Part shown: in pieces, positions 1 through 64,000 of the stretch
How positions within the stretch are numbered: the first letter of the stretch is position 1
Layout: each line of letters begins with the position of its first letter
Assembly: GCA_029262995.1 (NCBI GenBank)
Contig: JAJCYH010000011.1
Location: forward strand, 248,001 to 312,000
Reading direction: 5' to 3'
Origin: Saprospiraceae bacterium
GTDB lineage: Bacteria > Bacteroidota > Bacteroidia > Chitinophagales > Saprospiraceae
DNA: 64,000 bases
Made by a program: the position numbers and the translations under genes
Notes under the pieces: generated by a model
What the model saw: the letters and a program-made list of their open reading frames with translations, nothing else
What the model was told of the DNA's origin: nothing
The model's database searches: none

Positions 1-784
1 TTAACCCATTATGCAATAACCACGCATCAAAGGCATTGCAATTGGTACCCAATAGCTTCATGTAATTCCAGATTCGCTTTCTTTTCTCAACAGTCTTGCA
101 CAATATGGCTCCCGCTATAGAGTTGCCATGACCATTAAGGAATTTAGTTGTTGAATAGATTACATAATCAACACCTAGTGATAGAGGTTGTTGGATAAGA
201 GCAGTTGAAAAAGTATTGTCCATAACGAGAATTTTTCCATGCTTTCTTGAAAGCTTAGATAGTGATTCTATATCAGTACATGAAAGTGTTGGATTGGAAG
301 GACTCTCGAAGTAAATTACTTTAATGTTTTTATTTTGCTTGAAAATCTCTTCCAGTTTACTAAGGTTGGTTAAATCCTCTAATAGAATGTCAATATTGTT
401 CTTTGATATTATAGTATTCAGTAATTCTGTTGATCCACCATACAGGTTTCCCTGAGTCATTACAGCATCTCCGGGACTTAACAAGCTCAATAGAAGAGTA
501 GAAATGGCAGACATTCCAGAACTGGTTAGTATGCAATAGGCAGATGTTTCCATGGAATGACTTTCTAAAGCAGCCAATTTACGTTCGACGGAATCAATTG
601 TAGGATTACCAAACCTACCATATACAAAACCTGATTTCTCTCCGGTAAAAACGGCAATTGAATCCTCTATACTTTCATAAGAAAATGCAGAACTTGAGTG
701 GATAGGAAGAACATGCGATTCACCACTCTTGATCTCTTGGTTTTCGCTGGCGCAAATGCTATCTATTTTATTTTTTTTCACCAT
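1..784 (-). CDS. Cys/Met metabolism PLP-dependent enzyme (partial, 3' end off window)
   Basis: The minus-strand frame is open from an ATG at 784 to base 2, giving the first 261 residues of a protein that is usually about 380-400 long. It carries the family signature YGRFGNPT (residues 55-62), the cofactor-contacting MDNTF (about 188-192) and STTKFLNGHG (211-220), where Lys214 should form the Schiff base with pyridoxal phosphate. Enzymes of this fold (cystathionine gamma-synthase, cystathionine lyases, methionine gamma-lyase, O-acetylhomoserine sulfhydrylase) act in cytosolic sulfur amino-acid metabolism. The visible part does not allow a choice between these activities. The gene is divergent from the beta-barrel gene at 901 and has a plausible -7 element 20 bases upstream. 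Confidence 0.85.
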   Translation of the reverse strand, partial: MVKKNKIDSICASENQEIKSGESHVLPIHSSSAFSYESIEDSIAVFTGEKSGFVYGRFGNPTIDSVERKLAALESHSMETSAYCILTSSGMSAISTLLLSLLSPGDAVMTQGNLYGGSTELLNTIISKNNIDILLEDLTNLSKLEEIFKQNKNIKVIYFESPSNPTLSCTDIESLSKLSRKHGKILVMDNTFSTALIQQPLSLGVDYVIYSTTKFLNGHGNSIAGAILCKTVEKRKRIWNYMKLLGTNCNAFDAWLLHNGL

Positions 785-803
785 TTGGCTTTTTCGAAAT
801 TTA

Positions 804-811
804 CAAAAATA
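804..811 (-). promoter_or_regulatory. Candidate -7 promoter element for the PLP enzyme
   Basis: Read on the minus strand this is TATTTTTG, a full match to the Bacteroidota -7 consensus TAnnTTTG, ending 20 bases before the ATG at 784. No clear -33 TTTG is visible upstream, so this is a moderate call. Confidence 0.4.
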
Positions 812-900
812 TTATCATTAGGTAAAAGTAATGCCATTTAAATCATAGCATAGGAATATACATTATCTTTATGTTTTCTTAAATTAAAGATATCATTGGT

Positions 901-1590
901 TTGAAAACTTTTAAATTTTTTATTTATTCATTGATTGTGTTTTTGGTATTTAATTCTACTTGCTTTGCGCAAAATGTTAAAGATTCAATCGTAGACCAGC
1001 GCTTGGTTAATTTTATTGAATTTACTTTGGATCCCACAATCCCATTATACAGTTTTAAAGAAAATTTAAACAAGAATCTATTTGGTATCTCTATGGCCTA
1101 CCTTAGGCAGAGAAAACCAGAGCGATTTGATTATTTTGGTATCCAGTTTTCCTATGCTCATATAGGATCTATTACCGAGTCCTTTTTTGATTTTGAAGAC
1201 AGGACAAGTACGGAGTTAATGAACCTTAAGTTCCTGTATCGCTATTTTCCAAATTTCTATTTCTGGCGAATTGAACCGTTTGTTGAAATTGGAATTGGAC
1301 CCCAAGTTATTTATACGGTAACCAGCACAAATTATTTTTTAGATGACACCTCAAGTTTAAATTTTGATGAATCGGATTTTGGTTTGGTGTATGGTATCGG
1401 ACTGGGATTTACAACTTATCTCACAGGTCAAGTGTTCTTATTGACCAAGGTCAATTTTAACAATGGTACTGCGATGACTTACTACGTTCCACAAGAATAT
1501 GATCAAGGGTTGCCCATCGATAATTTTGATCCGGAAACATCAGCAATAAATTATATTAATTGGCAATTGGGATTGACGGTTAGTTTTTAA
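901..1590 (+). CDS. Secreted outer-membrane beta-barrel-like protein, unknown function
   Basis: This 229-residue protein begins at a TTG codon. No in-frame ATG gives the hydrophobic leader, which runs to a signal-peptidase-like site at CFAQ near residue 24. The rest alternates short polar and aromatic strands (for example YFWRIEPFVEIGIG and VYGIGLGFTTYL) and ends in a terminal phenylalanine, features of small outer-membrane barrels recognised by BAM. I see no catalytic motif or named family. It lies 31 bases upstream of the pseudouridine synthase on the same strand and could share its transcript. The role is unknown, and porin-like or structural barrel is only inference. Confidence 0.65.
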   Translation: MKTFKFFIYSLIVFLVFNSTCFAQNVKDSIVDQRLVNFIEFTLDPTIPLYSFKENLNKNLFGISMAYLRQRKPERFDYFGIQFSYAHIGSITESFFDFEDRTSTELMNLKFLYRYFPNFYFWRIEPFVEIGIGPQVIYTVTSTNYFLDDTSSLNFDESDFGLVYGIGLGFTTYLTGQVFLLTKVNFNNGTAMTYYVPQEYDQGLPIDNFDPETSAINYINWQLGLTVSF

Positions 1591-1621
1591 TTATACAAGC
1601 AATTAAAGAAATCTCCTAATT

Positions 1622-2650
1622 ATGGAAGAAGAGGAATTATATGAAGCTTACCGTATAGTCGTAGATCCAAGGCAGACCCCAATCCGAATAGATAAGTTTT
1701 TGATGACAAGAATGGAAAAAGCATCAAGAAATATTATCCAGAATGGAATTTCTGATGGAAAAATCTTGGTAAATGACAGTGTCGTGAAATCAAATTACAA
1801 AGTCAGACCCGACGATGTCATTAAAGTTTATTTCTCTGAAGATAATACTTATGAATTTGAAGTACTTGGAGAAGATATTCCTTTAGACATAAGATATGAA
1901 GACGATGATTTACTTGTAATTTACAAGCCTCCTGGACTGGTGGTACATCCTGGAGTAGGTAATAGGACAGGGACTTTAGTAAATGGTTTGGTTTATTATT
2001 TAGAAAGTAAGAAACTTCCAGTTATGGAAGGAAATAATTTAGATAGACCATGTTTGGTTCATAGGATTGATAAGGATACTTCAGGACTTATGGTGGTTGC
2101 TAAAAACGATCACGCTATGACAAGCCTTGCCAAGCAATTCTTTGATCATAGTATTGAGAGAGAATATATCGCCCTCGTTTGGGGAGCTCCAGAGCCACCT
2201 TCAGGAACAATAAATGCTAATATTGGAAGGCATCCAAAGGATAGGTTGAAACAATTCGTTTTTGAAGATGATTCACAAGGAAAACATGCCATCACACATT
2301 ATGAAACAGTTGAGGACTTTTACTATGTGAGTATGGTTAGGTGTAAATTGCAAACCGGTCGAACGCACCAAATTAGAGTTCATATGGCGCATAAAGGAAA
2401 TCCTCTTTTTAATGATGCCAAATATGGTGGAGACAGCATCAGGAAAGGTACTGTTTTCAGTAGATATAGTCAGTTTGTTAACAACTGCTTTAATATTCTT
2501 CCGCGTCATGCACTACACGCACGATCCTTAGGCTTTATTCATCCAAGGACGAAAGAGAAAATGGTTTTTGAAACTGAATTACCTGCAGATATGCTTGAAT
2601 TAATTGACAAATGGAAGCATTATGTTTTACACCAAAAATCAAAAATGTGA
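1622..2650 (+). CDS. rluD: RluD-family 23S rRNA pseudouridine synthase
   Basis: The protein isomerises uridines in 23S rRNA. Residues about 19-80 look like an S4 RNA-binding domain (RIDKFLMTRM...SDGKILVNDSVV). The catalytic module follows, with HRIDKDTSGLMVVAKN around residues 147-162, whose Asp is the nucleophile, and GRTHQIRVHM near 246-255. The length of 342 aa fits the RluD type with S4 rather than the shorter RluA type. Its stop codon overlaps the GTG start I prefer for the next gene (ATGTGA), which suggests translational coupling. The exact target uridines cannot be read from sequence, so the symbol is by family. Confidence 0.9.
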   Translation: MEEEELYEAYRIVVDPRQTPIRIDKFLMTRMEKASRNIIQNGISDGKILVNDSVVKSNYKVRPDDVIKVYFSEDNTYEFEVLGEDIPLDIRYEDDDLLVIYKPPGLVVHPGVGNRTGTLVNGLVYYLESKKLPVMEGNNLDRPCLVHRIDKDTSGLMVVAKNDHAMTSLAKQFFDHSIEREYIALVWGAPEPPSGTINANIGRHPKDRLKQFVFEDDSQGKHAITHYETVEDFYYVSMVRCKLQTGRTHQIRVHMAHKGNPLFNDAKYGGDSIRKGTVFSRYSQFVNNCFNILPRHALHARSLGFIHPRTKEKMVFETELPADMLELIDKWKHYVLHQKSKM

Positions 2651-3666
2651 ACACAATTGAAAAACGTATAGAATCGTTTGTCAAATTGGGACAATACTTA
2701 AACAGTTTTGATATCGAACATTCCGATAAGGTTAAAAGAGCTATTGCATTTAATCCTTGGTTTACGGCGGATTTTATTTCAAGTGCATTTAAAGGGATAT
2801 CTGAGATGTTTCTAACCAAAGAAGCTTTGACGACATGGATTGGTGATTATCAGGTTCCTGTGACCACTTCACAAAAGACAGTAGGAATAGTGATGGCAGG
2901 AAACATTCCTTGTGTCGGTTTTCACGATTTACTTTCTGTATTGATTGTTGGACATAGAGCACAGGTGAAATTATCTGAAAAGGATAGTATTTTAATGAGC
3001 TTATTGATTACAGAATTGCAGGACATAGATAATTACTTTACTACTGCAATTGATTTGGTTGACCGGCTCTCAGGATTCGATGCTGTTATTGCAACAGGAA
3101 GCGATACCAGTTCACGTTATTTTGAAAAATATTTCTCCTTTGTCCCACATATCATTAGGAAAAACAGACATGGTGTAGGCGTTATTTTTAAAGATGATGA
3201 TAAGCCTGCTTTACAAGGTATTGCAAAAGATATATTTAATTATTTTGGTTTGGGTTGCCGAAATATATCAAAGCTTTATTTAGAAGAAGGTGTTGAGTTA
3301 AGTATGATATTCGAAATTTTAGAAGCTTTTTCTGAAGTTCGATTTCATAATAAATATAAAAATAACTTTGACTATAATCAGGCTTTATTTTTATTGAACA
3401 GAGATGAATTTTATAGCAATGATTTTATTCATTTAAGGCATGAAAAAACAATAAGCTCTCGAATTGCAAGTATCAATTATGAATATTTTAAATCTAAAAC
3501 TTCTCTTGTAGAGGAACTACAAACAAATAAAGAAGCGATACAATGTATAATAAGTAATCAAGTATTTGATAATATTAATTGTGTTCCTTTTGGTAAAGCG
3601 CAATCTCCTCATCTTTGGGATTACGCCGATGGGGTTGATACTATTGATTTTTTAATAAATATATAA
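2647..3666 (+). CDS. LuxC-like acyl-CoA reductase
   Basis: This belongs to the LuxC acyl-CoA reductase family, which reduces activated fatty acyl groups to aldehydes with NADPH. Supporting segments are VGIVMAGNIPCVGFHDLLSV, IATGSDTSSRYFEKYF, IRKNRHGVGV and FGLGCRNISKLY. The last holds the cysteine aligned with the acyl-accepting thiol. The longest frame starts at an ATG at 2611, but I prefer the GTG at 2647, which overlaps the RluD stop and begins at the usual N-terminus (NTIEKRIESFVKLG). The next gene, nth, overlaps by one base. No luciferase genes are present. A LuxE-like synthetase lies at 24503, so the two probably act on one fatty-acyl pathway, which is inference. Confidence 0.82.
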   Translation: MNTIEKRIESFVKLGQYLNSFDIEHSDKVKRAIAFNPWFTADFISSAFKGISEMFLTKEALTTWIGDYQVPVTTSQKTVGIVMAGNIPCVGFHDLLSVLIVGHRAQVKLSEKDSILMSLLITELQDIDNYFTTAIDLVDRLSGFDAVIATGSDTSSRYFEKYFSFVPHIIRKNRHGVGVIFKDDDKPALQGIAKDIFNYFGLGCRNISKLYLEEGVELSMIFEILEAFSEVRFHNKYKNNFDYNQALFLLNRDEFYSNDFIHLRHEKTISSRIASINYEYFKSKTSLVEELQTNKEAIQCIISNQVFDNINCVPFGKAQSPHLWDYADGVDTIDFLINI

Positions 3667-4304
3667 TGACGGATAAACAGAAGAAAGTTGAGGATATCAT
3701 GAATATTCTGGAAGACCTCTATCCTGAAGTTCCAGTTCCTTTAAATCACACTGATTCGTATACATTATTAATTGCAGTATTGTTATCCGCCCAATGCACG
3801 GATAAAAAAGTGAATGAAATTACGCCCCACTTATTTAGTAAAGCGGCTAAACCTCAGGATATGATTAAACTGACTGTTGAGGAAATCAGAGAGATCATTA
3901 GACCTTGTGGTTTAAGTCCTGCGAAGTCCAAAGCGATATTTGGTCTATCTCAGATATTATTGAATGATCATAATGGAAAAGTTCCAGATTGCATGGAGGA
4001 ACTTGAAAAATTACCAGGTGTAGGTCATAAAACGGCATCTGTAGTTATGGCTCAGGCATTTGGAGTCCCTGCATTCCCTATTGATACTCATATCCATAGA
4101 TTAGCCTGGAGGTGGAAGCTAAGTAATGGAAAGAATGTCACTAAAACAGAGAAAGATTTGAAGAGACTTTTTCCAATCGAAAAATGGAATAAGTTGCATC
4201 TACAAATGATATTCTTTGGTCGTGAATATTGCTCTGCGAAAGCACATAATCCAGAACGATGTCCGATCTGTTCAAAGTATGGAAGAAAAGCGTTGTTCAA
4301 TTAG
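3666..4304 (+). CDS. nth: Endonuclease III, DNA glycosylase/AP lyase
   Basis: This base-excision repair enzyme removes oxidised pyrimidines and cuts at abasic sites. The helix-hairpin-helix LPGVGHKTASVV holds the catalytic Lys122, and FPIDTHIHR holds Asp140. The C-terminal iron-sulfur loop is unusual: I see Cys189, Cys199 and Cys202 (CSAKAHNPERCPIC) but no fourth cysteine before the C-terminus, whereas the classic pattern is C-x6-C-x2-C-x5-C. The protein has 212 residues, the normal length. Its ATG overlaps the stop of the LuxC-like gene by one base, and its stop overlaps the convergent tamL stop. The identity is secure; whether the cluster is intact is uncertain. Confidence 0.92.
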   Translation: MTDKQKKVEDIMNILEDLYPEVPVPLNHTDSYTLLIAVLLSAQCTDKKVNEITPHLFSKAAKPQDMIKLTVEEIREIIRPCGLSPAKSKAIFGLSQILLNDHNGKVPDCMEELEKLPGVGHKTASVVMAQAFGVPAFPIDTHIHRLAWRWKLSNGKNVTKTEKDLKRLFPIEKWNKLHLQMIFFGREYCSAKAHNPERCPICSKYGRKALFN

Positions 4305-6682
4305 AATGGATAATTTACAGCGACATTTAAATTTCCAAAAAGACCTTGACCATCAAGTGGAATGAAATGTGAATTTGTTTCTGAACTCTTATACGGACTT
4401 CTTAATTTGTAACCAAAATCAAAGCGAATTAAAAAATAGTTGAAATCAAATCTGATTCCCCAACCATATCCAAGTGCAATTTCTTTTAAAAATGAGCTGC
4501 TGAATTTTGAGCCTGGTCTGTCAGGATCATTTTTTAATGTCCATATATTACCACCATCAAAAAACACACCACCATCCATTAACCAGAATAGGTCGAATCG
4601 ATATTCTAAATTGAATTCTAAGAGAATATCGCCTCGTTGAAAAAAGGATATTGGATTGGGATCTGTAAATTCATATGAACCAGGACCTAACTGCATTGGC
4701 CTCCATGCTCTCAAACTACTTGGTCCCCCAATTAGAAATTGTTTGATGTATGAAACTACATTTGATTCACCTAGTGCATTAGATCCATAAGGTACCGATA
4801 GACCTGTTTTGAACCTTGCAGCCAGTTGTGCATCTTTATTGATGTTTTTGTACCATCGACCGTCCAGTTCTAGTTTGACATACTTTTCAAAATCTATATT
4901 ATATAATCTCCATAAGTTGGAATTGGCTTGAATTAAATTTCCTACTTTATTCGCTAAGTGCACTTCGAGTCCTGATGTTTCAAGATTAGCGATAAATGCG
5001 TAGTTAGAATTATAAAGGCCTCTATCACTCTGATAAAAATAGGAGAGATCTTTGAACACCAATCCTGTGAATAAAGTGGTTTGAAAACTTCGTTTTAATA
5101 ATGGATTATTCATCAAGATTGTATCGAAGTTTATCCTAATCACATAATCAGCATAATTGAAACCAATCTGGCTAAAAACCAAGCGATTCTTTTGGTTAAA
5201 TTTAATATCATAACCATAACTGGTGTTGAAAGAGGTTATAATATAATTATCTATAATATCTATATAATTGAAACCAAGAGAAATTCTGCTGGTTCCTTCT
5301 TCATCCATTTTTGCTATCGACTTGTCTTTTATTATTCCAATTTTATTTCCGAATTTCAAGATATTAAATTGAGTAGTAAATTTTGGGATATCTAAAGAGT
5401 TGTTAAGTCCTAAAGAGAATGTATTTATATCCTGGGTTTCAGCTCTAAATTCAATTCCGGTTTCTAAGCTAAATTTGTACCTTTCTGATCCTCCAAAAGC
5501 GTTTCTGTTTTCAAGCCCTGTACCAACAGCCAAACCAACTAGGTTTCTGTCTACACGTGAAATATTTGAAAAGAATAAGTCAGTACCTAGGTCGAATATC
5601 CATAGATTTTTTTGCGGTGTAAGAAGTATTTTATAATCGATTAAAGTATCTGTTGTAGCATTTACGTTAGCTTGTATTTTTACAAATCGGTATGTGTTCA
5701 AATTAAATAATTTACGAATCGTTTTGTCGTAGTTTTCCGATTTGAATACATCAAAGGGTTGCAAGTATATATTTTTATCTATAATAGAAGGTTTGACTAT
5801 ATATTCATTGGATTGCCTCAAATACTTTTTTGCAAATATTTCTTCTGTTTTTAGTTGATTTGGTTTTTGGAACTGATGGAAATCAGTATACACTTCAATA
5901 TTACCAACTCTATATCTGGTGTGATTGGAAATTTCGTTTGGAGGCAATATTTCGAAAAAGATATCCCAGGCATGGTCTAGGCCTGTGCTATCGCCTTTAA
6001 TGGCTATATTATTTAAATTGAAGTTGGCGAAACCTGAATTTTGTAGGGTAGATACTATTCTTTGTTTTTCAAGATCGAATGCTAATGCATCAATAGGATC
6101 TCCAACTTTCAAGAAACTTTCAGAGGAAATTGAATCTGTAATTGAATTTAGAACAGAGTCTTTACAGATATATTTTAAGCTATTAATTTTATATTGATTA
6201 TTTGGGTTAATAAAAAAGGAAACCAATGCCTTTTTATTGCAGTAGCAAATATTTTCGTTGACAGTTGCATCATAAAATCCTTTCTTATTTCTGAGGTAGT
6301 TTTGCATATCTACAGCAGATTTTCTAATAAGGTTAGTGTCCAATATAGTTGGCACTTCTCCTAATGACTTTCTCGACCAGGTTTTTATCCAACTTGTATC
6401 ATCGACGTCCTGATTTTTATAATAATACCATTCTCTAGGAACAAAGAGGAAATTACCGTTAGGCTTTTGTTTGTAAAATTGAGCTAACTGATCTTTTAAG
6501 TTTCCTGTTTTTTGGAGTTTGTCATCTGACTGAAGAACAATTTCCATATTATCCAGTAGCACTTCATCATCTTTAAGATATTTTGTAGTATTACATGAGT
6601 TGAAAAAAAGAAGTCCAGCCACAAGCAAAAAGAGCTTTATGGGCAAGCGTTTAACAAATTCATGAATTATAACTGAGCTCAA
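4301..6682 (-). CDS. tamL: TamL: lipoprotein-type BamA/TamA outer-membrane protein
   Basis: This 793-residue Omp85-family protein has a lipobox (LLFFNSC, Cys about 30) followed by NTTKYL, the pattern of the TamA variant of Bacteroidota called TamL. Residues about 40-340 should be POTRA repeats. The C-terminal half is a 16-strand barrel ending in the phenylalanine of NVAVNYPF, with GGPSSLRAWRPMQLG near 665 matching the conserved barrel-lumen loop region. The family works with TamB in envelope biogenesis, but no tamB is next to it here. No ATG is available: the start is TTG at 6682, or the TTG at 6646, which would give a more compact signal peptide (MPIKLFLLVAG). The longer start leaves no gap to the divergent gene. 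Confidence 0.85.
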   Translation of the reverse strand: MSSVIIHEFVKRLPIKLFLLVAGLLFFNSCNTTKYLKDDEVLLDNMEIVLQSDDKLQKTGNLKDQLAQFYKQKPNGNFLFVPREWYYYKNQDVDDTSWIKTWSRKSLGEVPTILDTNLIRKSAVDMQNYLRNKKGFYDATVNENICYCNKKALVSFFINPNNQYKINSLKYICKDSVLNSITDSISSESFLKVGDPIDALAFDLEKQRIVSTLQNSGFANFNLNNIAIKGDSTGLDHAWDIFFEILPPNEISNHTRYRVGNIEVYTDFHQFQKPNQLKTEEIFAKKYLRQSNEYIVKPSIIDKNIYLQPFDVFKSENYDKTIRKLFNLNTYRFVKIQANVNATTDTLIDYKILLTPQKNLWIFDLGTDLFFSNISRVDRNLVGLAVGTGLENRNAFGGSERYKFSLETGIEFRAETQDINTFSLGLNNSLDIPKFTTQFNILKFGNKIGIIKDKSIAKMDEEGTSRISLGFNYIDIIDNYIITSFNTSYGYDIKFNQKNRLVFSQIGFNYADYVIRINFDTILMNNPLLKRSFQTTLFTGLVFKDLSYFYQSDRGLYNSNYAFIANLETSGLEVHLANKVGNLIQANSNLWRLYNIDFEKYVKLELDGRWYKNINKDAQLAARFKTGLSVPYGSNALGESNVVSYIKQFLIGGPSSLRAWRPMQLGPGSYEFTDPNPISFFQRGDILLEFNLEYRFDLFWLMDGGVFFDGGNIWTLKNDPDRPGSKFSSSFLKEIALGYGWGIRFDFNYFLIRFDFGYKLRSPYKSSETNSHFIPLDGQGLFGNLNVAVNYPF

Positions 6683-7432
6683 ATGATTCTGACTAAAGAA
6701 TTAAAGAAATATATAAAATCTTTACAATATGTAAAATTTCGGCAAAAGTATAACAAATTCGTTGCCGAAGGTCCCAAAATATGCTTTGAATTTCTAGAAT
6801 CCAAGAAATTTCAGGTTGATTACATTATTTGCACAGAAACTCTTTATCAAGAAAGCGAACTACAACTTTCTCAATTTATGGGAAGAACTATTATATGTAA
6901 TGATAAGGAATTAAAATCTATTTCATCTTTAAAAAGTCCTAACAAAATTTTAATAGTTTGTCATCAGAATGCTTTAGAATTGGATTACTTCACTTTGGAT
7001 AATAACTGGGCAATATACTGTGACAAAATTCAGGATCCTGGAAATATGGGTACTATTATGAGAGTTGCCGATTGGTTTGGAATAAGCAGTGTACTGAGCT
7101 CCTCAGATTCAGTGGACTTTTATAATCCTAAGATTATTCAATCTGCGATGGGTGCCCATAACAGGGTATCATATTACCATCTGGAATGTGATGATTTAAT
7201 AACAAGCTTTAAAGATCAATTGGTTGTTATGTCTTTAGAAGGTCAAAATATGGAAAGCTATATTTTTCAACCCAAAGGTATCCTTGTTGTCGGCAATGAA
7301 AGCAAAGGAGTTAGAGACGAGATTTTAAAGGCTTCAACTCAACACGTGACAATAACAAAAAAAGGAGGCGCTGAATCTCTCAACGCCTCTGTAGCCTGTG
7401 GCATAGCCTGCCATTTTATTTCATTAAGATAA
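6683..7432 (+). CDS. TrmH/SpoU-family RNA 2'-O-methyltransferase
   Basis: This SPOUT-class enzyme transfers a methyl group from S-adenosylmethionine to a ribose 2'-OH of rRNA or tRNA. The three family motifs are DPGNMGTIMR (118-127), VVGNESKGV (202-210) and AESLNASVA (230-238), which form the trefoil-knot cofactor site. The N-terminal 90 residues (KYIKSLQYVKFRQKYNKFVAEGPK) match the RNA-binding substrate domain of this family. The 249-aa length is normal. It starts back-to-back with tamL, so its promoter must lie inside the tamL coding region. It ends 6 bases before the convergent TlpA-like gene. The precise RNA target is not deducible. Confidence 0.9.
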   Translation: MILTKELKKYIKSLQYVKFRQKYNKFVAEGPKICFEFLESKKFQVDYIICTETLYQESELQLSQFMGRTIICNDKELKSISSLKSPNKILIVCHQNALELDYFTLDNNWAIYCDKIQDPGNMGTIMRVADWFGISSVLSSSDSVDFYNPKIIQSAMGAHNRVSYYHLECDDLITSFKDQLVVMSLEGQNMESYIFQPKGILVVGNESKGVRDEILKASTQHVTITKKGGAESLNASVACGIACHFISLR

Positions 7433-7438
7433 TGTGAA

Positions 7439-8545
7439 CTAAAACACAAGTTTTTTAACTTCTTGCTCAAGGTTGCCTTTTGTCGGATTTAGAGCGGCGA
7501 TCTTACCTTCTTTGTCAATTAAAAATGTTGAAGGAATACTTCTTACTCCATAAAGAGCAGCTGCTGCGGAATCCCATTTTTTAAGATCACTTACATGATT
7601 ATCCCAAACCAATTGGTCTTTTTTAATGGCGTCAATCCATCTTTTCTTGGATGTCTTTAGCTGATTGTCTAGTTGATCTACGGGAAACCTAGCCTTTGTT
7701 CTTTCATCAATACCATCTAAAGATACATTGAATACAGTAAATCCTTTGTCCTTGTATTTATGGTATGTTTCAACAACTTTAGGATTTGATCTTCTGCAAG
7801 GACCACACCAACTGGCCCAAAAATCAAGAAGTACAACCTGTCCTCTTAGATCGGATAGTTTTCTTAATTTACCATTTACATCAGGCAATTCAATATCAGG
7901 AGCCATTTCCCCTAACCGAACTCTGTATTTGGATTGTTGCATATCATAGTTCTTCTTCATGTTGGCAGCGAAATTTGAAAATTCAGCTGAAACAGAATTG
8001 TCTGGATATTGCGTTTTTAAATTTTCAGCAATGCTACTGTATACTTGATATAAAGCAGGATTTGCTGGAGATGTTCCTAAAACTATAGCCATTGCTAATA
8101 ATGGATCATAGTCTTTGGTTGCAGTAGCATACAGTTCATTTAGTCCTATCTTTCGCTCTATAACATCTTTAACAGAGCTTCGAAACTTTGATGAAAGTTC
8201 AGAACCTTCAATTGTATAGTCAAAATTGTCAATTGTATTGACATCTCCTGTGATATTAATATTAGTCTCATTTCCTGTTAATACCAGTTCAATTCTTTTA
8301 GCACCAATTCTTATTCTATACATTCCTGGTTCCAGAGATTCTGGAAAATTAAATTCAAATTTCCCAGAAATGACATCTTGGACACCTAAATCTTGTATGG
8401 AATTACCCATTGCTTTAGAATCGAAATATACCTTTAAATCATTTGCATTGCTGACATCTCCTGTGACAGTAAGTCCTGAAGGAGTTGAATTACAAGACAA
8501 CAAAAGCATAAAAGGTATTACAAACAGCAAATAGTGAATCTTCAT
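7439..8545 (-). CDS. TlpA-like thioredoxin-fold lipoprotein
   Basis: This envelope thiol-disulfide oxidoreductase is anchored by a lipobox (FMLLLSC, Cys18). Residues 25-115 resemble the DUF4369 beta domain common ahead of AhpC/TSA-type thioredoxins in Bacteroidota. The thioredoxin domain starts at GEMAPDIELPDVNG (212 on), with the active site WASWCGPC (Cys247 and Cys250) and the cis-proline in RSIPSTFLID (about 338). About 45 extra residues sit between the second strand (VFNVSLDG) and the cis-proline region, longer than in classic TlpA. Likely roles are reduction of periplasmic disulfides or delivery of electrons for cytochrome maturation, which is inference. It converges on the methyltransferase gene. 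Confidence 0.85.
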   Translation of the reverse strand: MKIHYLLFVIPFMLLLSCNSTPSGLTVTGDVSNANDLKVYFDSKAMGNSIQDLGVQDVISGKFEFNFPESLEPGMYRIRIGAKRIELVLTGNETNINITGDVNTIDNFDYTIEGSELSSKFRSSVKDVIERKIGLNELYATATKDYDPLLAMAIVLGTSPANPALYQVYSSIAENLKTQYPDNSVSAEFSNFAANMKKNYDMQQSKYRVRLGEMAPDIELPDVNGKLRKLSDLRGQVVLLDFWASWCGPCRRSNPKVVETYHKYKDKGFTVFNVSLDGIDERTKARFPVDQLDNQLKTSKKRWIDAIKKDQLVWDNHVSDLKKWDSAAAALYGVRSIPSTFLIDKEGKIAALNPTKGNLEQEVKKLVF

Positions 8546-8607
8546 TTTTATTAATTTTCTAATAATTATTAACGCTTTGACCTAATGGCAGTTCATAAGA
8601 ATACAAA

Positions 8608-8615
8608 CAAAGCTA
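8608..8615 (-). promoter_or_regulatory. Candidate -7 element for the TlpA-like gene
   Basis: On the minus strand the bases read TAGCTTTG, matching TAnnTTTG, 62 bases before the start at 8545. A second match (TATCTTTG) lies at 8652-8659. Either could be the start site; no convincing -33 motif decides between them. Confidence 0.4.
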
Positions 8616-8736
8616 TAATATTAAAATTATTTAATATATATAAAATGCAAGCAAAGATATAAATTATATCAGAGCGGAAGTATTAAGGAAACTTTAAAGT
8701 AGATACTTTGTTTGTATCAATTGAATATCCTAAAGC

Positions 8737-9354
8737 TTATAGTTTTGAATAAATGAATGCTTTAATGACATCCAAGCCTTTAGTAAGGTCAGTGTTATTA
8801 TTGATGATAATGTCAACGTCTTCCTTATATGCCTTTATATATTTTTCATAGGCGGGCATCACATGATGTTCATATCTGTAAATTACATCTTCCACAGGAT
8901 AGTTTCTCTCTGATTTATCTCTTTTAATCCTTCTAATTAGTTTGAGGTTTTCTTTTGCGTGTATATAAAGCTTGAGATCAAAGACATCTCTCAATTCAAG
9001 ATAATGATAGATAAACAGGCCTTCTATGATAATGATTTTAGCTGGAATAACGGTAAGTTCTTCTGCTAAGGCCTGTTGGTTATTAAAAACGTATTCACTT
9101 TTGATAATGCTCTCACCATTTTTTAAGCAGTCAAGATCCTTAATAAGGTCTTCCGATTTTATAGATTGCGGTAGATCAAAATTGCGGATACCATTGTCGT
9201 CAATAAATTGCATCTCTCTGGGCAAGTAGTAATTGTCCAGCGAAATGAAGCACACTTGATTTTCATCAAATATTTCTTTCAGCATTCGAATGAAAGTGGT
9301 TTTTCCAGAGCCACTCCCGCCAGAAATGCCGATCACATAATGTTCTTTATTCAT
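8737..9354 (-). CDS. udk: Uridine kinase
   Basis: This cytosolic enzyme phosphorylates uridine and cytidine to UMP and CMP. Residues 9-20 form a Walker A loop (GISGGSGSGKTT). DNYYLPRE near 41 and the IIIEGLFIYH strand near 109 match substrate and magnesium sites of the family, and RRIKRDKSERN near 142 is the lid. The 205-residue length is typical. The open frame extends two codons upstream to a GTG at 9360, but I use the ATG at 9354 because the predicted transcription start from the palindromic element at 9363-9378 would fall at about 9358. That would make the mRNA nearly leaderless. It is divergent from the nucleoside transporter gene, an obvious functional partner. Confidence 0.92.
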   Translation of the reverse strand: MNKEHYVIGISGGSGSGKTTFIRMLKEIFDENQVCFISLDNYYLPREMQFIDDNGIRNFDLPQSIKSEDLIKDLDCLKNGESIIKSEYVFNNQQALAEELTVIPAKIIIIEGLFIYHYLELRDVFDLKLYIHAKENLKLIRRIKRDKSERNYPVEDVIYRYEHHVMPAYEKYIKAYKEDVDIIINNNTDLTKGLDVIKAFIYSKL

Positions 9355-9362
9355 ACACACAA

Positions 9363-9378
9363 CAAAATTATAATTTTG
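9363..9378. promoter_or_regulatory. Perfect 16-bp palindrome carrying two opposed -7 elements
   Basis: CAAAATTATAATTTTG is a perfect inverted repeat. It contains TAATTTTG (TAnnTTTG consensus) on the plus strand at 9371-9378, facing the transporter, and the same motif on the minus strand at 9370-9363, facing udk. The two cores meet at the palindrome centre, so the polymerases would compete for one site. I do not see clear -33 motifs on either side. It may also be an operator. Confidence 0.55.
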
Positions 9379-9427
9379 ATTAACTTCCCCGCATAATCGA
9401 TATTTATTTAATTCGAAATATTATTAG

Positions 9428-10648
9428 ATGGAGAGATATACAGGCCTATTAGGAGTAGTAGTTCTATTAGGCATTGCTTATTTAATGAGTAATAATAGAA
9501 AAAAAATTAATTACAAATTGGTAATATGGGGACTTGGACTTCAATTTGCCTTTGCACTTTTTATATTAAAAACTCCACTTGGCTTACCCTTTTTCGAATT
9601 TTTTGATGTTTTGATCAAGAATTTATTGTCATTTTCTGATAAAGGAGGGGATTTTCTGTTTGCTTCTTTCATAACAGGACAAGTTGAAGTGCCTCTGATT
9701 AATTTTGCCTTTCGAGTACTACCTACTGTAATATTTTTCTCTGCCTTAATGGCGGTTTTATACCATACTGGAATTATGCAGTTTGTTGTTAAAATAATTG
9801 CCAAAGTTGTACAAAAAACAATGGGAACTAGCGGTTCAGAAACGCTCAGTGTTGTAGGAAGTATTTTCGTGGGGCAGACAGAAGCACCTTTATTGGTGAA
9901 ACCATTCGTAAAAGGAATGACAAAGTCAGAATTAATAACGGTGATGATTGGTGGATTTGCTACGGTCGCCGGAGGTGTTATGGCATTATATGTCAAAATG
10001 TTGGAAGATATTCCTGGTATTGCTGGTCACTTGATGGCTGCCTCTATAATGAGTGCACCAGCTGCAATCGTAGTTGCAAAGATTATCTTTCCGGAGACAG
10101 AGGAATCTGAGACTAAGGGAACGCTTAAAGTTGAAATAGAAAAACCTGCAGATAATGTAATGGAAGCATTAGGGGATGGAGCCACCGATGGTATGAGATT
10201 AGCAGCGAATATTGGAGCAATGCTTATTGCTATAGTCGCTATGGTTGCTATGGTCGATGGTGTACTGGGATTTGCCAATACATCATTATCAGAAATCTTA
10301 GGAATAATATTCAAACCCTTAGCTTTCTGCATGGGTGCTCCTTGGAGTGAAGCTGGAACTTTAGGCACATTGTTGGGCGAAAAGATTGTACTTACGGAAC
10401 TTATTGCTTATAAAGATTTAAGCGATATTAGGAAATTAGGAGAGCTTTCAGACAGAACTGCCATTATTGCAAGTTATGCATTATGTGGCTTTGCCAATTT
10501 TGCATCTATAGGCATTCAAATGGGAGGAATCGGTGGTATTGCGCCATCAAGGAAAAAAGAAATTGCCAAATTAGCATTTAAGGCCATGATTGGTGGAGCA
10601 TTAGCATCATGGATTACAGCTTCTATTGCAGGTGTTCTAATCGTTTAA
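9428..10648 (+). CDS. nupC: Concentrative nucleoside transporter (NupC/CNT family)
   Basis: This 406-residue inner-membrane protein with about ten hydrophobic segments imports nucleosides using a cation gradient. Family signatures are TGQVEVPLINFAFRVLP (about 80), VGQTEAPLLVKP (about 157), the paired TVMIGGFATVAGGVMALYV helix, and CGFANFASIGIQMGGIG near 358-374, which in this family line the nucleoside and ion sites. The stretch at 230-250 (ETKGTLKVEIEKPADN) is the usual hydrophilic loop. It is divergent from uridine kinase over 73 bases. With the uridine phosphorylase at 21.8 kb it makes a uridine uptake and salvage set. Substrate choice among pyrimidine and purine nucleosides is inferred from the neighbour. 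Confidence 0.9.
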   Translation: MERYTGLLGVVVLLGIAYLMSNNRKKINYKLVIWGLGLQFAFALFILKTPLGLPFFEFFDVLIKNLLSFSDKGGDFLFASFITGQVEVPLINFAFRVLPTVIFFSALMAVLYHTGIMQFVVKIIAKVVQKTMGTSGSETLSVVGSIFVGQTEAPLLVKPFVKGMTKSELITVMIGGFATVAGGVMALYVKMLEDIPGIAGHLMAASIMSAPAAIVVAKIIFPETEESETKGTLKVEIEKPADNVMEALGDGATDGMRLAANIGAMLIAIVAMVAMVDGVLGFANTSLSEILGIIFKPLAFCMGAPWSEAGTLGTLLGEKIVLTELIAYKDLSDIRKLGELSDRTAIIASYALCGFANFASIGIQMGGIGGIAPSRKKEIAKLAFKAMIGGALASWITASIAGVLIV

Positions 10649-10687
10649 TTAAATAGTCTAGAGGCAGCATCTTTATACAACTTAATG

Positions 10688-10695
10688 TACATTTG
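10688..10695 (+). promoter_or_regulatory. -7 promoter element of the DUF2911 gene
   Basis: TACATTTG matches TAnnTTTG exactly and lies 15 bases before the ATG at 10711. The in-frame TTG at 10693 falls inside this element, so it cannot be the start of translation for a transcript from here. Confidence 0.55.
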
Positions 10696-10710
10696 CAAAA
10701 AAAAATAAAT

Positions 10711-11547
10711 ATGAAAAGTATACTAACAATTGCATTTGTATTATTTGTAGGTATGTCATTTGGTCAAATTCAAACACCAGCTGCTAGTCCTGCTGCTAAA
10801 GTTGAACAAACTGTAGGTCTAACCACAATTACAGCGGAATATTCAAGACCTTCAGTAAAAGGTCGTACTATTTTTGCTACTGACGGATTGGTTCCTTTTG
10901 GAAAAATCTGGAGAACAGGAGCTAATTTAGCTACCAAAATTGAATTTTCTGATGATGTAAAAATCAATGGTAAAGAATTGAAGGGTGGAGCATATGCTGT
11001 TTTAACAGTGCCAAATGCTGATGCATGGGATGTAAATTTCTATGCTTTTGAAGCTGCAGGTTTCGGTTCTTATGTAGAAAAGACACCAGATCTAACAGTA
11101 AGAGCGGAAGTTGGTACAATACCAATGAAAATGGAAAACTTCACTATCAGTATCCACAATATCACGGATACATCAGCGGACTTGAATTTTGCTTGGGATA
11201 AAACTTGGGTAAGTCTTGATGTGGAAGTTGAAGTTGAATCTAAAGTAATGGCTGCTATTGAAAGTACAATGGCTGGTCCTTCTGGAAATGATTATTATGC
11301 AGCTGCCTCTTATTATCACAGTGCTGGAAAAGATTTGAACCAAGCACTAACATGGATTAATAAAGCAACTAATGTTGATAATCCAAAATTCTGGCAAGTG
11401 AGAAAAAAAGCATTAATCTTAGCCGATCTTGGAAAGAAAAAAATGGCTATTGAAGCAGCTAATTTATCTATGAACTTAGCAATGGAAGCAGGTAATGACG
11501 ATTACGTCAAAATGAACAAAGACTCTATTGCAGAGTGGTCCAAATAA
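10711..11547 (+). CDS. Secreted DUF2911-family protein
   Basis: The protein has a signal peptide (MKSILTIAFVLFVGMSFGQ) and belongs to the DUF2911 family of Bacteroidota, seen in the conserved SRPSVKGRTIFATDGLVPFGKIWRTGAN (split here as SRPSVKGRTIFA and PFGKIWRTGAN, residues about 45-75) and in the beta-rich stretch around AWDVNFYAF. The C-terminal 85 residues (GNDYYAAASYYHSAGKDL on) look like a pair of TPR-like helices. The function of the family is not established. The frame is open to a TTG at 10693, but that codon lies in the -7 element, so the ATG is used. A strong terminator follows 33 bases after the stop, so it is monocistronic. Confidence 0.82.
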   Translation: MKSILTIAFVLFVGMSFGQIQTPAASPAAKVEQTVGLTTITAEYSRPSVKGRTIFATDGLVPFGKIWRTGANLATKIEFSDDVKINGKELKGGAYAVLTVPNADAWDVNFYAFEAAGFGSYVEKTPDLTVRAEVGTIPMKMENFTISIHNITDTSADLNFAWDKTWVSLDVEVEVESKVMAAIESTMAGPSGNDYYAAASYYHSAGKDLNQALTWINKATNVDNPKFWQVRKKALILADLGKKKMAIEAANLSMNLAMEAGNDDYVKMNKDSIAEWSK

Positions 11548-11580
11548 AAAATATCAGTTTTTAAAATAAAGAACTTAAAA

Positions 11581-11604
11581 GCCAGAACATTGTTCTGGCT
11601 TTTT
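11581..11604 (+). terminator. Rho-independent terminator after the DUF2911 gene
   Basis: An 8-bp stem GCCAGAAC / GTTCTGGC with an ATT loop is followed by a run of five T and preceded by AAAA. It is 33 bases past the stop at 11547. Confidence 0.85.
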
Positions 11605-11709
11605 CTGTTTGTAAAGTGGATTTTACATTTATAAGATCTTTAATATAGTATTTCTACCAACCTAGCATTGTATTAGATAAATGGGATGAATACCCAATGC
11701 TTATTAAGC

Positions 11710-11717
11710 TAATTTTG
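11710..11717 (+). promoter_or_regulatory. Candidate -7 element for the beta-barrel receptor gene
   Basis: TAATTTTG matches TAnnTTTG and ends 20 bases before the ATG at 11738, a normal leader length. The -33 region is not obvious. Confidence 0.5.
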
Positions 11718-11737
11718 TACAATAATTCACGCACAAT

Positions 11738-14173
11738 ATGAAAAAACTTTTAACTCTGTGGTTGTTTATTTTTCTTGTATTTCAAATGCATTCACAAACG
11801 GCAACAGTGATAGGGCAATTGTTGGGTCCTGAAGGTACTGGAGTAATTTATGCAAATATTGCTTTATACGATACAGCTGATTCAACATTGGTTAAAGTTG
11901 AAACTTCAGATGAAACAGGAGTATTTATTATATCTGGTCTTAATAATGGGGCATATAAACTCAATGTGAGTTTCATCGGTTTAGAAGATTATGAGAGTAC
12001 TGCTTTTTCAATATCAGAATCAGAAACTAGGGATTTGGGTACAATAAAGATGAATTCATCATCAATAGAATTAGAAACAGCTATAGTAACTGCAAAAAGA
12101 GCTATTGTCGAAATAAAGTCGGATAGAACGGTATTCAATGTACAAGGGACTATTAATAGCTCCGGCGATAATGGATTGGACTTATTGAGAAAAGCCCCTG
12201 GCTTGCTCATCGATAACAATGAGAATATAACTGTATTAGGAAGATCTGGAGTATTGTTTTATATAGATGGCAAAAGGCTTCCTCTTTCAGGTGAAGATTT
12301 AACCAACTACCTTAAGAATCTTAATTCTGAACAAATTGATAAAATTGAAATAATCACTAACCCTGGTGCAAAATATGAAGCTCAGGGGAATGCTGGTATC
12401 ATTGATATTCGTCTTAAGAAAAATGAAAATCATGGCACCAATGGCAGCATTAGTATGAATACTACTAAGGCTACAGATTGGAGGAACAATATCAATTTGA
12501 GTCTTAACAGTAAAAATGATTTTTTAAATAGTTTCGGCCAAATTTCATTGAATAAAGGGAAAACATACCAGTATATGGTGTTTAATGATGTCCTAAATGG
12601 TGTTAACATTGTTAATGACTTGGTAACCTTTAATGATAATAAGGGGGTATTCCTTCGATGGGGTACAGATTTTACGATTAACAAGTATCAGACTATAGGA
12701 TTTTTAGTAAGCGGAAATGTTAATGACGGACTAGGAGTATCTGATTCGAAAAGTATAATCTCTAGTTATACGGAACCTAACAATATCGATAGTATCCTTA
12801 TCGCGACGAATAGAACATATACTGATTTTAATAGCCAGACCTATAATGTTAATTATATGTTCAATAAAGAGAATACTTCTTTAACCATAAATGCTGATTA
12901 TGGTAAATATAGAAGAGATGCCAATACCGTTCAACCTAATACCTACTTTGAATCTGATGGGGAAACAGTTAGGACATTTGTAAACACTGCATTTGATACA
13001 CCTAATAATATTGATATTCTAACGTTTAAGGCTGATTATGAAACGGATTTTGCAGGTGGTAGACTTGGTTTAGGAGCGAAGCTAAGTAAGGTAGAAACAG
13101 ATAATACTTTCTTGTTTTTTAATGTGATTGATGAAGAAAATATTCAGGACAATCGAAGGTCCAATTTGTTTTTGTATAGTGAAAATGTTATTGCCGGTTA
13201 TACGAGCTACGCTAGATCATTTGGTAAAAAATTAAGTTTTAATGCAGGCTTACGTGTTGAGCAAACGGATGCTAGTGGTGATTTGCAGGCATTTTTGCCT
13301 GAGCTCCAAGAAGATCCTGTAGATTTGAACTATACTAGTCTATTTCCAAATGCTGGGTTTTCTTATACCTACAAGCCTGAATATGTGTTTTCATTGAACT
13401 ATGGACGTAGGATCAATAGACCAGACTATAATGTCCTTAATCCGTTTAAAAGCCAGATCAATGAACTTTCATTCAGAAAAGGCAATCCATTTTTAAGACC
13501 TGAAATTGTTAACAATATTGAATTTGGTTTTTTATGGAAGTATAGATATAACTTTAAATTGGCGTACAGCCGAACGTCAGATCAAATCACCAGATTGATT
13601 GGTCCAGATGAATCTGATCCTAGAGCAAGTTTTATAAATTGGGATAATCTAGCAATGCAAACAATCGTTTCTATGAACATCAGTGCACCAGTTCAATTTA
13701 CTGATTTTTGGTCTGGATACTTTAATTTAAGTGCTAACTTTTTGGATAATCAAGCAGATTATGGTGATGGTGGTGTTATAGACCTACAGGCATACTCTTA
13801 TAATATTTTTCAACAACATACATTCAGTTTACCAAAAGGCTGGAGTGTTGAATTATCAGGATATTTTAATAGTCCTGGAATTTGGGGTGGTGTATTCGAA
13901 TTTGATTCAAGTTGGGCTTTAAATTTCGGCTTGCAAAAGAAATTCTTGAACGACAAATTAAATGTGCGTCTTAGCGTTCAGGATATTTTCTTTCAGGCTT
14001 ACTGGAGTGGACAATCTAACTTTAACGGTTTGATTTCAACAGGAGAAGGCAATTGGGATTCTAGAAGAGGATCGATTAGTGCTTCATATAGTTTTGGTAA
14101 TCAAAAGGTAAAGTCCAAGTCGCGAAAGAGTGGTCTTGAAGAGGAAGCCAGTAGAGTACAAGGAGATAATTAA
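11738..14173 (+). CDS. TonB-dependent-receptor-like outer-membrane barrel with carboxypeptidase-like plug domain
   Basis: The 811-residue protein has a signal peptide ending near HSQ (residue 20), then a carboxypeptidase regulatory-like beta-sandwich (TVIGQLLGPEGTGVIYANI to about 105). A plug-like region follows (LDLLRKAPGLLIDNNENITVLG, quoted here as LLRKAPGLLID; VLFYIDGKRLPLSGEDL), then a long barrel of the outer membrane beta-barrel family 3 type, with LNYGRRINRPDYNVLNPF and KGNPFLRPE typical of that family. The C-terminus is a charged tail (KSKSRKSGLEEEA), not an aromatic residue, so the last strand probably ends at SYSFGN. The substrate is unknown. It has its own promoter and converges with the symporter one base apart. 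Confidence 0.82.
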   Translation: MKKLLTLWLFIFLVFQMHSQTATVIGQLLGPEGTGVIYANIALYDTADSTLVKVETSDETGVFIISGLNNGAYKLNVSFIGLEDYESTAFSISESETRDLGTIKMNSSSIELETAIVTAKRAIVEIKSDRTVFNVQGTINSSGDNGLDLLRKAPGLLIDNNENITVLGRSGVLFYIDGKRLPLSGEDLTNYLKNLNSEQIDKIEIITNPGAKYEAQGNAGIIDIRLKKNENHGTNGSISMNTTKATDWRNNINLSLNSKNDFLNSFGQISLNKGKTYQYMVFNDVLNGVNIVNDLVTFNDNKGVFLRWGTDFTINKYQTIGFLVSGNVNDGLGVSDSKSIISSYTEPNNIDSILIATNRTYTDFNSQTYNVNYMFNKENTSLTINADYGKYRRDANTVQPNTYFESDGETVRTFVNTAFDTPNNIDILTFKADYETDFAGGRLGLGAKLSKVETDNTFLFFNVIDEENIQDNRRSNLFLYSENVIAGYTSYARSFGKKLSFNAGLRVEQTDASGDLQAFLPELQEDPVDLNYTSLFPNAGFSYTYKPEYVFSLNYGRRINRPDYNVLNPFKSQINELSFRKGNPFLRPEIVNNIEFGFLWKYRYNFKLAYSRTSDQITRLIGPDESDPRASFINWDNLAMQTIVSMNISAPVQFTDFWSGYFNLSANFLDNQADYGDGGVIDLQAYSYNIFQQHTFSLPKGWSVELSGYFNSPGIWGGVFEFDSSWALNFGLQKKFLNDKLNVRLSVQDIFFQAYWSGQSNFNGLISTGEGNWDSRRGSISASYSFGNQKVKSKSRKSGLEEEASRVQGDN

Positions 14174-14174
14174 T

Positions 14175-15875
14175 TTACCTCTTTGCCATTAATACTTTTC
14201 TGTCTAAGAAAAAGCTTAACCCTTGGGCAACTAATATAACACCAAATGCACCTATGACATTTAACCATAGGTAAGGAATGATGTCCATTTTGTAGATAAT
14301 GATTACAGCTATTTGAGTTAAAATTCCGGCAAAGAAAGTTGAATTAGCTCCAATCTTTTTAAGATAAAATGCCACTAGAAAAATGCCTAATATGGATCCG
14401 TAAAATACCGAGCCAATAATATTAACAAATTGGATTAGGTTTTCAAGGAGCTTGCCAAAGGTGGCTATAGAAACAGCAACTAGACCCCAGAATAAAGTCC
14501 ATAATTTTGAAGCTTTTAAGTAATGTTCTTCTGTACCATTTTTATACACACTTCTTTTGTATATGTCAACAGTTGTGGTACTGGCAAGAGCATTAAGTTC
14601 AGAAGATGTTGATGACATGGCTGCAAAGAATACGACGGCCAGTAACAATCCTATTAATCCATTTGGTAAATGCTTTAGAATGAAACTTATAAATACATAA
14701 TCTTTGTCATTGGATTCTAGTCCTTGATCAAGTTGATTGACTAAATCTTTTACGTCACTTCGAAATTGCCTTTCTTGTAGATTGAGCGTAAAAACTTCCT
14801 GTTTGTATTTTAATAAATTTTGTGAATTATCCTCTCGCTTGGCAATGATCAGATTTTGATGAGCGTTTAATTTTGTTTCTACTAGGAGGTTATAATCGCT
14901 TTTTAAATCATTGAACTCTTCTGCGACAATGGATTGTTCTAGTTTCTCTTTCACTTGATCGTTAAAAAATATTGGAGCTTTATGGGTTTGATAAAATAGA
15001 AATACAAGAATGCCGAGAAAAAGTATAAAAAACTGGAGTGGTAATTTCATGATACCATTCATAATCAATCCGAGCCTGCTTTCTTTTATGGATCGCCCAC
15101 TAATGTATCTTTGTACCTGGCTTTGGTCGGTGCCGAAATAAGAAAGAAATAGGAATAAAGCAGCTATACTTGACCAGATATTGTAACGCTCATTCATGTC
15201 CCATTTAAAATCGATAATTTCCAATTTGTCACTCGCTTTTGCAATAAGCAGATTTTCAGATAAACTGTAATCATCTGTTATGTAGTTTAGCAAGACAAAA
15301 AAGATAACAACAAGACTGGATAGAATAACTATCATTTGGTGTTTGTGCGTAACATGGACGGCTTTAGTACCACCCAAAACGGTATAGAGAATCGAAATGA
15401 ATCCAATGATTATCGTAGTTGATTTTAAATCCCAATGCATTACAGAAGATAAGATGATGGCCGGCGCATATATTGTAATACCACATGCAATACCCCTTTG
15501 AATAAGAAATAATGCTGCAGTTAATGATCTGGTCTTTAAATCAAATCTTTTTTCTAGAAATTCGTAAGCTGTATAGACTTTAAGCCGATAGTAAAGTGGT
15601 ATGAATGTTACGCAGATGATAATCATTGCTATGGGTAACATCAGGTAAAACTGAGCGAATCCCATTCCATCGTGGTATGCTTGTCCAGGTGTAGACAAAA
15701 AGGTAATTGCGGAAGCTTGAGTAGCCATGACTGAAAGTCCAACGGTCCACCATTTTGCTTCATTACCGCCAAGGAAATAAGATTCCATATCTTTGCTGCC
15801 CCTTGTTTTCCAAATTCCGTAGCCTACAATTAGGACAACAGTGGAAATCAATACAATCCAATCGAGTAACGCCAT
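14175..15875 (-). CDS. Sodium/solute symporter (SLC5/SSS family) with a long charged insertion
   Basis: This polytopic inner-membrane transporter shows SSS features: an unwound first helix region (ESYFLGGNEAKWWTVGLSVMAT near 31-52, quoted in part), SAITFLSTPGQAYHDG (55-70), and LSYFGTDQSQVQRYISGRS near 244-262. Later helices include MSSTSSELNALASTTTVDIY near 421-440. Residues about 305-392 are a highly charged, probably coiled-coil loop of nearly 90 residues between two helices, which most family members lack. The ATG abuts the stop of the 44-aa protein (TAAATG), and the deacetylase gene precedes that. The solute is unknown; a deacetylated sugar or amide product of the neighbouring enzyme is a reasonable guess. 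Confidence 0.87.
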   Translation of the reverse strand: MALLDWIVLISTVVLIVGYGIWKTRGSKDMESYFLGGNEAKWWTVGLSVMATQASAITFLSTPGQAYHDGMGFAQFYLMLPIAMIIICVTFIPLYYRLKVYTAYEFLEKRFDLKTRSLTAALFLIQRGIACGITIYAPAIILSSVMHWDLKSTTIIIGFISILYTVLGGTKAVHVTHKHQMIVILSSLVVIFFVLLNYITDDYSLSENLLIAKASDKLEIIDFKWDMNERYNIWSSIAALFLFLSYFGTDQSQVQRYISGRSIKESRLGLIMNGIMKLPLQFFILFLGILVFLFYQTHKAPIFFNDQVKEKLEQSIVAEEFNDLKSDYNLLVETKLNAHQNLIIAKREDNSQNLLKYKQEVFTLNLQERQFRSDVKDLVNQLDQGLESNDKDYVFISFILKHLPNGLIGLLLAVVFFAAMSSTSSELNALASTTTVDIYKRSVYKNGTEEHYLKASKLWTLFWGLVAVSIATFGKLLENLIQFVNIIGSVFYGSILGIFLVAFYLKKIGANSTFFAGILTQIAVIIIYKMDIIPYLWLNVIGAFGVILVAQGLSFFLDRKVLMAKR

Positions 15876-16010
15876 TTAAAGTGAATTGAAATAGAGATAA
15901 ATAAGGGTGACAACGATAAGGTTTACAATTACAACAAGCCAATACCAACTACTCCAATTTTTGAATACAGGAGAATCGTCTCTTGTTGTAGAGTTATCTA
16001 CATTGTCCAT
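15876..16010 (-). CDS. Unlisted 44-residue single-pass membrane protein between deacetylase and symporter
   Basis: I translated this frame by hand. It runs ATG at 16010 to TAA at 15876-15878 and gives 44 residues: a polar N-terminus (MDNVDNSTTRDDSPVFKNW), then one hydrophobic helix (WYWLVVIVNLIVVTLIYLYF) and a short tail. The ATG shares one base with the deacetylase stop (TAATG on the minus strand), and the stop is directly followed by the symporter ATG. This tight packing on both sides is strong evidence that it is translated. Small membrane partners of SSS symporters are known (YhdT with PanF, DUF4212 proteins), so an accessory subunit role is plausible. I recognise no family. Confidence 0.75.
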   Translation of the reverse strand: MDNVDNSTTRDDSPVFKNWSSWYWLVVIVNLIVVTLIYLYFNSL

Positions 16011-18517
16011 TATGGTCTGTCGTTATCTTTTTGGCTTAAAGCCAAAATATTAGAAAACAATCTAAAGGCACCAGGGACACCTGCTGGTAATTGCCTAAAC
16101 CAAGATAGGGAAGTATACACAAAATAACCTTCGCCATATTCTGCTATCAATAAACTTCCATCAAGAGATTCTTCACCTTTGTCATTTGAAGAGAGAATAG
16201 GAACATATCTTTCGTCCCATTCTTCAGGAAAATACAAGCCTCTTTCCTGTACCCAATTAGAGAAATCTTTTTCACTTATTTTATTTGGATAATTTAATAC
16301 TTTATGATTGGGAGATAGAATTCTGATTTCTGCATTTTCGTCAGCAACTCTTTTTCTGGATAGCTTTATTGTATAAGGTGCAAGATCATCAAAGTTCAAC
16401 CTTCTAGAAGTATTGTATTGCGTAATTAGTGTCCCTCCTTCTTCTGCATACCCAAAAAGTAATTCTTTGTACAATTTTAATTCGGGCAATGTATTATACG
16501 CTCTAATGCCAATGACTATTGCATCAAATTGGCTTAGATCCAATTGCTGTAAATCAGAGGTTTCAATAAGTTGTACTTCATAGCCTATATTACTTAAACT
16601 TTCAGGCACTCTATCACCTGCACCCATCAAGTAGGCAATTTTGTTACCTGAAATTTGTAATGGAACTTTTACAATCTTCGATTTAGCTGTACTTAAAATA
16701 GTTTGGAATGGGATGTGATCGTAGTCAATAGTGGTTAATGTCTTATTGTATATTTTATCATCTATCTCAAGCATTGCGTTTATCTGCGATTCCGAAATCT
16801 TATCTGGAGATACCAACACAAAAGAAAATGTTTCCTCTGCTCCTTTGTTGTTAATGCTGAAATCCATAGAATCAGGTATAACTTTCCAATGTGGAGGTAC
16901 TTCTAATTTCAGTTTGCCTGAAACATATTCTCTTGAAGCCCTTATTTTGAGCTTTATGATTTGTTCCGATTCTGATGATAATAAATAGAGCTCTTTGTCA
17001 AAACTAATTGTTGCTGGAGGTAAAATTGAAATAGGTTCACGGATTTCGCCTTCGGCAGGATTCACATATCTATAATTTAAAGCTCTTTTGGAATTAATCG
17101 TGTGGCCTTCAATATTTAGTATAAATTCACATATTATTGGCGCAGGGCTTTCAGGAAGATTTCTTAACGATGGTTCAGATACCTTATACATCCCTAACTC
17201 CTTTTCTTTATCAAGCCAGTAGGGGTTAGTGAAGGGCGTTTGTTGGTCGATTGGAAATTGTTGATATTCCTTAACCGTTGTATATGGTTCTAAAATCGAA
17301 TTAATTTCAGTGGTGATTCCATTGATGGTAATAGATTCTGCACTGACATTAACCCTACTTCTGTTTGTCCACTCAATAGCAATTTCAACAGTATCCAAAA
17401 GGGTATAATGTTGCTCATCTGTACTGGCTTCTATATATAGCCCTAGGCAGTTAATGATCAAGTCATTGAGTTCAACAAGCTTAATCCTTTTCCAATGCGA
17501 GTCTTTCAATGAAGTGAGTTGACTATGGATATTTAGTAAGTCCGGAACAATATTGGAGGGGTTTCTGAAGTCAAACTTTTCCATGACATCTGCCATTATT
17601 TGTTTAATTATTTCTCCTCCTTCAACTCTGGACCAACTTGTGTCTAAACCATCAAACAGGTTGCTTTTATCCTTTGGCATTTCTCCTTCTAACAGTTCAA
17701 GATATTCTTGATAATTACCTCTGTCACCTGCAGAGCCAAACCCTTGAGATCTGTGCTTGCTTCTAGCTAATGCACTTATTTCATTATTTGATAATCCAAT
17801 GGTAGGAAAGTACACGCCAACATCTACTGGCACCAATCTGCTTTTGTCTGCTTCTGCGAACTTTTCTCTTGAACCATAAAACCACCAAGAAGTATTAAAG
17901 AAGAGTCTAGTAGCTTTCCAAGTTCCATAGTTGGCAATTTGTGAAGGGTATTTATTTTTATCTTGAGCAAGTTCATAAGCTTCCAATGCAAGAACAGCAG
18001 AACTTGTATGATGCCCATGGGTACTACCAGCAGAACGGTGATCAAACCTATTAATAATTATGTCTGGTTTAAAGCTTCTAATGGCTTGCACAATGTCTTG
18101 TAAAACTTCATCCTTGTTCCAGATTTCAAGCGTTTCATCAGGATGCTTTGAGAAACCAAAATCATTGGCTCTGGTGAAAAATTGCATTCCACCATCTACG
18201 GTTCTTGCCATCTGTAATTCCTGTGATCGAATGACGCCGAGAAGTTCTCCTATTTCTGTACCAATAAGATTTTGTCCGCCATCGCCACGTGTAATAGACA
18301 AATAGGCTGTTCGTGCATTTAATCCCTTTGATAAATAAGAAATAAGTCTTGTGTTTTCGTCATCAGGATGTGCAGCTACATAAAGTACAGATCCTAAAAA
18401 GTTGAATTTTTCAAGATTTTCGTAAATCTCTCCTGAATGAGATTGAGATTGGTATTGTCCACGAATGCTACTAAAAGTCAATAGGATTAGACCTACTAGG
18501 AACAGATTCTTATTCAT
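16010..18517 (-). CDS. Secreted PIG-L (LmbE-like) deacetylase with C-terminal GATase-like domain
   Basis: The 835-residue protein has a signal peptide (to SIRGQ near 21), so it acts in the periplasm or outside. Residues 45-260 are a PIG-L domain with the metal motif AAHPDDEN (49-56) and the second metal site STHGHHTSS (165-173). These zinc enzymes deacetylate N-acetyl sugars or related amides. The middle is beta-rich (about 370-620). Residues about 635-800 read like a class I glutamine-amidotransferase-like Rossmann domain (KIAYLMGAGDRVPESL, FDAIVIGIRAYNT, YAEEGGTLITQYNT) without an obvious catalytic cysteine. It is followed by the 44-aa protein and the symporter. The substrate is unknown. 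Confidence 0.85.
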   Translation of the reverse strand: MNKNLFLVGLILLTFSSIRGQYQSQSHSGEIYENLEKFNFLGSVLYVAAHPDDENTRLISYLSKGLNARTAYLSITRGDGGQNLIGTEIGELLGVIRSQELQMARTVDGGMQFFTRANDFGFSKHPDETLEIWNKDEVLQDIVQAIRSFKPDIIINRFDHRSAGSTHGHHTSSAVLALEAYELAQDKNKYPSQIANYGTWKATRLFFNTSWWFYGSREKFAEADKSRLVPVDVGVYFPTIGLSNNEISALARSKHRSQGFGSAGDRGNYQEYLELLEGEMPKDKSNLFDGLDTSWSRVEGGEIIKQIMADVMEKFDFRNPSNIVPDLLNIHSQLTSLKDSHWKRIKLVELNDLIINCLGLYIEASTDEQHYTLLDTVEIAIEWTNRSRVNVSAESITINGITTEINSILEPYTTVKEYQQFPIDQQTPFTNPYWLDKEKELGMYKVSEPSLRNLPESPAPIICEFILNIEGHTINSKRALNYRYVNPAEGEIREPISILPPATISFDKELYLLSSESEQIIKLKIRASREYVSGKLKLEVPPHWKVIPDSMDFSINNKGAEETFSFVLVSPDKISESQINAMLEIDDKIYNKTLTTIDYDHIPFQTILSTAKSKIVKVPLQISGNKIAYLMGAGDRVPESLSNIGYEVQLIETSDLQQLDLSQFDAIVIGIRAYNTLPELKLYKELLFGYAEEGGTLITQYNTSRRLNFDDLAPYTIKLSRKRVADENAEIRILSPNHKVLNYPNKISEKDFSNWVQERGLYFPEEWDERYVPILSSNDKGEESLDGSLLIAEYGEGYFVYTSLSWFRQLPAGVPGAFRLFSNILALSQKDNDRP

Positions 18518-18548
18518 TCTAATGTTTTTATAGACTAAGTCTTTGAAA

Positions 18549-18755
18549 TTAGGCCTCTTCGGGCATCTTACACTCTTCCTCTGCTTTGGCGCCGCAAATG
18601 GTACAATCTCCCATACTATTTTTGATCATTGGGTTGTTGGTGGCACAGGTGCCTCTGAATTCTTTTCCAGTAAATATCTGTCTGATATTGATCATCACAA
18701 AGGCCAATCCGAAAAAGCCGAAGATTATTGCAAAGGTTATAAGAAATTGATTCAT
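18549..18755 (-). CDS. Small membrane protein with four cysteines, NqrM-like
   Basis: The open frame reaches up to 18893, but the conserved product starts at the internal ATG at 18755, giving 68 residues. There is one N-terminal transmembrane helix (FLITFAIIFGFFGLAFVMI), then FRGTCATNN and a C-x13-C-x2-C-x7-C pattern ending in KMPEEA. The layout of one helix followed by four cysteines resembles NqrM (DUF539), which delivers iron to the Na+-translocating NADH:quinone reductase. Bacteroidota have a related small family. The gene is 31 bases upstream of the deacetylase gene on the same strand and may head that operon. The NqrM link is a resemblance only. The extended upstream frame overlaps mazG antisense and is not coding. 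Confidence 0.68.
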   Translation of the reverse strand: MNQFLITFAIIFGFFGLAFVMINIRQIFTGKEFRGTCATNNPMIKNSMGDCTICGAKAEEECKMPEEA

Positions 18756-18804
18756 CTTTAATTTACATTTATTAGATAACGTAAAAATACCTAATTCGTT
18801 TAAG

Positions 18805-19563
18805 ATGGACTCTAAAGCTGCTGCATTTCTGCGATTGATAAAAATCATGGATGAATTGAGGGAAAAATGTCCTTGGGATAGAAAGCAGACCATTCATAGC
18901 TTACGCAAACTAACCATAGAAGAATTATATGAACTTGTTGATGCAATAACTGAGGAAGATTATGACGGTATAAAAGAAGAAATAGGAGATCTATTTTTAC
19001 ACCTTGTTTTTTATTCAAAGATTGCCTCCGAAAAAAACCTTTTTTCAATCGAAGATGCATTAAATGATGTTTGTGATAAACTGATAAAAAGGCATCCTCA
19101 TATTTATGGGGATGTACAGGTAGATTCAGATGAAGATGTAAAGCGAAACTGGGAACAAATTAAGTTACAAGAAGGTAAGAAATCGATATTAGAAGGTGTC
19201 CCTAAATCATTACCGGCAATGGTAAAAGCTTATAGGCTTCAAGAAAAAACAGCTACTGTTGGCTTTGAATGGGATAAGCTAGAGGACGTTTATAAAAAAG
19301 TAGAAGAAGAAAAGCTAGAGCTTGAGGAAGCTGTTCATTCAGGAATACAAGCAGACATTGAAGAAGAATTTGGAGATTTTATTTTTGCCATGATCAATTA
19401 TGCGAGATTCCTTAATCTAGATCCTGAAAATGCCTTGGAAAAAGTAAATGTAAAATTCAAAAAAAGATTTGAATATATAGAAAATAAAGCTCCTAAGCCA
19501 TTGCAGGAAATGACACTTACGGAAATGGATGACTTATGGAATGAAGCCAAACTTAAGAAGTAA
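18805..19563 (+). CDS. mazG: Nucleoside triphosphate pyrophosphohydrolase MazG
   Basis: This cytosolic housecleaning enzyme hydrolyses (d)NTPs to NMP and pyrophosphate. The 252-residue protein shows the duplicated MazG layout. The first half has CPWDRKQTIHSLRKLTIEE and ELYELVDAI with the EExxE...ExxD metal motif (IKEEIGDLFLHLVFYS near 55-70). The second has VGFEWDKLEDVYKKVEEE and EEFGDFIFAMINYARF near 188-203. It is divergent from the NqrM-like gene by 49 bases. No clean -7 element is visible in that gap. Identity is secure. Confidence 0.93.
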   Translation: MDSKAAAFLRLIKIMDELREKCPWDRKQTIHSLRKLTIEELYELVDAITEEDYDGIKEEIGDLFLHLVFYSKIASEKNLFSIEDALNDVCDKLIKRHPHIYGDVQVDSDEDVKRNWEQIKLQEGKKSILEGVPKSLPAMVKAYRLQEKTATVGFEWDKLEDVYKKVEEEKLELEEAVHSGIQADIEEEFGDFIFAMINYARFLNLDPENALEKVNVKFKKRFEYIENKAPKPLQEMTLTEMDDLWNEAKLKK

Positions 19564-19605
19564 AAAAAATGGGAACTCAAATTGAATACCCATTTTTAAT
19601 TTTTC

Positions 19606-19854
19606 CTAATTGGTGCTTTCTACGATGATTTTTTTCGCCATATCAAGAATGTCAGTATTCTCAATATTTACAATGCCACCATGAGGACCTGGCTGTATGT
19701 GTCGGCCTACTATGTTGTCACTGTTGTATTTGTTGGCACCAAAATAATTTCTAACAGATTGTTCGTCAATATTAAGTGACTGAGCGATTCGGCTTATGCT
19801 GCCGGTAGGAAGACTGTGTTTGATATCACGTAGTTCTTTGTAGGTTATGATCAT
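19606..19854 (-). CDS. Small helix-turn-helix DNA-binding protein
   Basis: This 82-residue protein starts YKELRDIKHSLPTGSISRIAQSL. The segment GSISRIAQSLNIDEQSVRNYF (residues about 17-37) reads as a helix-turn-helix with the second helix DEQSVRNYFG. It continues with the unusual GRHIQPGPHGGIVNIENTDI motif and a final helix (ILDMAKKIIVES). I know similar small proteins in Bacteroidota annotated only as DNA-binding. It is isolated: it converges with mazG, and the two candidate sRNA units lie 140 bases upstream on the same strand, ending in terminators before it. The target is unknown. Confidence 0.72.
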   Translation of the reverse strand: MIITYKELRDIKHSLPTGSISRIAQSLNIDEQSVRNYFGANKYNSDNIVGRHIQPGPHGGIVNIENTDILDMAKKIIVESTN

Positions 19855-19996
19855 AACTGACAGGTTTTATTTAATAGGTAAATGAAGTTAACTAAAGAAA
19901 ATTACAAAATATTTGAGTTATTTAAAACAATATTTGCAAATTTTTAATTTGGACTCAAATTAAGAAGTAATATTTTAAGCCAGTGGGGTAGGAAAT

Positions 19997-20061
19997 AAAA
20001 AAAACCCGTGAATAAATTCACGGGCATTACTCAATTTAATAACCAAAACTCAATATTTTAT
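19997..20061 (-). ncRNA. Candidate small RNA, unit 1 (ends in a terminator)
   Basis: On the minus strand the unit carries AGTTTTGGTTATTAAATTG (20050-20032), then an 8-bp stem CCCGTGAA / TTCACGGG (20024-20005) and eight T (20004-19997), a textbook rho-independent terminator. The 19-base block is identical to that in unit 2, 118 bases away. A -7-like TATTATTTG, with one extra base relative to the consensus, lies at 20076-20068, so the start would be near 20061 and the RNA about 65 nt. No -33 motif is visible. It could instead be the decayed copy of a duplicated sRNA gene. Confidence 0.5.
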
Positions 20062-20108
20062 ATATCTCAAATAATATGCCAAACATTAATGATTTATCAT
20101 ATATGTAT

Positions 20109-20171
20109 AAAAAAAGCTCGTGACTTTTCACGAGCAAAAACGAATTTTACAATTTAATAACCAAAACTTAC
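20109..20171 (-). ncRNA. Candidate small RNA, unit 2 (promoter plus terminator)
   Basis: The minus strand shows, in order, a -33 TTTG, 19 bases, a -7 TATATTTG, the shared block AGTTTTGGTTATTAAATTG (20168-20150), an 8-bp stem GCTCGTGA / TCACGAGC (20135-20116) with a four-base loop, and seven T (20115-20109). The predicted transcript is about 63 nt with no ORF. The stem sequence differs from unit 1 but keeps pairing, and a shared CGTGA core, which suggests selection on structure. I do not recognise the family; Bacteroidota RNA families such as Flavo-1 should be compared. Confidence 0.58.
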
Positions 20172-20177
20172 ACATCT

Positions 20178-20208
20178 CAAATATAGAACATATTATAATA
20201 TTACCAAA
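20178..20208 (-). promoter_or_regulatory. Promoter of sRNA unit 2 (TTTG-N19-TATATTTG)
   Basis: On the minus strand, TTTG at 20208-20205 and TATATTTG at 20185-20178 are separated by exactly 19 bases. This matches the Bacteroidota -33/-7 arrangement and is one of the two best promoter matches I found in the window. Confidence 0.65.
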
Positions 20209-20293
20209 TGTGTAAGTCTTTTATTTACAGCTTTTTATAAATAATAAAATTATATAATATATAAAATATTGATAATCAATAATATCGAAATGT

Positions 20294-20980
20294 GTGGAAG
20301 CATTAAATAAAATATCAAACAGCATCATTTTTGAAGACAATCACTTGTTAATTGTAAACAAACAGGCAGGAATATTGTCTCAGAGGGACCATACGGGAGA
20401 TGATTCTTTGGTTGATCTGCTTAAATCTTATATGAAAGTCAAATACAACAAACCTGGAAATGTCTACTTGGGACTAGCTCACAGATTAGATCGTCCTGTT
20501 AGTGGAGCTATAATTTGCTGTAAAACCAGTAAGTCGCTTACACGAATTAACAAGATGATTAAGCAGAGGCAGATTGAAAAAATCTATCATGCCCTTTGTT
20601 TAAATGCACCAGATAACAAGTCTGGGCAGGTCGAGTCTTATTTAATAAAAGACACAGTAAAAAATTTCGTAACTGGTTTTGTCAATCCAAAAGAAGGTGC
20701 AAAAAAAGCAATTCTGAACTATCAATATTTACAAAAATCAAATCAAGGCCATCACCTGCTTGAAGTAATATTACAAACAGGACGTCCGCACCAAATACGC
20801 GTTCAATTAAATTCTATATCATGTCCAATTCTAGGGGATGTGAAGTATAAAAAGCAGAAACCTTTGCCTGATAAATCAATCGCACTTCATGCAAGACAAT
20901 TGTCTTTTGAACATCCAGTTACCAAAGAAAAAATCAAAATCATCGCTGATTATCCAAAACAAATGTGGTGGAATTTGTAA
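20294..20980 (+). CDS. RluA-family pseudouridine synthase
   Basis: This is an RNA uridine isomerase of the short RluA type, 228 residues with no S4 domain. Motifs are IVNKQAGILSQRD near 25-37, the catalytic block HRLDRPVSGAIICCKTS (residues about 63-79, Asp66 nucleophile) and TGRPHQIRVQLNSI near 162-175. The frame opens at a GTG at 20294. An ATG four bases earlier is out of frame and stops after six codons, so GTG is the likely start. It precedes the SRP RNA gene, which has its own promoter. The substrate (23S rRNA or tRNA site) is not deducible. Confidence 0.88.
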   Translation: MEALNKISNSIIFEDNHLLIVNKQAGILSQRDHTGDDSLVDLLKSYMKVKYNKPGNVYLGLAHRLDRPVSGAIICCKTSKSLTRINKMIKQRQIEKIYHALCLNAPDNKSGQVESYLIKDTVKNFVTGFVNPKEGAKKAILNYQYLQKSNQGHHLLEVILQTGRPHQIRVQLNSISCPILGDVKYKKQKPLPDKSIALHARQLSFEHPVTKEKIKIIADYPKQMWWNL

Positions 20981-21019
20981 AATAATTCATGATGTTTTAC
21001 ATATTTTGTTTTATCTGTT

Positions 21020-21027
21020 TACTTTTG
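21020..21027 (+). promoter_or_regulatory. -7 promoter element of the SRP RNA gene
   Basis: TACTTTTG matches TAnnTTTG and ends five bases before the first paired bases of the SRP RNA, exactly where a start site would be expected. The -33 motif is not clear. Confidence 0.6.
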
Positions 21028-21032
21028 CGGTC

Positions 21033-21125
21033 GGTGAGGGGCAAACAGCCAGCTCCTGCTGAACTCCCCCAGGGCAGAAATGCAGCAAGGGTAGGTGGTT
21101 GAGCGGCTAGGTTTGTTTCCTCACT
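21033..21125 (+). ncRNA. ffs: Signal recognition particle RNA, small bacterial (4.5S) type
   Basis: The 93-base region folds as one long hairpin: GTGAGG (21034-21039) pairs with CCTCAC (21119-21124), and GCAAAC (21041-21046) with GTTTGT (21111-21116). The apex is GCA-GAAA-TGC (21074-21083), a GNRA tetraloop, followed by AGCAAGGGTA, the asymmetric loop that binds Ffh with helix 8. No Alu domain is present, so it is the short form. It guides membrane and secreted proteins to the translocon with Ffh and FtsY. The transaldolase ATG is only 22 bases beyond its 3' end, with no terminator between, so the two may be transcribed together and processed. Confidence 0.88.
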
Positions 21126-21146
21126 TTTCATTAAACCCTTCACAGC

Positions 21147-21803
21147 ATGAGATTTTTCATAGATACTGCGGACCTTGATCAAATAAAAGAAGCCAGAGAC
21201 CTAGGTGTATTGGATGGTGTAACGACCAATCCATCGTTAATGGCTAAATCTGGTATCACCGGTGCAAAAAACATTGAAGATCACTACAAAACTATAGCAT
21301 CAATCGTTGATGGTGATGTAAGTGCAGAAGTTATTGCAACCGATTATGAGGGTATTGTCAGAGAAGGTGAATATCTAGCTTCATTAGCTCCCAATATAGT
21401 TGTAAAAGTTCCCATGATTAAAGATGGCATCAAAGCGATAGGATACTTTAGTGAAAATGGAATAAAAACCAATTGTACATTGGTATTTTCTGCTGGGCAA
21501 GCTATTTTGGCTGCCAAGGCCGGAGCGACTTATATTTCTCCATTTGTTGGAAGGGTAGATGATATCAATTGGGATGGTATCGCTTTAATACAGGAAATTG
21601 CAGAACTATATGCCATTCAAATGTATGAGACAGAAATTCTTGCAGCATCAATCAGATCAAGCAAACATATTATCGACGCCGCCAAAGCAGGAGCGGATAT
21701 TGCTACTTGTCCTTTATCTACTATCAATGGGTTATTCAAGCACCCTTTAACAGATATTGGTCTAGCACAATTTTTGGCTGATCATAAAAAAAGCAATGGA
21801 TAA
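21147..21803 (+). CDS. tal: Transaldolase, TalC/fructose-6-phosphate aldolase-like
   Basis: The 218-residue protein is of the short decameric transaldolase class. It begins MRFFIDTADLDQIKEA and carries GVTTNPSLMAKSG (25-37) and IVVKVPMIKDG near 84-94, where the lysine of VVKVPM forms the Schiff base. TNCTLVFSAGQA and ATYISPFVGRVDD complete the TIM-barrel signature. It moves dihydroxyacetone units in the non-oxidative pentose phosphate pathway. Members of this class can be transaldolases or fructose-6-phosphate aldolases, and sequence alone does not settle it here. It follows the SRP RNA by 22 bases and converges with the phosphorylase. Confidence 0.93.
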   Translation: MRFFIDTADLDQIKEARDLGVLDGVTTNPSLMAKSGITGAKNIEDHYKTIASIVDGDVSAEVIATDYEGIVREGEYLASLAPNIVVKVPMIKDGIKAIGYFSENGIKTNCTLVFSAGQAILAAKAGATYISPFVGRVDDINWDGIALIQEIAELYAIQMYETEILAASIRSSKHIIDAAKAGADIATCPLSTINGLFKHPLTDIGLAQFLADHKKSNG

Positions 21804-21808
21804 GTTTG

Positions 21809-22666
21809 TTATTCCTTCAAGTGTTTAATGATATCAAGAGCTTGATCTATTAATTCATGCACTGTTTTTTCCGGCGATAAAGAAAATTCTCCAGTTGAAC
21901 GATTTGCTAATATGGCATTTAAGGATATAGCATTATGACCCAATAAACGAGACAGACCATATATGCCAGCAGTTTCCATCTCAAGGTTGGTACAATGCAA
22001 GTCTTTGTAATTTTGATCTTTTAGTTTTTCCATTAAATTAAGTTTATAAGGCAAGCGTAATGTTCTTGATTGCGGGCCATAAAACCCAGGAGCTGTTAAG
22101 GTAATTCCTTTGATTCCAATTGAGGAGAACTTATCTCTTAGATAGACAGAAGATTCTACTGCATAAACGGCATGTAAATCAATAATTCCTTCCAATTGGC
22201 TTTCAAGAGCAGTCTCTCTTATTGAATCTGAATTGTAAAAATGTAGCAAACCATCAAACCCAATAGCAAAGGCAGAAATTACCTTGGAATCTATAGCTAT
22301 ATCCTTTCTTATTGCACCAGAAGTTCCTAGACGAATAATATTTAACTCAGTATAATTGTCTTTGATTTTTCTGGTCTTAAAATCTATGTTAAACAAGGCA
22401 TCCAATTCATTGATAGCGATGTCAATGTTATCCGTCCCAATTCCGGTTGACAGCACAGAAATAGATTTAGAATGATAAACCCCAGTGATGATTTTAAATT
22501 CTCGATTTTCTATTCTTTCTGTGATTTGCTCAAAATGCTTTTCAAACATTTTAACTCTATCGGGATCGCCAACAGTAATTACAGTATGCGCAAGTTGACC
22601 TGGTTTGGCGTTCAAATGATAAATTGATCCATCTGAATTTAAAATAAGCTCTGAAGATTTAATCAT
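21809..22666 (-). CDS. Nucleoside phosphorylase, uridine phosphorylase-like
   Basis: This cytosolic PNP/UDP-family enzyme splits a nucleoside with phosphate into base and ribose-1-phosphate. VITVGDPDRVKMF (residues 29-41) is the phosphate-binding start, STGIGTDNIDIAINEL and IRLGTSGAI are conserved core strands, and NLEMETAGIYGLSRLLG near 227-243 is the ribose-binding signature. The 285-aa length is slightly above the 250-260 usual for Udp. Given udk and the CNT transporter elsewhere in the window, uridine is the most likely substrate. An alternative is a purine-specific member. The start is the ATG at 22666. Confidence 0.88.
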   Translation of the reverse strand: MIKSSELILNSDGSIYHLNAKPGQLAHTVITVGDPDRVKMFEKHFEQITERIENREFKIITGVYHSKSISVLSTGIGTDNIDIAINELDALFNIDFKTRKIKDNYTELNIIRLGTSGAIRKDIAIDSKVISAFAIGFDGLLHFYNSDSIRETALESQLEGIIDLHAVYAVESSVYLRDKFSSIGIKGITLTAPGFYGPQSRTLRLPYKLNLMEKLKDQNYKDLHCTNLEMETAGIYGLSRLLGHNAISLNAILANRSTGEFSLSPEKTVHELIDQALDIIKHLKE

Positions 22667-22755
22667 TTTGCTTGAGTAATATATTTTAAAACTTTAATAT
22701 ATCTAAATTAATTCTCTCCGTTCATTTTAATGTAATTTCGCTGCAAATTTGAATT

Positions 22756-23100
22756 ATGGCTAAAGCATATATTCTAAACACTTGTTCTACTTGTCAGCGT
22801 ATTCTTAAGGAAATTAATTGGTCAGGTGAAACACAGAACATAAAGGAAAAGAATATAGATAAGAACACTTTGAAATTATTAGCAGAAGAACATGGCTCTT
22901 ATGAGGCTCTGTTTTCAAAAAGAGCGATGAAGTACAAGTCTTTGGGTTTAAAGAATAAGCAGCTTTTAGAGGATGATTTCAGAGATTTGATTTTAGACGA
23001 GTATACTTTTCTGAAAAGACCTGTGTTTGTATTCGAGGATAAATCATTTGTTGGAAATGCTGCAAAGACAGTAGAAGCTATAAAATCATATTTGGGATGA
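22756..23100 (+). CDS. ArsC/Spx-family glutaredoxin-fold protein
   Basis: The 114-residue protein has the family layout AYILNTCSTCQRILKEI (cysteine motif CSTC at about 9-12), a central helical insertion, and the conserved arginine-proline in TFLKRPVFVFEDK near 84-96. ArsC-type members reduce arsenate with glutaredoxin, while Spx-type members regulate RNA polymerase. The CxxC start resembles both, and many Bacteroidota copies are annotated only as ArsC family. No ars operon is present. Its TGA overlaps the hemF ATG by four bases (ATGA), so the two are coupled. The biochemical function is unassigned. Confidence 0.8.
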   Translation: MAKAYILNTCSTCQRILKEINWSGETQNIKEKNIDKNTLKLLAEEHGSYEALFSKRAMKYKSLGLKNKQLLEDDFRDLILDEYTFLKRPVFVFEDKSFVGNAAKTVEAIKSYLG

Positions 23101-23987
23101 TAGATAGAAATATAATAAAAGAGAAATTCATGGCACTTCAGGATCATATTTGCAGTGGTCTTGAATCATTGGATGGTCAAGGACAGTTTCGTCAGGAAAT
23201 ATGGAAACGAGATGGAGGCGGGGGCGGAAAAACGCGGGTTATTAATTCTCGACACATAGAAAAAGGAGGTGTGAATTTTTCTGCCGTTGAAGGAGAAATG
23301 CCATCTAACATTGCAAATGCATTGGGTCTAGGAGCAAATCGTTTTTTTGCGACCGGCGTTTCGATAGTATTGCATGCCGAAAACCCATTGGTTCCTATTA
23401 TACACATGAATGTGCGATATTTTGAAACCGACAGTGGTGTATGGTGGTTTGGTGGAGGCATTGATCTAACACCCCATTTTATCGTAGATTCAGATGCCAT
23501 ACAATTCCATAGAAGGCTTAAACAAGTTTGTGACAAACATGATTCTACTTTCTATCGAGAGTTTAAAACATGGGCCGATGATTACTTTTATGTCAAACAT
23601 AGAAAAGAGACCAGAGGAATAGGAGGGATCTTTTATGATCGACTAAGTGAATCGAGGGGAACAAAAGAACAGTTATTAGAATTCTCATTGGATGTGGGGC
23701 ATGCATTTGTTCCTGCTTATTCTGATGTATTCATGCAGTATTATGAAATGCCTTACACGGATAGAGAGAAAGAATGGCAATTGCATAGAAGAGGTAGGTA
23801 TGCGGAATTCAATCTAGTATTGGATAAGGGTACTAAATTCGGATTGGATACTGATGGGAACATCGAATCTATCTTGATGAGTTTACCACCTGAATGCAAG
23901 TGGACCTATAAATTTGTGCCAAACAAAAGAGAGCAAATCACATTGGATCTCTTAAAGAAAGAGATCGACTGGATTAATCACAAATAA
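23097..23987 (+). CDS. hemF: Oxygen-dependent coproporphyrinogen III oxidase
   Basis: This enzyme converts coproporphyrinogen III to protoporphyrinogen IX using oxygen, a late step of heme synthesis. The 296-residue sequence keeps the hallmark blocks WKRDGGGGGKTRV, GVNFSAVEGEMP, PIIHMNVRYFET, VWWFGGGIDLTPHF and KETRGIGGIFYDRL, including the conserved histidines and acidic residues of the active site. The start overlaps the ArsC-family stop (ATGA). It ends overlapping the convergent lipoprotein gene by 14 bases. Its presence implies aerobic growth and fits the cytochrome genes further on. Confidence 0.95.
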   Translation: MIDRNIIKEKFMALQDHICSGLESLDGQGQFRQEIWKRDGGGGGKTRVINSRHIEKGGVNFSAVEGEMPSNIANALGLGANRFFATGVSIVLHAENPLVPIIHMNVRYFETDSGVWWFGGGIDLTPHFIVDSDAIQFHRRLKQVCDKHDSTFYREFKTWADDYFYVKHRKETRGIGGIFYDRLSESRGTKEQLLEFSLDVGHAFVPAYSDVFMQYYEMPYTDREKEWQLHRRGRYAEFNLVLDKGTKFGLDTDGNIESILMSLPPECKWTYKFVPNKREQITLDLLKKEIDWINHK

Positions 23988-24465
23988 GCAGTATAGAATC
24001 GGTATTGATAACATTGCTCTGGTTACCATTGTCATCTGTCATTTGAATAGAGAAAACCAAATCATTACTAGGAAATTCACTCGGGTTCAAGCAGGGTGGT
24101 GTGCCATCAGGAAATATGCAGCATGTAGTGAATACCTTCATAATAATCTGACCTTCAATTCCCGATTGTAATCCACTAACTGGAATATTTGGAATTTTAA
24201 ATCTGTCAAAAATGACTCCTGTTCTTGTATCGGTTAAGACAATATTTTGGAAGACACCTTCTTGTCCTGTTCCTAAATCACCATCACCATCTCTAAAGGC
24301 GATAGTGAGGAAAAGGGAATCGGTATTTAAGCTGTTCTGAATTAATGTGTCCTTGGATACGCTTACAAATGATATCTCAGGAACATCACTAAAGCCAGGT
24401 TCAGTGGAACATGCCAACCACATAGCGATCAGAATGAAGGAAAATAAATAATGTATTAATCTCAA
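23974..24465 (-). CDS. Hypothetical lipoprotein
   Basis: This 163-residue protein has a clear lipoprotein signal (IAMWLAC, Cys19) and a beta-rich body with two DxDGD-like stretches, IAFRDGDGDLGTG near 77-89 and SIQMTDDNGNQSN near 142-154, as found in cadherin-like or calcium-binding beta domains of Bacteroidota lipoproteins. A CC pair and two further cysteines (TTCCIFPDGTPPCLN) may form disulfides. I recognise no functional family. It overlaps hemF tail to tail and is divergent from the LuxE-like gene. Confidence 0.7.
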   Translation of the reverse strand: MRLIHYLFSFILIAMWLACSTEPGFSDVPEISFVSVSKDTLIQNSLNTDSLFLTIAFRDGDGDLGTGQEGVFQNIVLTDTRTGVIFDRFKIPNIPVSGLQSGIEGQIIMKVFTTCCIFPDGTPPCLNPSEFPSNDLVFSIQMTDDNGNQSNVINTDSILLICD

Positions 24466-24502
24466 TACTCTACATTTGTAATTTAAAGTAAGTCATTTAC
24501 AC

Positions 24503-25504
24503 TTGAATCTCAAACTAAAAATACGGGAATTTATTAATGAAGACACTAATGTCGATTTCGAGCAATTGGCAATTGAGGTATTCAATTACCAAGCGACCGA
24601 GAATAAAATATATAATAAATTCCTTCAACTTTTATCTCTTGACCCGTCAACAGTTAAAAGGATTGAGCAAATTCCTTTCTTTCCAATCAGACTATTTAAG
24701 GAATATGAAGTGCAAACTGGTGATTGGAATGCAGAAGCAACTTTTTATAGCAGTGGAACGACTCTAGGCAGAAAACGATCAAAACATTTGGTTAAAGATT
24801 TAAGCTTTTATGAACAGATCAGCTCAACTCTATTTAAAGAATTTTATCCAGATAACAATTATGAAATTTTAGCCCTCTTGCCGTCTTATCTTGAGAATGG
24901 AGATTCTTCCTTGGTGGCGATGGTCAAACATTTAATGGACATTTATAATAATAAATCTGATGCTTTTTATCTTTATGATTTCAAAGCATTGAATGATAGA
25001 ATTCAAGAAATATTAAAGAATAGCAGTAAGCAAATAATTCTGTTCGGAGTAAGTTTTGCATTATTGGACTTTTGCCAAGAGTATGCAATTGCAGATGAAA
25101 GATTGCGTATTGTGTTTACGGGTGGTATGAAAAGTCGTGGTGAAGAATTAAGCTATAAGGAAATGTATAGTATCCTTAAAAGATCCTTTGTGTTGAGTAG
25201 TATTGATTCAGAGTACGGAATGACTGAAATGTTTTCTCAATCCTATTGTTTAAACCATGAATTAGGACATTATAAATGTGGTAAAACGATTAAGGTATTC
25301 AGTCAAGAATTACAAGATCCACTTAGTCATTCACGAATAGGAAAGACGGGACAATTAGCCTTTATTGATCTTGCCAATATAGATACCTTATCTTTTGTTC
25401 TGACAGATGATCTCATTGTATTAAATAAAGATCAAAGTTTTAGTGTACTGGGCAGAATTAGTGAGTCGGATATTCGAGGCTGTAATCTACTCTATCAAAG
25501 TTGA
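24503..25504 (+). CDS. LuxE-like acyl-protein synthetase
   Basis: The 333-residue protein belongs to the LuxE acyl-protein synthetase family, which activates a fatty acid as acyl-AMP and moves it to a cysteine before reduction by LuxC. Evidence is the adenylate-binding FYSSGTTLGRKRSKH near 87-101, IEQIPFFPIRLFKEYEV, IVFTGGMKSRGEELS and SEYGMTEMFSQSY near 240-252. The start is a TTG at 24503; no upstream ATG is in frame. It overlaps the convergent amidase gene by 10 bases. With the LuxC-like gene at 2647 it could form a fatty-acid reductase outside bioluminescence. That pairing is inference. Confidence 0.8.
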   Translation: MNLKLKIREFINEDTNVDFEQLAIEVFNYQATENKIYNKFLQLLSLDPSTVKRIEQIPFFPIRLFKEYEVQTGDWNAEATFYSSGTTLGRKRSKHLVKDLSFYEQISSTLFKEFYPDNNYEILALLPSYLENGDSSLVAMVKHLMDIYNNKSDAFYLYDFKALNDRIQEILKNSSKQIILFGVSFALLDFCQEYAIADERLRIVFTGGMKSRGEELSYKEMYSILKRSFVLSSIDSEYGMTEMFSQSYCLNHELGHYKCGKTIKVFSQELQDPLSHSRIGKTGQLAFIDLANIDTLSFVLTDDLIVLNKDQSFSVLGRISESDIRGCNLLYQS

Positions 25505-26703
25505 GCGGCAACAATTCCTTCGTATAACCACTTAGCTAAAGCTTCTCTGTTGCTAGGTAGAATAATCCTTTTTTGATCATATTCATTCTGAATGTTGCCC
25601 AATTCAACATATGCGCAAGTTGGAAGTGTTTGCGTTAACATATGTAAGTTCCTAGTTTTTACAGTGCCTTTGTAACCTCTGTTTTTTTGATAGCTATTGT
25701 ATTTCTCCTTAAAGGTTTTTTGAAGGGAAGTAGCAAGTTTTTTACTTGATTTACTCGTTTTATGATGATAAAAATAAGTGTCTACTTTATGATCTGCATT
25801 TAAATAGGAATCAACGTGAATGACAATTGCTACTTGTTTAGATATTCCTTTGTTTATATAAGCATAATACAAATCATTTATTGCATTTGATCTTTGACGA
25901 AGTCTAAGTTTTTTATTAATAGGTATTTTCTGACCTAAGCATGTTTCATCATAATCGTTATTCAAGTATTCTTCTTCTCTAATGCCATCATTTTTGTCTT
26001 GAACAATAATATGAACAGTAGCACTCTGAGCTATTAGGTATCTTGCTAACCTGAGAACGATGTCATAAGCATACTCATCTTCGGATAATGTATGAGAGCA
26101 GGTTTCCGTACATTGAGCACCTGGATCAGGCCCACCGTGTCCTGAAACAAGGTAATATACCTCGCCTTTCATATTTTGTGAAAGTATCTCTACCATCTTA
26201 TTTTCATCTCCGAAAAGCTCTACTTGTCGATAGGTTCCTTTTTTCTCTGAGACCTTAGGTTGTTCAAGACTTGGTTTTTCTTTGACTTTCCCAGATTCCT
26301 CTTCTACGCATTCGAGTTCATGATGAGGTACCCATAAGATATTGCTGTCACCATAATGGGTAGATCTTAAATTCTTCTTTAGTATTTTCTCGTTGTAATT
26401 TTTAATGCGAACGGCCTGATCCCATTGGTTTATGCCTATGGTAGTTCGGATACTCATTCCGTTGTATTCATAAATTTTTACTGGAAGCAAATATTCCTTT
26501 CCAATTATTAGGTGATCATCAATCTTGATTTTATTAAGCTCTAGGAATTTACTTGTATTACAATCATACTCTAAAAGCTGATATTTTCTTAAAAGAGAAT
26601 AGATGCCTTCACCCTTGGCAGCTTTGACAGAAAAATAATAAGGTTCGAACGCTTGTAAAGATAAGCATGCCAATAGCATTAGGAACGACAAAAAATATTT
26701 CAT
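25495..26703 (-). CDS. N-acetylmuramoyl-L-alanine amidase with N-terminal LysM-like domain
   Basis: This secreted zinc amidase cleaves the bond between muramic acid and the stem peptide. The signal peptide ends near LQA (18). Residues about 25-80 resemble LysM (KGEGIYSLLRKY...IGKEYLLPV). The Amidase_3 domain covers residues 180-400, with the first zinc histidine in SGHGGPDPGA, a zinc glutamate in EDEYAYDIVLRLARYL, the second histidine in AIVIHVDSYLN and the catalytic glutamate in CAYVELGNIQNEYD. It would act in cell division or peptidoglycan turnover. It overlaps the LuxE-like gene tail to tail by 10 bases. Confidence 0.88.
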   Translation of the reverse strand: MKYFLSFLMLLACLSLQAFEPYYFSVKAAKGEGIYSLLRKYQLLEYDCNTSKFLELNKIKIDDHLIIGKEYLLPVKIYEYNGMSIRTTIGINQWDQAVRIKNYNEKILKKNLRSTHYGDSNILWVPHHELECVEEESGKVKEKPSLEQPKVSEKKGTYRQVELFGDENKMVEILSQNMKGEVYYLVSGHGGPDPGAQCTETCSHTLSEDEYAYDIVLRLARYLIAQSATVHIIVQDKNDGIREEEYLNNDYDETCLGQKIPINKKLRLRQRSNAINDLYYAYINKGISKQVAIVIHVDSYLNADHKVDTYFYHHKTSKSSKKLATSLQKTFKEKYNSYQKNRGYKGTVKTRNLHMLTQTLPTCAYVELGNIQNEYDQKRIILPSNREALAKWLYEGIVAAQL

Positions 26704-26909
26704 GAATCGGATTTTAGGGCAATCGCTTTAAAAAATTATTATCTGGAACAAACTTATTGAATAATGTATTAAATTCAAAATGTTTGAGTTATATATTATA
26801 TTAAAGTTTAATATGATCTTTTTGAGCTTTTATTCCTCCAGACTTATTTATAATGCTTTTTAATAGAACGAAGTAGTAGTTCTGAGATTTTATATCGATT
26901 AAATATGAT

Positions 26910-26917
26910 TAAATTTG
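26910..26917 (+). promoter_or_regulatory. -7 promoter element of ccmB
   Basis: TAAATTTG matches TAnnTTTG, only seven bases before the GTG at 26925, implying a nearly leaderless ccmB mRNA. Confidence 0.5.
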
Positions 26918-26924
26918 AGGCTTA

Positions 26925-27578
26925 GTGATAAACAGAATTTTTCATATTGTTTATAAGGAATTTAAAATGGAATTCAGAGAGAGGTATGGATTCCTTAGTT
27001 CCATATTATATCTGGTAGCCATTACTTTCGTTGTCTTTAAGGTTTTCGGTTCATTAGAAGGACCAACAAAAGTTGCCTTGTTTTGGGTGATCTTTCTGTT
27101 TACATGTATCAATATCATTGGAACATCATTCAGTAGTCAAAGCATTCGTAGGAAAATACAATATTATCAATTGTATGATCCTGTGGAATTGTTGATGGCT
27201 AAGTTGCTCTTTAACTTTATTAAAGTCTTGATTGCTGGGACTATTTTAATTTTGCTTCAGGCACTTTTCAGTGGTGAATCATTGGTTAATCCCAAGCTAT
27301 TTTATAAGAGTTTTGTGTTGGCATCCTTTGGACTGACGGTTATTATGTGTTTGATATCGGCAATTTCCTCTTACAGTGACAATCAGAATGCTCTTGTATC
27401 CATTTTATCTTTGCCATTGGTAATACCAATTTTACTTTTATCGATGCGCGTTAGTTTGATTTCTGAGCGAATGTTCTTGGATTCTGCAGTTGGGAAATAT
27501 CTTTCCATGATTTTTGGAATAGATTTGCTCTTGTTTAGTTTATCCTTGATCTTTATACCTATTATTTGGAAATCATAA
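26925..27578 (+). CDS. ccmB: Heme exporter membrane subunit CcmB
   Basis: The 217-residue polytopic protein has six hydrophobic segments and the CcmB signature start (IVYKEFKMEFRERYG), SFSSQSIRRKIQYYQLYDP and LLMAKLLFNFIKVL. It is the permease half of the CcmAB ABC unit in system I cytochrome c maturation, which releases holo-CcmE. No ccmA is adjacent. The start is GTG at 26925, close behind a -7 element. Only two bases separate its stop from the ATG of the next gene, so ccmB, the ccmC/ccsA-type gene and ccmD form one operon. Confidence 0.9.
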   Translation: MINRIFHIVYKEFKMEFRERYGFLSSILYLVAITFVVFKVFGSLEGPTKVALFWVIFLFTCINIIGTSFSSQSIRRKIQYYQLYDPVELLMAKLLFNFIKVLIAGTILILLQALFSGESLVNPKLFYKSFVLASFGLTVIMCLISAISSYSDNQNALVSILSLPLVIPILLLSMRVSLISERMFLDSAVGKYLSMIFGIDLLLFSLSLIFIPIIWKS

Positions 27579-27580
27579 TT

Positions 27581-28630
27581 ATGAAATTTAGACGTGACTG
27601 GTGGAAGGTATTGGCTGTTATACTGATGGTTTATGTAATAATAGCTGGGATCAAAATCCCTTTGAATCCAGGAGTTTTAAGCAATAGTAATAGCCAGGCA
27701 TATCAAGGAAAGCCATTTGCGACAAGCGTAGATTGTTACAATTCATTTTTGCGACAAGCTGAAGATTTAAATGTTTATTTATGGCTTCCGTCAGATCAGT
27801 TGATTAAAGCAGATAGTATTGTAGTATTAAATGATACACGAATGGAAGCTTATTTTCATGCCATTCCTACTGACTTTACTATCGATTCTAAAAATGGTCT
27901 AATGGTCAGTTTGCTCCTTGATAACGAACTAGAGGGACATTATTTTTACAGGAATGCAGTAAATATAAAAGCATCTGAAGGAAGTGAAATCCAGCTAGGA
28001 GAATATGCTTCTTTAGATGTAATCCGTACAAAGAAACGCTTTGCACTTCCATTTCAGCACATTCTTTATGAAACAAGTAGGAATACTTTTTTTCATGTTG
28101 CGATTTGGATGGCCATGTTCGCATTATTGATATGTTCTTGTTGGAATAGTGTAATGTATCTAATCAAAAAAGAGATCAGTTTTGATGCCAAATCTTCTTC
28201 ATTGACAAATGTTGCTCTCGTTTTTGGTATTGCAGGACTGCTGACCGGAAGTATGTGGGCTAAATATACGTGGGGAGCTTTTTGGACGGATGATATTAAG
28301 CTAAATATGACTGCGGTTTCCTTATTGATCTATTTGGCTTATTGGGTATTAAGAGCTTCAGTGTCGGATCCCGATGCAAGGGCTAGATTATCTTCAGTTT
28401 TTAATTTATTTGCGTTTGTTTGTTTGATGGTTTTAGTCATGGTTATTCCTCGGTTAACGGATAGTTTGCATCCCGGGAATGGAGGAAATCCAGCTTTCAG
28501 TAGTTATGATATGGATAATGTCATGAGAATGGTATTTTACCCTGCAATTATAGCCTACTTTCTCATTGGTTATTGGATGGCAGAACTAAATTTTCGATAC
28601 CTGATACTTAAAGAAAAATTACAAGTATAA
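27581..28630 (+). CDS. Cytochrome c assembly protein, CcmC/CcsA type
   Basis: This inner-membrane heme-handling protein has about six helices. Between helix 1 (WWKVLAVILMVYVIIAG) and helix 2 (FFHVAIWMAMFALLICSC) there is a periplasmic loop of roughly 125 residues, longer than in E. coli CcmC. The WWD-like heme motif is TWGAFWTDDIKLNMTA, and flanking histidines are in NTFFHVA and TDSLHPGN. The frame is open to a TTG at 27566, inside ccmB, but the ATG at 27581 gives the usual start (MKFRRDWWKV). It would load heme on CcmE. The naming varies between CcmC and CcsA in Bacteroidota. Confidence 0.85.
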   Translation: MKFRRDWWKVLAVILMVYVIIAGIKIPLNPGVLSNSNSQAYQGKPFATSVDCYNSFLRQAEDLNVYLWLPSDQLIKADSIVVLNDTRMEAYFHAIPTDFTIDSKNGLMVSLLLDNELEGHYFYRNAVNIKASEGSEIQLGEYASLDVIRTKKRFALPFQHILYETSRNTFFHVAIWMAMFALLICSCWNSVMYLIKKEISFDAKSSSLTNVALVFGIAGLLTGSMWAKYTWGAFWTDDIKLNMTAVSLLIYLAYWVLRASVSDPDARARLSSVFNLFAFVCLMVLVMVIPRLTDSLHPGNGGNPAFSSYDMDNVMRMVFYPAIIAYFLIGYWMAELNFRYLILKEKLQV

Positions 28631-28707
28631 AATTTACATTATTTTATAAACTGATTCTATGAAAACATTGGCGATTACTAAAAATTTAACGAGTTTCGCA
28701 TAGTTAT

Positions 28708-28920
28708 ATGAAATCTAAATTAATTTATATCTTTTCCATCATTACTATCTCCCAGCATAGCTTATTGGGGCAAAGTCTAACAGACGACTTCTTTAGAAGT
28801 ACAGGGAAAATAAATACTGTGCTTGCAGTGGTATTGATCTTGTTTTTTGTTCTGATCGTTTTTTTGGTGAGTTTGGATAAAAGATTGAGAAGACTTGAAA
28901 AACATCAAAAAGATGAGTAA
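28708..28920 (+). CDS. ccmD: CcmD-like small membrane protein
   Basis: The 70-residue protein has a signal-like N-terminus ending near LLGQ, then LTDDFFRSTGKINTVLAVV and one transmembrane helix (VLAVVLILFFVLIVFLVSL) followed by a charged tail (DKRLRRLEKHQKDE). This matches the Bacteroidota CcmD family. In E. coli CcmD helps release holo-CcmE from CcmABC. It lies 77 bases after the ccmC-type gene, and its last eight bases overlap the glutamate dehydrogenase ATG. A ccmE gene, often next, is absent here. Confidence 0.82.
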   Translation: MKSKLIYIFSIITISQHSLLGQSLTDDFFRSTGKINTVLAVVLILFFVLIVFLVSLDKRLRRLEKHQKDE

Positions 28921-30331
28921 CAAACAAGCTAGTTTCTATCAGAGCGTTGATAGAAATTTTGAAAAAGCGGCTGCCTTCACGAAGCACCCGAAAGGATTGC
29001 TTGAGCAAATCAAAGTTTGCAATGCGGTTTACCAGATGAATTTTCCCGTAAAAATTGGTAGCACTTATCAGGTTATTGAAGCTTACCGAGTTCAACACAG
29101 TCACCACAGATTGCCTACTAAAGGAGGAATAAGATTTAGTCATTTGGTAAACAGTGAGGAGGTTAAGGCATTAGCAACTCTAATGACTTACAAATGTGCA
29201 CTTGTAGATGTTCCTTTCGGAGGAGCAAAAGGAGGTGTTAGAATTAGCCCAAGAGAGTATACTCCTGAACAGTTAGAAAAGATAACGAGAAGATATACGG
29301 TTGAGTTGGTTAGAAAAAATTTCATAGGTCCTGGTGTAGATGTTCCTGCTCCTGATTATGGAACAGGTGCAAGAGAGATGGCTTGGATTCTTGATACTTA
29401 TCAACAATTGAGAAATGGAGAATTGGACTCTGCTGCATGTGTAACAGGAAAACCAGTAGCACAAAACGGAATTAATGGTAGAACTGAGGCCACTGGTAGA
29501 GGTGTATTCTATGGCTTACGAGAGTTTTTCAATTATCCAGAGGACTGCAAGAAAGTTGGAATGAAGCCAGGTATAGAAGGCAAGACCATGGTTATTCAAG
29601 GATTGGGAAATGTAGGGTATTACACAGGAGCTATTTCAATTGAAGAAGGTGGTGTAAAAGTTATTGGCGTTTCTGAATTAGAGGGTACGATTTATAGTGA
29701 AGAAGGTATTGATATTGTAAAGCTTGGGAAGTACAGAAAAGAAACTGGCAGTATATTAAATTTCCCAGGTACTAAAACATTGGCTAACCGAGACGATTGG
29801 GTTTCTATGGAATGTGACATTCTTGTTCCCGCAGCATTGGAAAGTCAAATAAATAAAAGCAACGCCAAAAAAGTTAAAGCTAAAATTATAGCCGAAGCTG
29901 CAAACGGACCAGTTACCGCTGATGCTGAACTTATATTACTGGCCAAAGGCATAGTCATAATTCCGGATATGTATTTGAATGCAGGAGGTGTAACAGTCTC
30001 TTATTTTGAGTGGTTGAAAAACTTATCTCATGTTAGATACGGAAGAATAGAAAAGAGATTTGATCAGAACTCTTATGTCAATATAGTAAGTGCTGTAGAG
30101 AAATTGACTGGAAAATCAATTGGAATGAAGGAAAAGAATTTCTTAACAAGAGGGGCAGATGAAGTCGATTTAGTAAGATCAGGTCTTGAAGAGACAATGG
30201 TAGAAGCGTATAGACAAATTCGGGAAACATATAAAAGGAAGAAAAATGTTACAGATTTGAGGACCGCAGCCTTTATTACGGCTATCAATAAAGTCGCCTC
30301 GGATTACCTTGCTTTAGGTGTTTTCCCTTAA
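28913..30331 (+). CDS. gdhA: Glutamate dehydrogenase (Glu/Leu/Phe/Val dehydrogenase family)
   Basis: This cytosolic enzyme interconverts glutamate and 2-oxoglutarate plus ammonia with NAD(P). The substrate domain has TKGGIRFSH (69-77), MTYKCALVDVPFGGAKGGV (91-109, catalytic lysines at 94 and 106) and GPGVDVPAPD near 129-138. The cofactor domain has the VIQGLGNVGYYTG Rossmann loop near 224. The open frame reaches a TTG at 28895, but the ATG at 28913 gives the usual start (MSNKQASFYQSVD) and overlaps ccmD by eight bases. A strong terminator follows, then an Lrp-type regulator, which may respond to amino acids. The 472-residue length is normal. Confidence 0.93.
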   Translation: MSNKQASFYQSVDRNFEKAAAFTKHPKGLLEQIKVCNAVYQMNFPVKIGSTYQVIEAYRVQHSHHRLPTKGGIRFSHLVNSEEVKALATLMTYKCALVDVPFGGAKGGVRISPREYTPEQLEKITRRYTVELVRKNFIGPGVDVPAPDYGTGAREMAWILDTYQQLRNGELDSAACVTGKPVAQNGINGRTEATGRGVFYGLREFFNYPEDCKKVGMKPGIEGKTMVIQGLGNVGYYTGAISIEEGGVKVIGVSELEGTIYSEEGIDIVKLGKYRKETGSILNFPGTKTLANRDDWVSMECDILVPAALESQINKSNAKKVKAKIIAEAANGPVTADAELILLAKGIVIIPDMYLNAGGVTVSYFEWLKNLSHVRYGRIEKRFDQNSYVNIVSAVEKLTGKSIGMKEKNFLTRGADEVDLVRSGLEETMVEAYRQIRETYKRKKNVTDLRTAAFITAINKVASDYLALGVFP

Positions 30332-30409
30332 TTTTTAATTTGACCCAACAAATTGCTCGTTTTTATCGTTTAAGGTCGTAATAGAGAGTTTTTTCATAGT
30401 TGGTTTCTA

Positions 30410-30438
30410 GCCGAAGATTGCAGTCTTCGGCTTTTTTT
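30410..30438 (+). terminator. Terminator after glutamate dehydrogenase
   Basis: Stem GCCGAAGA / TCTTCGGC (8 bp) with a six-base loop is followed by seven T. It ends the ccmB-gdhA unit 79 bases after the stop. Confidence 0.88.
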
Positions 30439-30554
30439 GTTTACTCTAAAGAATAAATGACGGTTAATTAATTTTTTAAAGAATTTATTTCATGTATCTG
30501 GGGTATGTTTTAGAATTTTATTTTAATATTGCCTTTTAAATTAATATTGAAAAT

Positions 30555-31028
30555 ATGGCGGAGAAGCTGGATAAAATCGATTTAAGTATTCTAAAAATAC
30601 TTCAAGAGAATAGTAAGATTACAAATCTTGAACTTTCTAAGAAAATAGGTCTCTCTCCTGCACCAACTCTGGAAAGAGTTAAAAAGCTGGAGTCAACCGA
30701 AATTATTGAAAGTTACCACGCAAAGGTAAATGCAGAAAAAATTGGATTGAATGTTAGGACATTTGTTTTGGTAACCCTTGCTTGGAGTAAGGAAAATGCC
30801 TTAGAAAATTTTCTGGAGAGGATCAGTAAAATAAATGAAATAACTGAAGGTTATATCATTACGGGAGATGGGGATTTTTTACTAAAAATTATTACTAAAG
30901 ATATTCCAAGTTACGAGCAGTTATTGTTCAAAAAACTATCTCAAATTGAGGAGGTTGAAAGATTAAAGACTTTTATGACTTTATCAAAAATCAAAAAAAC
31001 CAAGTTGTTACCATTTGATTACGATTAG
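30555..31028 (+). CDS. Lrp/AsnC-family transcriptional regulator
   Basis: This 157-residue regulator has an N-terminal helix-turn-helix (KIDLSILKILQENSKITN and LSKKIGLSPAPTLERVKKLE, residues 5-45) and a C-terminal AsnC ligand-binding domain (VRTFVLVTLAWSKENAL and EGYIITGDGDFLLKIITKD). Lrp family members form octamers that sense amino acids. It lies between two terminators and so is monocistronic. Being next to gdhA it may control glutamate metabolism, which is inference. The ATG at 30555 follows an AT-rich leader without a Shine-Dalgarno sequence. Confidence 0.92.
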   Translation: MAEKLDKIDLSILKILQENSKITNLELSKKIGLSPAPTLERVKKLESTEIIESYHAKVNAEKIGLNVRTFVLVTLAWSKENALENFLERISKINEITEGYIITGDGDFLLKIITKDIPSYEQLLFKKLSQIEEVERLKTFMTLSKIKKTKLLPFDYD

Positions 31029-31054
31029 AGTTTTAATAAATAAAGATTTTGATG

Positions 31055-31085
31055 GCTGATTTTAGAAATAGAATCAGCTTTTTTT
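31055..31085 (+). terminator. Terminator after the Lrp-family gene
   Basis: Stem GCTGATT / AATCAGC with a ten-base loop is followed by seven T, 27 bases after the stop at 31028. Confidence 0.82.
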
Positions 31086-31111
31086 AAATTAATACCGATC
31101 GTTGTAAAGTT

Positions 31112-31897
31112 ATGCTTGATAATGCTTTATTGTGGCAAATTACTTACCCTAACGGGAACAGATCGTTTCTCTTTGGAACAATGCATGTACGTGATAATGC
31201 AGCCTTTGGCCTTATTGATTTGGCAACTTGTTATCTTAAACAATGTCAATGTTATTATGCCGAAATGGATTTGGATTTGGCACAGAATAATATTGTAATG
31301 GAAGATTATCTTATGCCAGACTCTTTGGATCTACGCCTACTTATTCCAAGGATCAAACTGGAAAGAATGCTACGACACTGTTCTAGTATTCTTAACTTCG
31401 ACTTAAGTCATTGGTACAGATTCTACCCATTGATAACCGCTAATAAAATAGCAGAAACAATAATGCTTGAAGATAAAGAGTGGCCTCTGGATCAGTTTTT
31501 ATACTATAAAGCAAAGGATATGGGCCTTGAATTGGGTGGTGTAGAATCGGTAGAAAGACAATTGGAGGTATTAAAAGAAATGCCGATAGATTTGCAGACT
31601 AAAATGTTGAGCAAAGCATGTAAAAACCTAAGTAAATTCAGAAAAGAGACAATCGTGTTAAAGAACTTATACAGAGATCAACGCATTTTGAAATTGTATA
31701 AAAAATCTCAAAAAAGTCTAGGCGAGTTGCGATCAATACTATTATACCAACGCAATGAACAGATTTCTAATTTTATTGCAGAACATACTTCTAAAAGCAG
31801 TTTCTTTGCTATTGGAGCTGCTCATCTTGCAGGTTATCATGGCGTCTTGAGGAAATTAAAATCATTGGGATTAACTTTGTGCCCAATTTATAATTAA
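31112..31897 (+). CDS. TraB/GumN-family protein
   Basis: The 261-residue protein carries the family start LLWQITYPNGNRSFLFGTMH (GTMH at 22-25), acidic YYAEMDLD near 50, and a C-terminal FFAIGAAHLAGYHGV (GxxHL), the pair of histidine/glutamate motifs thought to form a metallohydrolase-like site in the TraB/TIKI/GumN superfamily. No signal peptide is visible, so it is probably cytosolic, unlike many GumN members. It lies 14 bases upstream of gldC on the same strand, suggesting cotranscription. The function in this phylum is unknown. Confidence 0.82.
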   Translation: MLDNALLWQITYPNGNRSFLFGTMHVRDNAAFGLIDLATCYLKQCQCYYAEMDLDLAQNNIVMEDYLMPDSLDLRLLIPRIKLERMLRHCSSILNFDLSHWYRFYPLITANKIAETIMLEDKEWPLDQFLYYKAKDMGLELGGVESVERQLEVLKEMPIDLQTKMLSKACKNLSKFRKETIVLKNLYRDQRILKLYKKSQKSLGELRSILLYQRNEQISNFIAEHTSKSSFFAIGAAHLAGYHGVLRKLKSLGLTLCPIYN

Positions 31898-31911
31898 TTA
31901 TAAAATAAATA

Positions 31912-32268
31912 ATGGAAGAAAAAAAATCAATTATCAGTATAGAAGTGTCATTAGGTGATAATAATATTCCAAACAAAATAGAATGGACAGCAGCGTCTCC
32001 GGAAGGACCAGTGAAAAGAGAATGTAAAGCCATGCTTTTATCTTTCTTTGACAAAGAAAGTTTGGAAACATTCAAAATAGATTTGTGGACAACAGAAATG
32101 CAAATTGCCGAAATGGACAGATTAATGTTTCATAGCTTGAACGCTTTGTCAGAGGCTTATTTTAGTGCTACGAAAAATGACGAACTCTCCAATCACATGA
32201 AAAGCTTCGTTCAGTATTTTGGTGAGTTTACAGGTATTATACCAAAAGAGGAGGAAAGTGCTGGTTAA
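31912..32268 (+). CDS. gldC: Gliding motility protein GldC
   Basis: The 118-residue cytosolic protein matches GldC along its length: SIISIEVSLGDNNIPNKIEW at the start, ECKAMLLSFFDKESLETFKI (split family core), IDLWTTEMQIAEMD and LSEAYFSAT with HMKSFVQYFGEF at the end. GldC is needed for full gliding in Flavobacterium, where it accompanies gldB. Here gldB is not adjacent, and the partner upstream is the TraB/GumN gene. Its presence is a strong Bacteroidota marker but does not prove gliding. Confidence 0.9.
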   Translation: MEEKKSIISIEVSLGDNNIPNKIEWTAASPEGPVKRECKAMLLSFFDKESLETFKIDLWTTEMQIAEMDRLMFHSLNALSEAYFSATKNDELSNHMKSFVQYFGEFTGIIPKEEESAG

Positions 32269-32327
32269 AAATATATTTCAATTTTTTTAATATAAAATCA
32301 TATATTAAATATTTTTAATTTATTATC

Positions 32328-32339
32328 ACAAACGTTTGT
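32328..32339. promoter_or_regulatory. Perfect 12-bp palindrome upstream of the S24 repressor gene
   Basis: ACAAACGTTTGT is self-complementary in an AT-rich gap between gldC and the repressor gene, about 80 bases upstream of the -7 element. It may be an operator for that regulator. This is inference from position only. Confidence 0.35.
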
Positions 32340-32418
32340 TTATCAGCTGATTACAAGGCATTGTAAAATTAAGTAGAAATTAAATATATATTAACTTTTT
32401 TTAATATATATAATTCTC

Positions 32419-32426
32419 TATTTTTG
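32419..32426 (+). promoter_or_regulatory. -7 promoter element of the S24 repressor gene
   Basis: TATTTTTG matches TAnnTTTG and ends 21 bases before the ATG at 32448. The in-frame TTG at 32424 lies inside it and so is not a translation start for this transcript. Confidence 0.5.
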
Positions 32427-32447
32427 GGTGGAAATCAATTCAAACGG

Positions 32448-33305
32448 ATGCAAGGCGAAGTTACTAAGCGTTTTATCAATTGTCTTAACTACTTGAAAGA
32501 CAATTACCATATACCTTCAACAAGGCAGTTTGCACTTACAATCGGCATTCATCCTCAATGTATTTCAGATATCTGTAGAAATAAAAGAGAGGTCAATAAT
32601 GATATTATTGAAAAGGCTGTTCAGTATTTTAATTTAAATCCTGTTTATCTTTTTACTGGAAAAGGATCTTTTTTATTAGGTCAGCCTTCAATTGAAGAAA
32701 AATACAACCCGATTTTGACTGTAGTTACAGACGAAAATAACAATGAACGTATAGTTTATGTTCCAGTAGATGCTCAAGCAGGATATGGCAATCAATTGCA
32801 CGATTCTGTTTTTATAAAAAACCTTCCAACATTTAGTTTGCCCGGCAGTCAATTCCAATCCAGTACACATAGGTGCTTTGATGTTACTGGTGATAGTATG
32901 GAACCTACGCTTTATACAGGAGATAAAATCATTTGCAGTTTTGTTGATCCAGACAACTGGTTAACTGGAGTCCGAAATAACTACGTTTATGTCTTGATTA
33001 CTAAATCCAGCGTTGTCGTCAAACGTGTAGCCAATAATCTTAAGAAAAACGGGACTTTGCTTTTAATTTCTGATAATAATTTCTACGCTCCCTATGAGTT
33101 GGAATTAAAGGATTTACTTGAAGTATGGATAGTGTCTGTGAAGATTTCTCCCTTCATGCCATCACCTTCCAATATCCGAAATGGATTGCATAATGAAGTG
33201 GATTTATTAAAAGATACTATTGCAGATCAATCCAAACTGATTCAAAGCCTTAATAGAACTGTTGAAAAACTGCTTAGGGAAAACAGAAGCCCAATTTCTA
33301 GATAG
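32448..33305 (+). CDS. LexA/CI-like repressor: HTH plus S24 self-cleaving domain
   Basis: The 285-residue protein begins with a helix-turn-helix (STRQFALTIGIHPQCISDICRNKR, core residues 24-47, quoted in parts). It continues with an S24 peptidase domain: possible cleavage site Ala111-Gly112 in DAQAGYGN, nucleophile Ser150 in VTGDSMEPTL, and general base Lys192 in SVVVKRV. All parts of a self-cleaving repressor are thus present. The last 45 residues (VDLLKDTIADQSKLIQSLNR on) look like a coiled coil. Such proteins control DNA-damage or phage-like responses, and no prophage is seen here. The longer TTG start is rejected because it lies in the -7 box. Confidence 0.82.
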   Translation: MQGEVTKRFINCLNYLKDNYHIPSTRQFALTIGIHPQCISDICRNKREVNNDIIEKAVQYFNLNPVYLFTGKGSFLLGQPSIEEKYNPILTVVTDENNNERIVYVPVDAQAGYGNQLHDSVFIKNLPTFSLPGSQFQSSTHRCFDVTGDSMEPTLYTGDKIICSFVDPDNWLTGVRNNYVYVLITKSSVVVKRVANNLKKNGTLLLISDNNFYAPYELELKDLLEVWIVSVKISPFMPSPSNIRNGLHNEVDLLKDTIADQSKLIQSLNRTVEKLLRENRSPISR

Positions 33306-33375
33306 TTTAATCGTTAAGTATAATATCTTTTAATTTACGGGAAGTCTTTGTTAAAATAAAAATCAAGCTGTTCTA

Positions 33376-34011
33376 ATGCATATGCAAAACCCCAAAGTAA
33401 TTTTACAAATTGAGGAAATGCCAATTTCAGAATGGCACATACCCAAGTTAGTCATGCATGCTGGGGAATGGTGTCATTTAGAAAACCTCGAAGATGGTTT
33501 GATAATTGACATGTTGAATATGTTACTGCTAAAGGGAGAACCCAAAGCCGTATTTAAATATTTCGACGAATCTCCTGTAGAATTAAGTTTAAAGACCAAA
33601 TTAGCTGTAAGACAAAAAATTTCCTTCTGGCCGTCCGATCATGAAGAAATAATGACGGAAGCTTTCTTAACCTTAAAGCGCAAATTAATCGAGACACGAA
33701 ATAATGAAAAGGAATTCACAACTCGATTGTTTCTCGATCATTTAATGATTGGTGATGCATTGCCTTCCAAATACAAAAGATTGTTTGTTTCTCTTTTTAT
33801 GAATTCACCCCAACTACTAATCATTGATAGAGCCCTTGATCTTTTTGAAGAGGAAGATCTCGAAAAAATACTACAAGTTATTGTACGCTATTCCAATAAA
33901 ACTGGTATGGCTATCCTTAACTTTACCTCAAGTAAATCCTTGACCAATCTTATGAGAGCTCGTCGTTTTGCGCAAAGTGAAAATCAATTAATCGAATTGA
34001 TGGCTGATTAA
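33376..34011 (+). CDS. Degenerate ABC-ATPase-like protein
   Basis: The 211-residue protein follows the plan of an ABC nucleotide-binding domain but lacks its catalytic residues. [20 protein letters not shown] (27-46) sits where Walker A belongs, yet has no GxxGx[19 protein letters not shown] (143-157) is a Walker B and D-loop-like stretch in which the catalytic glutamate is arginine. [12 protein letters not shown] replaces the LSGGQ helix, and LNFTSSK replaces the H-loop. Length and order resemble FtsE/MlaF-sized ATPases. It overlaps the convergent YyaL-like gene by 24 bases. The assignment is by my eye only; it is otherwise a hypothetical protein. Start at 33376 or 33382. Confidence 0.55.
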
Positions 34012-36093
34012 AGGTAACGCATCAACAGATTGACTGACAGGAAGCTTGCATGTTTTATTTTGACAAACATAGATCATTGTTATGTCATCCTGATACTTAT
34101 CTTTAAGCAATTCTAGATTCTCTTCTTTTTCACTACCAAGAAATAAGGTATTGCCAAGATATTCTAATTGGAGTTCCTTGTTTTTTTGTTTAGCATCAGA
34201 TCCAACAATTGCTACCTCATAAGGTGGAACAAGAAAATCAAATAGTAATTGGTACCAGTTGCTATAGAAATTGATGTAGTCACTGGTTTCAATCCTTGGC
34301 ATCATGTTTTTGATCATTTGTTCTGACATTAGTATATATTCTTCATTATACATCAATGTTCCAAGCGTAAAGAGATCTCTCGCAATTGCAGAATTGCTTG
34401 ATGGTATTACATTATCTTCGTATTCCAATTTATTAGCAATCAGTGGTTCGTCAATTTTGGACGTATAGTCAAACATTTTTAATTCATCATTATAAAAATG
34501 TTCTATACAATAGGTCATCAATTGCTTTGATTCATCCAACCATTTTAGGTCAAATGTACTTTGGTATAGTTTCAAGAATGCTTGTATTGATAAGGCATAA
34601 TCATCAAGAAAACCATTGATACTTGATTTTCCATTTTTATAATTCCTATTTAGTTTGCCATTCTTATCTTTTTGATTGTTGATTAAAAATTGAGCATTCT
34701 TAATGGCATTTTGAATGTAGGCTTCTTCTCCTGTAGCATTATAGGCATCTATATACCCTGAAATCATCAAAGCGTTCCAGCTTGTCAGAATTTTATCGTC
34801 CAAAGCTGGTCGTATACGTTTATCGCGTATAGTCATTAATTTCTCTCTCGAATCAGATATTAATGCCTCTAACTCATCCAGTGTTAATGAATTGTTTTTG
34901 GCAACTTCAGATTTGCTTTTGGTAACATTCAAAATGTTATTATGTTCCCAATTGCCTTCATCCGTTACATTATAGTATTCACAAAAAACTTTGCTCGCCT
35001 TTTCATTATTAAGAATGGAATCTATCTCTTGTTTGCTCCAAACATAGAATTTTCCTTCTTCACCTTCACTATCTGCATCCAAAGAAGAAAAGAACCCACC
35101 ATTTTTGGCACTAAGTTCTCTTTCGACGAAAGCCAATGTTTCATCAATAATATTCTTGTAGGATTCATCTTTGGTAATTTGATAGAATTGAGCATATACA
35201 CTAACCAATTGTGCATTATCGTATAGCATTTTCTCAAAGTGAGGAACAAGCCAATAAGCATCGACAGAATACCTTGCAAATCCACCACCTAATTGGTCAA
35301 AGATGCCTCCTTTTGCCATATTGTCTAATCCTGTTTTAATAATATCAAATACCTCCTGATCATTTGATAGCCAATAATATTTCATTAAAAACTCATAACC
35401 ATTAGGCATTGGGAATTTAGGAGCTCCTATACGCCCACCATAAGTGGTGTCATAATTCTTAAATGAAGGCGTTAATTGATCTTTTAAGTCACTGGTTGTA
35501 AGATTTAAGTCATTTTTATTAACTTCAATTACAGCAGTACTCGCAATCCCTTCTGTAATTCTATTTGCTGACTCTCTTAGTTTTTCAGGATTCGAAGCTT
35601 TTATGCTGACAATTTGGTTAAGTATATCCAACCATTGATCTTTAGGATAATAGGTGCCTGCAAATACAGGCTTACCATCAGGAAGAGCTATAGCATTCAA
35701 TGGCCAGCCTCCTCTACCGGTTAACAATTGTGCAGCAGTCATATAGACATCATCGACGTCGGGTCTTTCCTCCCTGTCCACTTTTATGGATATGAAATGT
35801 TCATTCATGACAGCAGCTACCAATGAATCTTCAAATGATTCATGTTCCATCACATGACACCAATGACACGCAGCATAACCTATACTGATAATTAATAACT
35901 TGTCTTCATCTTTTGCTTTGGTTAAAGCTTCTTCTCCCCAAGGATACCAATCAACAGGATTATAAGCATGTTGTAACAGATATGGGCTTGATTCATTTAT
36001 TAGTCTATTGGACTTTTTATTGTTTGAATTCATAGATGTATGACATTGTAAGAAAATGGTGGCTAGGATAATTAAGCAAGACAAACGTTTCAT
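33988..36093 (-). CDS. YyaL-like lipoprotein with thioredoxin (DUF255) and six-hairpin domains
   Basis: The 701-residue protein has a lipobox (TIFLQC, Cys17), so it is envelope-anchored. Residues 28-190 are the DUF255 thioredoxin-like domain with [20 protein letters not shown] (start) and [12 protein letters not shown] (CHWC at 76-79), then [15 protein letters not shown]. Residues about 200-620 are helical repeats resembling the alpha/alpha six-barrel fold of glycoside enzymes ([31 protein letters not shown]). This is the family of bacterial YyaL and animal SPATA20. Its activity is not established. It is monocistronic, convergent with the ABC-like gene and divergent from the YkuK-like gene. 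Confidence 0.88.
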
Positions 36094-36237
36094 TGAAAAC
36101 TAATTTACTGTGATTTTAAGTCGCAAATATAAGCTTATACAACATAGCTTGCTTTATGTGATATTATTTTAAGCTTAACGCAAAATGATTTGATATAGTA
36201 ATTATAAATTTTATCTTAAAGCAACACAATCATACTA

Positions 36238-36708
36238 ATGAGATGGCGTAGATTAAACGGTAATAAAATAGAGAAGCCAATTGAGGATGCCGTACGGCAA
36301 ACGATAATAGAAGAGCAGGCTAAAGGTAATCGAATAAAGATTTGTATAGGTTCCGATTCACAAGAACGATCCGGATCCTACGAATTTGCCACTGTAATTG
36401 TTTTTTTAAGAGAAAAAAAAGGAGGCTTTATGTATATCCGCAATGAGAGGATTCACCAGACTATGTCTCTTAAGGAAAGAATGATAGTAGAAGTCTCCAA
36501 ATCGGTAGAGGTGGCCTATGCCCTTTGTGATATTATGGATACTTATGATGTAGAGTTAGAGGTTCATGCAGATATTAATACAGATCCAAGTTTTAAATCC
36601 AATATAGCTTTAAAAGAAGCAATGGGATATATTCTTTCAATGGGCTTTATTTTTAAAGCTAAACCAAACGCTTTTGCCAGCAGTAGCTGTGCAGACAAGG
36701 TAGTCTAA
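36238..36708 (+). CDS. YkuK-like (DUF458) RNase-H-fold protein
   Basis: The 156-residue protein matches the YkuK/DUF458 family, predicted to have a ribonuclease-H-like fold. IKICIGSDSQERSGSYEFAT holds the first acidic position (Asp in GSDSQ), followed by VIVFLREKKGGFMYIR, ERMIVEVSKSVEVAYAL and VEVHADINTDPSFKSN-like ELEVHADINTDPSFKSN, with two further acidic residues. A nuclease activity has not been shown for the family as far as I know. The gene is isolated: 144 bases of unremarkable AT-rich sequence follow before the peptidase pair. Confidence 0.85.
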   Translation: MRWRRLNGNKIEKPIEDAVRQTIIEEQAKGNRIKICIGSDSQERSGSYEFATVIVFLREKKGGFMYIRNERIHQTMSLKERMIVEVSKSVEVAYALCDIMDTYDVELEVHADINTDPSFKSNIALKEAMGYILSMGFIFKAKPNAFASSSCADKVV

Positions 36709-36852
36709 GTATTTGTTTAGACCTTATAATACCATTGTATTCCTTTCCACAAATGTTTAATAAGACTATAGGACGGAATAATGCTATAATTTGTCTAAAA
36801 TATCCACAAAAAGCACAAGTTTTTAATTTTATTTGCAAAAAAATAAATAGTC

Positions 36853-38175
36853 ATGAGATTAATATTAGCCTTTCTATTTTGCTTAAGCCTTACGATTGGC
36901 AGCAGCCAAATGAATAAAATTAAATTTACAGAATACGATCTGGATAACGGATTGCATGTAATCTTACATCAAGATGCTTCAACGCCAATCGTTGCCGTTT
37001 CTGTAATGTATCATGTTGGTTCTAAAAATGAAAATCCAAACAGAACAGGATTTGCCCATTTCTTTGAACACCTTTTGTTTGAGGGTTCCGAGAATATTGG
37101 TAGAGGAGAGTATGATAGCTACATAGAAGAAGCAGGAGGCACACTAAATGCCAACACTTCAAATGACAGAACTTACTATCACGAAATCTTACCGAGTAAT
37201 CAACTTGAACTTGGCTTGTGGCTTGAATCCGAAAGAATGCTTCATGCAAAAGTTGAAAATGAAGGCATTGAGACACAAAGAGAGGTTGTCAAGGAAGAAA
37301 GAAGACAAAGAATAGATAACCAACCTTATGGAACTATCCTTCAAGAAACAATGGCAAGAGTATTTAAGGAACACCCTTACCGCTGGCCCGTAATTGGTTC
37401 AATGGAGCACTTGAATGCAGCAGAAGAAAGCGATTATGTCAACTTCTACAATGATTTTTATGTGCCTAACAATGCGGTATTGAGTATTGCTGGAGATATA
37501 GATATTGAACAAGCTAAAGTGTGGGTTAAGAAATATTTTGCTGGAATTCCAAGAGGCAAAGGCGAAATATACAGACCTAATATTGTAGAACCAGAAATGA
37601 CTGGTGAAATCAGAGACACGATTTATGACAACATTCAATTGCCTGCCGTAATTCAAGCTTACAGAACCCCCGGTCAAGGATCTGATGATTCATATGCGAT
37701 GGAAATGGTATCTACACTATTGTCTAGAGGAGGTTCGTCAAGGTTTAGAAAATCAATTGTCGAGGAGCAGCAACTCGCTATTCAAGTTGGTTCTTTTCCT
37801 ATTGGACTTGAAGATTATTCAGTGTCTCTTGGTTTTGGGATAACAAATATGGGTGTAGACCCTGGAGATATGGAAAAGGCAATGGACGCTGAAGTACTTA
37901 AAATACAAAATGAATTAATCTCTGATGAAGAATTTCAAAAATTAAAGAATCAAATTGAAAATGATTTTGTCAGTTCAAATTCTAGAGTGGCTGGTATTGC
38001 AGAATCATTGGCCAATTATCACATGTATTTTGGAGATGCTAATTTGATTAACAATGAGATAGAAAGATATCTTGCAGTTACTAAAGAGGACATCATGAAA
38101 GCTGCGCAAAAATATTTATCGCCAGATAGAAGGGTAGTACTTTATTACCTTCCTAAAGAAAATGACCAACCTTAA
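36853..38175 (+). CDS. M16-family zinc peptidase, catalytic member
   Basis: The 440-residue secreted or periplasmic peptidase has a hydrophobic leader (MRLILAFLFCLSLTIGSS) and the inverted zinc motif HxxEH in FAHFFEHLLFEG (His69, Glu72, His73). The distal glutamate region is REVVKEERRQRID near 143-155. The C-terminal half repeats the fold without zinc (QLPAVIQAYRTPGQG). Members cut short peptides in processing or turnover. The next gene, 27 bases on, encodes a partner lacking the zinc motif, so the two likely form a heterodimer like other bacterial M16B pairs. Confidence 0.92.
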   Translation: MRLILAFLFCLSLTIGSSQMNKIKFTEYDLDNGLHVILHQDASTPIVAVSVMYHVGSKNENPNRTGFAHFFEHLLFEGSENIGRGEYDSYIEEAGGTLNANTSNDRTYYHEILPSNQLELGLWLESERMLHAKVENEGIETQREVVKEERRQRIDNQPYGTILQETMARVFKEHPYRWPVIGSMEHLNAAEESDYVNFYNDFYVPNNAVLSIAGDIDIEQAKVWVKKYFAGIPRGKGEIYRPNIVEPEMTGEIRDTIYDNIQLPAVIQAYRTPGQGSDDSYAMEMVSTLLSRGGSSRFRKSIVEEQQLAIQVGSFPIGLEDYSVSLGFGITNMGVDPGDMEKAMDAEVLKIQNELISDEEFQKLKNQIENDFVSSNSRVAGIAESLANYHMYFGDANLINNEIERYLAVTKEDIMKAAQKYLSPDRRVVLYYLPKENDQP

Positions 38176-38202
38176 TCTTAAATACTTCAGACAAATCAAA
38201 AA

Positions 38203-40359
38203 ATGTATAAAATGAAATTACAATATATAATCATCGCATTGACCTCTGTGTTTCTTGTTCAATGTAGTCCAAAGACATCTACTGTTGTTGAAGATAAAAC
38301 AGTGAAGGCTGAAGGAATAGTGGTAGATAATTCATGGAGATCTAATTCTCCAGAAGCTGGACCGGCTCGAAAGATAAAAATGGGAGATTTTAATGTAGTA
38401 GAGCTTTCCAATGGATTAACAGTGGTTGTGGTTGAAAACCATAAATTACCTCGAGTATCTTATTCTCTATCATTAAAAAATGACCCTATTAATGAATATG
38501 AAAAATCAGGAATGGTTTCAATGGCCGGAAATCTATTTGGTAGAGGAACAAGCAATAGAACAAAATCTGAAATTGATGCTGCAATTGACTTTTTAGGAGC
38601 TAGCCTCAATACTGGAGGAACAGGAATTTTCGGAAGTTCACTAACCAAGCATCAGGATGCAGTTTTGGAAATTATGAGCGATATACTGTACAATGCCTCA
38701 TTCCCTAAAGAGGAGTTTGATAAAATATTAAAGCAAAACCTTTCAGGAATTGAAGCTTCAAAGACTGATCCTAATAGTATGGCTAGGAATGTTGCGGCAG
38801 TAGTAAATTATGGTGTTAATCATCCATATGGTGAAGTTGCATCCGCCGAGACTTACAATAATATTACAATAGAAGATTGCAAGAATTATATTAAAGATTA
38901 TTTTAAAGCCAATAACGCATACCTTACGATAGTGGGTGATATTACTATTGAAGAAGCTAAAATGAAGGCTGAAAAGTACTTTGGAAGATGGGAATCTGGT
39001 TTGGTAAATGAACCTAAATATAAGCAACCTGTAAGACCAGAAGAAACTAGAGTTTGCCTTGCACATAAAGAAGGTGCAGTACAATCAGTAATTAGAATTA
39101 CATATCCCGTAGAAAACAAACCTGGAAATGCAGATATAGCTGCTGCAAGCATAATGAATTCTATTTTAGGTGGTGGCATCTTTTCTGGAAGATTAATGCA
39201 AAACCTTAGAGAAGACAAGGCTTACACCTATGGTGCAAGATCTAGTTTATCATCAGACTCACAAGTAGGAACTTTCAATGCTTTTGCCTCTGTAAGAACA
39301 GAAGTTACAGACAGTTCTATCGTTGAGTTTCTTTATGAAATGGATAGAATATCCAATGAACCAGTAAGTGATTATGACTTAAGGTTATCTAAAAATTCAT
39401 TGGCAGGAAGTTTTGCCCGATCATTGGAGTCGCCACAAACATTAGCCGCTTTTGCTAGAAATATTCACAGATACAAGCTTCCTAAGGACTATTACGAAAG
39501 CTATTTAGAAAGATTGGATGTTGTGAGTGTTATGGATGTCCAAAGGGTAGCAAAAAAATATGTAACAGCTGATCAAGCCAATATTGTTGTTGTAGGTAAC
39601 AAAGATGAAATCAATGAGAAATTATTGGCTTTTGATGCTGATGGTGAAATTGAATATTTTGATGCATTTGGTAATAAGCTTGAAAAGGTTTCAGCAGAAT
39701 TGCCTAGCGATATGACTGGAGAGATCGTTATAAAGGACTTTTTATCTGCTATGGGAGGAGAAGCCAAATTAAAGGCGGTTAAGTCTTTAGAGAAGCATAT
39801 GGAAATGAGTATGATGGGGCAGAACATCTCAATAGATATGTATTATCAAGATGGCAACAAGTTTTATACAAAAGTGGGTAATGCTCAAATGACTTTGCAA
39901 GAGATGAGATTTGATGGTAAAACTGCTCAATCTGGTGGTATGCAAGGATCACAAACAGCTACTGAAGGACCTATATTTGAAGAGGTAAAAAATCAAGCTG
40001 TGATGTTTGAACAATTGGCTTACCTGACAGATGATTATATGCTTGAGTTAAAAGGAATTGATAATATTGATGGAGAGTCGTGTTATAAAGTATCTGTTAC
40101 TGATGCTGATGGGGGAAAGAAAACGCAATATTATAGCATTAAAACAAGCTTGTTGTTGAGAGAGATTGAAGTATCTGAAGGACCAGGAGGGCAGCAGGTA
40201 ACGACTACAACAGATTTTATGGAATATAAATACGTAGATGGGTTTATGTTTCCTCATAAATTAAAAACTACAGGAGCAATGCCAATGCCTATTGAAATGA
40301 CCGCCACTTCTTATAAAGTGAATTCTGAAATTGATCCCAATTTATTTATGATTAAATAA
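38203..40359 (+). CDS. M16-family protein lacking the zinc motif, with extra C-terminal domain
   Basis: This 718-residue lipoprotein (FLVQC lipobox, Cys about 22; start at 38203 or at the ATG at 38212) has two M16 domains from about 60 to 500. Where the active partner has HFFEH, this one has MVSMAGNLFGRG, so it cannot bind zinc in the usual way. It retains the glycine-rich loop GGGIFSGRLMQNLREDKAYTY near 325-345 (quoted in part). Residues about 505-718 (IVIKDFLSAMGGEAKLKAV on) form an additional beta-rich domain like the LolA-type lipid-carrier fold seen at the end of some Bacteroidota peptidases. It is probably a substrate-holding subunit of the upstream peptidase. Confidence 0.88.
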   Translation: MYKMKLQYIIIALTSVFLVQCSPKTSTVVEDKTVKAEGIVVDNSWRSNSPEAGPARKIKMGDFNVVELSNGLTVVVVENHKLPRVSYSLSLKNDPINEYEKSGMVSMAGNLFGRGTSNRTKSEIDAAIDFLGASLNTGGTGIFGSSLTKHQDAVLEIMSDILYNASFPKEEFDKILKQNLSGIEASKTDPNSMARNVAAVVNYGVNHPYGEVASAETYNNITIEDCKNYIKDYFKANNAYLTIVGDITIEEAKMKAEKYFGRWESGLVNEPKYKQPVRPEETRVCLAHKEGAVQSVIRITYPVENKPGNADIAAASIMNSILGGGIFSGRLMQNLREDKAYTYGARSSLSSDSQVGTFNAFASVRTEVTDSSIVEFLYEMDRISNEPVSDYDLRLSKNSLAGSFARSLESPQTLAAFARNIHRYKLPKDYYESYLERLDVVSVMDVQRVAKKYVTADQANIVVVGNKDEINEKLLAFDADGEIEYFDAFGNKLEKVSAELPSDMTGEIVIKDFLSAMGGEAKLKAVKSLEKHMEMSMMGQNISIDMYYQDGNKFYTKVGNAQMTLQEMRFDGKTAQSGGMQGSQTATEGPIFEEVKNQAVMFEQLAYLTDDYMLELKGIDNIDGESCYKVSVTDADGGKKTQYYSIKTSLLLREIEVSEGPGGQQVTTTTDFMEYKYVDGFMFPHKLKTTGAMPMPIEMTATSYKVNSEIDPNLFMIK

Positions 40360-40382
40360 TCAGGGTAGAATATATTTGAATT

Positions 40383-40416
40383 AAAGAGGTTGGTCTACTT
40401 GATCAAGCTCTTTTTT
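40383..40416 (+). terminator. Terminator after the M16 pair
   Basis: AAAGAG pairs with CTCTTT, and after one mismatch TTGGTC pairs with GATCAA around a TACTT loop. Six T follow at 40411-40416. The T run merges into the next -7 element. Confidence 0.7.
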
Positions 40417-40423
40417 ATTTTTG
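40416..40423 (+). promoter_or_regulatory. Candidate -7 element for the MDR gene
   Basis: TATTTTTG matches TAnnTTTG and ends 28 bases before the TTG start at 40452. A TTG at 40390-40392 lies 23 bases upstream and could be the -33 element. Confidence 0.45.
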
Positions 40424-40451
40424 TACTATTGTATAAATCAAATCCATAGCA

Positions 40452-41459
40452 TTGGAAAGACTCAATAAATTTTTCACCTTAAATCAGCGACCCCACGGTG
40501 CAGTAAATGATAATACTTGGTCCTATCAGGAGCAGGAAATTCCAGTTCTTAATAGAGGGCAAATTTTAATCAAAAACCAATATATCTCACTTGATCCTGC
40601 AATGAGAGGGTGGATGGACGACAAGAGATCTTACATCCCTGCAGTGAAAATTGGGGAGGTAATGAGAGCAAGTACTATTGGAAGAGTTGTGGAATCTTGT
40701 AATGATAAATTTGAGCTTGGAGATTATGTTTTAGGTTTGCATGGTGTTCAGTCCTATGACATTAGCTCGGGAGAACTGGATCATAATTTAGGGCAATCAC
40801 TCATTGTGCCTGCTGAAAAGTTTTTAAGTGTTTTAGGCATGACAGGTTATACGGCCTATTTTGGATTATTGGAAATTGGTAAGCCAGTTGCTGGTGAGAC
40901 TATTGTAGTATCTGCTGCAGCCGGTGCGGTAGGTTCGATTGTAGGACAAATTGCTAAAACAATGGGATTAAATGTTATCGGAATTGCAGGAGGACAAGAA
41001 AAATGTAATTATGTGGTTGAAGAATTGGGTTTTGATACATGCATTGATTACACATCCGATAGCTTTGCTCAAAGAATGATTGAAGTTACATCATCAGGCG
41101 TCGACATATATTTTGATAATGTAGGAGGAGAGATGTTGGACCTATTGCTTACACGAATAAATAAATTTGCCAGAGTAATCATTTGTGGCGCGATTTCTCA
41201 ATACAATACTACAGCTTCTACTTATGGCCCTAAAAACTATCTATCTCTCCTAGTCAATAGAGCTATTATGCAAGGTTTTATAGTTTTTGATTATAAGGAC
41301 AGATATCAAGAAGCTTCACTTAAATTGTCAAAATGGCTTAGTGAAGGAAGCATTAAATCCAAAGAAGATATCGTGGAAGGTATCGAAAACTTTCCAAAGG
41401 CCTTCAATAGGCTATTTAATGGTAAAAAATTAGGCAAACTTGTACTCAAAGTTGATTAA
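40452..41459 (+). CDS. Zinc-independent MDR NADP-dependent oxidoreductase
   Basis: The 335-residue protein belongs to the medium-chain dehydrogenase/reductase group of leukotriene B4 12-hydroxydehydrogenase / CurA type. YISLDPAMRGWMDDKRSY near 49-66 is its hallmark, VSAAAGAVGSIVGQIAK near 152-168 is the NADP-binding glycine motif, and VDIYFDNVGGEMLD near 216-229 is typical. It reduces double bonds of enones or 2-alkenals. The start is a TTG at 40452, and no ATG is in frame nearby. It lies 79 bases upstream of menC on the same strand but is not a known menaquinone enzyme. Confidence 0.88.
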   Translation: MERLNKFFTLNQRPHGAVNDNTWSYQEQEIPVLNRGQILIKNQYISLDPAMRGWMDDKRSYIPAVKIGEVMRASTIGRVVESCNDKFELGDYVLGLHGVQSYDISSGELDHNLGQSLIVPAEKFLSVLGMTGYTAYFGLLEIGKPVAGETIVVSAAAGAVGSIVGQIAKTMGLNVIGIAGGQEKCNYVVEELGFDTCIDYTSDSFAQRMIEVTSSGVDIYFDNVGGEMLDLLLTRINKFARVIICGAISQYNTTASTYGPKNYLSLLVNRAIMQGFIVFDYKDRYQEASLKLSKWLSEGSIKSKEDIVEGIENFPKAFNRLFNGKKLGKLVLKVD

Positions 41460-41538
41460 AACAGTATAATTCTATAATCTTTTTCAATTGGCTTTTGTTT
41501 AACTTTAGATTTTACCGGACTACAATCAAACTAATTTT

Positions 41539-42579
41539 TTGAAAGCTAGATTTATTTATCATCCATTACATTTTAGAAAGCCAGGTGGCACTTCAAGAGG
41601 TATACTTCATACTAAAGACAGTTGGTTTATTATACTAAGGAAGAATGGTAATATTGGAATAGGTGAATGTTCAATTATTAAAGACCTCAGCGTTGAAAAT
41701 TTTGATGAACTTGAAATAGCTATTAAAGATCTTTGTGTCAAACTTAATAATGGCATTAGAGTGGATATAAACACATTAAATGCATTCCCCTCTTTGAAAT
41801 TTGCTTATGAAATGGCATTATTGGATTTAAGTAATAAAGTACCTTTTAAAATGTTTGAGTCTCCATTTTACGATGGTGTTAAAATTCCAATTAATGGTTT
41901 GGTTTGGATGGGGGAATCTCGGTTCATGCTTGAGCAAATAAAAGATAAATTAAAAGATGGGTTTAATTGTATCAAGATAAAAATTGCTTCTATTGATTTT
42001 GATGATGAACTTGAACTTATCAAGTATATACGATCGGAGTATTCCAAAGAGGATGTAGAAATAAGGGTAGACGCTAATGGCGGATTTTCTGTTGAAGAAG
42101 CAATGGAAAAAATGAAAAGACTATCGGATTTAGATATCCATTCTATTGAACAGCCTATCGCTAAAGGGAATGTTGAAGAAATGTGTTTGCTTTGCGCAAA
42201 TGGTCCATTGGATATTGCCTTGGATGAGGAGCTGATAGGTATAGTAAAACGTAAGGACAAAGAACATTTAATCAACGAAATAAAGCCTAAGTACTTGATA
42301 TTAAAACCAAGTTTGATCGGTGGCCTAGCTTCATCAGAAGAGTGGGTAGCACTTGCAAGCGAATATGATATTGATTGGTGGGTAACTTCCGCTCTGGAAA
42401 GTAATGTTGGTTTAAATGCGATTGCACAATGGGTGTCGACACAAAACAATTCAATGCCTCAAGGTCTTGGTACAGGTCAGTTGTTTACTAATAATATAGA
42501 CTCTCCTTTAAATATGGAACGTGGGAAATTATTCTTGGATAATACAAGACAATGGAATACTGAATTATTAAAGTTTTGA
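41539..42579 (+). CDS. menC: o-Succinylbenzoate synthase
   Basis: This enolase-superfamily enzyme dehydrates SHCHC to o-succinylbenzoate in menaquinone synthesis. The 346-residue protein has the KIKIAS strand (Lys146/148), metal ligands Asp178 (RVDANGGF), Glu204 (SIEQPI) and Asp229 (ALDEEL), and the second catalytic lysine in ILKPSLIGG near 256. The start is TTG at 41539. Only one base separates it from menE, which supports the MenC assignment over other enolase-family activities such as dipeptide epimerase. Confidence 0.9.
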   Translation: MKARFIYHPLHFRKPGGTSRGILHTKDSWFIILRKNGNIGIGECSIIKDLSVENFDELEIAIKDLCVKLNNGIRVDINTLNAFPSLKFAYEMALLDLSNKVPFKMFESPFYDGVKIPINGLVWMGESRFMLEQIKDKLKDGFNCIKIKIASIDFDDELELIKYIRSEYSKEDVEIRVDANGGFSVEEAMEKMKRLSDLDIHSIEQPIAKGNVEEMCLLCANGPLDIALDEELIGIVKRKDKEHLINEIKPKYLILKPSLIGGLASSEEWVALASEYDIDWWVTSALESNVGLNAIAQWVSTQNNSMPQGLGTGQLFTNNIDSPLNMERGKLFLDNTRQWNTELLKF

Positions 42580-42580
42580 T

Positions 42581-43660
42581 ATGGGATTCCAAATTGGAGA
42601 TAAACAAATTAAGTTTGAAGATTATAAATCTCTTTATATTTACAGGTCCTCTTATCCAGTTGTTGTAGAAGTAATTGATTTTCTACAGTTTTGGTATGAT
42701 GAAGGGCAAGAGCTGATTTTTACAACTTCTGGCTCTACAGGCAAAGCAAAAGAAATTGTTCATTCCAAAATGGCAATGCTCAAAAGCGCAGACTACTCCC
42801 AGTCCTTTTTTAAGTATAAAAGCAATGATAACAGTCTTTTATCCTTACCACTAAGCTATGTGTCAGGTAAGATGATGTTAATAAGAGCCATCAGGTCTCA
42901 ATTGAATTTTATAATTCAAAATATTTCAAGTAATCCTTTAAAAAATATAGATCAAAATATTGATTTTCTGGCGTTAACACCTATGCAGTTTATCAATGCA
43001 CATTCTGAAAATAGCATTCAATTGCAAAAAGTAAAGACGATATTGCTAGGTGGTTCTGCGGTTGATGAATCATTAGAGCGTATGATAAAGAGTTGGAATA
43101 ACAGTATATATGTAGGTTTCGGGATGACTGAAACCTTAACTCATGTTGCCTTGAGAAAGTTAAATGGTGTTGATAAAACAGATTATTATTCAGCAATTTC
43201 TCCAGAATTTTGCTTTAGAACAAACGCTGAAAATTGTTTGGTCATCAATGCGCCTCATTTACCTGAAGAAGTTATTAGTAATGATATTGTGGAATTGTTA
43301 AATGATCAACAATTTTATTGGAAAGGAAGAAAGGATAATATCGTAAATTCAGGGGGTATAAAGCTTAATGTTGAGTCCATTGAGAACGTTCTGAATTTGT
43401 ATCTCTCCGAAAATCTAATGTTATTTGGAGAAGATCATAAAGTACTTGGTCAAAGTCTAAGCTTATGCATTGAAGGTTTAAGAAGTGATGCATTGATTGC
43501 TGAGCTAAGGATTGTAATGACAAAATTGGATAAGTACGAAAGGCCTAAGAAAGTTTACTTTTTGGATAAATTTGAATACACAGGAAATGAGAAACTAATG
43601 AGAGAAAAAACGATCGATCGAATTAAATTAAGTAAGGCAATAGACTTAGGGATTAATTGA
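42581..43660 (+). CDS. menE: o-Succinylbenzoate-CoA ligase
   Basis: This adenylating enzyme activates o-succinylbenzoate as its CoA ester. The AMP-binding loop is FTTSGSTGKAKEIVHSK near 47-63, the core motif is VGFGMTETLTHVALR near 177-191, and WKGRKDNIVNSGGIKLNVES near 248-267 is the hinge. At 359 residues it is shorter than the 450-500 of E. coli-type MenE, as is common in Bacteroidota. The stop shares one base with the menF ATG (TGATG). It sits between menC and menF. Confidence 0.9.
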   Translation: MGFQIGDKQIKFEDYKSLYIYRSSYPVVVEVIDFLQFWYDEGQELIFTTSGSTGKAKEIVHSKMAMLKSADYSQSFFKYKSNDNSLLSLPLSYVSGKMMLIRAIRSQLNFIIQNISSNPLKNIDQNIDFLALTPMQFINAHSENSIQLQKVKTILLGGSAVDESLERMIKSWNNSIYVGFGMTETLTHVALRKLNGVDKTDYYSAISPEFCFRTNAENCLVINAPHLPEEVISNDIVELLNDQQFYWKGRKDNIVNSGGIKLNVESIENVLNLYLSENLMLFGEDHKVLGQSLSLCIEGLRSDALIAELRIVMTKLDKYERPKKVYFLDKFEYTGNEKLMREKTIDRIKLSKAIDLGIN

Positions 43661-44691
43661 TGACTATGAATACCAAACACAAGTCATATCAATGTGCTAA
43701 CGGAGCAATATTGTCCTATCGTCTTCCTTCTGAACAAATGGTAAATACCTTTGAATGTGCAATTGAAGAACAGGCATTTTCTGAAAATAGTCTGCTTTCT
43801 TTTGATTTTGTATTTGCACCATATAACATTGAATCCACGCCAGTTCTGTGGTTAAAATATATCAAGCCTATAGAGAATTTAGTGGATGCTTTCGAACTAT
43901 CGATGATGGATAATTATTGTATTTCGAAAGAGGAGTATCTAGAACAGGGGAAGATTATTATTGAGAAATTGCAGTTTGAAGAAATTAATAAACTAGTATA
44001 TTCAAGAGTTTCTAGTGTTTATTCAACAGATATTCAAATTACCAAATTTTTTGATGATTTATTGAATAAGTATCCAGATGCATTTTGTTACTTCTTGTAC
44101 ATACCCGGGAAAATGTGTTGGATGGGTGCAAGTCCTGAAATTTTACTTACACGTGATGCTGACGAATATGCGACAGTTGCACTGGCAGGTACAAAGAGTA
44201 CTGAAAATAATATTGATTCTGTCGAATGGAGTCAGAAGGAATTAGACGAACACTCATATATTGAACGATATCTAGACAGTGTATTGTCTATCAATTTAGT
44301 TTCTTTTGATAAATCGGAAAAATATACTTCCTCGGCGGGAGCCATGTTTCATATTAAGTCTGACTATCGCTTTTCTTCAAAATTAGACTCCGACACCTTA
44401 ATTAGGGAATTGCATCCAGGTCCTGCATTAACTGGTTTTCCTAAAATGGAAGCAATCCACTATTTAAATGATTTTGAAAATCATGACAGGAAATACTATA
44501 CAGGGTTTTTAGGACCTATTGGGCCTCTAAAAAAATGGTCATTGTATGTTAATTTAAGATGTATGGAAATCTGTAAGGAAGGCTATTTAATATACCTTGG
44601 TGGTGGTTATACAAAGAGCTCATCTGCTGAAGCGGAATGGAATGAAACAGAGCTGAAGGCAACAACAATGAAAGCTATTATTAATGCATAA
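43660..44691 (+). CDS. menF: Isochorismate synthase
   Basis: This chorismate-utilising enzyme makes isochorismate, the first committed step to menaquinone. Motifs are YSRVSSVYSTD, WMGASPEILLTRD, VALAGTKSTENN, ELHPGPALTGFPKMEAI and RKYYTGFLGPIGPL. The frame opens at a TTG at 43657, but the ATG at 43660, which overlaps the menE stop by one base, is the likely start (343 residues). Isochorismate synthase is favoured over anthranilate or aminodeoxychorismate synthase by its position between menE and menD. Confidence 0.92.
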   Translation: MTMNTKHKSYQCANGAILSYRLPSEQMVNTFECAIEEQAFSENSLLSFDFVFAPYNIESTPVLWLKYIKPIENLVDAFELSMMDNYCISKEEYLEQGKIIIEKLQFEEINKLVYSRVSSVYSTDIQITKFFDDLLNKYPDAFCYFLYIPGKMCWMGASPEILLTRDADEYATVALAGTKSTENNIDSVEWSQKELDEHSYIERYLDSVLSINLVSFDKSEKYTSSAGAMFHIKSDYRFSSKLDSDTLIRELHPGPALTGFPKMEAIHYLNDFENHDRKYYTGFLGPIGPLKKWSLYVNLRCMEICKEGYLIYLGGGYTKSSSAEAEWNETELKATTMKAIINA

Positions 44692-44710
44692 GAAAACTGA
44701 GAGGCTTGAT

Positions 44711-46384
44711 ATGTTGACGACCGATAAATTGAGTGTAGCAAGGTTAGTTCTAATCTGTTCTAGATTGGGTATTGAAGATGTGATATTTTCTCCAGGTTCA
44801 AGAAATGCACCAATGGTCATTGCTTTTGTTGAGAGTAAACTGTTTAATACATATTGCATACCAGATGAAAGAGCTGCAGCATTTTATGCATTGGGAATGT
44901 CAATAGCAACTAAAAATCCAACTGTCATTTGTTGTACATCAGGTTCTGCTGTACTAAATTATGCACCCGCAATAAGTGAAGCCTACTACCAAGGGATTCC
45001 AATGGTGGTAGTTACTGCGGATAGACCTGTTGAATGGATAGATCAAGGTGTTGGTCAGTCAATTCGTCAAAACGAAGTTTTTCGAAATATTATAAAATCA
45101 TCATTTCAGTTTACTGAAGAGGCCAGCGAAGAGCAAGATCTAATAGCAAATGATACATATACGATAGATGCTATTCAAACTTCATTAAATGGATGGCCAG
45201 GACCAGTTCACATCAACATACCATTGCAAGAACCACTTTATAACCAAGCACCTTTTGTTGAGCATCCATTGATTCAGATTTCGGATATTGTTGAAAAGAG
45301 TGTTGACATACCTGAATTAAATAGACTCCAAAAAATATGGAAATCTTCTCGTAGGAAAATTATTCTAATGGGGCAGTCTACCCCTAAGCCAATGTTGCAT
45401 CATATGCTTAATAATTGGGTACAGAACAAAGAAGTCATTCTTTTGACAGAGACAAGCAGCAATTGTTACGTAAATGGAGCCATCCAGAATATTGATCGGG
45501 TAATAACAAATTTTGGAGCGTCTAAGACTAAGTACCAAGCAGACTTGTTAATTAGTATTGGTGGTCCTATTGTTTCGAAAAAGATTTTGTCTTATTTTTT
45601 AAATAATAAGCCAATATACCATTGGCACGTTTCTAGGGAGTCAAAGAAAGACACCTTCAGAGCATTAACAGATTATATACCAACTGAGGCAATTGACTTT
45701 TTTAAAGAAATTGAACCAGATGAATCTCTTAATGAACTCACATTTCAAAACGATTGGGAGCAGGTTAGGCTACATACTTCACTAAGGCATAATGAATTTA
45801 TCAATAATATTGCCTGGTCCGACCTAAAGCTTTTTGATATTGCCTTAAAAGAACTCAAAGATGATATGGTATTGCACATGGGCAATAGTACAGTTGTTAG
45901 ATATATTCAGCTTTTTAATCAGAATCCCCAAATTTTGTACTTAGGAAATAGGGGAGTTGGTGGTATCGATGGGTGCACGTCTACCGCATTGGGTTATACA
46001 ATTAAATCAGAAAAAAAGAACATCTTGATCACTGGAGATATGGCATTTTATTACGATTCAAATGCTTTTTGGAATCATCACTTTCCTTCCTATTTTAGAA
46101 TTATTGTTGTCAATAATCAAGGCGGAGGAATATTTCGCATTATTCCAGGGCCATCTTCTACACATCAGCTTAAGCATTATTTTGAAGCCTATCAGGAAGG
46201 AGATGCTCACTATTTGGCAAAGCACAATAATATTGACTATAAATCTGCTCATAATGAAGATGAACTAAAGCATATATTACCAGAATTTTTGGATGATAGT
46301 AAAGGTGTCAAAATGTTGGAAATATTCACACCTAGAGAGATAAACGATACAGTGTTAATGGATTATTTTAATTACCTGAAGTAA
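44711..46384 (+). CDS. menD: SEPHCHC synthase (MenD)
   Basis: This thiamine-diphosphate enzyme joins isochorismate and 2-oxoglutarate. The N-terminal domain shows DVIFSPGSRNAPMVIAF, DERAAAFYALGMSIAT with the catalytic glutamate, and CCTSGSAVLNYAPAISEAYY. The ThDP-binding motif is in ITGDMAFYYDSNAFW...VVNNQGGGIFRIIPG (quoted in part). The frame extends to an ATG at 44684 overlapping menF by eight bases, but the ATG at 44711 (MLTTDKLSVARLV) fits the usual N-terminus better. It is the last gene of the men operon here; menB, menH and menA are not in the window. Confidence 0.93.
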   Translation: MLTTDKLSVARLVLICSRLGIEDVIFSPGSRNAPMVIAFVESKLFNTYCIPDERAAAFYALGMSIATKNPTVICCTSGSAVLNYAPAISEAYYQGIPMVVVTADRPVEWIDQGVGQSIRQNEVFRNIIKSSFQFTEEASEEQDLIANDTYTIDAIQTSLNGWPGPVHINIPLQEPLYNQAPFVEHPLIQISDIVEKSVDIPELNRLQKIWKSSRRKIILMGQSTPKPMLHHMLNNWVQNKEVILLTETSSNCYVNGAIQNIDRVITNFGASKTKYQADLLISIGGPIVSKKILSYFLNNKPIYHWHVSRESKKDTFRALTDYIPTEAIDFFKEIEPDESLNELTFQNDWEQVRLHTSLRHNEFINNIAWSDLKLFDIALKELKDDMVLHMGNSTVVRYIQLFNQNPQILYLGNRGVGGIDGCTSTALGYTIKSEKKNILITGDMAFYYDSNAFWNHHFPSYFRIIVVNNQGGGIFRIIPGPSSTHQLKHYFEAYQEGDAHYLAKHNNIDYKSAHNEDELKHILPEFLDDSKGVKMLEIFTPREINDTVLMDYFNYLK

Positions 46385-46449
46385 TTGTTTACCTTATTGT
46401 ATAGTGAAATTTTATGTAATTTTAATATTATCTATAAATTATTAAATAG

Positions 46450-49392
46450 ATGAATATTAAAAAACTTTTCTTCTTCATTGGCTTTTTGTTATTATATCAA
46501 ACTTCAATTGCTCAGGTAGAACCTGAAACATCATTGAGAACATGTACAGATGGCATTGACAATGATGGTGATGGGCTTATTGATTGTGATGATCCTGAAT
46601 GTGTTGAAAATGGAGTCTCCAATTGTCGGCCCTGCTTTAATGATCTTTTGGCATTTGCTGACACAATAGAAATGTCTATTCAGACATGCCCAGACTCAAA
46701 TAACCTTTATACAGATTTTCTTCAGGCACTGGGCAGATTCGATTTTGATGGATTTCATGACAGTGCAAAATTTGTTAGTATTGGAACTGGAGGATCATTA
46801 CAATTTGGATTCCAAGATAATCTAATCGCCAATTCTGGTGATACTTTGGCCGACCTTTGGGTTTATGAAGTTGGTCTTGACAGAGAAGGGGTTAGTTTGT
46901 CTTTACGACCCTATGACGTCTATACAGAATCTGTTTTGAATAACTCCGGAATATCTGATTTAGATGGTGATGGGTTTTGGGAGTTTGGAGAAATTGATGG
47001 AGGGAGAACATCATTTGATATTGATAGAAATTTTATTGACTCATTTGAACGAAATAGACTTTTATTTGACGGGGTTCGAATAGTTGATATAATTAATTCT
47101 ACATGTGCTGGTACTACACCTGGTGCTGATATTGATGCCATATGCGGCACTAGTCAATATTATCTTGAGCAATGTTTCAATGGCCTTGATGACGATAATG
47201 ATGGCTTTATAGATGAAGATGATGCTGATTGTTCATGTGAATTTAGTACGGACATTCAAGTTTTATTAGAAGGTAATATCTGTAGGGAAGGATTGTATCT
47301 GAGAAGTAATTTGGATGAGAATCTATTTGATTTTCAATGGATGAAGGATGGTTTTGAATTAGATGGTGATACATCTAGTGTACTCTTGGTTACAGGAAGT
47401 GTAGGCTATTATGAGCTATTGGTCAATAATGGTGACGCTTGTTTTCGTTCTGAACAAATTCTCGTAGAGATTCCATTTTCCATTACTCATTTGGAACAAT
47501 CTATATGTGCTTTTGATGCATTTTTTTATGAAAACGAAGCATTAACAGAATCAGGAATTTACAATTTTCATTTAATTTCAGAAGAAACTGGTTGTGACAG
47601 TATTATTGAATTAAATTTGAATGTCCGAGACCCTGCTGTAAAAATAGTAAACAGAACTATTTGTGAAGGAGATTCTGTATTTTTTAATGGAATGACAATA
47701 CGAGACCCTGGTCAATATAACTATCAAACTGTCAATTTATTCGGTTGTGATAGTATGGTATTATTAACTGTCCAAGTAGAACCGATCCCTGAGCGCGAAT
47801 ATAGCTTTGTTATCTGTGAAGGCGATACTATTGAGTTCAGAAACTCAATATATACGGAAGAAGGAAGTTTTGTTCAAAATGTTCCTGTAATTGGAAGCTG
47901 TGATAGTATGCTTATTGTTAATATTGAGAAAATATTTAATTCGATATTAGATACAAGCGTATTCCTGTGTCCTGGTGATGTTACAATTATTGGCGGGCAA
48001 GTCTACACTCAAGAAGGTACATATGAGCATATCATTCCTGCTGCTTCAGGTTGTGACAGTATTTTGCTTATAACTGTTAATCAAATAACAAATTCTTCTT
48101 CCTCATTGGATATTGATATTTGCAACGGAGATTCTATCACAATTAATAATGAAACTTACTATAGTGGTGGATTATACGAACAAATAGTTGTTGCTTCCAA
48201 TGGTTGTGATAGCTTGATCAATATTAACATTGTTTCTATGGATAATGATACAACAAGGTTTGATTATTCAATTTGCGAAGGAGATTCTGTACTTTTTAAT
48301 GGAATAATAATACAAGATCCTGGTCAATATAACTATCAAACTGTCAATTCATTCGGTTGTGATAGTACGGTATTATTAACTGTCCAAGTAAAACCGATCC
48401 CTGAGCGAGAATATAGCTTTGTTATCTGTGAAGGCGATACTATTGAGTTCAGAAACTCAATATATACGGAAGAAGGAAGTTTTGTTCAAAATGTTCCTGT
48501 AATCGGAAGCTGTGATAGTATGCTTATTGTTAATATTGAGAAAATATTTAATTCGATATTAGATACAAGCGTATTCCTGTGTCCTGGTGATGTTACAATT
48601 ATTGGCGGGCAAGTCTACACTCAAGAAGGTATATATGAGCATATCATTCCTGCTGCTTCAGGTTGTGACAGTATTTTGCTTATAACTGTTAATCAAATAA
48701 CAAATTCTTCTTCCTCATTGGATATTGATATTTGCAACGGAGATTCTATCACAATTAATAATGAAACTTACAATAGTGGTGGATTATACGAACAAATAGT
48801 TGTTGCTTCCAATGGTTGTGATAGCTTGATCAATATTAACATTGTTTCTATGGATAATGATTTAACAAGGTTTGAGTATTTTATTTGTGAGGATGAAATA
48901 GTTTTTTTTCGTGGAATGTCCTTTAGCGAATATGGGATTTTTGAATTTGATACAATTGGACCTAATAATTGTTTGGCTAAACATATCCTCAGTATTAGGC
49001 CAAAGGAGAATTGTGAACAATGCATTTCTTCTGGAGTAAAGGTTAATAAATTAAAATTTGAAGTCGAAAAAATTTCTGACGAATGGTATAAATTCAAATC
49101 TGGGTATTTTAATCAAGAGGACTCTGAAAGAATAGTTAGTAAAATTGAAATGGAACGTCTTGTGACGATACTCCTTGTTAGTGACATTTTAGAAACAAAT
49201 GCAGAGAGAGCAATAGCGAACAGAATTATAGAATATTCTATTGTAAATACAGAAGTATCTTTTCTTGAAAAGTTAAGATCGGAATTAAATATGGACAACT
49301 CTTCCTATTATAAAATGAAGAAGAATATAGATAAAGAAATCACTCAAATTCAAGCAATGAATGATGGGACATGTTATTCTAAATTCGAATAA
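46450..49392 (+). CDS. Secreted repeat protein with 51-residue ICxGD...GCDS repeats
   Basis: The 980-residue protein has a signal peptide (to SIAQ near 22) and two calcium-binding-like motifs: CTDGIDNDGDGLIDCDDPEC near 31-50 and CFNGLDDDNDGFIDEDDADC near 240. From about residue 350 to 860 it is built of 51-residue repeats, each starting IC-x-GD and ending GCDS-x-L, two cysteines per unit. Eight regular units (404-811) are flanked by degenerate ones. This repeat is common in adhesin-like surface proteins of Bacteroidota. The last 120 residues are instead helical and charged (NKLKFEVEKISDEWYKFKSG), and I see no T9SS sorting or CHU_C domain. Function: surface or matrix protein, inferred. Confidence 0.75.
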   Translation: MNIKKLFFFIGFLLLYQTSIAQVEPETSLRTCTDGIDNDGDGLIDCDDPECVENGVSNCRPCFNDLLAFADTIEMSIQTCPDSNNLYTDFLQALGRFDFDGFHDSAKFVSIGTGGSLQFGFQDNLIANSGDTLADLWVYEVGLDREGVSLSLRPYDVYTESVLNNSGISDLDGDGFWEFGEIDGGRTSFDIDRNFIDSFERNRLLFDGVRIVDIINSTCAGTTPGADIDAICGTSQYYLEQCFNGLDDDNDGFIDEDDADCSCEFSTDIQVLLEGNICREGLYLRSNLDENLFDFQWMKDGFELDGDTSSVLLVTGSVGYYELLVNNGDACFRSEQILVEIPFSITHLEQSICAFDAFFYENEALTESGIYNFHLISEETGCDSIIELNLNVRDPAVKIVNRTICEGDSVFFNGMTIRDPGQYNYQTVNLFGCDSMVLLTVQVEPIPEREYSFVICEGDTIEFRNSIYTEEGSFVQNVPVIGSCDSMLIVNIEKIFNSILDTSVFLCPGDVTIIGGQVYTQEGTYEHIIPAASGCDSILLITVNQITNSSSSLDIDICNGDSITINNETYYSGGLYEQIVVASNGCDSLININIVSMDNDTTRFDYSICEGDSVLFNGIIIQDPGQYNYQTVNSFGCDSTVLLTVQVKPIPEREYSFVICEGDTIEFRNSIYTEEGSFVQNVPVIGSCDSMLIVNIEKIFNSILDTSVFLCPGDVTIIGGQVYTQEGIYEHIIPAASGCDSILLITVNQITNSSSSLDIDICNGDSITINNETYNSGGLYEQIVVASNGCDSLININIVSMDNDLTRFEYFICEDEIVFFRGMSFSEYGIFEFDTIGPNNCLAKHILSIRPKENCEQCISSGVKVNKLKFEVEKISDEWYKFKSGYFNQEDSERIVSKIEMERLVTILLVSDILETNAERAIANRIIEYSIVNTEVSFLEKLRSELNMDNSSYYKMKKNIDKEITQIQAMNDGTCYSKFE
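47659..48882 (+). repeat. Tandem duplication of 612 bp (two copies) in the repeat protein
   Basis: Copy 1 is 47659-48270 and copy 2 is 48271-48882, an offset of exactly 612 bases or 204 codons. From about 47790 to 48250 I count only a few single-base differences from the second copy, while the outer parts differ more. Each copy holds four 51-codon sub-repeats. The near identity points to a recent duplication or to gene conversion. Confidence 0.9.
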
Positions 49393-49394
49393 TT

Positions 49395-50444
49395 TTAAAC
49401 AAACAATCGTTTTTCAGACAAATAGAATTCCTTAAAGGAAATCATTTTCTGCTTCTGTTCATCCCAAAGTTTGTGCCGCATGCATTTAAGACTATCTGCG
49501 AACGTAATGATGTTAGCGTATTTGTTTAAAATGGGATTTTCTTTCATGCATTTTTCAAGATTATAATTAGGGATTCTTGCAGAAAGGTGATGAATATGAT
49601 GTAAGCCTATGTTTCCTGTTAACCACTGAATGGTTTTAGGCAATTTATAATAAGTAGCACCACGAATAGCTGCAATGACAAAGTCCCAATTTTTTCTCCA
49701 TTGATTATAAGCTGTTTCATGTTGGTGTTGTACATAGAAAAACCAAAATGCAATAACTGCAAATATGAATATTGTAAACAATTGGATGAATAAAAATCTT
49801 GACCATCCAAGTAAAAACCCTAAGCAAGTATAAACAACTAGAATAATTATATTATTTCGAACCTGAGACCATTTAATTCTTTGAATCATTCCTTTGAATT
49901 TTACATAAGGAATCCTGTTGGAAATTGTAAAATATACCATAGGTGAAATGATAAACAATATGATAGGGTTTCTGAAAATCCTATATCTTAATTTGCCAAA
50001 CCCACTTCTATTTCTATATTCTTCGACTGTAAGGAAGTTAATGTCTCCAATGTCTCTTTCTTCCAATTGTCCCGTATGTCCATGATGGTGATTATGCACT
50101 TTAGCCCAATACTTGTATGGTACGGAGCTAAATAGACTGCATGCTAATCCAATGAAATCATTCCATCGTTTAGAGCTTAAAAAGGATTGATGTCCACAGT
50201 CGTGTTGAATTATGAATATCCTAACCAAAAAGAATGCATTGATAAATCCGAGCAGAATTGTAATCCAAATAGACCAGTTAAAAGAGAAGTACATCAATAC
50301 CCACAGTCCAATGTAGGGCAGAAAAGAAGTGCATATTTGTAATAATGCTTTCTTAGTACTAGGAATCTGGTATATGGCAATAATTGACTTCCAATTTGCT
50401 AATGCTGCGCTTATTTCTTTGTCTAAATCAAATTGCATATTCAA
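49395..50444 (-). CDS. Membrane fatty acid desaturase
   Basis: The 349-residue inner-membrane di-iron enzyme introduces a double bond in acyl chains. All three histidine boxes are present: HDCGH near 89-93, HNHHHGH near 126-132, and NIGLHHIHHLSARIPNYNL near 279-297, with an additional YVQHQHE near 226-232. Hydrophobic pairs of helices lie between the boxes. The regiochemistry and acceptor (lipid or CoA) are unknown. It converges with the repeat-protein gene with two bases between the stops and lies 52 bases downstream of ppk1 on the same strand. Confidence 0.88.
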   Translation of the reverse strand: MNMQFDLDKEISAALANWKSIIAIYQIPSTKKALLQICTSFLPYIGLWVLMYFSFNWSIWITILLGFINAFFLVRIFIIQHDCGHQSFLSSKRWNDFIGLACSLFSSVPYKYWAKVHNHHHGHTGQLEERDIGDINFLTVEEYRNRSGFGKLRYRIFRNPIILFIISPMVYFTISNRIPYVKFKGMIQRIKWSQVRNNIIILVVYTCLGFLLGWSRFLFIQLFTIFIFAVIAFWFFYVQHQHETAYNQWRKNWDFVIAAIRGATYYKLPKTIQWLTGNIGLHHIHHLSARIPNYNLEKCMKENPILNKYANIITFADSLKCMRHKLWDEQKQKMISFKEFYLSEKRLFV

Positions 50445-50496
50445 AATTATTACTTCAAAAATATTATTTAGATAAGATACAACAAAATATCAAGAC

Positions 50497-52557
50497 TTAT
50501 CTGTTTTCTTCTTGACGTTTGATAAAATAGTAAGTGTCATATTGCGACCTTACGGGTATTCCATTATTTCTCTTGTAATCATTGGTTCTTTTAAAGTCGA
50601 TGTATCTTGATTTTACATTGTCATTTGACTGTATTCTCATTATTACATTAACGAAATACTTCAATTTAGGATCCAGTATCGGAAACATGGTTTCGATTCT
50701 GTGGTGTAGATTTCTTACCATCCAATCTGCTGAGGATAAATATATCTCCTCATTTCCATCATTGGCAAAAATAAATACTCTTGCATGCTCTAAAAAGCGA
50801 TCAATGATACTGAAAGCTTCTATATTTTCACTGATATTTTTGATGCCAGGAACCAGTGAGCATATCCCTCTTACTATAATGTCAACTTTAACACCTGCTT
50901 GACTGGCCTTATATAAGAGATCAATCATTTCTTGATCCTGTATCGAGTTCATTTTTAGAAAAATTCGGGCTTTTTTTCCTTGGGAGGCGTTTGTGATTTC
51001 TCTTTCCACCATATCTATCAGTTTGGTCTTCAAATTAAAAGTACCAACCCCTAAATATTTGAAATCTTTTTTTGGTTTAATTTTATTTTCTACATAGGAG
51101 AATATCATCAAGACTTCTTTAAGGAGCTTTTTGTTTGATGTAAAAAGGCCAAAGTCACAATATAATTTTGCAGTATTTTCATGAAAGTTACCTGTACTCA
51201 TATAGGTGTAGAAATTCTCATCTCCATTATTAACCTTTCTTACTAGAGCAATTTTAGAGTGTACCTTTAAGCCTGGCATACTATAGAGCACCCTTACACC
51301 TGATTTTTCAAGGCTTTCACCCCATGTCAAATTTGCTTCTTCATCAAATCTTGCTTTGATTTCGATAAATGCAGTGACTTGTTTGCCATTCTTAACAGAT
51401 AATTTTAACGCCTCCATTATCCTTGATATTTTTGCTACACGATATTGGAATAATTTAATGTGCGTTACTTTTGGGTTTGAAGCAGCGTCCTCGAAAAACC
51501 TAATAACAGATTCGTAACTGTGGTATGGATAATATAGTAAGTGATCTTTTTTATCAATAGCCTCAAACAGGTCCTCAGATTGTTCTAAAGGATTATAAGC
51601 GATGGGGGCCATTACCAAATCCTTAAGATGTTTCATTTCAAAATCTGGAAAACTAAAAAAATCAGAGTTGTTATGATATCTTCCTTCAGCGACTAAATCA
51701 ATTTCTTTCAATTCAAATACATCTTTCAAATATTTTAAAAGATCATCAGGGATATCTCTATCGTAAATTAGTCGCGAAGCAGGTCCTACACTTCTTTTTT
51801 CTAAACTGTTTTTAATCTTAAGAATTAAGTTACCAGAAAATTCATCATCTATATATAGCTCTGCGTCTCTTGTGAGTTTTATTGAATAACTCCCAATGAT
51901 ATTAAACCCTGGAAAGATTTTATCAACATTATCTCTTACAACATCATCAATAATAATTAGATCATTTTGATCAGATTTGCTTGGCATTATTAAAAATCTA
52001 CCTACTTGTTCAGATGGTATTTTGATAATTGCATAATAGGCTTGCTTGTCTCCTTCAGTCTTGCTACGCATGTCCAATGCCATATATAAAGCACCATTGA
52101 GAAGAAATGGCTTCACTTTATTTTCCTTGAGCAACATAGGTTGTATAAAAGGCAACAGCTTGTCACTAAAGAAGGAAGCTGTAAATTGCTTTTGTTCTTG
52201 GCTTAACTTCTTTTGCCTTAAAATATTTATATTTTCCTTTTTAAGGGCAGGAATTATTTCTTCTTCAAAAACTCTGGAAAACTCAACCTGTTGATCATTT
52301 ACAATTTGCAATAATTGTGAAAGTATTAATTTAGGCTCAAGTCCTAATTTCTTTTTTGTTTTCTTACCTAGACGTACCAAGTTTTTATGGTTGGCAACGC
52401 GAACTCTAAAAAACTCATCAAGATTTGAAGAATATATAGCTAGGAATTTTACCCTTTCTAACAATGGGACATTTGGATCTTTTGCTTCCTGTAAAACTCT
52501 ATAGTTAAAAGACAGCCAACTGATGTCTCTGTCTATATAAGGCAAGGGTTGTTTCAT
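50497..52557 (-). CDS. ppk1: Polyphosphate kinase 1
   Basis: This enzyme reversibly polymerises the gamma-phosphate of ATP into polyphosphate. The 686-residue protein has the N-terminal helical domain (YIDRDISWLSFNYRVLQEA), the KLFQYRV core near 376, and the two conserved histidines: GLKVHSKIALVRK, the phosphorylated site near 434, and RFLEHARVFIF near 590. The conserved YLSSADWMVRNLHHRIE near 603-619 completes the C-terminal lobe. Its length is typical. The gene is divergent from tpiA, with 166 bases between. Confidence 0.95.
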   Translation of the reverse strand: MKQPLPYIDRDISWLSFNYRVLQEAKDPNVPLLERVKFLAIYSSNLDEFFRVRVANHKNLVRLGKKTKKKLGLEPKLILSQLLQIVNDQQVEFSRVFEEEIIPALKKENINILRQKKLSQEQKQFTASFFSDKLLPFIQPMLLKENKVKPFLLNGALYMALDMRSKTEGDKQAYYAIIKIPSEQVGRFLIMPSKSDQNDLIIIDDVVRDNVDKIFPGFNIIGSYSIKLTRDAELYIDDEFSGNLILKIKNSLEKRSVGPASRLIYDRDIPDDLLKYLKDVFELKEIDLVAEGRYHNNSDFFSFPDFEMKHLKDLVMAPIAYNPLEQSEDLFEAIDKKDHLLYYPYHSYESVIRFFEDAASNPKVTHIKLFQYRVAKISRIMEALKLSVKNGKQVTAFIEIKARFDEEANLTWGESLEKSGVRVLYSMPGLKVHSKIALVRKVNNGDENFYTYMSTGNFHENTAKLYCDFGLFTSNKKLLKEVLMIFSYVENKIKPKKDFKYLGVGTFNLKTKLIDMVEREITNASQGKKARIFLKMNSIQDQEMIDLLYKASQAGVKVDIIVRGICSLVPGIKNISENIEAFSIIDRFLEHARVFIFANDGNEEIYLSSADWMVRNLHHRIETMFPILDPKLKYFVNVIMRIQSNDNVKSRYIDFKRTNDYKRNNGIPVRSQYDTYYFIKRQEENR

Positions 52558-52677
52558 AAATTAGTGGTTTTCAGAGCTGTAATTTATCAAAAATGATTTT
52601 TTTGAAGCTATTTTATACGTTATATATTGGATTAAACCATCGTTATGACAATTTTATGTTTATTCGGAGATTGAGTC

Positions 52678-52705
52678 TTGACTTAATTTCTAATGGTTAA
52701 TTTTG
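52678..52705 (+). promoter_or_regulatory. Promoter of tpiA (TTG-N17-TAATTTTG)
   Basis: TTG at 52678-52680 and TAATTTTG at 52698-52705 are separated by 17 bases, fitting the Bacteroidota -33/-7 arrangement. The ATG at 52724 lies 18 bases downstream. Confidence 0.55.
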
Positions 52706-52723
52706 TACTCTTAAAATAATGGA

Positions 52724-53476
52724 ATGAGAAGAAATATTGTTGCAGGCAACTGGAAAATGAATCTTAGTTTAGTTCAAGCTACTAAATTGGTTTCTGAAAT
52801 CATAAATTTTGAAATCCCAGACAAGGTAGATGTGATCCTTGCTTGTCCATTTCCTTATTTAATGAGCGTTAATGAACTGATAGGGAAGAAGGAAAATGTT
52901 TTTGTAGCTGCACAAAACTGCCACTATGAGGAGTCTGGCGCCTTTACTGGAGAGGTCAGCGTAAATATGCTTAAGTCAATTGGTATTAATTGTGTTGTTG
53001 TTGGTCATTCGGAAAGAAGGACTTTAAACAATGAATCAGATGAAATGGTGAAAACTAAAATTGACCTATTGTTGGCAGCAGAAATGGAAGTGATATTTTG
53101 TTGCGGAGAGCCTTTAGAAATAAGAGAAGCCAAAGGTCAAAATGGTTATGTAAGTCAACAGTTGGTGGACAGTCTGTTTCACTTAAGCGGGGAAAAGCTA
53201 AAAAATATAATCATTGCCTATGAACCTATTTGGGCAATAGGAACAGGGTTAACAGCATCTCCAGAACAAGCCCAAGAAATGCATTTATTTTTACGAACGC
53301 TACTCACTGAAAAGTATAGCAGTGAAACGGCAAGTAAAGTCTCTATATTATATGGAGGAAGTGTAAATGCTAGGAATGCTCAGCAGTTATTTTCTAAGCC
53401 AGATGTAGATGGAGGATTAGTAGGCGGAGCTTCATTAGAGAGTGAAAGTTTTAGTCAAATTATCGCTTCTTTTTAA
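52724..53476 (+). CDS. tpiA: Triosephosphate isomerase
   Basis: This glycolytic TIM-barrel enzyme interconverts dihydroxyacetone phosphate and glyceraldehyde-3-phosphate. The 250-residue protein keeps AGNWKMN (Lys11 region), VVGHSERRTLNNESDEMV with the catalytic histidine near 96, and IIAYEPIWAIGTG with the catalytic glutamate near 165. The C-terminal phosphate loop is ILYGGSVNARN and DGGLVGGASL. It has its own promoter and converges with the SRPBCC gene with no gap at all. Confidence 0.97.
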   Translation: MRRNIVAGNWKMNLSLVQATKLVSEIINFEIPDKVDVILACPFPYLMSVNELIGKKENVFVAAQNCHYEESGAFTGEVSVNMLKSIGINCVVVGHSERRTLNNESDEMVKTKIDLLLAAEMEVIFCCGEPLEIREAKGQNGYVSQQLVDSLFHLSGEKLKNIIIAYEPIWAIGTGLTASPEQAQEMHLFLRTLLTEKYSSETASKVSILYGGSVNARNAQQLFSKPDVDGGLVGGASLESESFSQIIASF

Positions 53477-53938
53477 TTAGTTATGGAATAGCTGATTTAC
53501 CTTTTCAAATCGATATTGGAATATTTCTTCTAGTTTGTTTTTAATATAAAGTTGATTGGCGAGTGATCCTAGAAGTCCAAACGGTAATGCATATTCCAGT
53601 TTATCTATCATTATAATATATCCATTTTCTTGTTTAAATACATGTTTGTGTTTCCATAATTTGTATGGACCCTTAATTTGGACATCTATGAAGTGATTCT
53701 TGAATTCAACTTCAGAAATTAAAGTCTTCCAATAAAGAGGAATATTAAAGATGGGGGATACTTTATATTCAATTACTTGCCCTTGAAACATCTCATCTAA
53801 TGGATTTGAACTTATTATTTTGAAGCCCATATTATCTGGAATCAACTGATCAAGATTCTTTGGACTTGAAAAAAAATCCCATACCTGATCTATTGTGGCT
53901 ACTAATTTTTGCTCTTTGTGTAGTTTGAATGTCTTCAT
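53477..53938 (-). CDS. SRPBCC (START-like) family protein
   Basis: The 153-residue protein has the START/SRPBCC pattern: FKLHKEQKLVATIDQVWDFF at the start, SSPKNLDQLIPDNMGF, central antiparallel strands (VQIKGPYKLWKHKHVFKQ) and a long C-terminal helix (LANQLYIKNKLEEIFQYRFE). Proteins of this group bind hydrophobic ligands or act as cyclase-like or quinone-linked factors, and many Bacteroidota copies are unassigned. No signal peptide is visible. It abuts the tpiA stop on the other strand. The specific role is unknown. Confidence 0.8.
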   Translation of the reverse strand: MKTFKLHKEQKLVATIDQVWDFFSSPKNLDQLIPDNMGFKIISSNPLDEMFQGQVIEYKVSPIFNIPLYWKTLISEVEFKNHFIDVQIKGPYKLWKHKHVFKQENGYIIMIDKLEYALPFGLLGSLANQLYIKNKLEEIFQYRFEKVNQLFHN

Positions 53939-54133
53939 ATTTGTAGAACATTAAAATAGACAGACTGTTTACGCTTTTTGTAATAATTATAATAAATAAA
54001 CATGGAGGTATAACAGTCTTGTTCTCAGCTGGATATGGATATTAAAAAATTAATATGAAGATAATTTGAATATTGGATAGGGGGGAAGTGTCGTTTTCTT
54101 GTCTATAATACAAAGGGTGTTATTAAAGGTATT

Positions 54134-54168
54134 AAAAAACGGTTAACTTAAAGAAGCTAACCGTTTTT
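54134..54168 (-). terminator. Terminator after the beta-barrel gene at 54195
   Basis: Stem AAAAACGGTTA / TAACCGTTTTT with a 12-base loop lies 27 bases beyond the stop of the minus-strand gene. The minus strand ends in six T, so that is the main direction; the plus strand has five T and could also terminate. Confidence 0.78.
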
Positions 54169-54194
54169 GTTTATTATGTAAACTGATAGTTTGA

Positions 54195-54917
54195 TTAGAA
54201 CCAGATAAACTTTGATTTTTCTCCACATCTTGCCTGGCCTACACCTCCAATTCCCCAGTTCAATTCGAAAACAATTCCTGCAAAAATAGGGTTAGTACTA
54301 GATATGTTGCCTGTATAATTTACGGGTTGTCTGTTCCCAGCCTCTGCACCTTGACTAGATACAATATCAGTAAAACCATATTCAAACCTAAGACCTAATA
54401 TACCGCTAAATCTTCCATCATTACCTATAACATAAGTTCCAAAACCGATTACAGCCGCCAAAGGATTTTTCTCATAAAAATCAGGATTGATGATTTCTTT
54501 ACTTCCTCCTTTAGGTCCAGACTTTACATCTCCCATAAACGATACTTTAGGTCCTATTTCAAAATAACCTTTTTTACGAGCGTCTCTGAATAAAACATAA
54601 ACATCAACAGAGTTGACGCTAACCTCAGTATCTGGAGCATTTGTTCCGCTTGTATTTTGGAAAACACCATTTAAACTGCCAACCATTACATCAAAAGAAA
54701 CACCGGTATAATTCCAGTTAATACCTAATTTACCACCAAGCTTAGTGCTGGTTGCAATTGTTAAATCAAAGTTGGAATCATCTCCAGCCGCTTGATTAAA
54801 AAGCATACTTGCGCCGGTTTGCACTTTGACACCTGCATCCAACCAAAAATCAAGTTTCTGAGCGTCCACTTGAGAAGTGTAAAAACCTACTAGAAGTATG
54901 AATAAGATTTTTTTCAT
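54195..54917 (-). CDS. Secreted outer-membrane beta-barrel-like protein
   Basis: The 240-residue protein has a signal peptide (MKKILFILLVGFYTSQVDAQ) and then alternating beta strands with glycines and aromatics (GVKVQTGASMLF, GKLGINWNYTGVSFDVMVG, YFEIGPKVSFMGDV, GILGLRFEYGFTDIV, IFAGIVFELNWGIGG), like small porin-type barrels of Bacteroidota. The C-terminus carries CGEKSKFIWF after the last strand. I recognise no functional family. It lies 29 bases downstream of the rhodanese lipoprotein gene on the same strand and has its own terminator. Confidence 0.7.
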   Translation of the reverse strand: MKKILFILLVGFYTSQVDAQKLDFWLDAGVKVQTGASMLFNQAAGDDSNFDLTIATSTKLGGKLGINWNYTGVSFDVMVGSLNGVFQNTSGTNAPDTEVSVNSVDVYVLFRDARKKGYFEIGPKVSFMGDVKSGPKGGSKEIINPDFYEKNPLAAVIGFGTYVIGNDGRFSGILGLRFEYGFTDIVSSQGAEAGNRQPVNYTGNISSTNPIFAGIVFELNWGIGGVGQARCGEKSKFIWF

Positions 54918-54946
54918 TTTTAATGTTTTTAATTTACTATAAATTG

Positions 54947-55417
54947 TTATTTGTTGTTATAATCAACCCAAGCAGAATATCCGCCGGTCATATCAACAAC
55001 ATTTGGAAATTGAATTTCACTGAACAGCTTGGCAGCCAAACTGCTTCTGGTACCAGATTGACAATACAGGATTAATTTTGATTCTGAATCCAAATTTTTG
55101 GCATCAATAATAAATCTTGGCGATTTTACATCCATTTCTAGTGCACCTTCAATCTTGCCCTCAGCAATTTCTTTTGGTGTTCTTAAATCAACAAACTGAT
55201 AGCCTTGTTTAGCTAAAGCAATGGCTTCTGCTACGGTCACTTTTTTCACTTCAGTCTTCTTATATTCATTTTGAGTTTCTGGAGTACTAAAAACCATCTT
55301 GCCTTCATTCTTGTTTTTAGCGTTCTCAGAATCATTCGCTGTCGGTTGTGATTTATTTTGCCCACAGGCGCATATTGATACCAGAATAATTAATGAAGAG
55401 AATACTATTTTATTCAT
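54947..55417 (-). CDS. Rhodanese-domain lipoprotein
   Basis: The open frame begins at 55489, but the ATG at 55417 gives a clean lipoprotein signal (IILVSICAC, Cys18), so 156 residues are used. Residues about 60-155 form a single rhodanese domain (EAIALAKQGYQFVDLRTPKE) with the active cysteine in LILYCQSGTRSSLAAKLF and the end strand VVDMTGGYSAWVDY. The loop CQSGTR is of the sulfurtransferase-like size. An envelope-anchored sulfurtransferase, or a redox partner, is plausible. The barrel gene follows 29 bases on, and a -7 element lies at 55495-55502. Confidence 0.83.
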   Translation of the reverse strand: MNKIVFSSLIILVSICACGQNKSQPTANDSENAKNKNEGKMVFSTPETQNEYKKTEVKKVTVAEAIALAKQGYQFVDLRTPKEIAEGKIEGALEMDVKSPRFIIDAKNLDSESKLILYCQSGTRSSLAAKLFSEIQFPNVVDMTGGYSAWVDYNNK

Positions 55418-55494
55418 ATTTAATTTTTTTACAATATTAGTCAAAATAACTTGTTTGATTGCGTTTGCTGTCAACGAAATCGTCATCAAAAATG

Positions 55495-55502
55495 CAAAGT
55501 TA
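55495..55502 (-). promoter_or_regulatory. Candidate -7 element for the rhodanese gene
   Basis: On the minus strand the bases read TAACTTTG, matching TAnnTTTG, 77 bases upstream of the ATG at 55417. It also lies upstream of the longer frame's start at 55489, so it does not decide the start. Confidence 0.4.
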
Positions 55503-55547
55503 TACTTAATTGTGAAAGAAACACATTAAAAATATATGTAATATATA

Positions 55548-55578
55548 TTGACTTGGAATGTTGCTTGCGTTATATTTG
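55548..55578 (+). promoter_or_regulatory. Plus-strand promoter with no listed gene (TTG-N20-TATATTTG)
   Basis: TTG at 55548-55550, 20 bases, then TATATTTG at 55571-55578 match the Bacteroidota promoter well. Transcription would start near 55583 and meet the terminator at 55846-55873. The gap from 55418 to 55871 (454 bases) otherwise holds no annotated gene. Confidence 0.55.
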
Positions 55579-55691
55579 TTGCAGAATTCATAAAAACATT
55601 GTTTTTAAAACGTTAAATATGGATTATAAGCCAACCTTTTGGTGGTTTCAAACGTCTATAAAAGTAAATAGCAAATTTTTATTATATACCC

Positions 55692-55805
55692 ATGAGTAAG
55701 TTTTTTAAATCATTCATTTTATTCTTCAAAAAATCACCTAAAAAAATCTCTTCAATAATTATGAAAAGATACGATGATGAGTATGAAGGCTGGTTAGGAA
55801 TTTAA
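55692..55805 (+). CDS. Candidate 37-residue small protein in its own transcription unit
   Basis: The frame ATG 55692 to TAA 55805 encodes 37 residues: a basic, amphipathic N-terminus (MSKFFKSFILFFKKSPKKI) and an acidic tail (YDDEYEGWLGI). It lies between a good promoter (55548-55578) and a terminator (55846-55873), about 110 bases into the predicted transcript. A 26-residue frame (55619-55699, beginning MDYKPTFWW) precedes it and overlaps by eight bases, possibly for coupling. I recognise no family. The transcript might instead be a regulatory RNA of about 290 nt. The coding call is tentative. Confidence 0.45.
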   Translation: MSKFFKSFILFFKKSPKKISSIIMKRYDDEYEGWLGI

Positions 55806-55845
55806 TCAGCAGCTACCGAATAGTCGACTCCACAAGAGAAAAAAT

Positions 55846-55873
55846 AGGTTTCAAGAAATTGAGACCTTTTTTT
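55846..55873. terminator. Bidirectional terminator between the mini unit and ferredoxin
   Basis: Stem AGGTTTCAA / TTGAGACCT (one G-T wobble) with a GAAA loop is followed by seven T on the plus strand. On the minus strand the same hairpin is followed by ATTTTTT, so it can also end the ferredoxin transcript. Confidence 0.78.
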
Positions 55874-56219
55874 ATATGTGTAATTTTGATTTTTTGTCTA
55901 GTAGTTGCTCTATGGATTCAACTCTATCTTCATCTGGGACACAACAATCAACTGGGCAAACAGCAGCACATTGGGGCTCATCGTGAAATCCTTGACATTC
56001 CGTGCATTTATCTGGAACGATATAATAATAGTCTTCTTCTACGGGTGCGTTCATTTCACTAGCTGTTATAGATTCTCCAGTTTCTAATATAAATGTTCCT
56101 TTTACGTTGGTGCCGTCTGCAATAGCCCATTCAATACCACCTTCATATATGGCATTATTTGGACATTCAGGTTCGCAAGCCCCGCAGTTAATACATTCAT
56201 CTGTAATGATAATGGCCAT
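55872..56219 (-). CDS. 2[4Fe-4S] ferredoxin, Alvin type
   Basis: The 115-residue electron carrier has two cluster motifs: [12 protein letters not shown] at 9-20, and [18 protein letters not shown] at about 72-89, where eight residues separate the second and third cysteines, the insertion typical of Alvin-type low-potential ferredoxins. A long central loop (residues 28-66) separates the motifs, more than in the 80-residue classic forms. The tail is charged. It could serve ferredoxin-dependent oxidoreductases in the cytosol. It lies 14 bases downstream of pssA on the same strand, so the pair is likely cotranscribed. Confidence 0.9.
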
Positions 56220-56233
56220 TTGAAAACTTAATT

Positions 56234-56911
56234 TTACTTGTGAAATCTAATACTATAAATTATAGATAGCAAAATGTAAATAATTACACCAATGGGCATT
56301 GCAAGTTTATAATTTACCATAATAAGCATGGCAAAGGTCATAATACAAAATAGAATAAACAAGTTGTAGTTAAAGTTTTTGCCTAGCTGCTTGAAAGACA
56401 ACATTTTAATCTTACTTAAGTTTAAAAACATTAAAATAATAGGAATAGAAACATATATAGAAGGGTAATCGATTAAGGTTTGCATTATACTGCTGTCAAA
56501 CTCCACACCAATAAATAATCCGATAAGAAAAAATGAGCTTGCTGGGGTTGGTAGTCCTGTGAAATATTTAGTATCAGGCTTTAAATTAAATATGGCCAAA
56601 CGAATAGCACTTCCAATTAATATAAACATTGAAGGAATATACATTGTCCAATGATCATATGGGCTGACAAATGTGTATAAGTAAGCGGGAGCAACACCAA
56701 AAGAAACAATGTCCGCAAGTGAGTCCAATTCTTTGCCCATTTGAGATTGTACTTTTAACAGCCTTGCTGCTAGCCCATCAATGACATCAAAGAACATTCC
56801 CATGAGGATAAGAATGCTACTTAAATGGAGGTCTGCTACAAGTATTGCAGAAAATCCACAACATAGATTTAGAAGTGTAAAGAAAGATGGGATTTTATTC
56901 TTTATATTCAA
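56234..56911 (-). CDS. pssA: CDP-diacylglycerol-serine O-phosphatidyltransferase
   Basis: This polytopic membrane enzyme makes phosphatidylserine, the precursor of phosphatidylethanolamine. The CDP-alcohol phosphotransferase motif DGxxAR-x8-G-x3-D-x3-D is visible as [20 protein letters not shown] followed by [11 protein letters not shown] (residues about 42-72). The start [18 protein letters not shown] is typical for bacterial PssA of the small type, and 225 residues with about seven helices fits. The companion decarboxylase gene psd is not adjacent here; the next gene downstream is ferredoxin. Confidence 0.92.
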
Positions 56912-57031
56912 TTCAGAAGATATCTATTTTAAAATAGCTATAATTAGCTTAAATTCTTTTGCAATTTAATATAGCAATATTAAGACTTTAAATAAGTTAT
57001 TGTCATGCGATTATTAATCAAATATATAAAA

Positions 57032-58507
57032 ATGAAATTTTCCATTAATTCTAGCCTTTTTTGTTTGTTAGTAATAGTTCTTTTAAGCTCTTGTGCACGG
57101 AATCCGGTTACAGGGAAAAAGGAGATTATGTTGATGTCTGAGAGCCAGGAATTAGCTCTTGGTGCACAATCAGATCCAGCCATCATTGCACAATATGGAT
57201 TATATCAAGATGAAACCCTACAAGCCTTTATAAACGAAAAAGGTAAAGAAATGGGTGTCATTTCTCATAAACCTGAATTGGAATACCACTTTAGAATTTT
57301 GGATTCACCAGTTGTTAATGCCTTTGCAGTACCTGGCGGATATGTATATTTTACAAGGGGAATAATGGCACATTTTAACAATGAAGCAGAATTCGCAGGT
57401 GTATTAGGACACGAAATTGGACATATTACTGCCCGCCATTCGGCTAAGCAATATAGTGCACAGATGATAGGTCAATTGGGATTGATGGCTGGTGTTATTG
57501 CTAGTGAAGATTTTAGAAGTGTAGCAGGTGATGCAAGCCAAGCCATGGGCTTGTTGTTTTTAAAGTTTGGTCGTGACCATGAAAGCCAATCTGACGAATT
57601 AGGTGTTCAATATTCCACTAAGATTGGATATAATTCTCATGAGATGGCTGATTTTTTTCAAACCCTAAATAGAATCCAAGAAAAAGCTGGTGTCAATATT
57701 CCTTCGTTTCTGTCAACTCACCCTAATCCCGAAGATAGGTTTGAGAAAGTACATAGTCATTCTGATGAAGCTCAAAAAGGATTAGATGTCAGTCAATTAA
57801 AAATAAATACACACAAATACCTTAACATGATTGATGGAATTGTCTATGGAGAAGACCCTCGTCAAGGCTATACTGATAATTATGTTTTTTATCATCCTGG
57901 GTTGAAGTTCAAATTTCCATATCCAGCCAACTGGAACCTTTACAATTCACCTTCTCAAGTTCAAATAGCTCCAGAAGATGGTAAGGCTCTAATCATATTT
58001 ACTTTGTCCCAGGAAAAAACACTTGAAGCAACAGCACAAGCTCATATTGAGAAATTCAAATTTACAGTCATAGAATCGAGAAATACTCGAATAGGAGGAT
58101 TTCCAGCTTTAATTATGTTGGCAGATATTAAAGAAGAAGATCCTAATACAGGTAAACCAACAGGAAAAGCAATTAGAGTATTAAACTATTACATTCAAGA
58201 TGGAAAAATGATTTATGTATTCCATGGCATGAGTAATGATGTTGACTTCAATAAATATAACAATGCATTTAAGCAATGTATGAGTAACTTTAATAGGCTT
58301 ACAGACTTATCTAGAATTAATGTAGAGCCAACACGAATAAAGATTGTGCAAAGTAAAGTTGATGGTACTCTACAGAATGTTCTAGCCAACCTTGATGTTA
58401 ATAAGGATGATTACGAAGAATTGTCAATTATTAACGGTATGTTATTAACGGACTTGGTTGAGAAGGGTAGTATGTTAAAGGTGTTTTCTCAGAAATATGC
58501 CAAATAA
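57032..58507 (+). CDS. M48-family zinc metalloprotease lipoprotein
   Basis: This envelope protease of 491 residues has a lipobox (VLLSSC, Cys21) followed by ARNPVTGKKEIMLMSESQE, the pattern of BepA/LoiP-like M48 enzymes. The zinc motif is GHEIGH (HEIGH at 127-131), with the third ligand in HESQSDELGVQY. After THPNPEDRF the protein has an extra C-terminal region of about 240 residues (from GYTDNYVFYHPGLKFKFPYP) with a probable beta-sandwich and a final TPR-free helix. The open frame starts at 57005, but the ATG at 57032 gives a compact signal. Such enzymes degrade misassembled outer-membrane proteins. Confidence 0.88.
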   Translation: MKFSINSSLFCLLVIVLLSSCARNPVTGKKEIMLMSESQELALGAQSDPAIIAQYGLYQDETLQAFINEKGKEMGVISHKPELEYHFRILDSPVVNAFAVPGGYVYFTRGIMAHFNNEAEFAGVLGHEIGHITARHSAKQYSAQMIGQLGLMAGVIASEDFRSVAGDASQAMGLLFLKFGRDHESQSDELGVQYSTKIGYNSHEMADFFQTLNRIQEKAGVNIPSFLSTHPNPEDRFEKVHSHSDEAQKGLDVSQLKINTHKYLNMIDGIVYGEDPRQGYTDNYVFYHPGLKFKFPYPANWNLYNSPSQVQIAPEDGKALIIFTLSQEKTLEATAQAHIEKFKFTVIESRNTRIGGFPALIMLADIKEEDPNTGKPTGKAIRVLNYYIQDGKMIYVFHGMSNDVDFNKYNNAFKQCMSNFNRLTDLSRINVEPTRIKIVQSKVDGTLQNVLANLDVNKDDYEELSIINGMLLTDLVEKGSMLKVFSQKYAK

Positions 58508-58510
58508 CAA

Positions 58511-58840
58511 TTATAGGATTAATAATTTAGGGTCAATGCTATAATGGGATGAATGATGTATAACTTTGTTTTTCTTTATTAAGATTAATTGAGGAGACTG
58601 GTGTTCGATACCCCATTTTTTTGAAATCATATTTGAGATTTCCCTGTAGGAAATAAGATCTAGGAGATATACCTCACTGTACGGTTCTTTAAAATTCTCT
58701 ATTTCCTTTTGGATATTTTTTAATACCATTCCACTAATACCACATCTAGTACTATGTTTGAAAATGGCTATTGTGTTATGCACACTTTTTTCAGAAATTT
58801 CCGCTAATTGTTCAATGTTCTTAACTTGAATCCAATTCAT
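58511..58840 (-). CDS. ytxJ: YtxJ-family (DUF2847) bacillithiol-linked redox protein
   Basis: The 109-residue thioredoxin-fold protein has the YtxJ signature AIFKHSTRCGISGMVL near 25-40, with a single active cysteine in the TRCGIS context, and a cis-proline region in HQSPQLILIKKNKV near 79-92. The family is linked with bacillithiol, a low-molecular-weight thiol, and is proposed to act as a monothiol bacilliredoxin. No bsh genes are in this window, so bacillithiol use is inferred. It converges with the M48 gene, three bases apart. Confidence 0.85.
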   Translation of the reverse strand: MNWIQVKNIEQLAEISEKSVHNTIAIFKHSTRCGISGMVLKNIQKEIENFKEPYSEVYLLDLISYREISNMISKKWGIEHQSPQLILIKKNKVIHHSSHYSIDPKLLIL

Positions 58841-58885
58841 ATTTTGTATTTACTTGTATGAAACTTTTAGAAAGCATTTAAGTTC

Positions 58886-58918
58886 AAAAAAAAAGCCACA
58901 ACATAAATGAAGTGGCTT
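58886..58918 (-). terminator. Terminator after the DUF2853 gene
   Basis: Stem AAGCCAC / GTGGCTT with a 12-base loop is followed on the minus strand by nine T (58894-58886). It lies 22 bases past the stop of the DUF2853 gene. Confidence 0.82.
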
Positions 58919-58939
58919 AATTTTCTGATAATGAAAGTA

Positions 58940-59278
58940 CTATGCAAAAAGAGCAGACTTTCTAAATTTCTTAACCAACAAATAGTAAAACATTGCTCTG
59001 TACTTGTTTCTGTTAGATTTTCCAATTTGCTCTACAACAGTTTGAATCCCTTCATCTAACTTGGGGGTGTCTTTAAGCCCTAATTTTTTAATTAAGAAAT
59101 TAGATTTTATTCTTTCTAATTCCTTCTTGTCAGTTGCAGCTACTTTTGAAGAGTCTTTATTGTACAATGCTGGACCACATGCTTTGGCAACTTTAGCCAA
59201 TAAGGCAGCATCGTATTTCATTCCTAGTTTTTTAAACTCTTTGTCAAAAGTCTCTAAGCATTCTTGAAACTTGCTCAT
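58940..59278 (-). CDS. DUF2853-family protein
   Basis: The 112-residue cytosolic protein matches DUF2853: KKLGMKYDAALLAKVAKACG near 16-35, LYNKDSSKVAATDKKELE, FLIKKLGLKD near 61-70 and the conserved SNRNKYRAMFYYLLVKKF near 88-105. It is all helical. The family is common in Bacteroidota and Proteobacteria, with structures but no assigned function. The open frame starts at a TTG at 59290; the ATG at 59278 (MSKFQECLETF) is the usual start. It has a nearby -7 element and a terminator, so it is monocistronic. Confidence 0.88.
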   Translation of the reverse strand: MSKFQECLETFDKEFKKLGMKYDAALLAKVAKACGPALYNKDSSKVAATDKKELERIKSNFLIKKLGLKDTPKLDEGIQTVVEQIGKSNRNKYRAMFYYLLVKKFRKSALFA

Positions 59279-59312
59279 AAAATTTTTCAATTTAATTATT
59301 AATAATTGCTAC

Positions 59313-59320
59313 AAAGATAT
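59313..59320 (-). promoter_or_regulatory. -7 promoter element of the DUF2853 gene
   Basis: On the minus strand the bases read TATCTTTG, matching TAnnTTTG, ending 34 bases before the ATG at 59278. Confidence 0.48.
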
Positions 59321-59409
59321 AGCTTATATATTAGTATATTGCTATATATAACTGTTTATCTAATATTTTTAATTATACTCATGGATTATTTATTTATTGA
59401 TCATTAAAT

Positions 59410-61143
59410 ATGACACACTCAATCACTTTTCGAAATCTGATTCTATTTTTTTCTTGCTTGGTAATTGTTTGTCATGCTTGTAAGCAAAATGACACTAACG
59501 TATTGCAGAGGAATGAAAATAATCCTATTGTCAAAGAAATGAAACTAAAAAATGCAGCTGTAGTTTCAGCTCATCATTTAGCGTCTGAAATTGGTACACA
59601 AATTCTAAAAGACGGGGGTAATGCTATTGATGCAGCGATTTCTGTTCAATTCGCTCTTGCTGTCTGCTATCCTGTTGCTGGGAATATAGGGGGAGGTGGT
59701 TTTTTAATTTACAGAAGTTCAGATGGAAAATATGATGCACTAGACTTCAGAGAAACCGCCCCTATACTTGCACATAAAGATATGTTCTTAGATTCACTTG
59801 GCAATGTAATTCAAAATAAGTCACTTATTGGTCACCAAGCATGTGGTGTGCCAGGAACGGTGGATGGTATGTGGAACGCTTATAATAGATATTCCAAATT
59901 AAAGGATTGGAAGAAATTAATTGAGCCATCAATTAAACTAGCTTCTGACGGATTTGCAATATCTGATAGACAAGCTAGTCGACTAAATAAGTACAAAGAA
60001 TATTTTAATCGCAACAACAATGCCTCTCATGCATTTGTTAAATATAAAGCATGGAAAGGGGGGGATACACTAACTCAAAAAGAATTAGCAAATACATTGC
60101 AATTAATCGCCAACAATGGAAGAGATGGTTTTTATTCAGCATCCGTTGCGGATAAAATCGTTTCTGAGATGAAGCGTGGAGCTGGCATAATAAGTCACAA
60201 GGACCTAACAGAATATAAGTCTAAATGGCGTGATGTAATATATGCTGATTATAAGGAATACAGAATAGCATCCATGCCTCCACCTAGTAGTGGAGGAATC
60301 ACACTTGTTCAGCTTTTTAATGCAGTTGAAAACTACAATTTGAAAGAACTGGGATTTCACAGTAAGGAAATGATACATCTTATAGTAGAAGCAGAAAGAA
60401 GAGTTTATGCTGATAGAGCAAGTTATTTGGGCGATTCTGACTTTTATAATGTGCCCATTGCTCAACTGACAGATGAAGCTTATATGAAATATCGAATGGA
60501 GGATTTCGATTTGGAGAAAGCTAGTTCTTCTACTTCAATTAAAGAAGGTCAGATTAAAGAAAGCGAACAGACTACACATTTCTCTATAGTAGATAGTATG
60601 GGTAACGCAGTTTCGCTTACGACTACTCTTAATACAGCTTATGGGTCCAAAGTGGTTGTAAGTGGTGCAGGTTTTTTTCTTAACAATGAAATGGATGACT
60701 TTAGTATTAAACCCGGTGTTCCCAATTATTATGGCTTGGTCGGCAACGAAGCAAATGCCATTGAACCACAGAAAAGAATGCTTAGTTCAATGTCACCTTC
60801 AATTGTTGAAAAAGCTGGCAAGTTAAAAATGGTTGTTGGCTCTCCAGGTGGATCTACAATAATAACATCCGTATTTCAAACTATTATAAACGTCATTGAA
60901 TATGAGATGTCTGCAGCGGAAGCTACGCATTCTTGTAGATTTCATCACCAATGGTTACCTGATCAGATTATGATTGAAGATTCTTGCTTTAGTACTGAAT
61001 TGATAAATAGTCTACAAGTAATGGGGCATGATGTAAATATAAGAATACCAATTGGAAAGGTAGAGACAATTGTCAAACTTGAAAATGGTTCACTTGACGC
61101 TGCAGCTGATATTAGAGGTGAAGACTCTGTATCAGGATATTAA
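59410..61143 (+). CDS. ggt: Gamma-glutamyltransferase, lipoprotein form
   Basis: This Ntn-hydrolase cleaves the gamma-glutamyl bond of glutathione-like compounds in the envelope. It has a lipobox-like signal (VCHAC, Cys24). The large subunit carries GGNAIDAAISVQFAL, NIGGGGFLIYR and DFRETAP. Autoprocessing should occur before Thr388 of QTTHFSIVDSMGNAVSLTT, and the small subunit holds GAGFFLNNEMDDFS, SMSPSIV and VVGSPGGSTI. All catalytic signatures are intact in 577 residues. It ends directly against the convergent cytochrome gene. Confidence 0.94.
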   Translation: MTHSITFRNLILFFSCLVIVCHACKQNDTNVLQRNENNPIVKEMKLKNAAVVSAHHLASEIGTQILKDGGNAIDAAISVQFALAVCYPVAGNIGGGGFLIYRSSDGKYDALDFRETAPILAHKDMFLDSLGNVIQNKSLIGHQACGVPGTVDGMWNAYNRYSKLKDWKKLIEPSIKLASDGFAISDRQASRLNKYKEYFNRNNNASHAFVKYKAWKGGDTLTQKELANTLQLIANNGRDGFYSASVADKIVSEMKRGAGIISHKDLTEYKSKWRDVIYADYKEYRIASMPPPSSGGITLVQLFNAVENYNLKELGFHSKEMIHLIVEAERRVYADRASYLGDSDFYNVPIAQLTDEAYMKYRMEDFDLEKASSSTSIKEGQIKESEQTTHFSIVDSMGNAVSLTTTLNTAYGSKVVVSGAGFFLNNEMDDFSIKPGVPNYYGLVGNEANAIEPQKRMLSSMSPSIVEKAGKLKMVVGSPGGSTIITSVFQTIINVIEYEMSAAEATHSCRFHHQWLPDQIMIEDSCFSTELINSLQVMGHDVNIRIPIGKVETIVKLENGSLDAAADIRGEDSVSGY

Positions 61144-62532
61144 TTATAATGTTTTTAAATATTCTATGATAGCCATTCTTTCCTTTTGACTTAAGTCATC
61201 ACCAAAATCATGGCCTTGATTTCCATAGGCTTTTACAGTAGTATCGTAGCAATTGCAATTGTCATCATTTTGGTATTCATTAAATTTCCAACCTAACGCA
61301 TCGAAGTCATAATCTTTACTATTATAAGACCTCTTCCAGTATTTAGGACGGATTGCTGAATTTAATAAGCCTTCTACAGTAGGGACTGATCCATTATGTA
61401 AGTAGGGTGCTGTAGCCCATATGCCGTCTAACGGTGGTGCAATATAACCTGGCTCAATGACTAGTCTTCCTGGGTGACTTCCTTGAACAAACCAGCTTTC
61501 ATTATACCAATCGATAAATCCTGAATATAAGCTATCTGTATATGCCAGAGATAACTCGGGGTCAGTTTTTATTAAATCAAGTGAAACAAGAAAATTGGGA
61601 TAGCTTTCTTGTTCTTCATAAGTGCCATGACATGACGAGCAGTTTAGTTCAAATAGTTTGCGCCCAAGCTTAGATTTTTCTTTGTTGATATATGCTGGAT
61701 ATTCTGGTGCTTCAAGCGTATTTATCCATGCAAGTATGTCAGGAAAACGTTCATCAATAACTTTGGCTTCGGTTGTATCCTTTAAAGTAAGAATTGAAGA
61801 TGCCATAAGGAATTTTGAAAAATCGCCTCTTCCAATTGCTGTATAGAACATAGCATTCTTTTTTTTCAATAGCCACCAAGGTGGCACATCAGTTGGAATT
61901 GTCTGTTCTGGTATATCCAATAGCAATGAGTCGGACCACTCAAGAGTATTGCTATTGCGATGTGCAATTAAAACCGCCGTGAGTTTGTCTGCTGGATTTA
62001 GCCCCCTGATTTTAGTAATTAATTGGCCACTTAGAGCATCACTGGCTTTTTTTAATGGTTCAAAGGCTTTATATTCTTTAGACTCAAACCCAAACTTATT
62101 GCCTACCAAAACTCCGATGAACTTATTTGTTGCTTGTACATCAATTCTATAGTCAAAACTGTTGTTTCCCAATCCTACAATAAACTCTCCATTAATAGAA
62201 TCTGCATGGCAGCTTAAGCAATTTGGAGTTAGAATTTTTATACCTTCAGTATTTTCAATTAAATTAAACTGAGGAGGTATTAAGGAAGCTTCTCCATTTC
62301 TTTTTAAGACATTTGAAGAATCTAACAAACCAAAATCCTTAAAGAAGGCATATGGAATTCCAGAGCTGACATAATCGCCAGAAACAAGATAATCATAACC
62401 CTTAGTTGCATCTCCAGCCCTTTGTAAGGAAGGAGGTATAAATGACTTTTCAACAAAATTGTAAATCTGGAAAGAAAACAAAATGAAAACAGCTGTAATC
62501 AGTATAAAGTAAGGATGATTCTTGATATTCAT
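61144..62532 (-). CDS. Di-heme c-type cytochrome, peroxidase-like
   Basis: The 462-residue protein has an N-terminal membrane or signal helix (FILITAVFILFSFQIYNFV), then two heme-binding CxxCH sites: CLSCH at 105-109 and CSSCH at 298-302. The C-terminal motif APPLDGIWATAPYLHNGSVP is shared with MauG/cytochrome c peroxidase-like families, where the region near YLHNGS surrounds the second heme. It is longer than classic CcpA, and no peroxidase-specific residues can be confirmed by eye. Periplasmic location fits the Ccm genes at 27 kb. Function: oxidase, peroxidase or electron carrier, unresolved. Confidence 0.82.
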   Translation of the reverse strand: MNIKNHPYFILITAVFILFSFQIYNFVEKSFIPPSLQRAGDATKGYDYLVSGDYVSSGIPYAFFKDFGLLDSSNVLKRNGEASLIPPQFNLIENTEGIKILTPNCLSCHADSINGEFIVGLGNNSFDYRIDVQATNKFIGVLVGNKFGFESKEYKAFEPLKKASDALSGQLITKIRGLNPADKLTAVLIAHRNSNTLEWSDSLLLDIPEQTIPTDVPPWWLLKKKNAMFYTAIGRGDFSKFLMASSILTLKDTTEAKVIDERFPDILAWINTLEAPEYPAYINKEKSKLGRKLFELNCSSCHGTYEEQESYPNFLVSLDLIKTDPELSLAYTDSLYSGFIDWYNESWFVQGSHPGRLVIEPGYIAPPLDGIWATAPYLHNGSVPTVEGLLNSAIRPKYWKRSYNSKDYDFDALGWKFNEYQNDDNCNCYDTTVKAYGNQGHDFGDDLSQKERMAIIEYLKTL

Positions 62533-62663
62533 TATAAAGGGAAAAATCTATAGCGTTAAAGTTTAACAAGTATTTAACGAGTAAAATATAAAAAAAGTGA
62601 TTTGGTTTAAACCAATTAAGATTATTTTGGTCTTATTATGGTTAACCACTAAAATTATAATGC

Positions 62664-63401
62664 ATGAAGCTTTATTTTATCCTGTTGTTATTCCTCTCAA
62701 GTGTAGCAATATTTGCCCAGAATAATGAAGGCGTTATTATATATGAGGACAAATTCAATGTTCACCGGGGATTACCACCAGAAATGGAAGCGATGAAGGA
62801 CAGGATACCTGAATTCAGAAGTTCTAAAAAAGAGTTAAGTTTTAAGGGAGTTGAAGCCTTATACAAAGCGTTCAAAGAATTAGAGGAAAAACCGCAGGAA
62901 TTTAATGGACGTAGGCGCTCCAATTGGGGGAATAGAGGAAAGAATAACGAATTCTACACCAATGTTTCAGATATGAGTTCTGTTGATAGGCAAGAATTTT
63001 TCGGCAAGGAATTCTTAATTGAAGGAACAAGGGAAATGCCAAAATGGAAAATTACTGCTGATCAAAAACAGGTAGGCTCATACTTGTGTCAAAAGGCAAT
63101 TTTAAAAGATTCAATAAATACTACAGTTGCTTGGTTTACGCCAATGATTCCAGTATCAGCAGGTCCTGATAGCTTTTATGGTTTGCCAGGAATGATATTG
63201 CATATCGACGTTAATGATGGAGAAAGGACGATTACGGCTCAATCTATCGAGTTAAAACCATTGGAAAATATCATTACACGACCAGATCAAGGTAAAAAAA
63301 TTACAAGAGAAGAATTTGAAGAGCTTAAAGAAGCTAAGATGAAAGAAATGGAACAAGAATATGGAGGTTCCAATAGAAGGTTTATGTTCCGAAGAGGATA
63401 A
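62664..63401 (+). CDS. GLPGLI-family secreted protein
   Basis: The 245-residue protein has a signal peptide (MKLYFILLLFLSSVAIFAQ) and the family core QVGSYLCQKAILK, VAWFTPMIPVSAGPDSFYGLPGMIL (quoted in part: DSFYGLPGMIL near 170-180), from which the name comes. A basic and Gly/Asn-rich stretch (GRRRSNWGNRGKNN near 82-95) and an acidic C-terminal helix are present. The function is unknown, but these genes very often sit beside a TonB-receptor-like barrel, as here, 15 bases upstream of the next gene. Confidence 0.88.
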   Translation: MKLYFILLLFLSSVAIFAQNNEGVIIYEDKFNVHRGLPPEMEAMKDRIPEFRSSKKELSFKGVEALYKAFKELEEKPQEFNGRRRSNWGNRGKNNEFYTNVSDMSSVDRQEFFGKEFLIEGTREMPKWKITADQKQVGSYLCQKAILKDSINTTVAWFTPMIPVSAGPDSFYGLPGMILHIDVNDGERTITAQSIELKPLENIITRPDQGKKITREEFEELKEAKMKEMEQEYGGSNRRFMFRRG

Positions 63402-63416
63402 TATCAAAACGAAACA

Positions 63417-64000
63417 ATGAGGCAATTTACCTTAGTACTATTAGTACTGACAATTAGCGCAGTTAATATTTTTGCGCAAAGCAAAACAGAAATAACTGGA
63501 TTTGTAATTAGTGAAGAAGAACCATTAGTCAGTGCAACAGTTGTTCTCTTATCGGAAAAAGATTCAACGTTAGTAAATTTTGGCTTGACCAATAATAAAG
63601 GGTTTTTCAAAATCCCATCGATAAATAACGGTGACTACTTATTGCAGATTACCTTTCTAGGTTTTGAACAGTTCTCACAACCCATAATTGCTGATGGTAC
63701 AAAAATAGAGCTGGGAGAAATATTGCTCTCAACGGCAAGCAGTACTTTGGATGCAGTTGAAATTAAAGCAGAGCATGTTCCAATGATGATGAAAAGAGAT
63801 ACTCTTGAATACAATGCTGCAGCTTTTCAGACACAACCTAACGAATTGGTTGAAGACTTATTAAAGCGATTGCCGGGAGTAGAAGTTGAAAGCGACGGAA
63901 CAATAAAGGCTCAAGGTGAAGAAGTTACCCAGGTACTAGTTGACGGCAAGAAATTTTTTGGAGATGATCCTAAAATAGCAACGCGTAATTTGCCTGCCAG
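63417..64000 (+). CDS. TonB-dependent-receptor-like protein (partial, 3' end off window)
   Basis: I translated 194 codons from the ATG at 63417 to the window edge. A signal peptide (to IFAQ near 20) is followed by a carboxypeptidase-like beta-sandwich (TEITGFVISEEEPLVSATVV, LTNNKGFFKIPSINNGDYLL and ITFLGFEQF, to about 100). The plug start follows: DLLKRLPGVEVESDGTIKAQ (quoted within limits) and VTQVLVDGKKFFGDDP, typical of the outer-membrane beta-barrel family 3. A full member would be 800-900 residues. The pairing with the GLPGLI gene upstream suggests one envelope function of unknown substrate. Confidence 0.85.
   Translation, partial: MRQFTLVLLVLTISAVNIFAQSKTEITGFVISEEEPLVSATVVLLSEKDSTLVNFGLTNNKGFFKIPSINNGDYLLQITFLGFEQFSQPIIADGTKIELGEILLSTASSTLDAVEIKAEHVPMMMKRDTLEYNAAAFQTQPNELVEDLLKRLPGVEVESDGTIKAQGEEVTQVLVDGKKFFGDDPKIATRNLPA

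Follow-up and report, generated by a model that had tools for sequence, protein, structure and literature searches.

Sister small RNAs (sRNAs) that share a 5′ seed and repress surface-protein mRNAs are familiar from the enterobacteria, where OmrA/OmrB and similar OMP sRNAs act in this way; OmrA/OmrB are Hfq dependent in these organisms. In the accessible portions of the Vibrio literature, Qrr1 requires sigma-54 together with an enhancer-binding protein and acts after transcription (PMC10162802), and V. harveyi carries five Qrr paralogues (PMC2680268). Within the Bacteroidota, the available part of one report describes GibS and FopS of Bacteroides thetaiotaomicron as paralogous sRNAs with a shared seed and different promoters (sigma-ABfr for FopS, motif PM2 for GibS), which pair at translation starts, including that of a SusC porin mRNA, and associate with the RRM protein RbpB; that part of the report does not mention sigma-54 (PMC11697453). 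A transcriptome of F. psychrophilum describes other sRNAs, as far as the available portion of that paper goes (PMC9723704). In open-access literature, judged by title and the start of the abstract, we found no Saprospiraceae small RNA and no sigma-54-controlled sRNA from the Bacteroidota.

The locus reported here lies in a stretch of 64,000 nucleotides (the window; contig C11, positions 248001-312000) from a 3.77-Mb Saprospiraceae genome (G000) that is assembled in 32 contigs and is 97.7% complete. Two tandem units on the minus strand, termed sRNA A (approximately 64 nt, 20109..20172) and sRNA B (approximately 59 nt, 19997..20055), correspond to units 2 and 1 of the original prediction, respectively. 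Their 5′ ends are predicted to lie near 20172, as inferred from the −7 box, and near 20055, as inferred from the usual sigma-54 spacing; the latter replaces a start previously placed near 20061. Both seed regions carry the exact 19-mer AGTTTTGGTTATTAAATTG on the minus strand (20150..20168 in A and 20032..20050 in B), and both units end in a minus-strand terminator, which is GCTCGTGA/TCACGAGC followed by T7 in A (20109..20135) and GCCCGTGAA/TTCACGGGT followed by T8 in B (19997..20025). With up to 3 mismatches allowed, these are the only two copies of the block in the window (0.19 expected; two seen in 1 of 100 shuffles). Both RNAs fold better than shuffled sequences (z of −2.73 for A and −3.80 for B), and the ORF list of the window contains no frame of at least 60 amino acids over either unit. 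The existence of two tandem sRNA units with a shared block and terminators is confirmed, and the identical 19-base block, the strong hairpins followed by 7 to 8 T, and the lack of a fitting ORF are all as originally described.

That the units could not be assigned to a named family also stood: a search of the whole window against Rfam 15 returned no family at the gathering threshold for either unit, with subthreshold scores there of 13.6 to 20.7 bits against cutoffs of 40 to 99. The Qrr model was absent among the matches listed, both at and below threshold. With the 218-nt region that holds both units as a blastn query, strong matches were found in 11 of the 14 genomes of the genus and in several other genomes of the family. 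In the genome under study itself, A and B are the only two copies (97.7% complete assembly).

For sorting into types, loci fetched from the genomes matched by blastn and from a public scan were searched for T[AG]AGTTTTGGTT, which gave at least 183 distinct occurrences, chance matches included. The 183 listed occurrences comprise 41 of type A, 50 of type B, 78 of type C, and 14 others, three of which were reassigned to type A on inspection, bringing that type to 44. The consensus of the 5′ region is GUGUAAGUUUUGGUUAUUAAAUUGUAAAAUUCGUUUUUGCUCG for type A, UAUGAGUUUUGGUUAUUAAAUUGAGUAAUGCCCGUG for type B, and UGUAAGUUUUGGUUAAARAAUUGUAAGAUUCGUUU for type C. Terminator sequences vary in types A and B with pairing kept. 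In 23 type A sequences, 99.5% of 184 stem cells are paired and 20 cells carry two-sided changes, compared with 4.5 in shuffles; in 26 type B sequences, 91.8% of 233 cells are paired and 15 carry two-sided changes, compared with 3.9. For neither type did any of 500 shuffles score as high.

A covariance model built from 40 sequences, including both window units, matched 76 of the 150 Saprospiraceae genomes searched, with one to six matches per genome; some of these genomes had contributed sequences to the model itself. In an order-wide sample, 28 of 248 genomes matched, and in a phylum-wide sample, 4 of 395; all 28 and all 4 are Saprospiraceae. These two samples come without a count of the genomes from outside the family, and the filters applied to them were stricter, so that weak matches elsewhere may have been missed. 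Among the matches listed, public records bearing the block are labeled Saprospiraceae, Saprospirales, Chitinophagales, or Bacteroidetes/Bacteroidota, with two exceptions. Scan matches at L127 (Enterococcus), L148 (Desulfosporosinus), and L130:7744 look like chance; the match at L136:910 does not, being the antisense strand of the target 1 gene (described below) in genome G002. On these comparisons, A and B belong to an unnamed RNA family of the Saprospiraceae. The original prediction had read the units as members of a multicopy sRNA family with selected hairpins, and this reading is supported by the copy numbers, by the compensatory stem changes, and by the conservation of block and stem in related genomes.

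The two sisters have different kinds of promoter. Upstream of sRNA A, a −33 TTTG (20208-20205), N19, and the −7 box TATATTTG (20178..20185, minus strand) bear out the textbook promoter first proposed for this unit, and an inverted repeat, ACACATT-N12-AATATGT (20188..20213, minus strand), is its probable operator. What had been taken for a −7 box with one extra base in front of sRNA B belongs instead, as its −12 half, to the sigma-54 promoter TTTGGCATATTATTTG (−24/−12; 20068..20083, minus strand), and no −33 element is visible because the promoter is of this type. By sigma-54 geometry, transcription would start a few nucleotides upstream of the block, which is thereby inferred to form the 5′ end of the RNA.

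These assignments extend across the family. Types B and C are preceded by TTGGCA[CT] and then, at a fixed distance, TTG, which we take, from the consensus, to be the sigma-54 −24/−12 element. The motif TGGC[AC]-N6-TTG lies upstream of 127 of the 183 listed scan occurrences, compared with 157 of 40,000 random 45-mers from the same loci (0.4%); when the spacing was varied from 2 to 11, each value other than N6 was seen at most twice. None of 41 type A upstream regions has the sigma-54 motif. All 44 type A copies instead have the −7 box TAnnTTT[GA], at the same distance in 41, and 37 of 44 have the dyad ACATATT-N12-AATATGT within 1 mismatch (spacer of 12 in 41 of 44), which at this stringency occurs in 1 of 128 type B and C upstream regions. 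Different promoters for A and B thus imply sister RNAs under two controls. Six sRNA-like copies from the "other" class lack the sigma-54 motif (L071, L093, L120, L069:5752, L090:4049, and L100:399), L090:4049 and L100:399 by one change each. At L071:947, L093:5904, and L120:158, the RNAs resemble type B, carry GCCCGGGGAAAAGTCTCACGGG, and lack a sigma-54 promoter; they may represent another promoter class or relics.

Candidate trans-acting factors were sought in the same genome. It encodes RpoN (PF04552, E = 5.4e-48) and one RRM protein (NF058537 Rbp_regulator, E = 1.7e-36, 124.3 bits against a cutoff of 100). No match to the Hfq profile PF17209 was found there; the same profile matched 5 of 14 control genomes. 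Because rpoN is nearly universal in the family (145 of 150 genomes), the idea that loss of the sRNAs tracks loss of rpoN proved uninformative and was dropped. Upstream of the sRNAs we found no convincing common activator site or dyad; AATTA-N10-TAATT occurs at 9 loci among 75 type C upstream regions, compared with up to 4 in shuffles. Like the Vibrio Qrr RNAs (sigma-54/LuxO), sRNA B has a sigma-54 −24/−12 promoter in a genome that encodes RpoN. Unlike them, it comes from a different phylum, has no Rfam match, occurs where no Hfq was detected, lacks an identified activator or UAS, and has a sister, A, without a sigma-54 promoter.

The genomic neighborhood bears on whether the RNAs act in cis. 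Downstream of B in the window, as in many relatives, lies p82 (19606..19854, minus strand), a gene for a conserved 82-amino-acid protein with no match in Pfam or NCBIfam; by eye, p82 has a helix-turn-helix look, and it is often near ald and the sRNAs. The divergent neighbor encodes an RluA-type pseudouridine synthase (20294..20980, plus strand), downstream of which a Bacteroidales small SRP RNA (RF04183, 55.8 bits; 21026-21127, plus strand) is the sole Rfam threshold match in the window. Across the family, A or C1 copies are often beside mqnD and rluA, B or C1 copies often before ald and p82, and C2 copies often between secD-like and T9SS-cargo-like genes (names read from sequence).

On this evidence, A and B might act in cis on ald (alanine dehydrogenase) or p82, as a leader or attenuator with a regulated terminator: in 16 of 50 B copies, the first downstream gene in the same orientation is ald, mostly at a distance of 25 to 220 nt, and C1 copies also often precede it. 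However, 16 of the 50 have a convergent ORF as their next one (mechanical ORFs of at least 80 amino acids), and none of five folds offered an alternative antiterminator. The copies are moreover dispersed: some lie kilobases apart, some on separate contigs, and some in tandem sets of 2 to 4. Pairs are separated by 9 kb in G002 and by 2 kb in G003, occupy opposite strands in G006, and are split between contigs in G005. We rejected the leader interpretation, which we regard as very improbable; judged from this arrangement, the sRNA copies look like free-standing genes. The starts of genes linked to the sRNAs show no marked excess of pairing.

Targets of trans action were sought in the 14 genomes of the genus with the pattern AACCAAAACT-N0..25-ATG, which places a seed complement near a start. 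One match, AACCAAAACTT...CCCATG, recurs in 11 of the 14 genomes, always before homologous genes (target 1). The complete copies (7 of 8 fetched) encode proteins of 1,399 to 1,422 amino acids. Identity to the query is 42 to 51% for 9 of 10 target 1 proteins. In the two that were scanned, the T9SS type A sorting domain (TIGR04183) and a dockerin-like match score above cutoff; HYR_4C scores below it. In the genome under study, the target 1 gene lies outside the window (G000:C9, locus L301:9775-14022, minus strand). The ATG follows the 20-nt core of the site by 5 to 8 nt. In 7 of 11 genomes, the frame of the gene does not stay open through the site, so that the start must fall after it. As to the three genomes without this recurrent match, in G006 the 3′ end of the target 1 gene is at a contig end and the start is missing, and G004 (79% complete) and G013 have no strong sRNA match by blastn. 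G008 (78% complete) has target 1 without a strong sRNA match and was scored with the sRNAs of G007.

Predicted pairing at target 1 is long and is strongest with B. Duplexes with the cognate B RNA range from −25.0 to −34.7 kcal/mol over 26 to 31 predicted pairs and fall below the minimum of 200 shuffles in all 10 genomes that have B; those with the cognate A RNA range from −16.9 to −27.6 kcal/mol and beat every shuffle in 7 of 10. In a background of 480 start regions, a duplex with B of −25 or better occurs twice, once at target 1 itself. The site also forms a conserved island, with a mean identity of 0.90 over −26..−8 and 0.72 over −34..−27, compared with 0.37 just upstream and 0.49 to 0.69 in other flanking blocks; the 7 bases before the ATG reach 0.90. 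The 11 sites are related by descent. Together, these predictions suggest that B probably silences the T9SS-protein messages by long pairing next to the start codon; there are no RNA data, and repression is inferred. A and B resemble OmrA/OmrB in being sister sRNAs with a shared 5′ seed and predicted surface-protein targets, but the Rfam OmrA-B model scores 14.8 bits here against a cutoff of 40.

Several controls limit what may be concluded from matches alone. The target pattern was not enriched overall (127 matches, compared with 207 for a reversed control), nor was TAACCAAAACTTA in the genome under study (24 matches against 42); since the reversed control exceeds the true count, motif counts by themselves say nothing. 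Because the pattern demands a 10-nt seed complement near an ATG, duplex energies are partly selected. We ranked 72 further pattern matches, leaving out the sRNA genes, target 1 matches, a DUF3078 site in G000, second ATGs, one G002 match (C14) whose matched sequence repeats that of its C13 match, and all matches from G013, which has no strong sRNA match. Nine of the 72 reach −25 with B, most of them inside genes, and 3 reach −29, so that a good energy alone is weak evidence; by the same measure, 10 of 10 target 1 sites reach −25 and 7 of 10 reach −29. In a set of 1126 regions (up to three ATGs per ORF), internal starts at L045 (−29.4) and L110 (−27.7) score well and look like chance. The case is carried by recurrence before one gene, by the conserved island, and by a site that fits a changed seed.

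This last observation comes from a coevolution scan of 3381 start regions from sRNA-bearing loci, a set without the target 1 loci of the genus, in which each region was paired with the sRNAs of its own locus. The best of the 3381 regions, L152:2546, precedes a gene for a 1371-amino-acid protein with a T9SS sorting domain that is 30% identical to target 1 over residues 117 to 1371 (E = 7e-127). The sRNA of this locus is of type C, GGUUAAAGAAUUGUAAGAUUCG, and the site reads CGAATCTTATTTAAATTCTTTAACC. Paired with its own RNA, the site scores −27.9 kcal/mol, whereas the best of 500 shuffles gives −23.5; paired with the window's A and B, it scores −12.4 and −12.5 kcal/mol, respectively. Computation thus places the site of this homologue in register with the changed seed of its own lineage, in one lineage. 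The second-best region, L092:3790, belongs to another T9SS protein (−25.6). In G030, the target 1 homologue has a weaker site (−22.0 with A and −21.5 with B), which does no better than the best of 500 shuffles. Downstream of it, however, another start matches B over 25 bp without a break (−30.2); it belongs to a short ORF that is followed by a large secreted-looking protein.

Two other accounts accept the sRNAs and dispute the target. The family might sequester a protein, in the manner of a sponge for an RRM-type protein, through its U-rich 5′ region, with the mRNA matches being secondary. Such a role would suit the near invariance of the 5′ region and the presence of an RRM protein (NF058537) in the genome, and U-rich single-stranded RNA is a typical protein ligand. 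A sponge would not, however, be expected to show a start-codon site that is conserved in 11 genomes with 26 to 31 predicted pairs (cognate RNAs were used for 10 of them), nor a site at L152 that fits a changed seed, and we consider this account unlikely. Alternatively, the pair may have other targets, the site before the surface protein being a conserved leader element that happens to resemble the seed complement. The site is A-rich, as Bacteroidota mRNA leaders tend to be; the search pattern was itself chosen for complementarity; and, as noted above, other seed-bearing sites also reach −25. Against this, 8 of 11 target 1 sites continue into ACTC, which belongs to the B-specific part; so low a background energy is rare (the 2 of 480 above); and the site of the homologue at L152 suits the seed of its own RNA but not that of the window. 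We give this possibility little weight and retain pairing of the sRNAs with target 1 as the preferred reading.

A second putative target is a very small protein. The two strongest of the 72 further matches, in G002 and G010, precede the gene for the same 35-amino-acid protein, with the site 8 to 11 nt before the ATG; by eye, the protein has one hydrophobic, membrane-like stretch (..LxDLRFWxVxxFS..SFLIMSYPG). G003 and G005 have this protein and a site as well (34 and 35 amino acids, respectively), downstream of a pyrD-like gene (read from sequence), so that a small-protein gene with the site was seen in 4 genomes. Its duplexes with B score −27.5 to −37.6 kcal/mol, and in G010 the site includes the A-specific complement GAATTTTACAAT, and A pairs there at −29.0. 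An earlier ATG is present in frame in at least G002 and G003, and the start of the small protein is for this reason only inferred. An exact pattern search did not find this target among the matches of the genome under study. The proteins (L293, L300, L322, and L333) form an unnamed family of 34 to 35 amino acids with the pattern ..LRFW..FS..LI[ML]SYP[GN].

A candidate main target in the genome under study was rejected. The gene for a DUF3078 protein (L198:1524-2444) carries, 10 nt before its ATG, a stretch of 14 nt that is perfectly complementary to sRNA A (−20.2 kcal/mol), and the site is not conserved among 25 other homologues: the next best, −20.0, is in G023, which has no sRNA by the covariance model, and the others score −14.0 or weaker (4 of 30 loci were left out of this comparison). 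Separately, an identical repeat of TGACTTTAACTAAAA-like units, which contains the seed complement, occupies G000:C9:1-120 and the end of G000:C18 (L196 and L199) and probably marks an assembly break at a repeat.

On balance, we consider it probable that A and B are sister trans-acting antisense sRNAs, under sigma-54 control and −7/dyad control in B and A, respectively, that block translation at the start codons of target 1 and, in some species, of the 34- to 35-amino-acid protein. Each would be a transcript of approximately 60 nt, whose 5′ 25 to 35 nt form a conserved pairing region ahead of an intrinsic terminator. sRNA B would be made by sigma-54 polymerase and should therefore need an enhancer-binding activator, with which it would be turned on; transcription of A from a −7 promoter of the housekeeping type, with a dyad as operator, would provide a second input. 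B, and A more weakly, would pair over approximately 26 to 31 bp just upstream of the start codon of the approximately 1,400-amino-acid T9SS protein, with the same pairing at the start of the small protein in some species. This pairing would block ribosome loading and hence translation, and the RRM protein may help.

Conserved complementarity at the translation starts of unlinked mRNAs, as for a trans-acting antisense sRNA, is seen in these predictions, with energies that are partly pattern selected. The family, the promoter types, the stem covariation, the target sites with their conservation, and one fit between a changed site and a changed seed have been demonstrated by computation; that the RNAs are transcribed, that their effect is repression, that an activator is involved, and that the RRM protein assists are inferences made without RNA data. 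As far as the available part of the GibS/FopS report allows comparison, A and B are likewise Bacteroidota paralogues with a shared seed, unlike promoters, and predicted start-site pairing (sequences were not compared). The genome under study also encodes an RRM protein (Rbp_regulator), whose binding to these sRNAs is only presumed by analogy.

More tentatively, and with somewhat less than even confidence, we propose that the family is an output of a Saprospiraceae-wide sigma-54 regulon. In this scheme, an activator-controlled sRNA and a differently controlled sister would stop translation of giant T9SS surface proteins and of a tiny protein; Hfq would play no part, an RRM protein may assist, and seed and targets would coevolve from genus to genus. 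Within the scope of the literature search given above, the family would provide both the first Saprospiraceae sRNA found and the first sigma-54-controlled sRNA found in the Bacteroidota. It opens the questions of what sigma-54 signals in these bacteria, which are represented here mostly by metagenome-assembled genomes, of how sRNAs act without Hfq, and of post-transcriptional control of type IX surface display, and it offers a readable promoter switch, sisters on separate controls, and a directly testable target.
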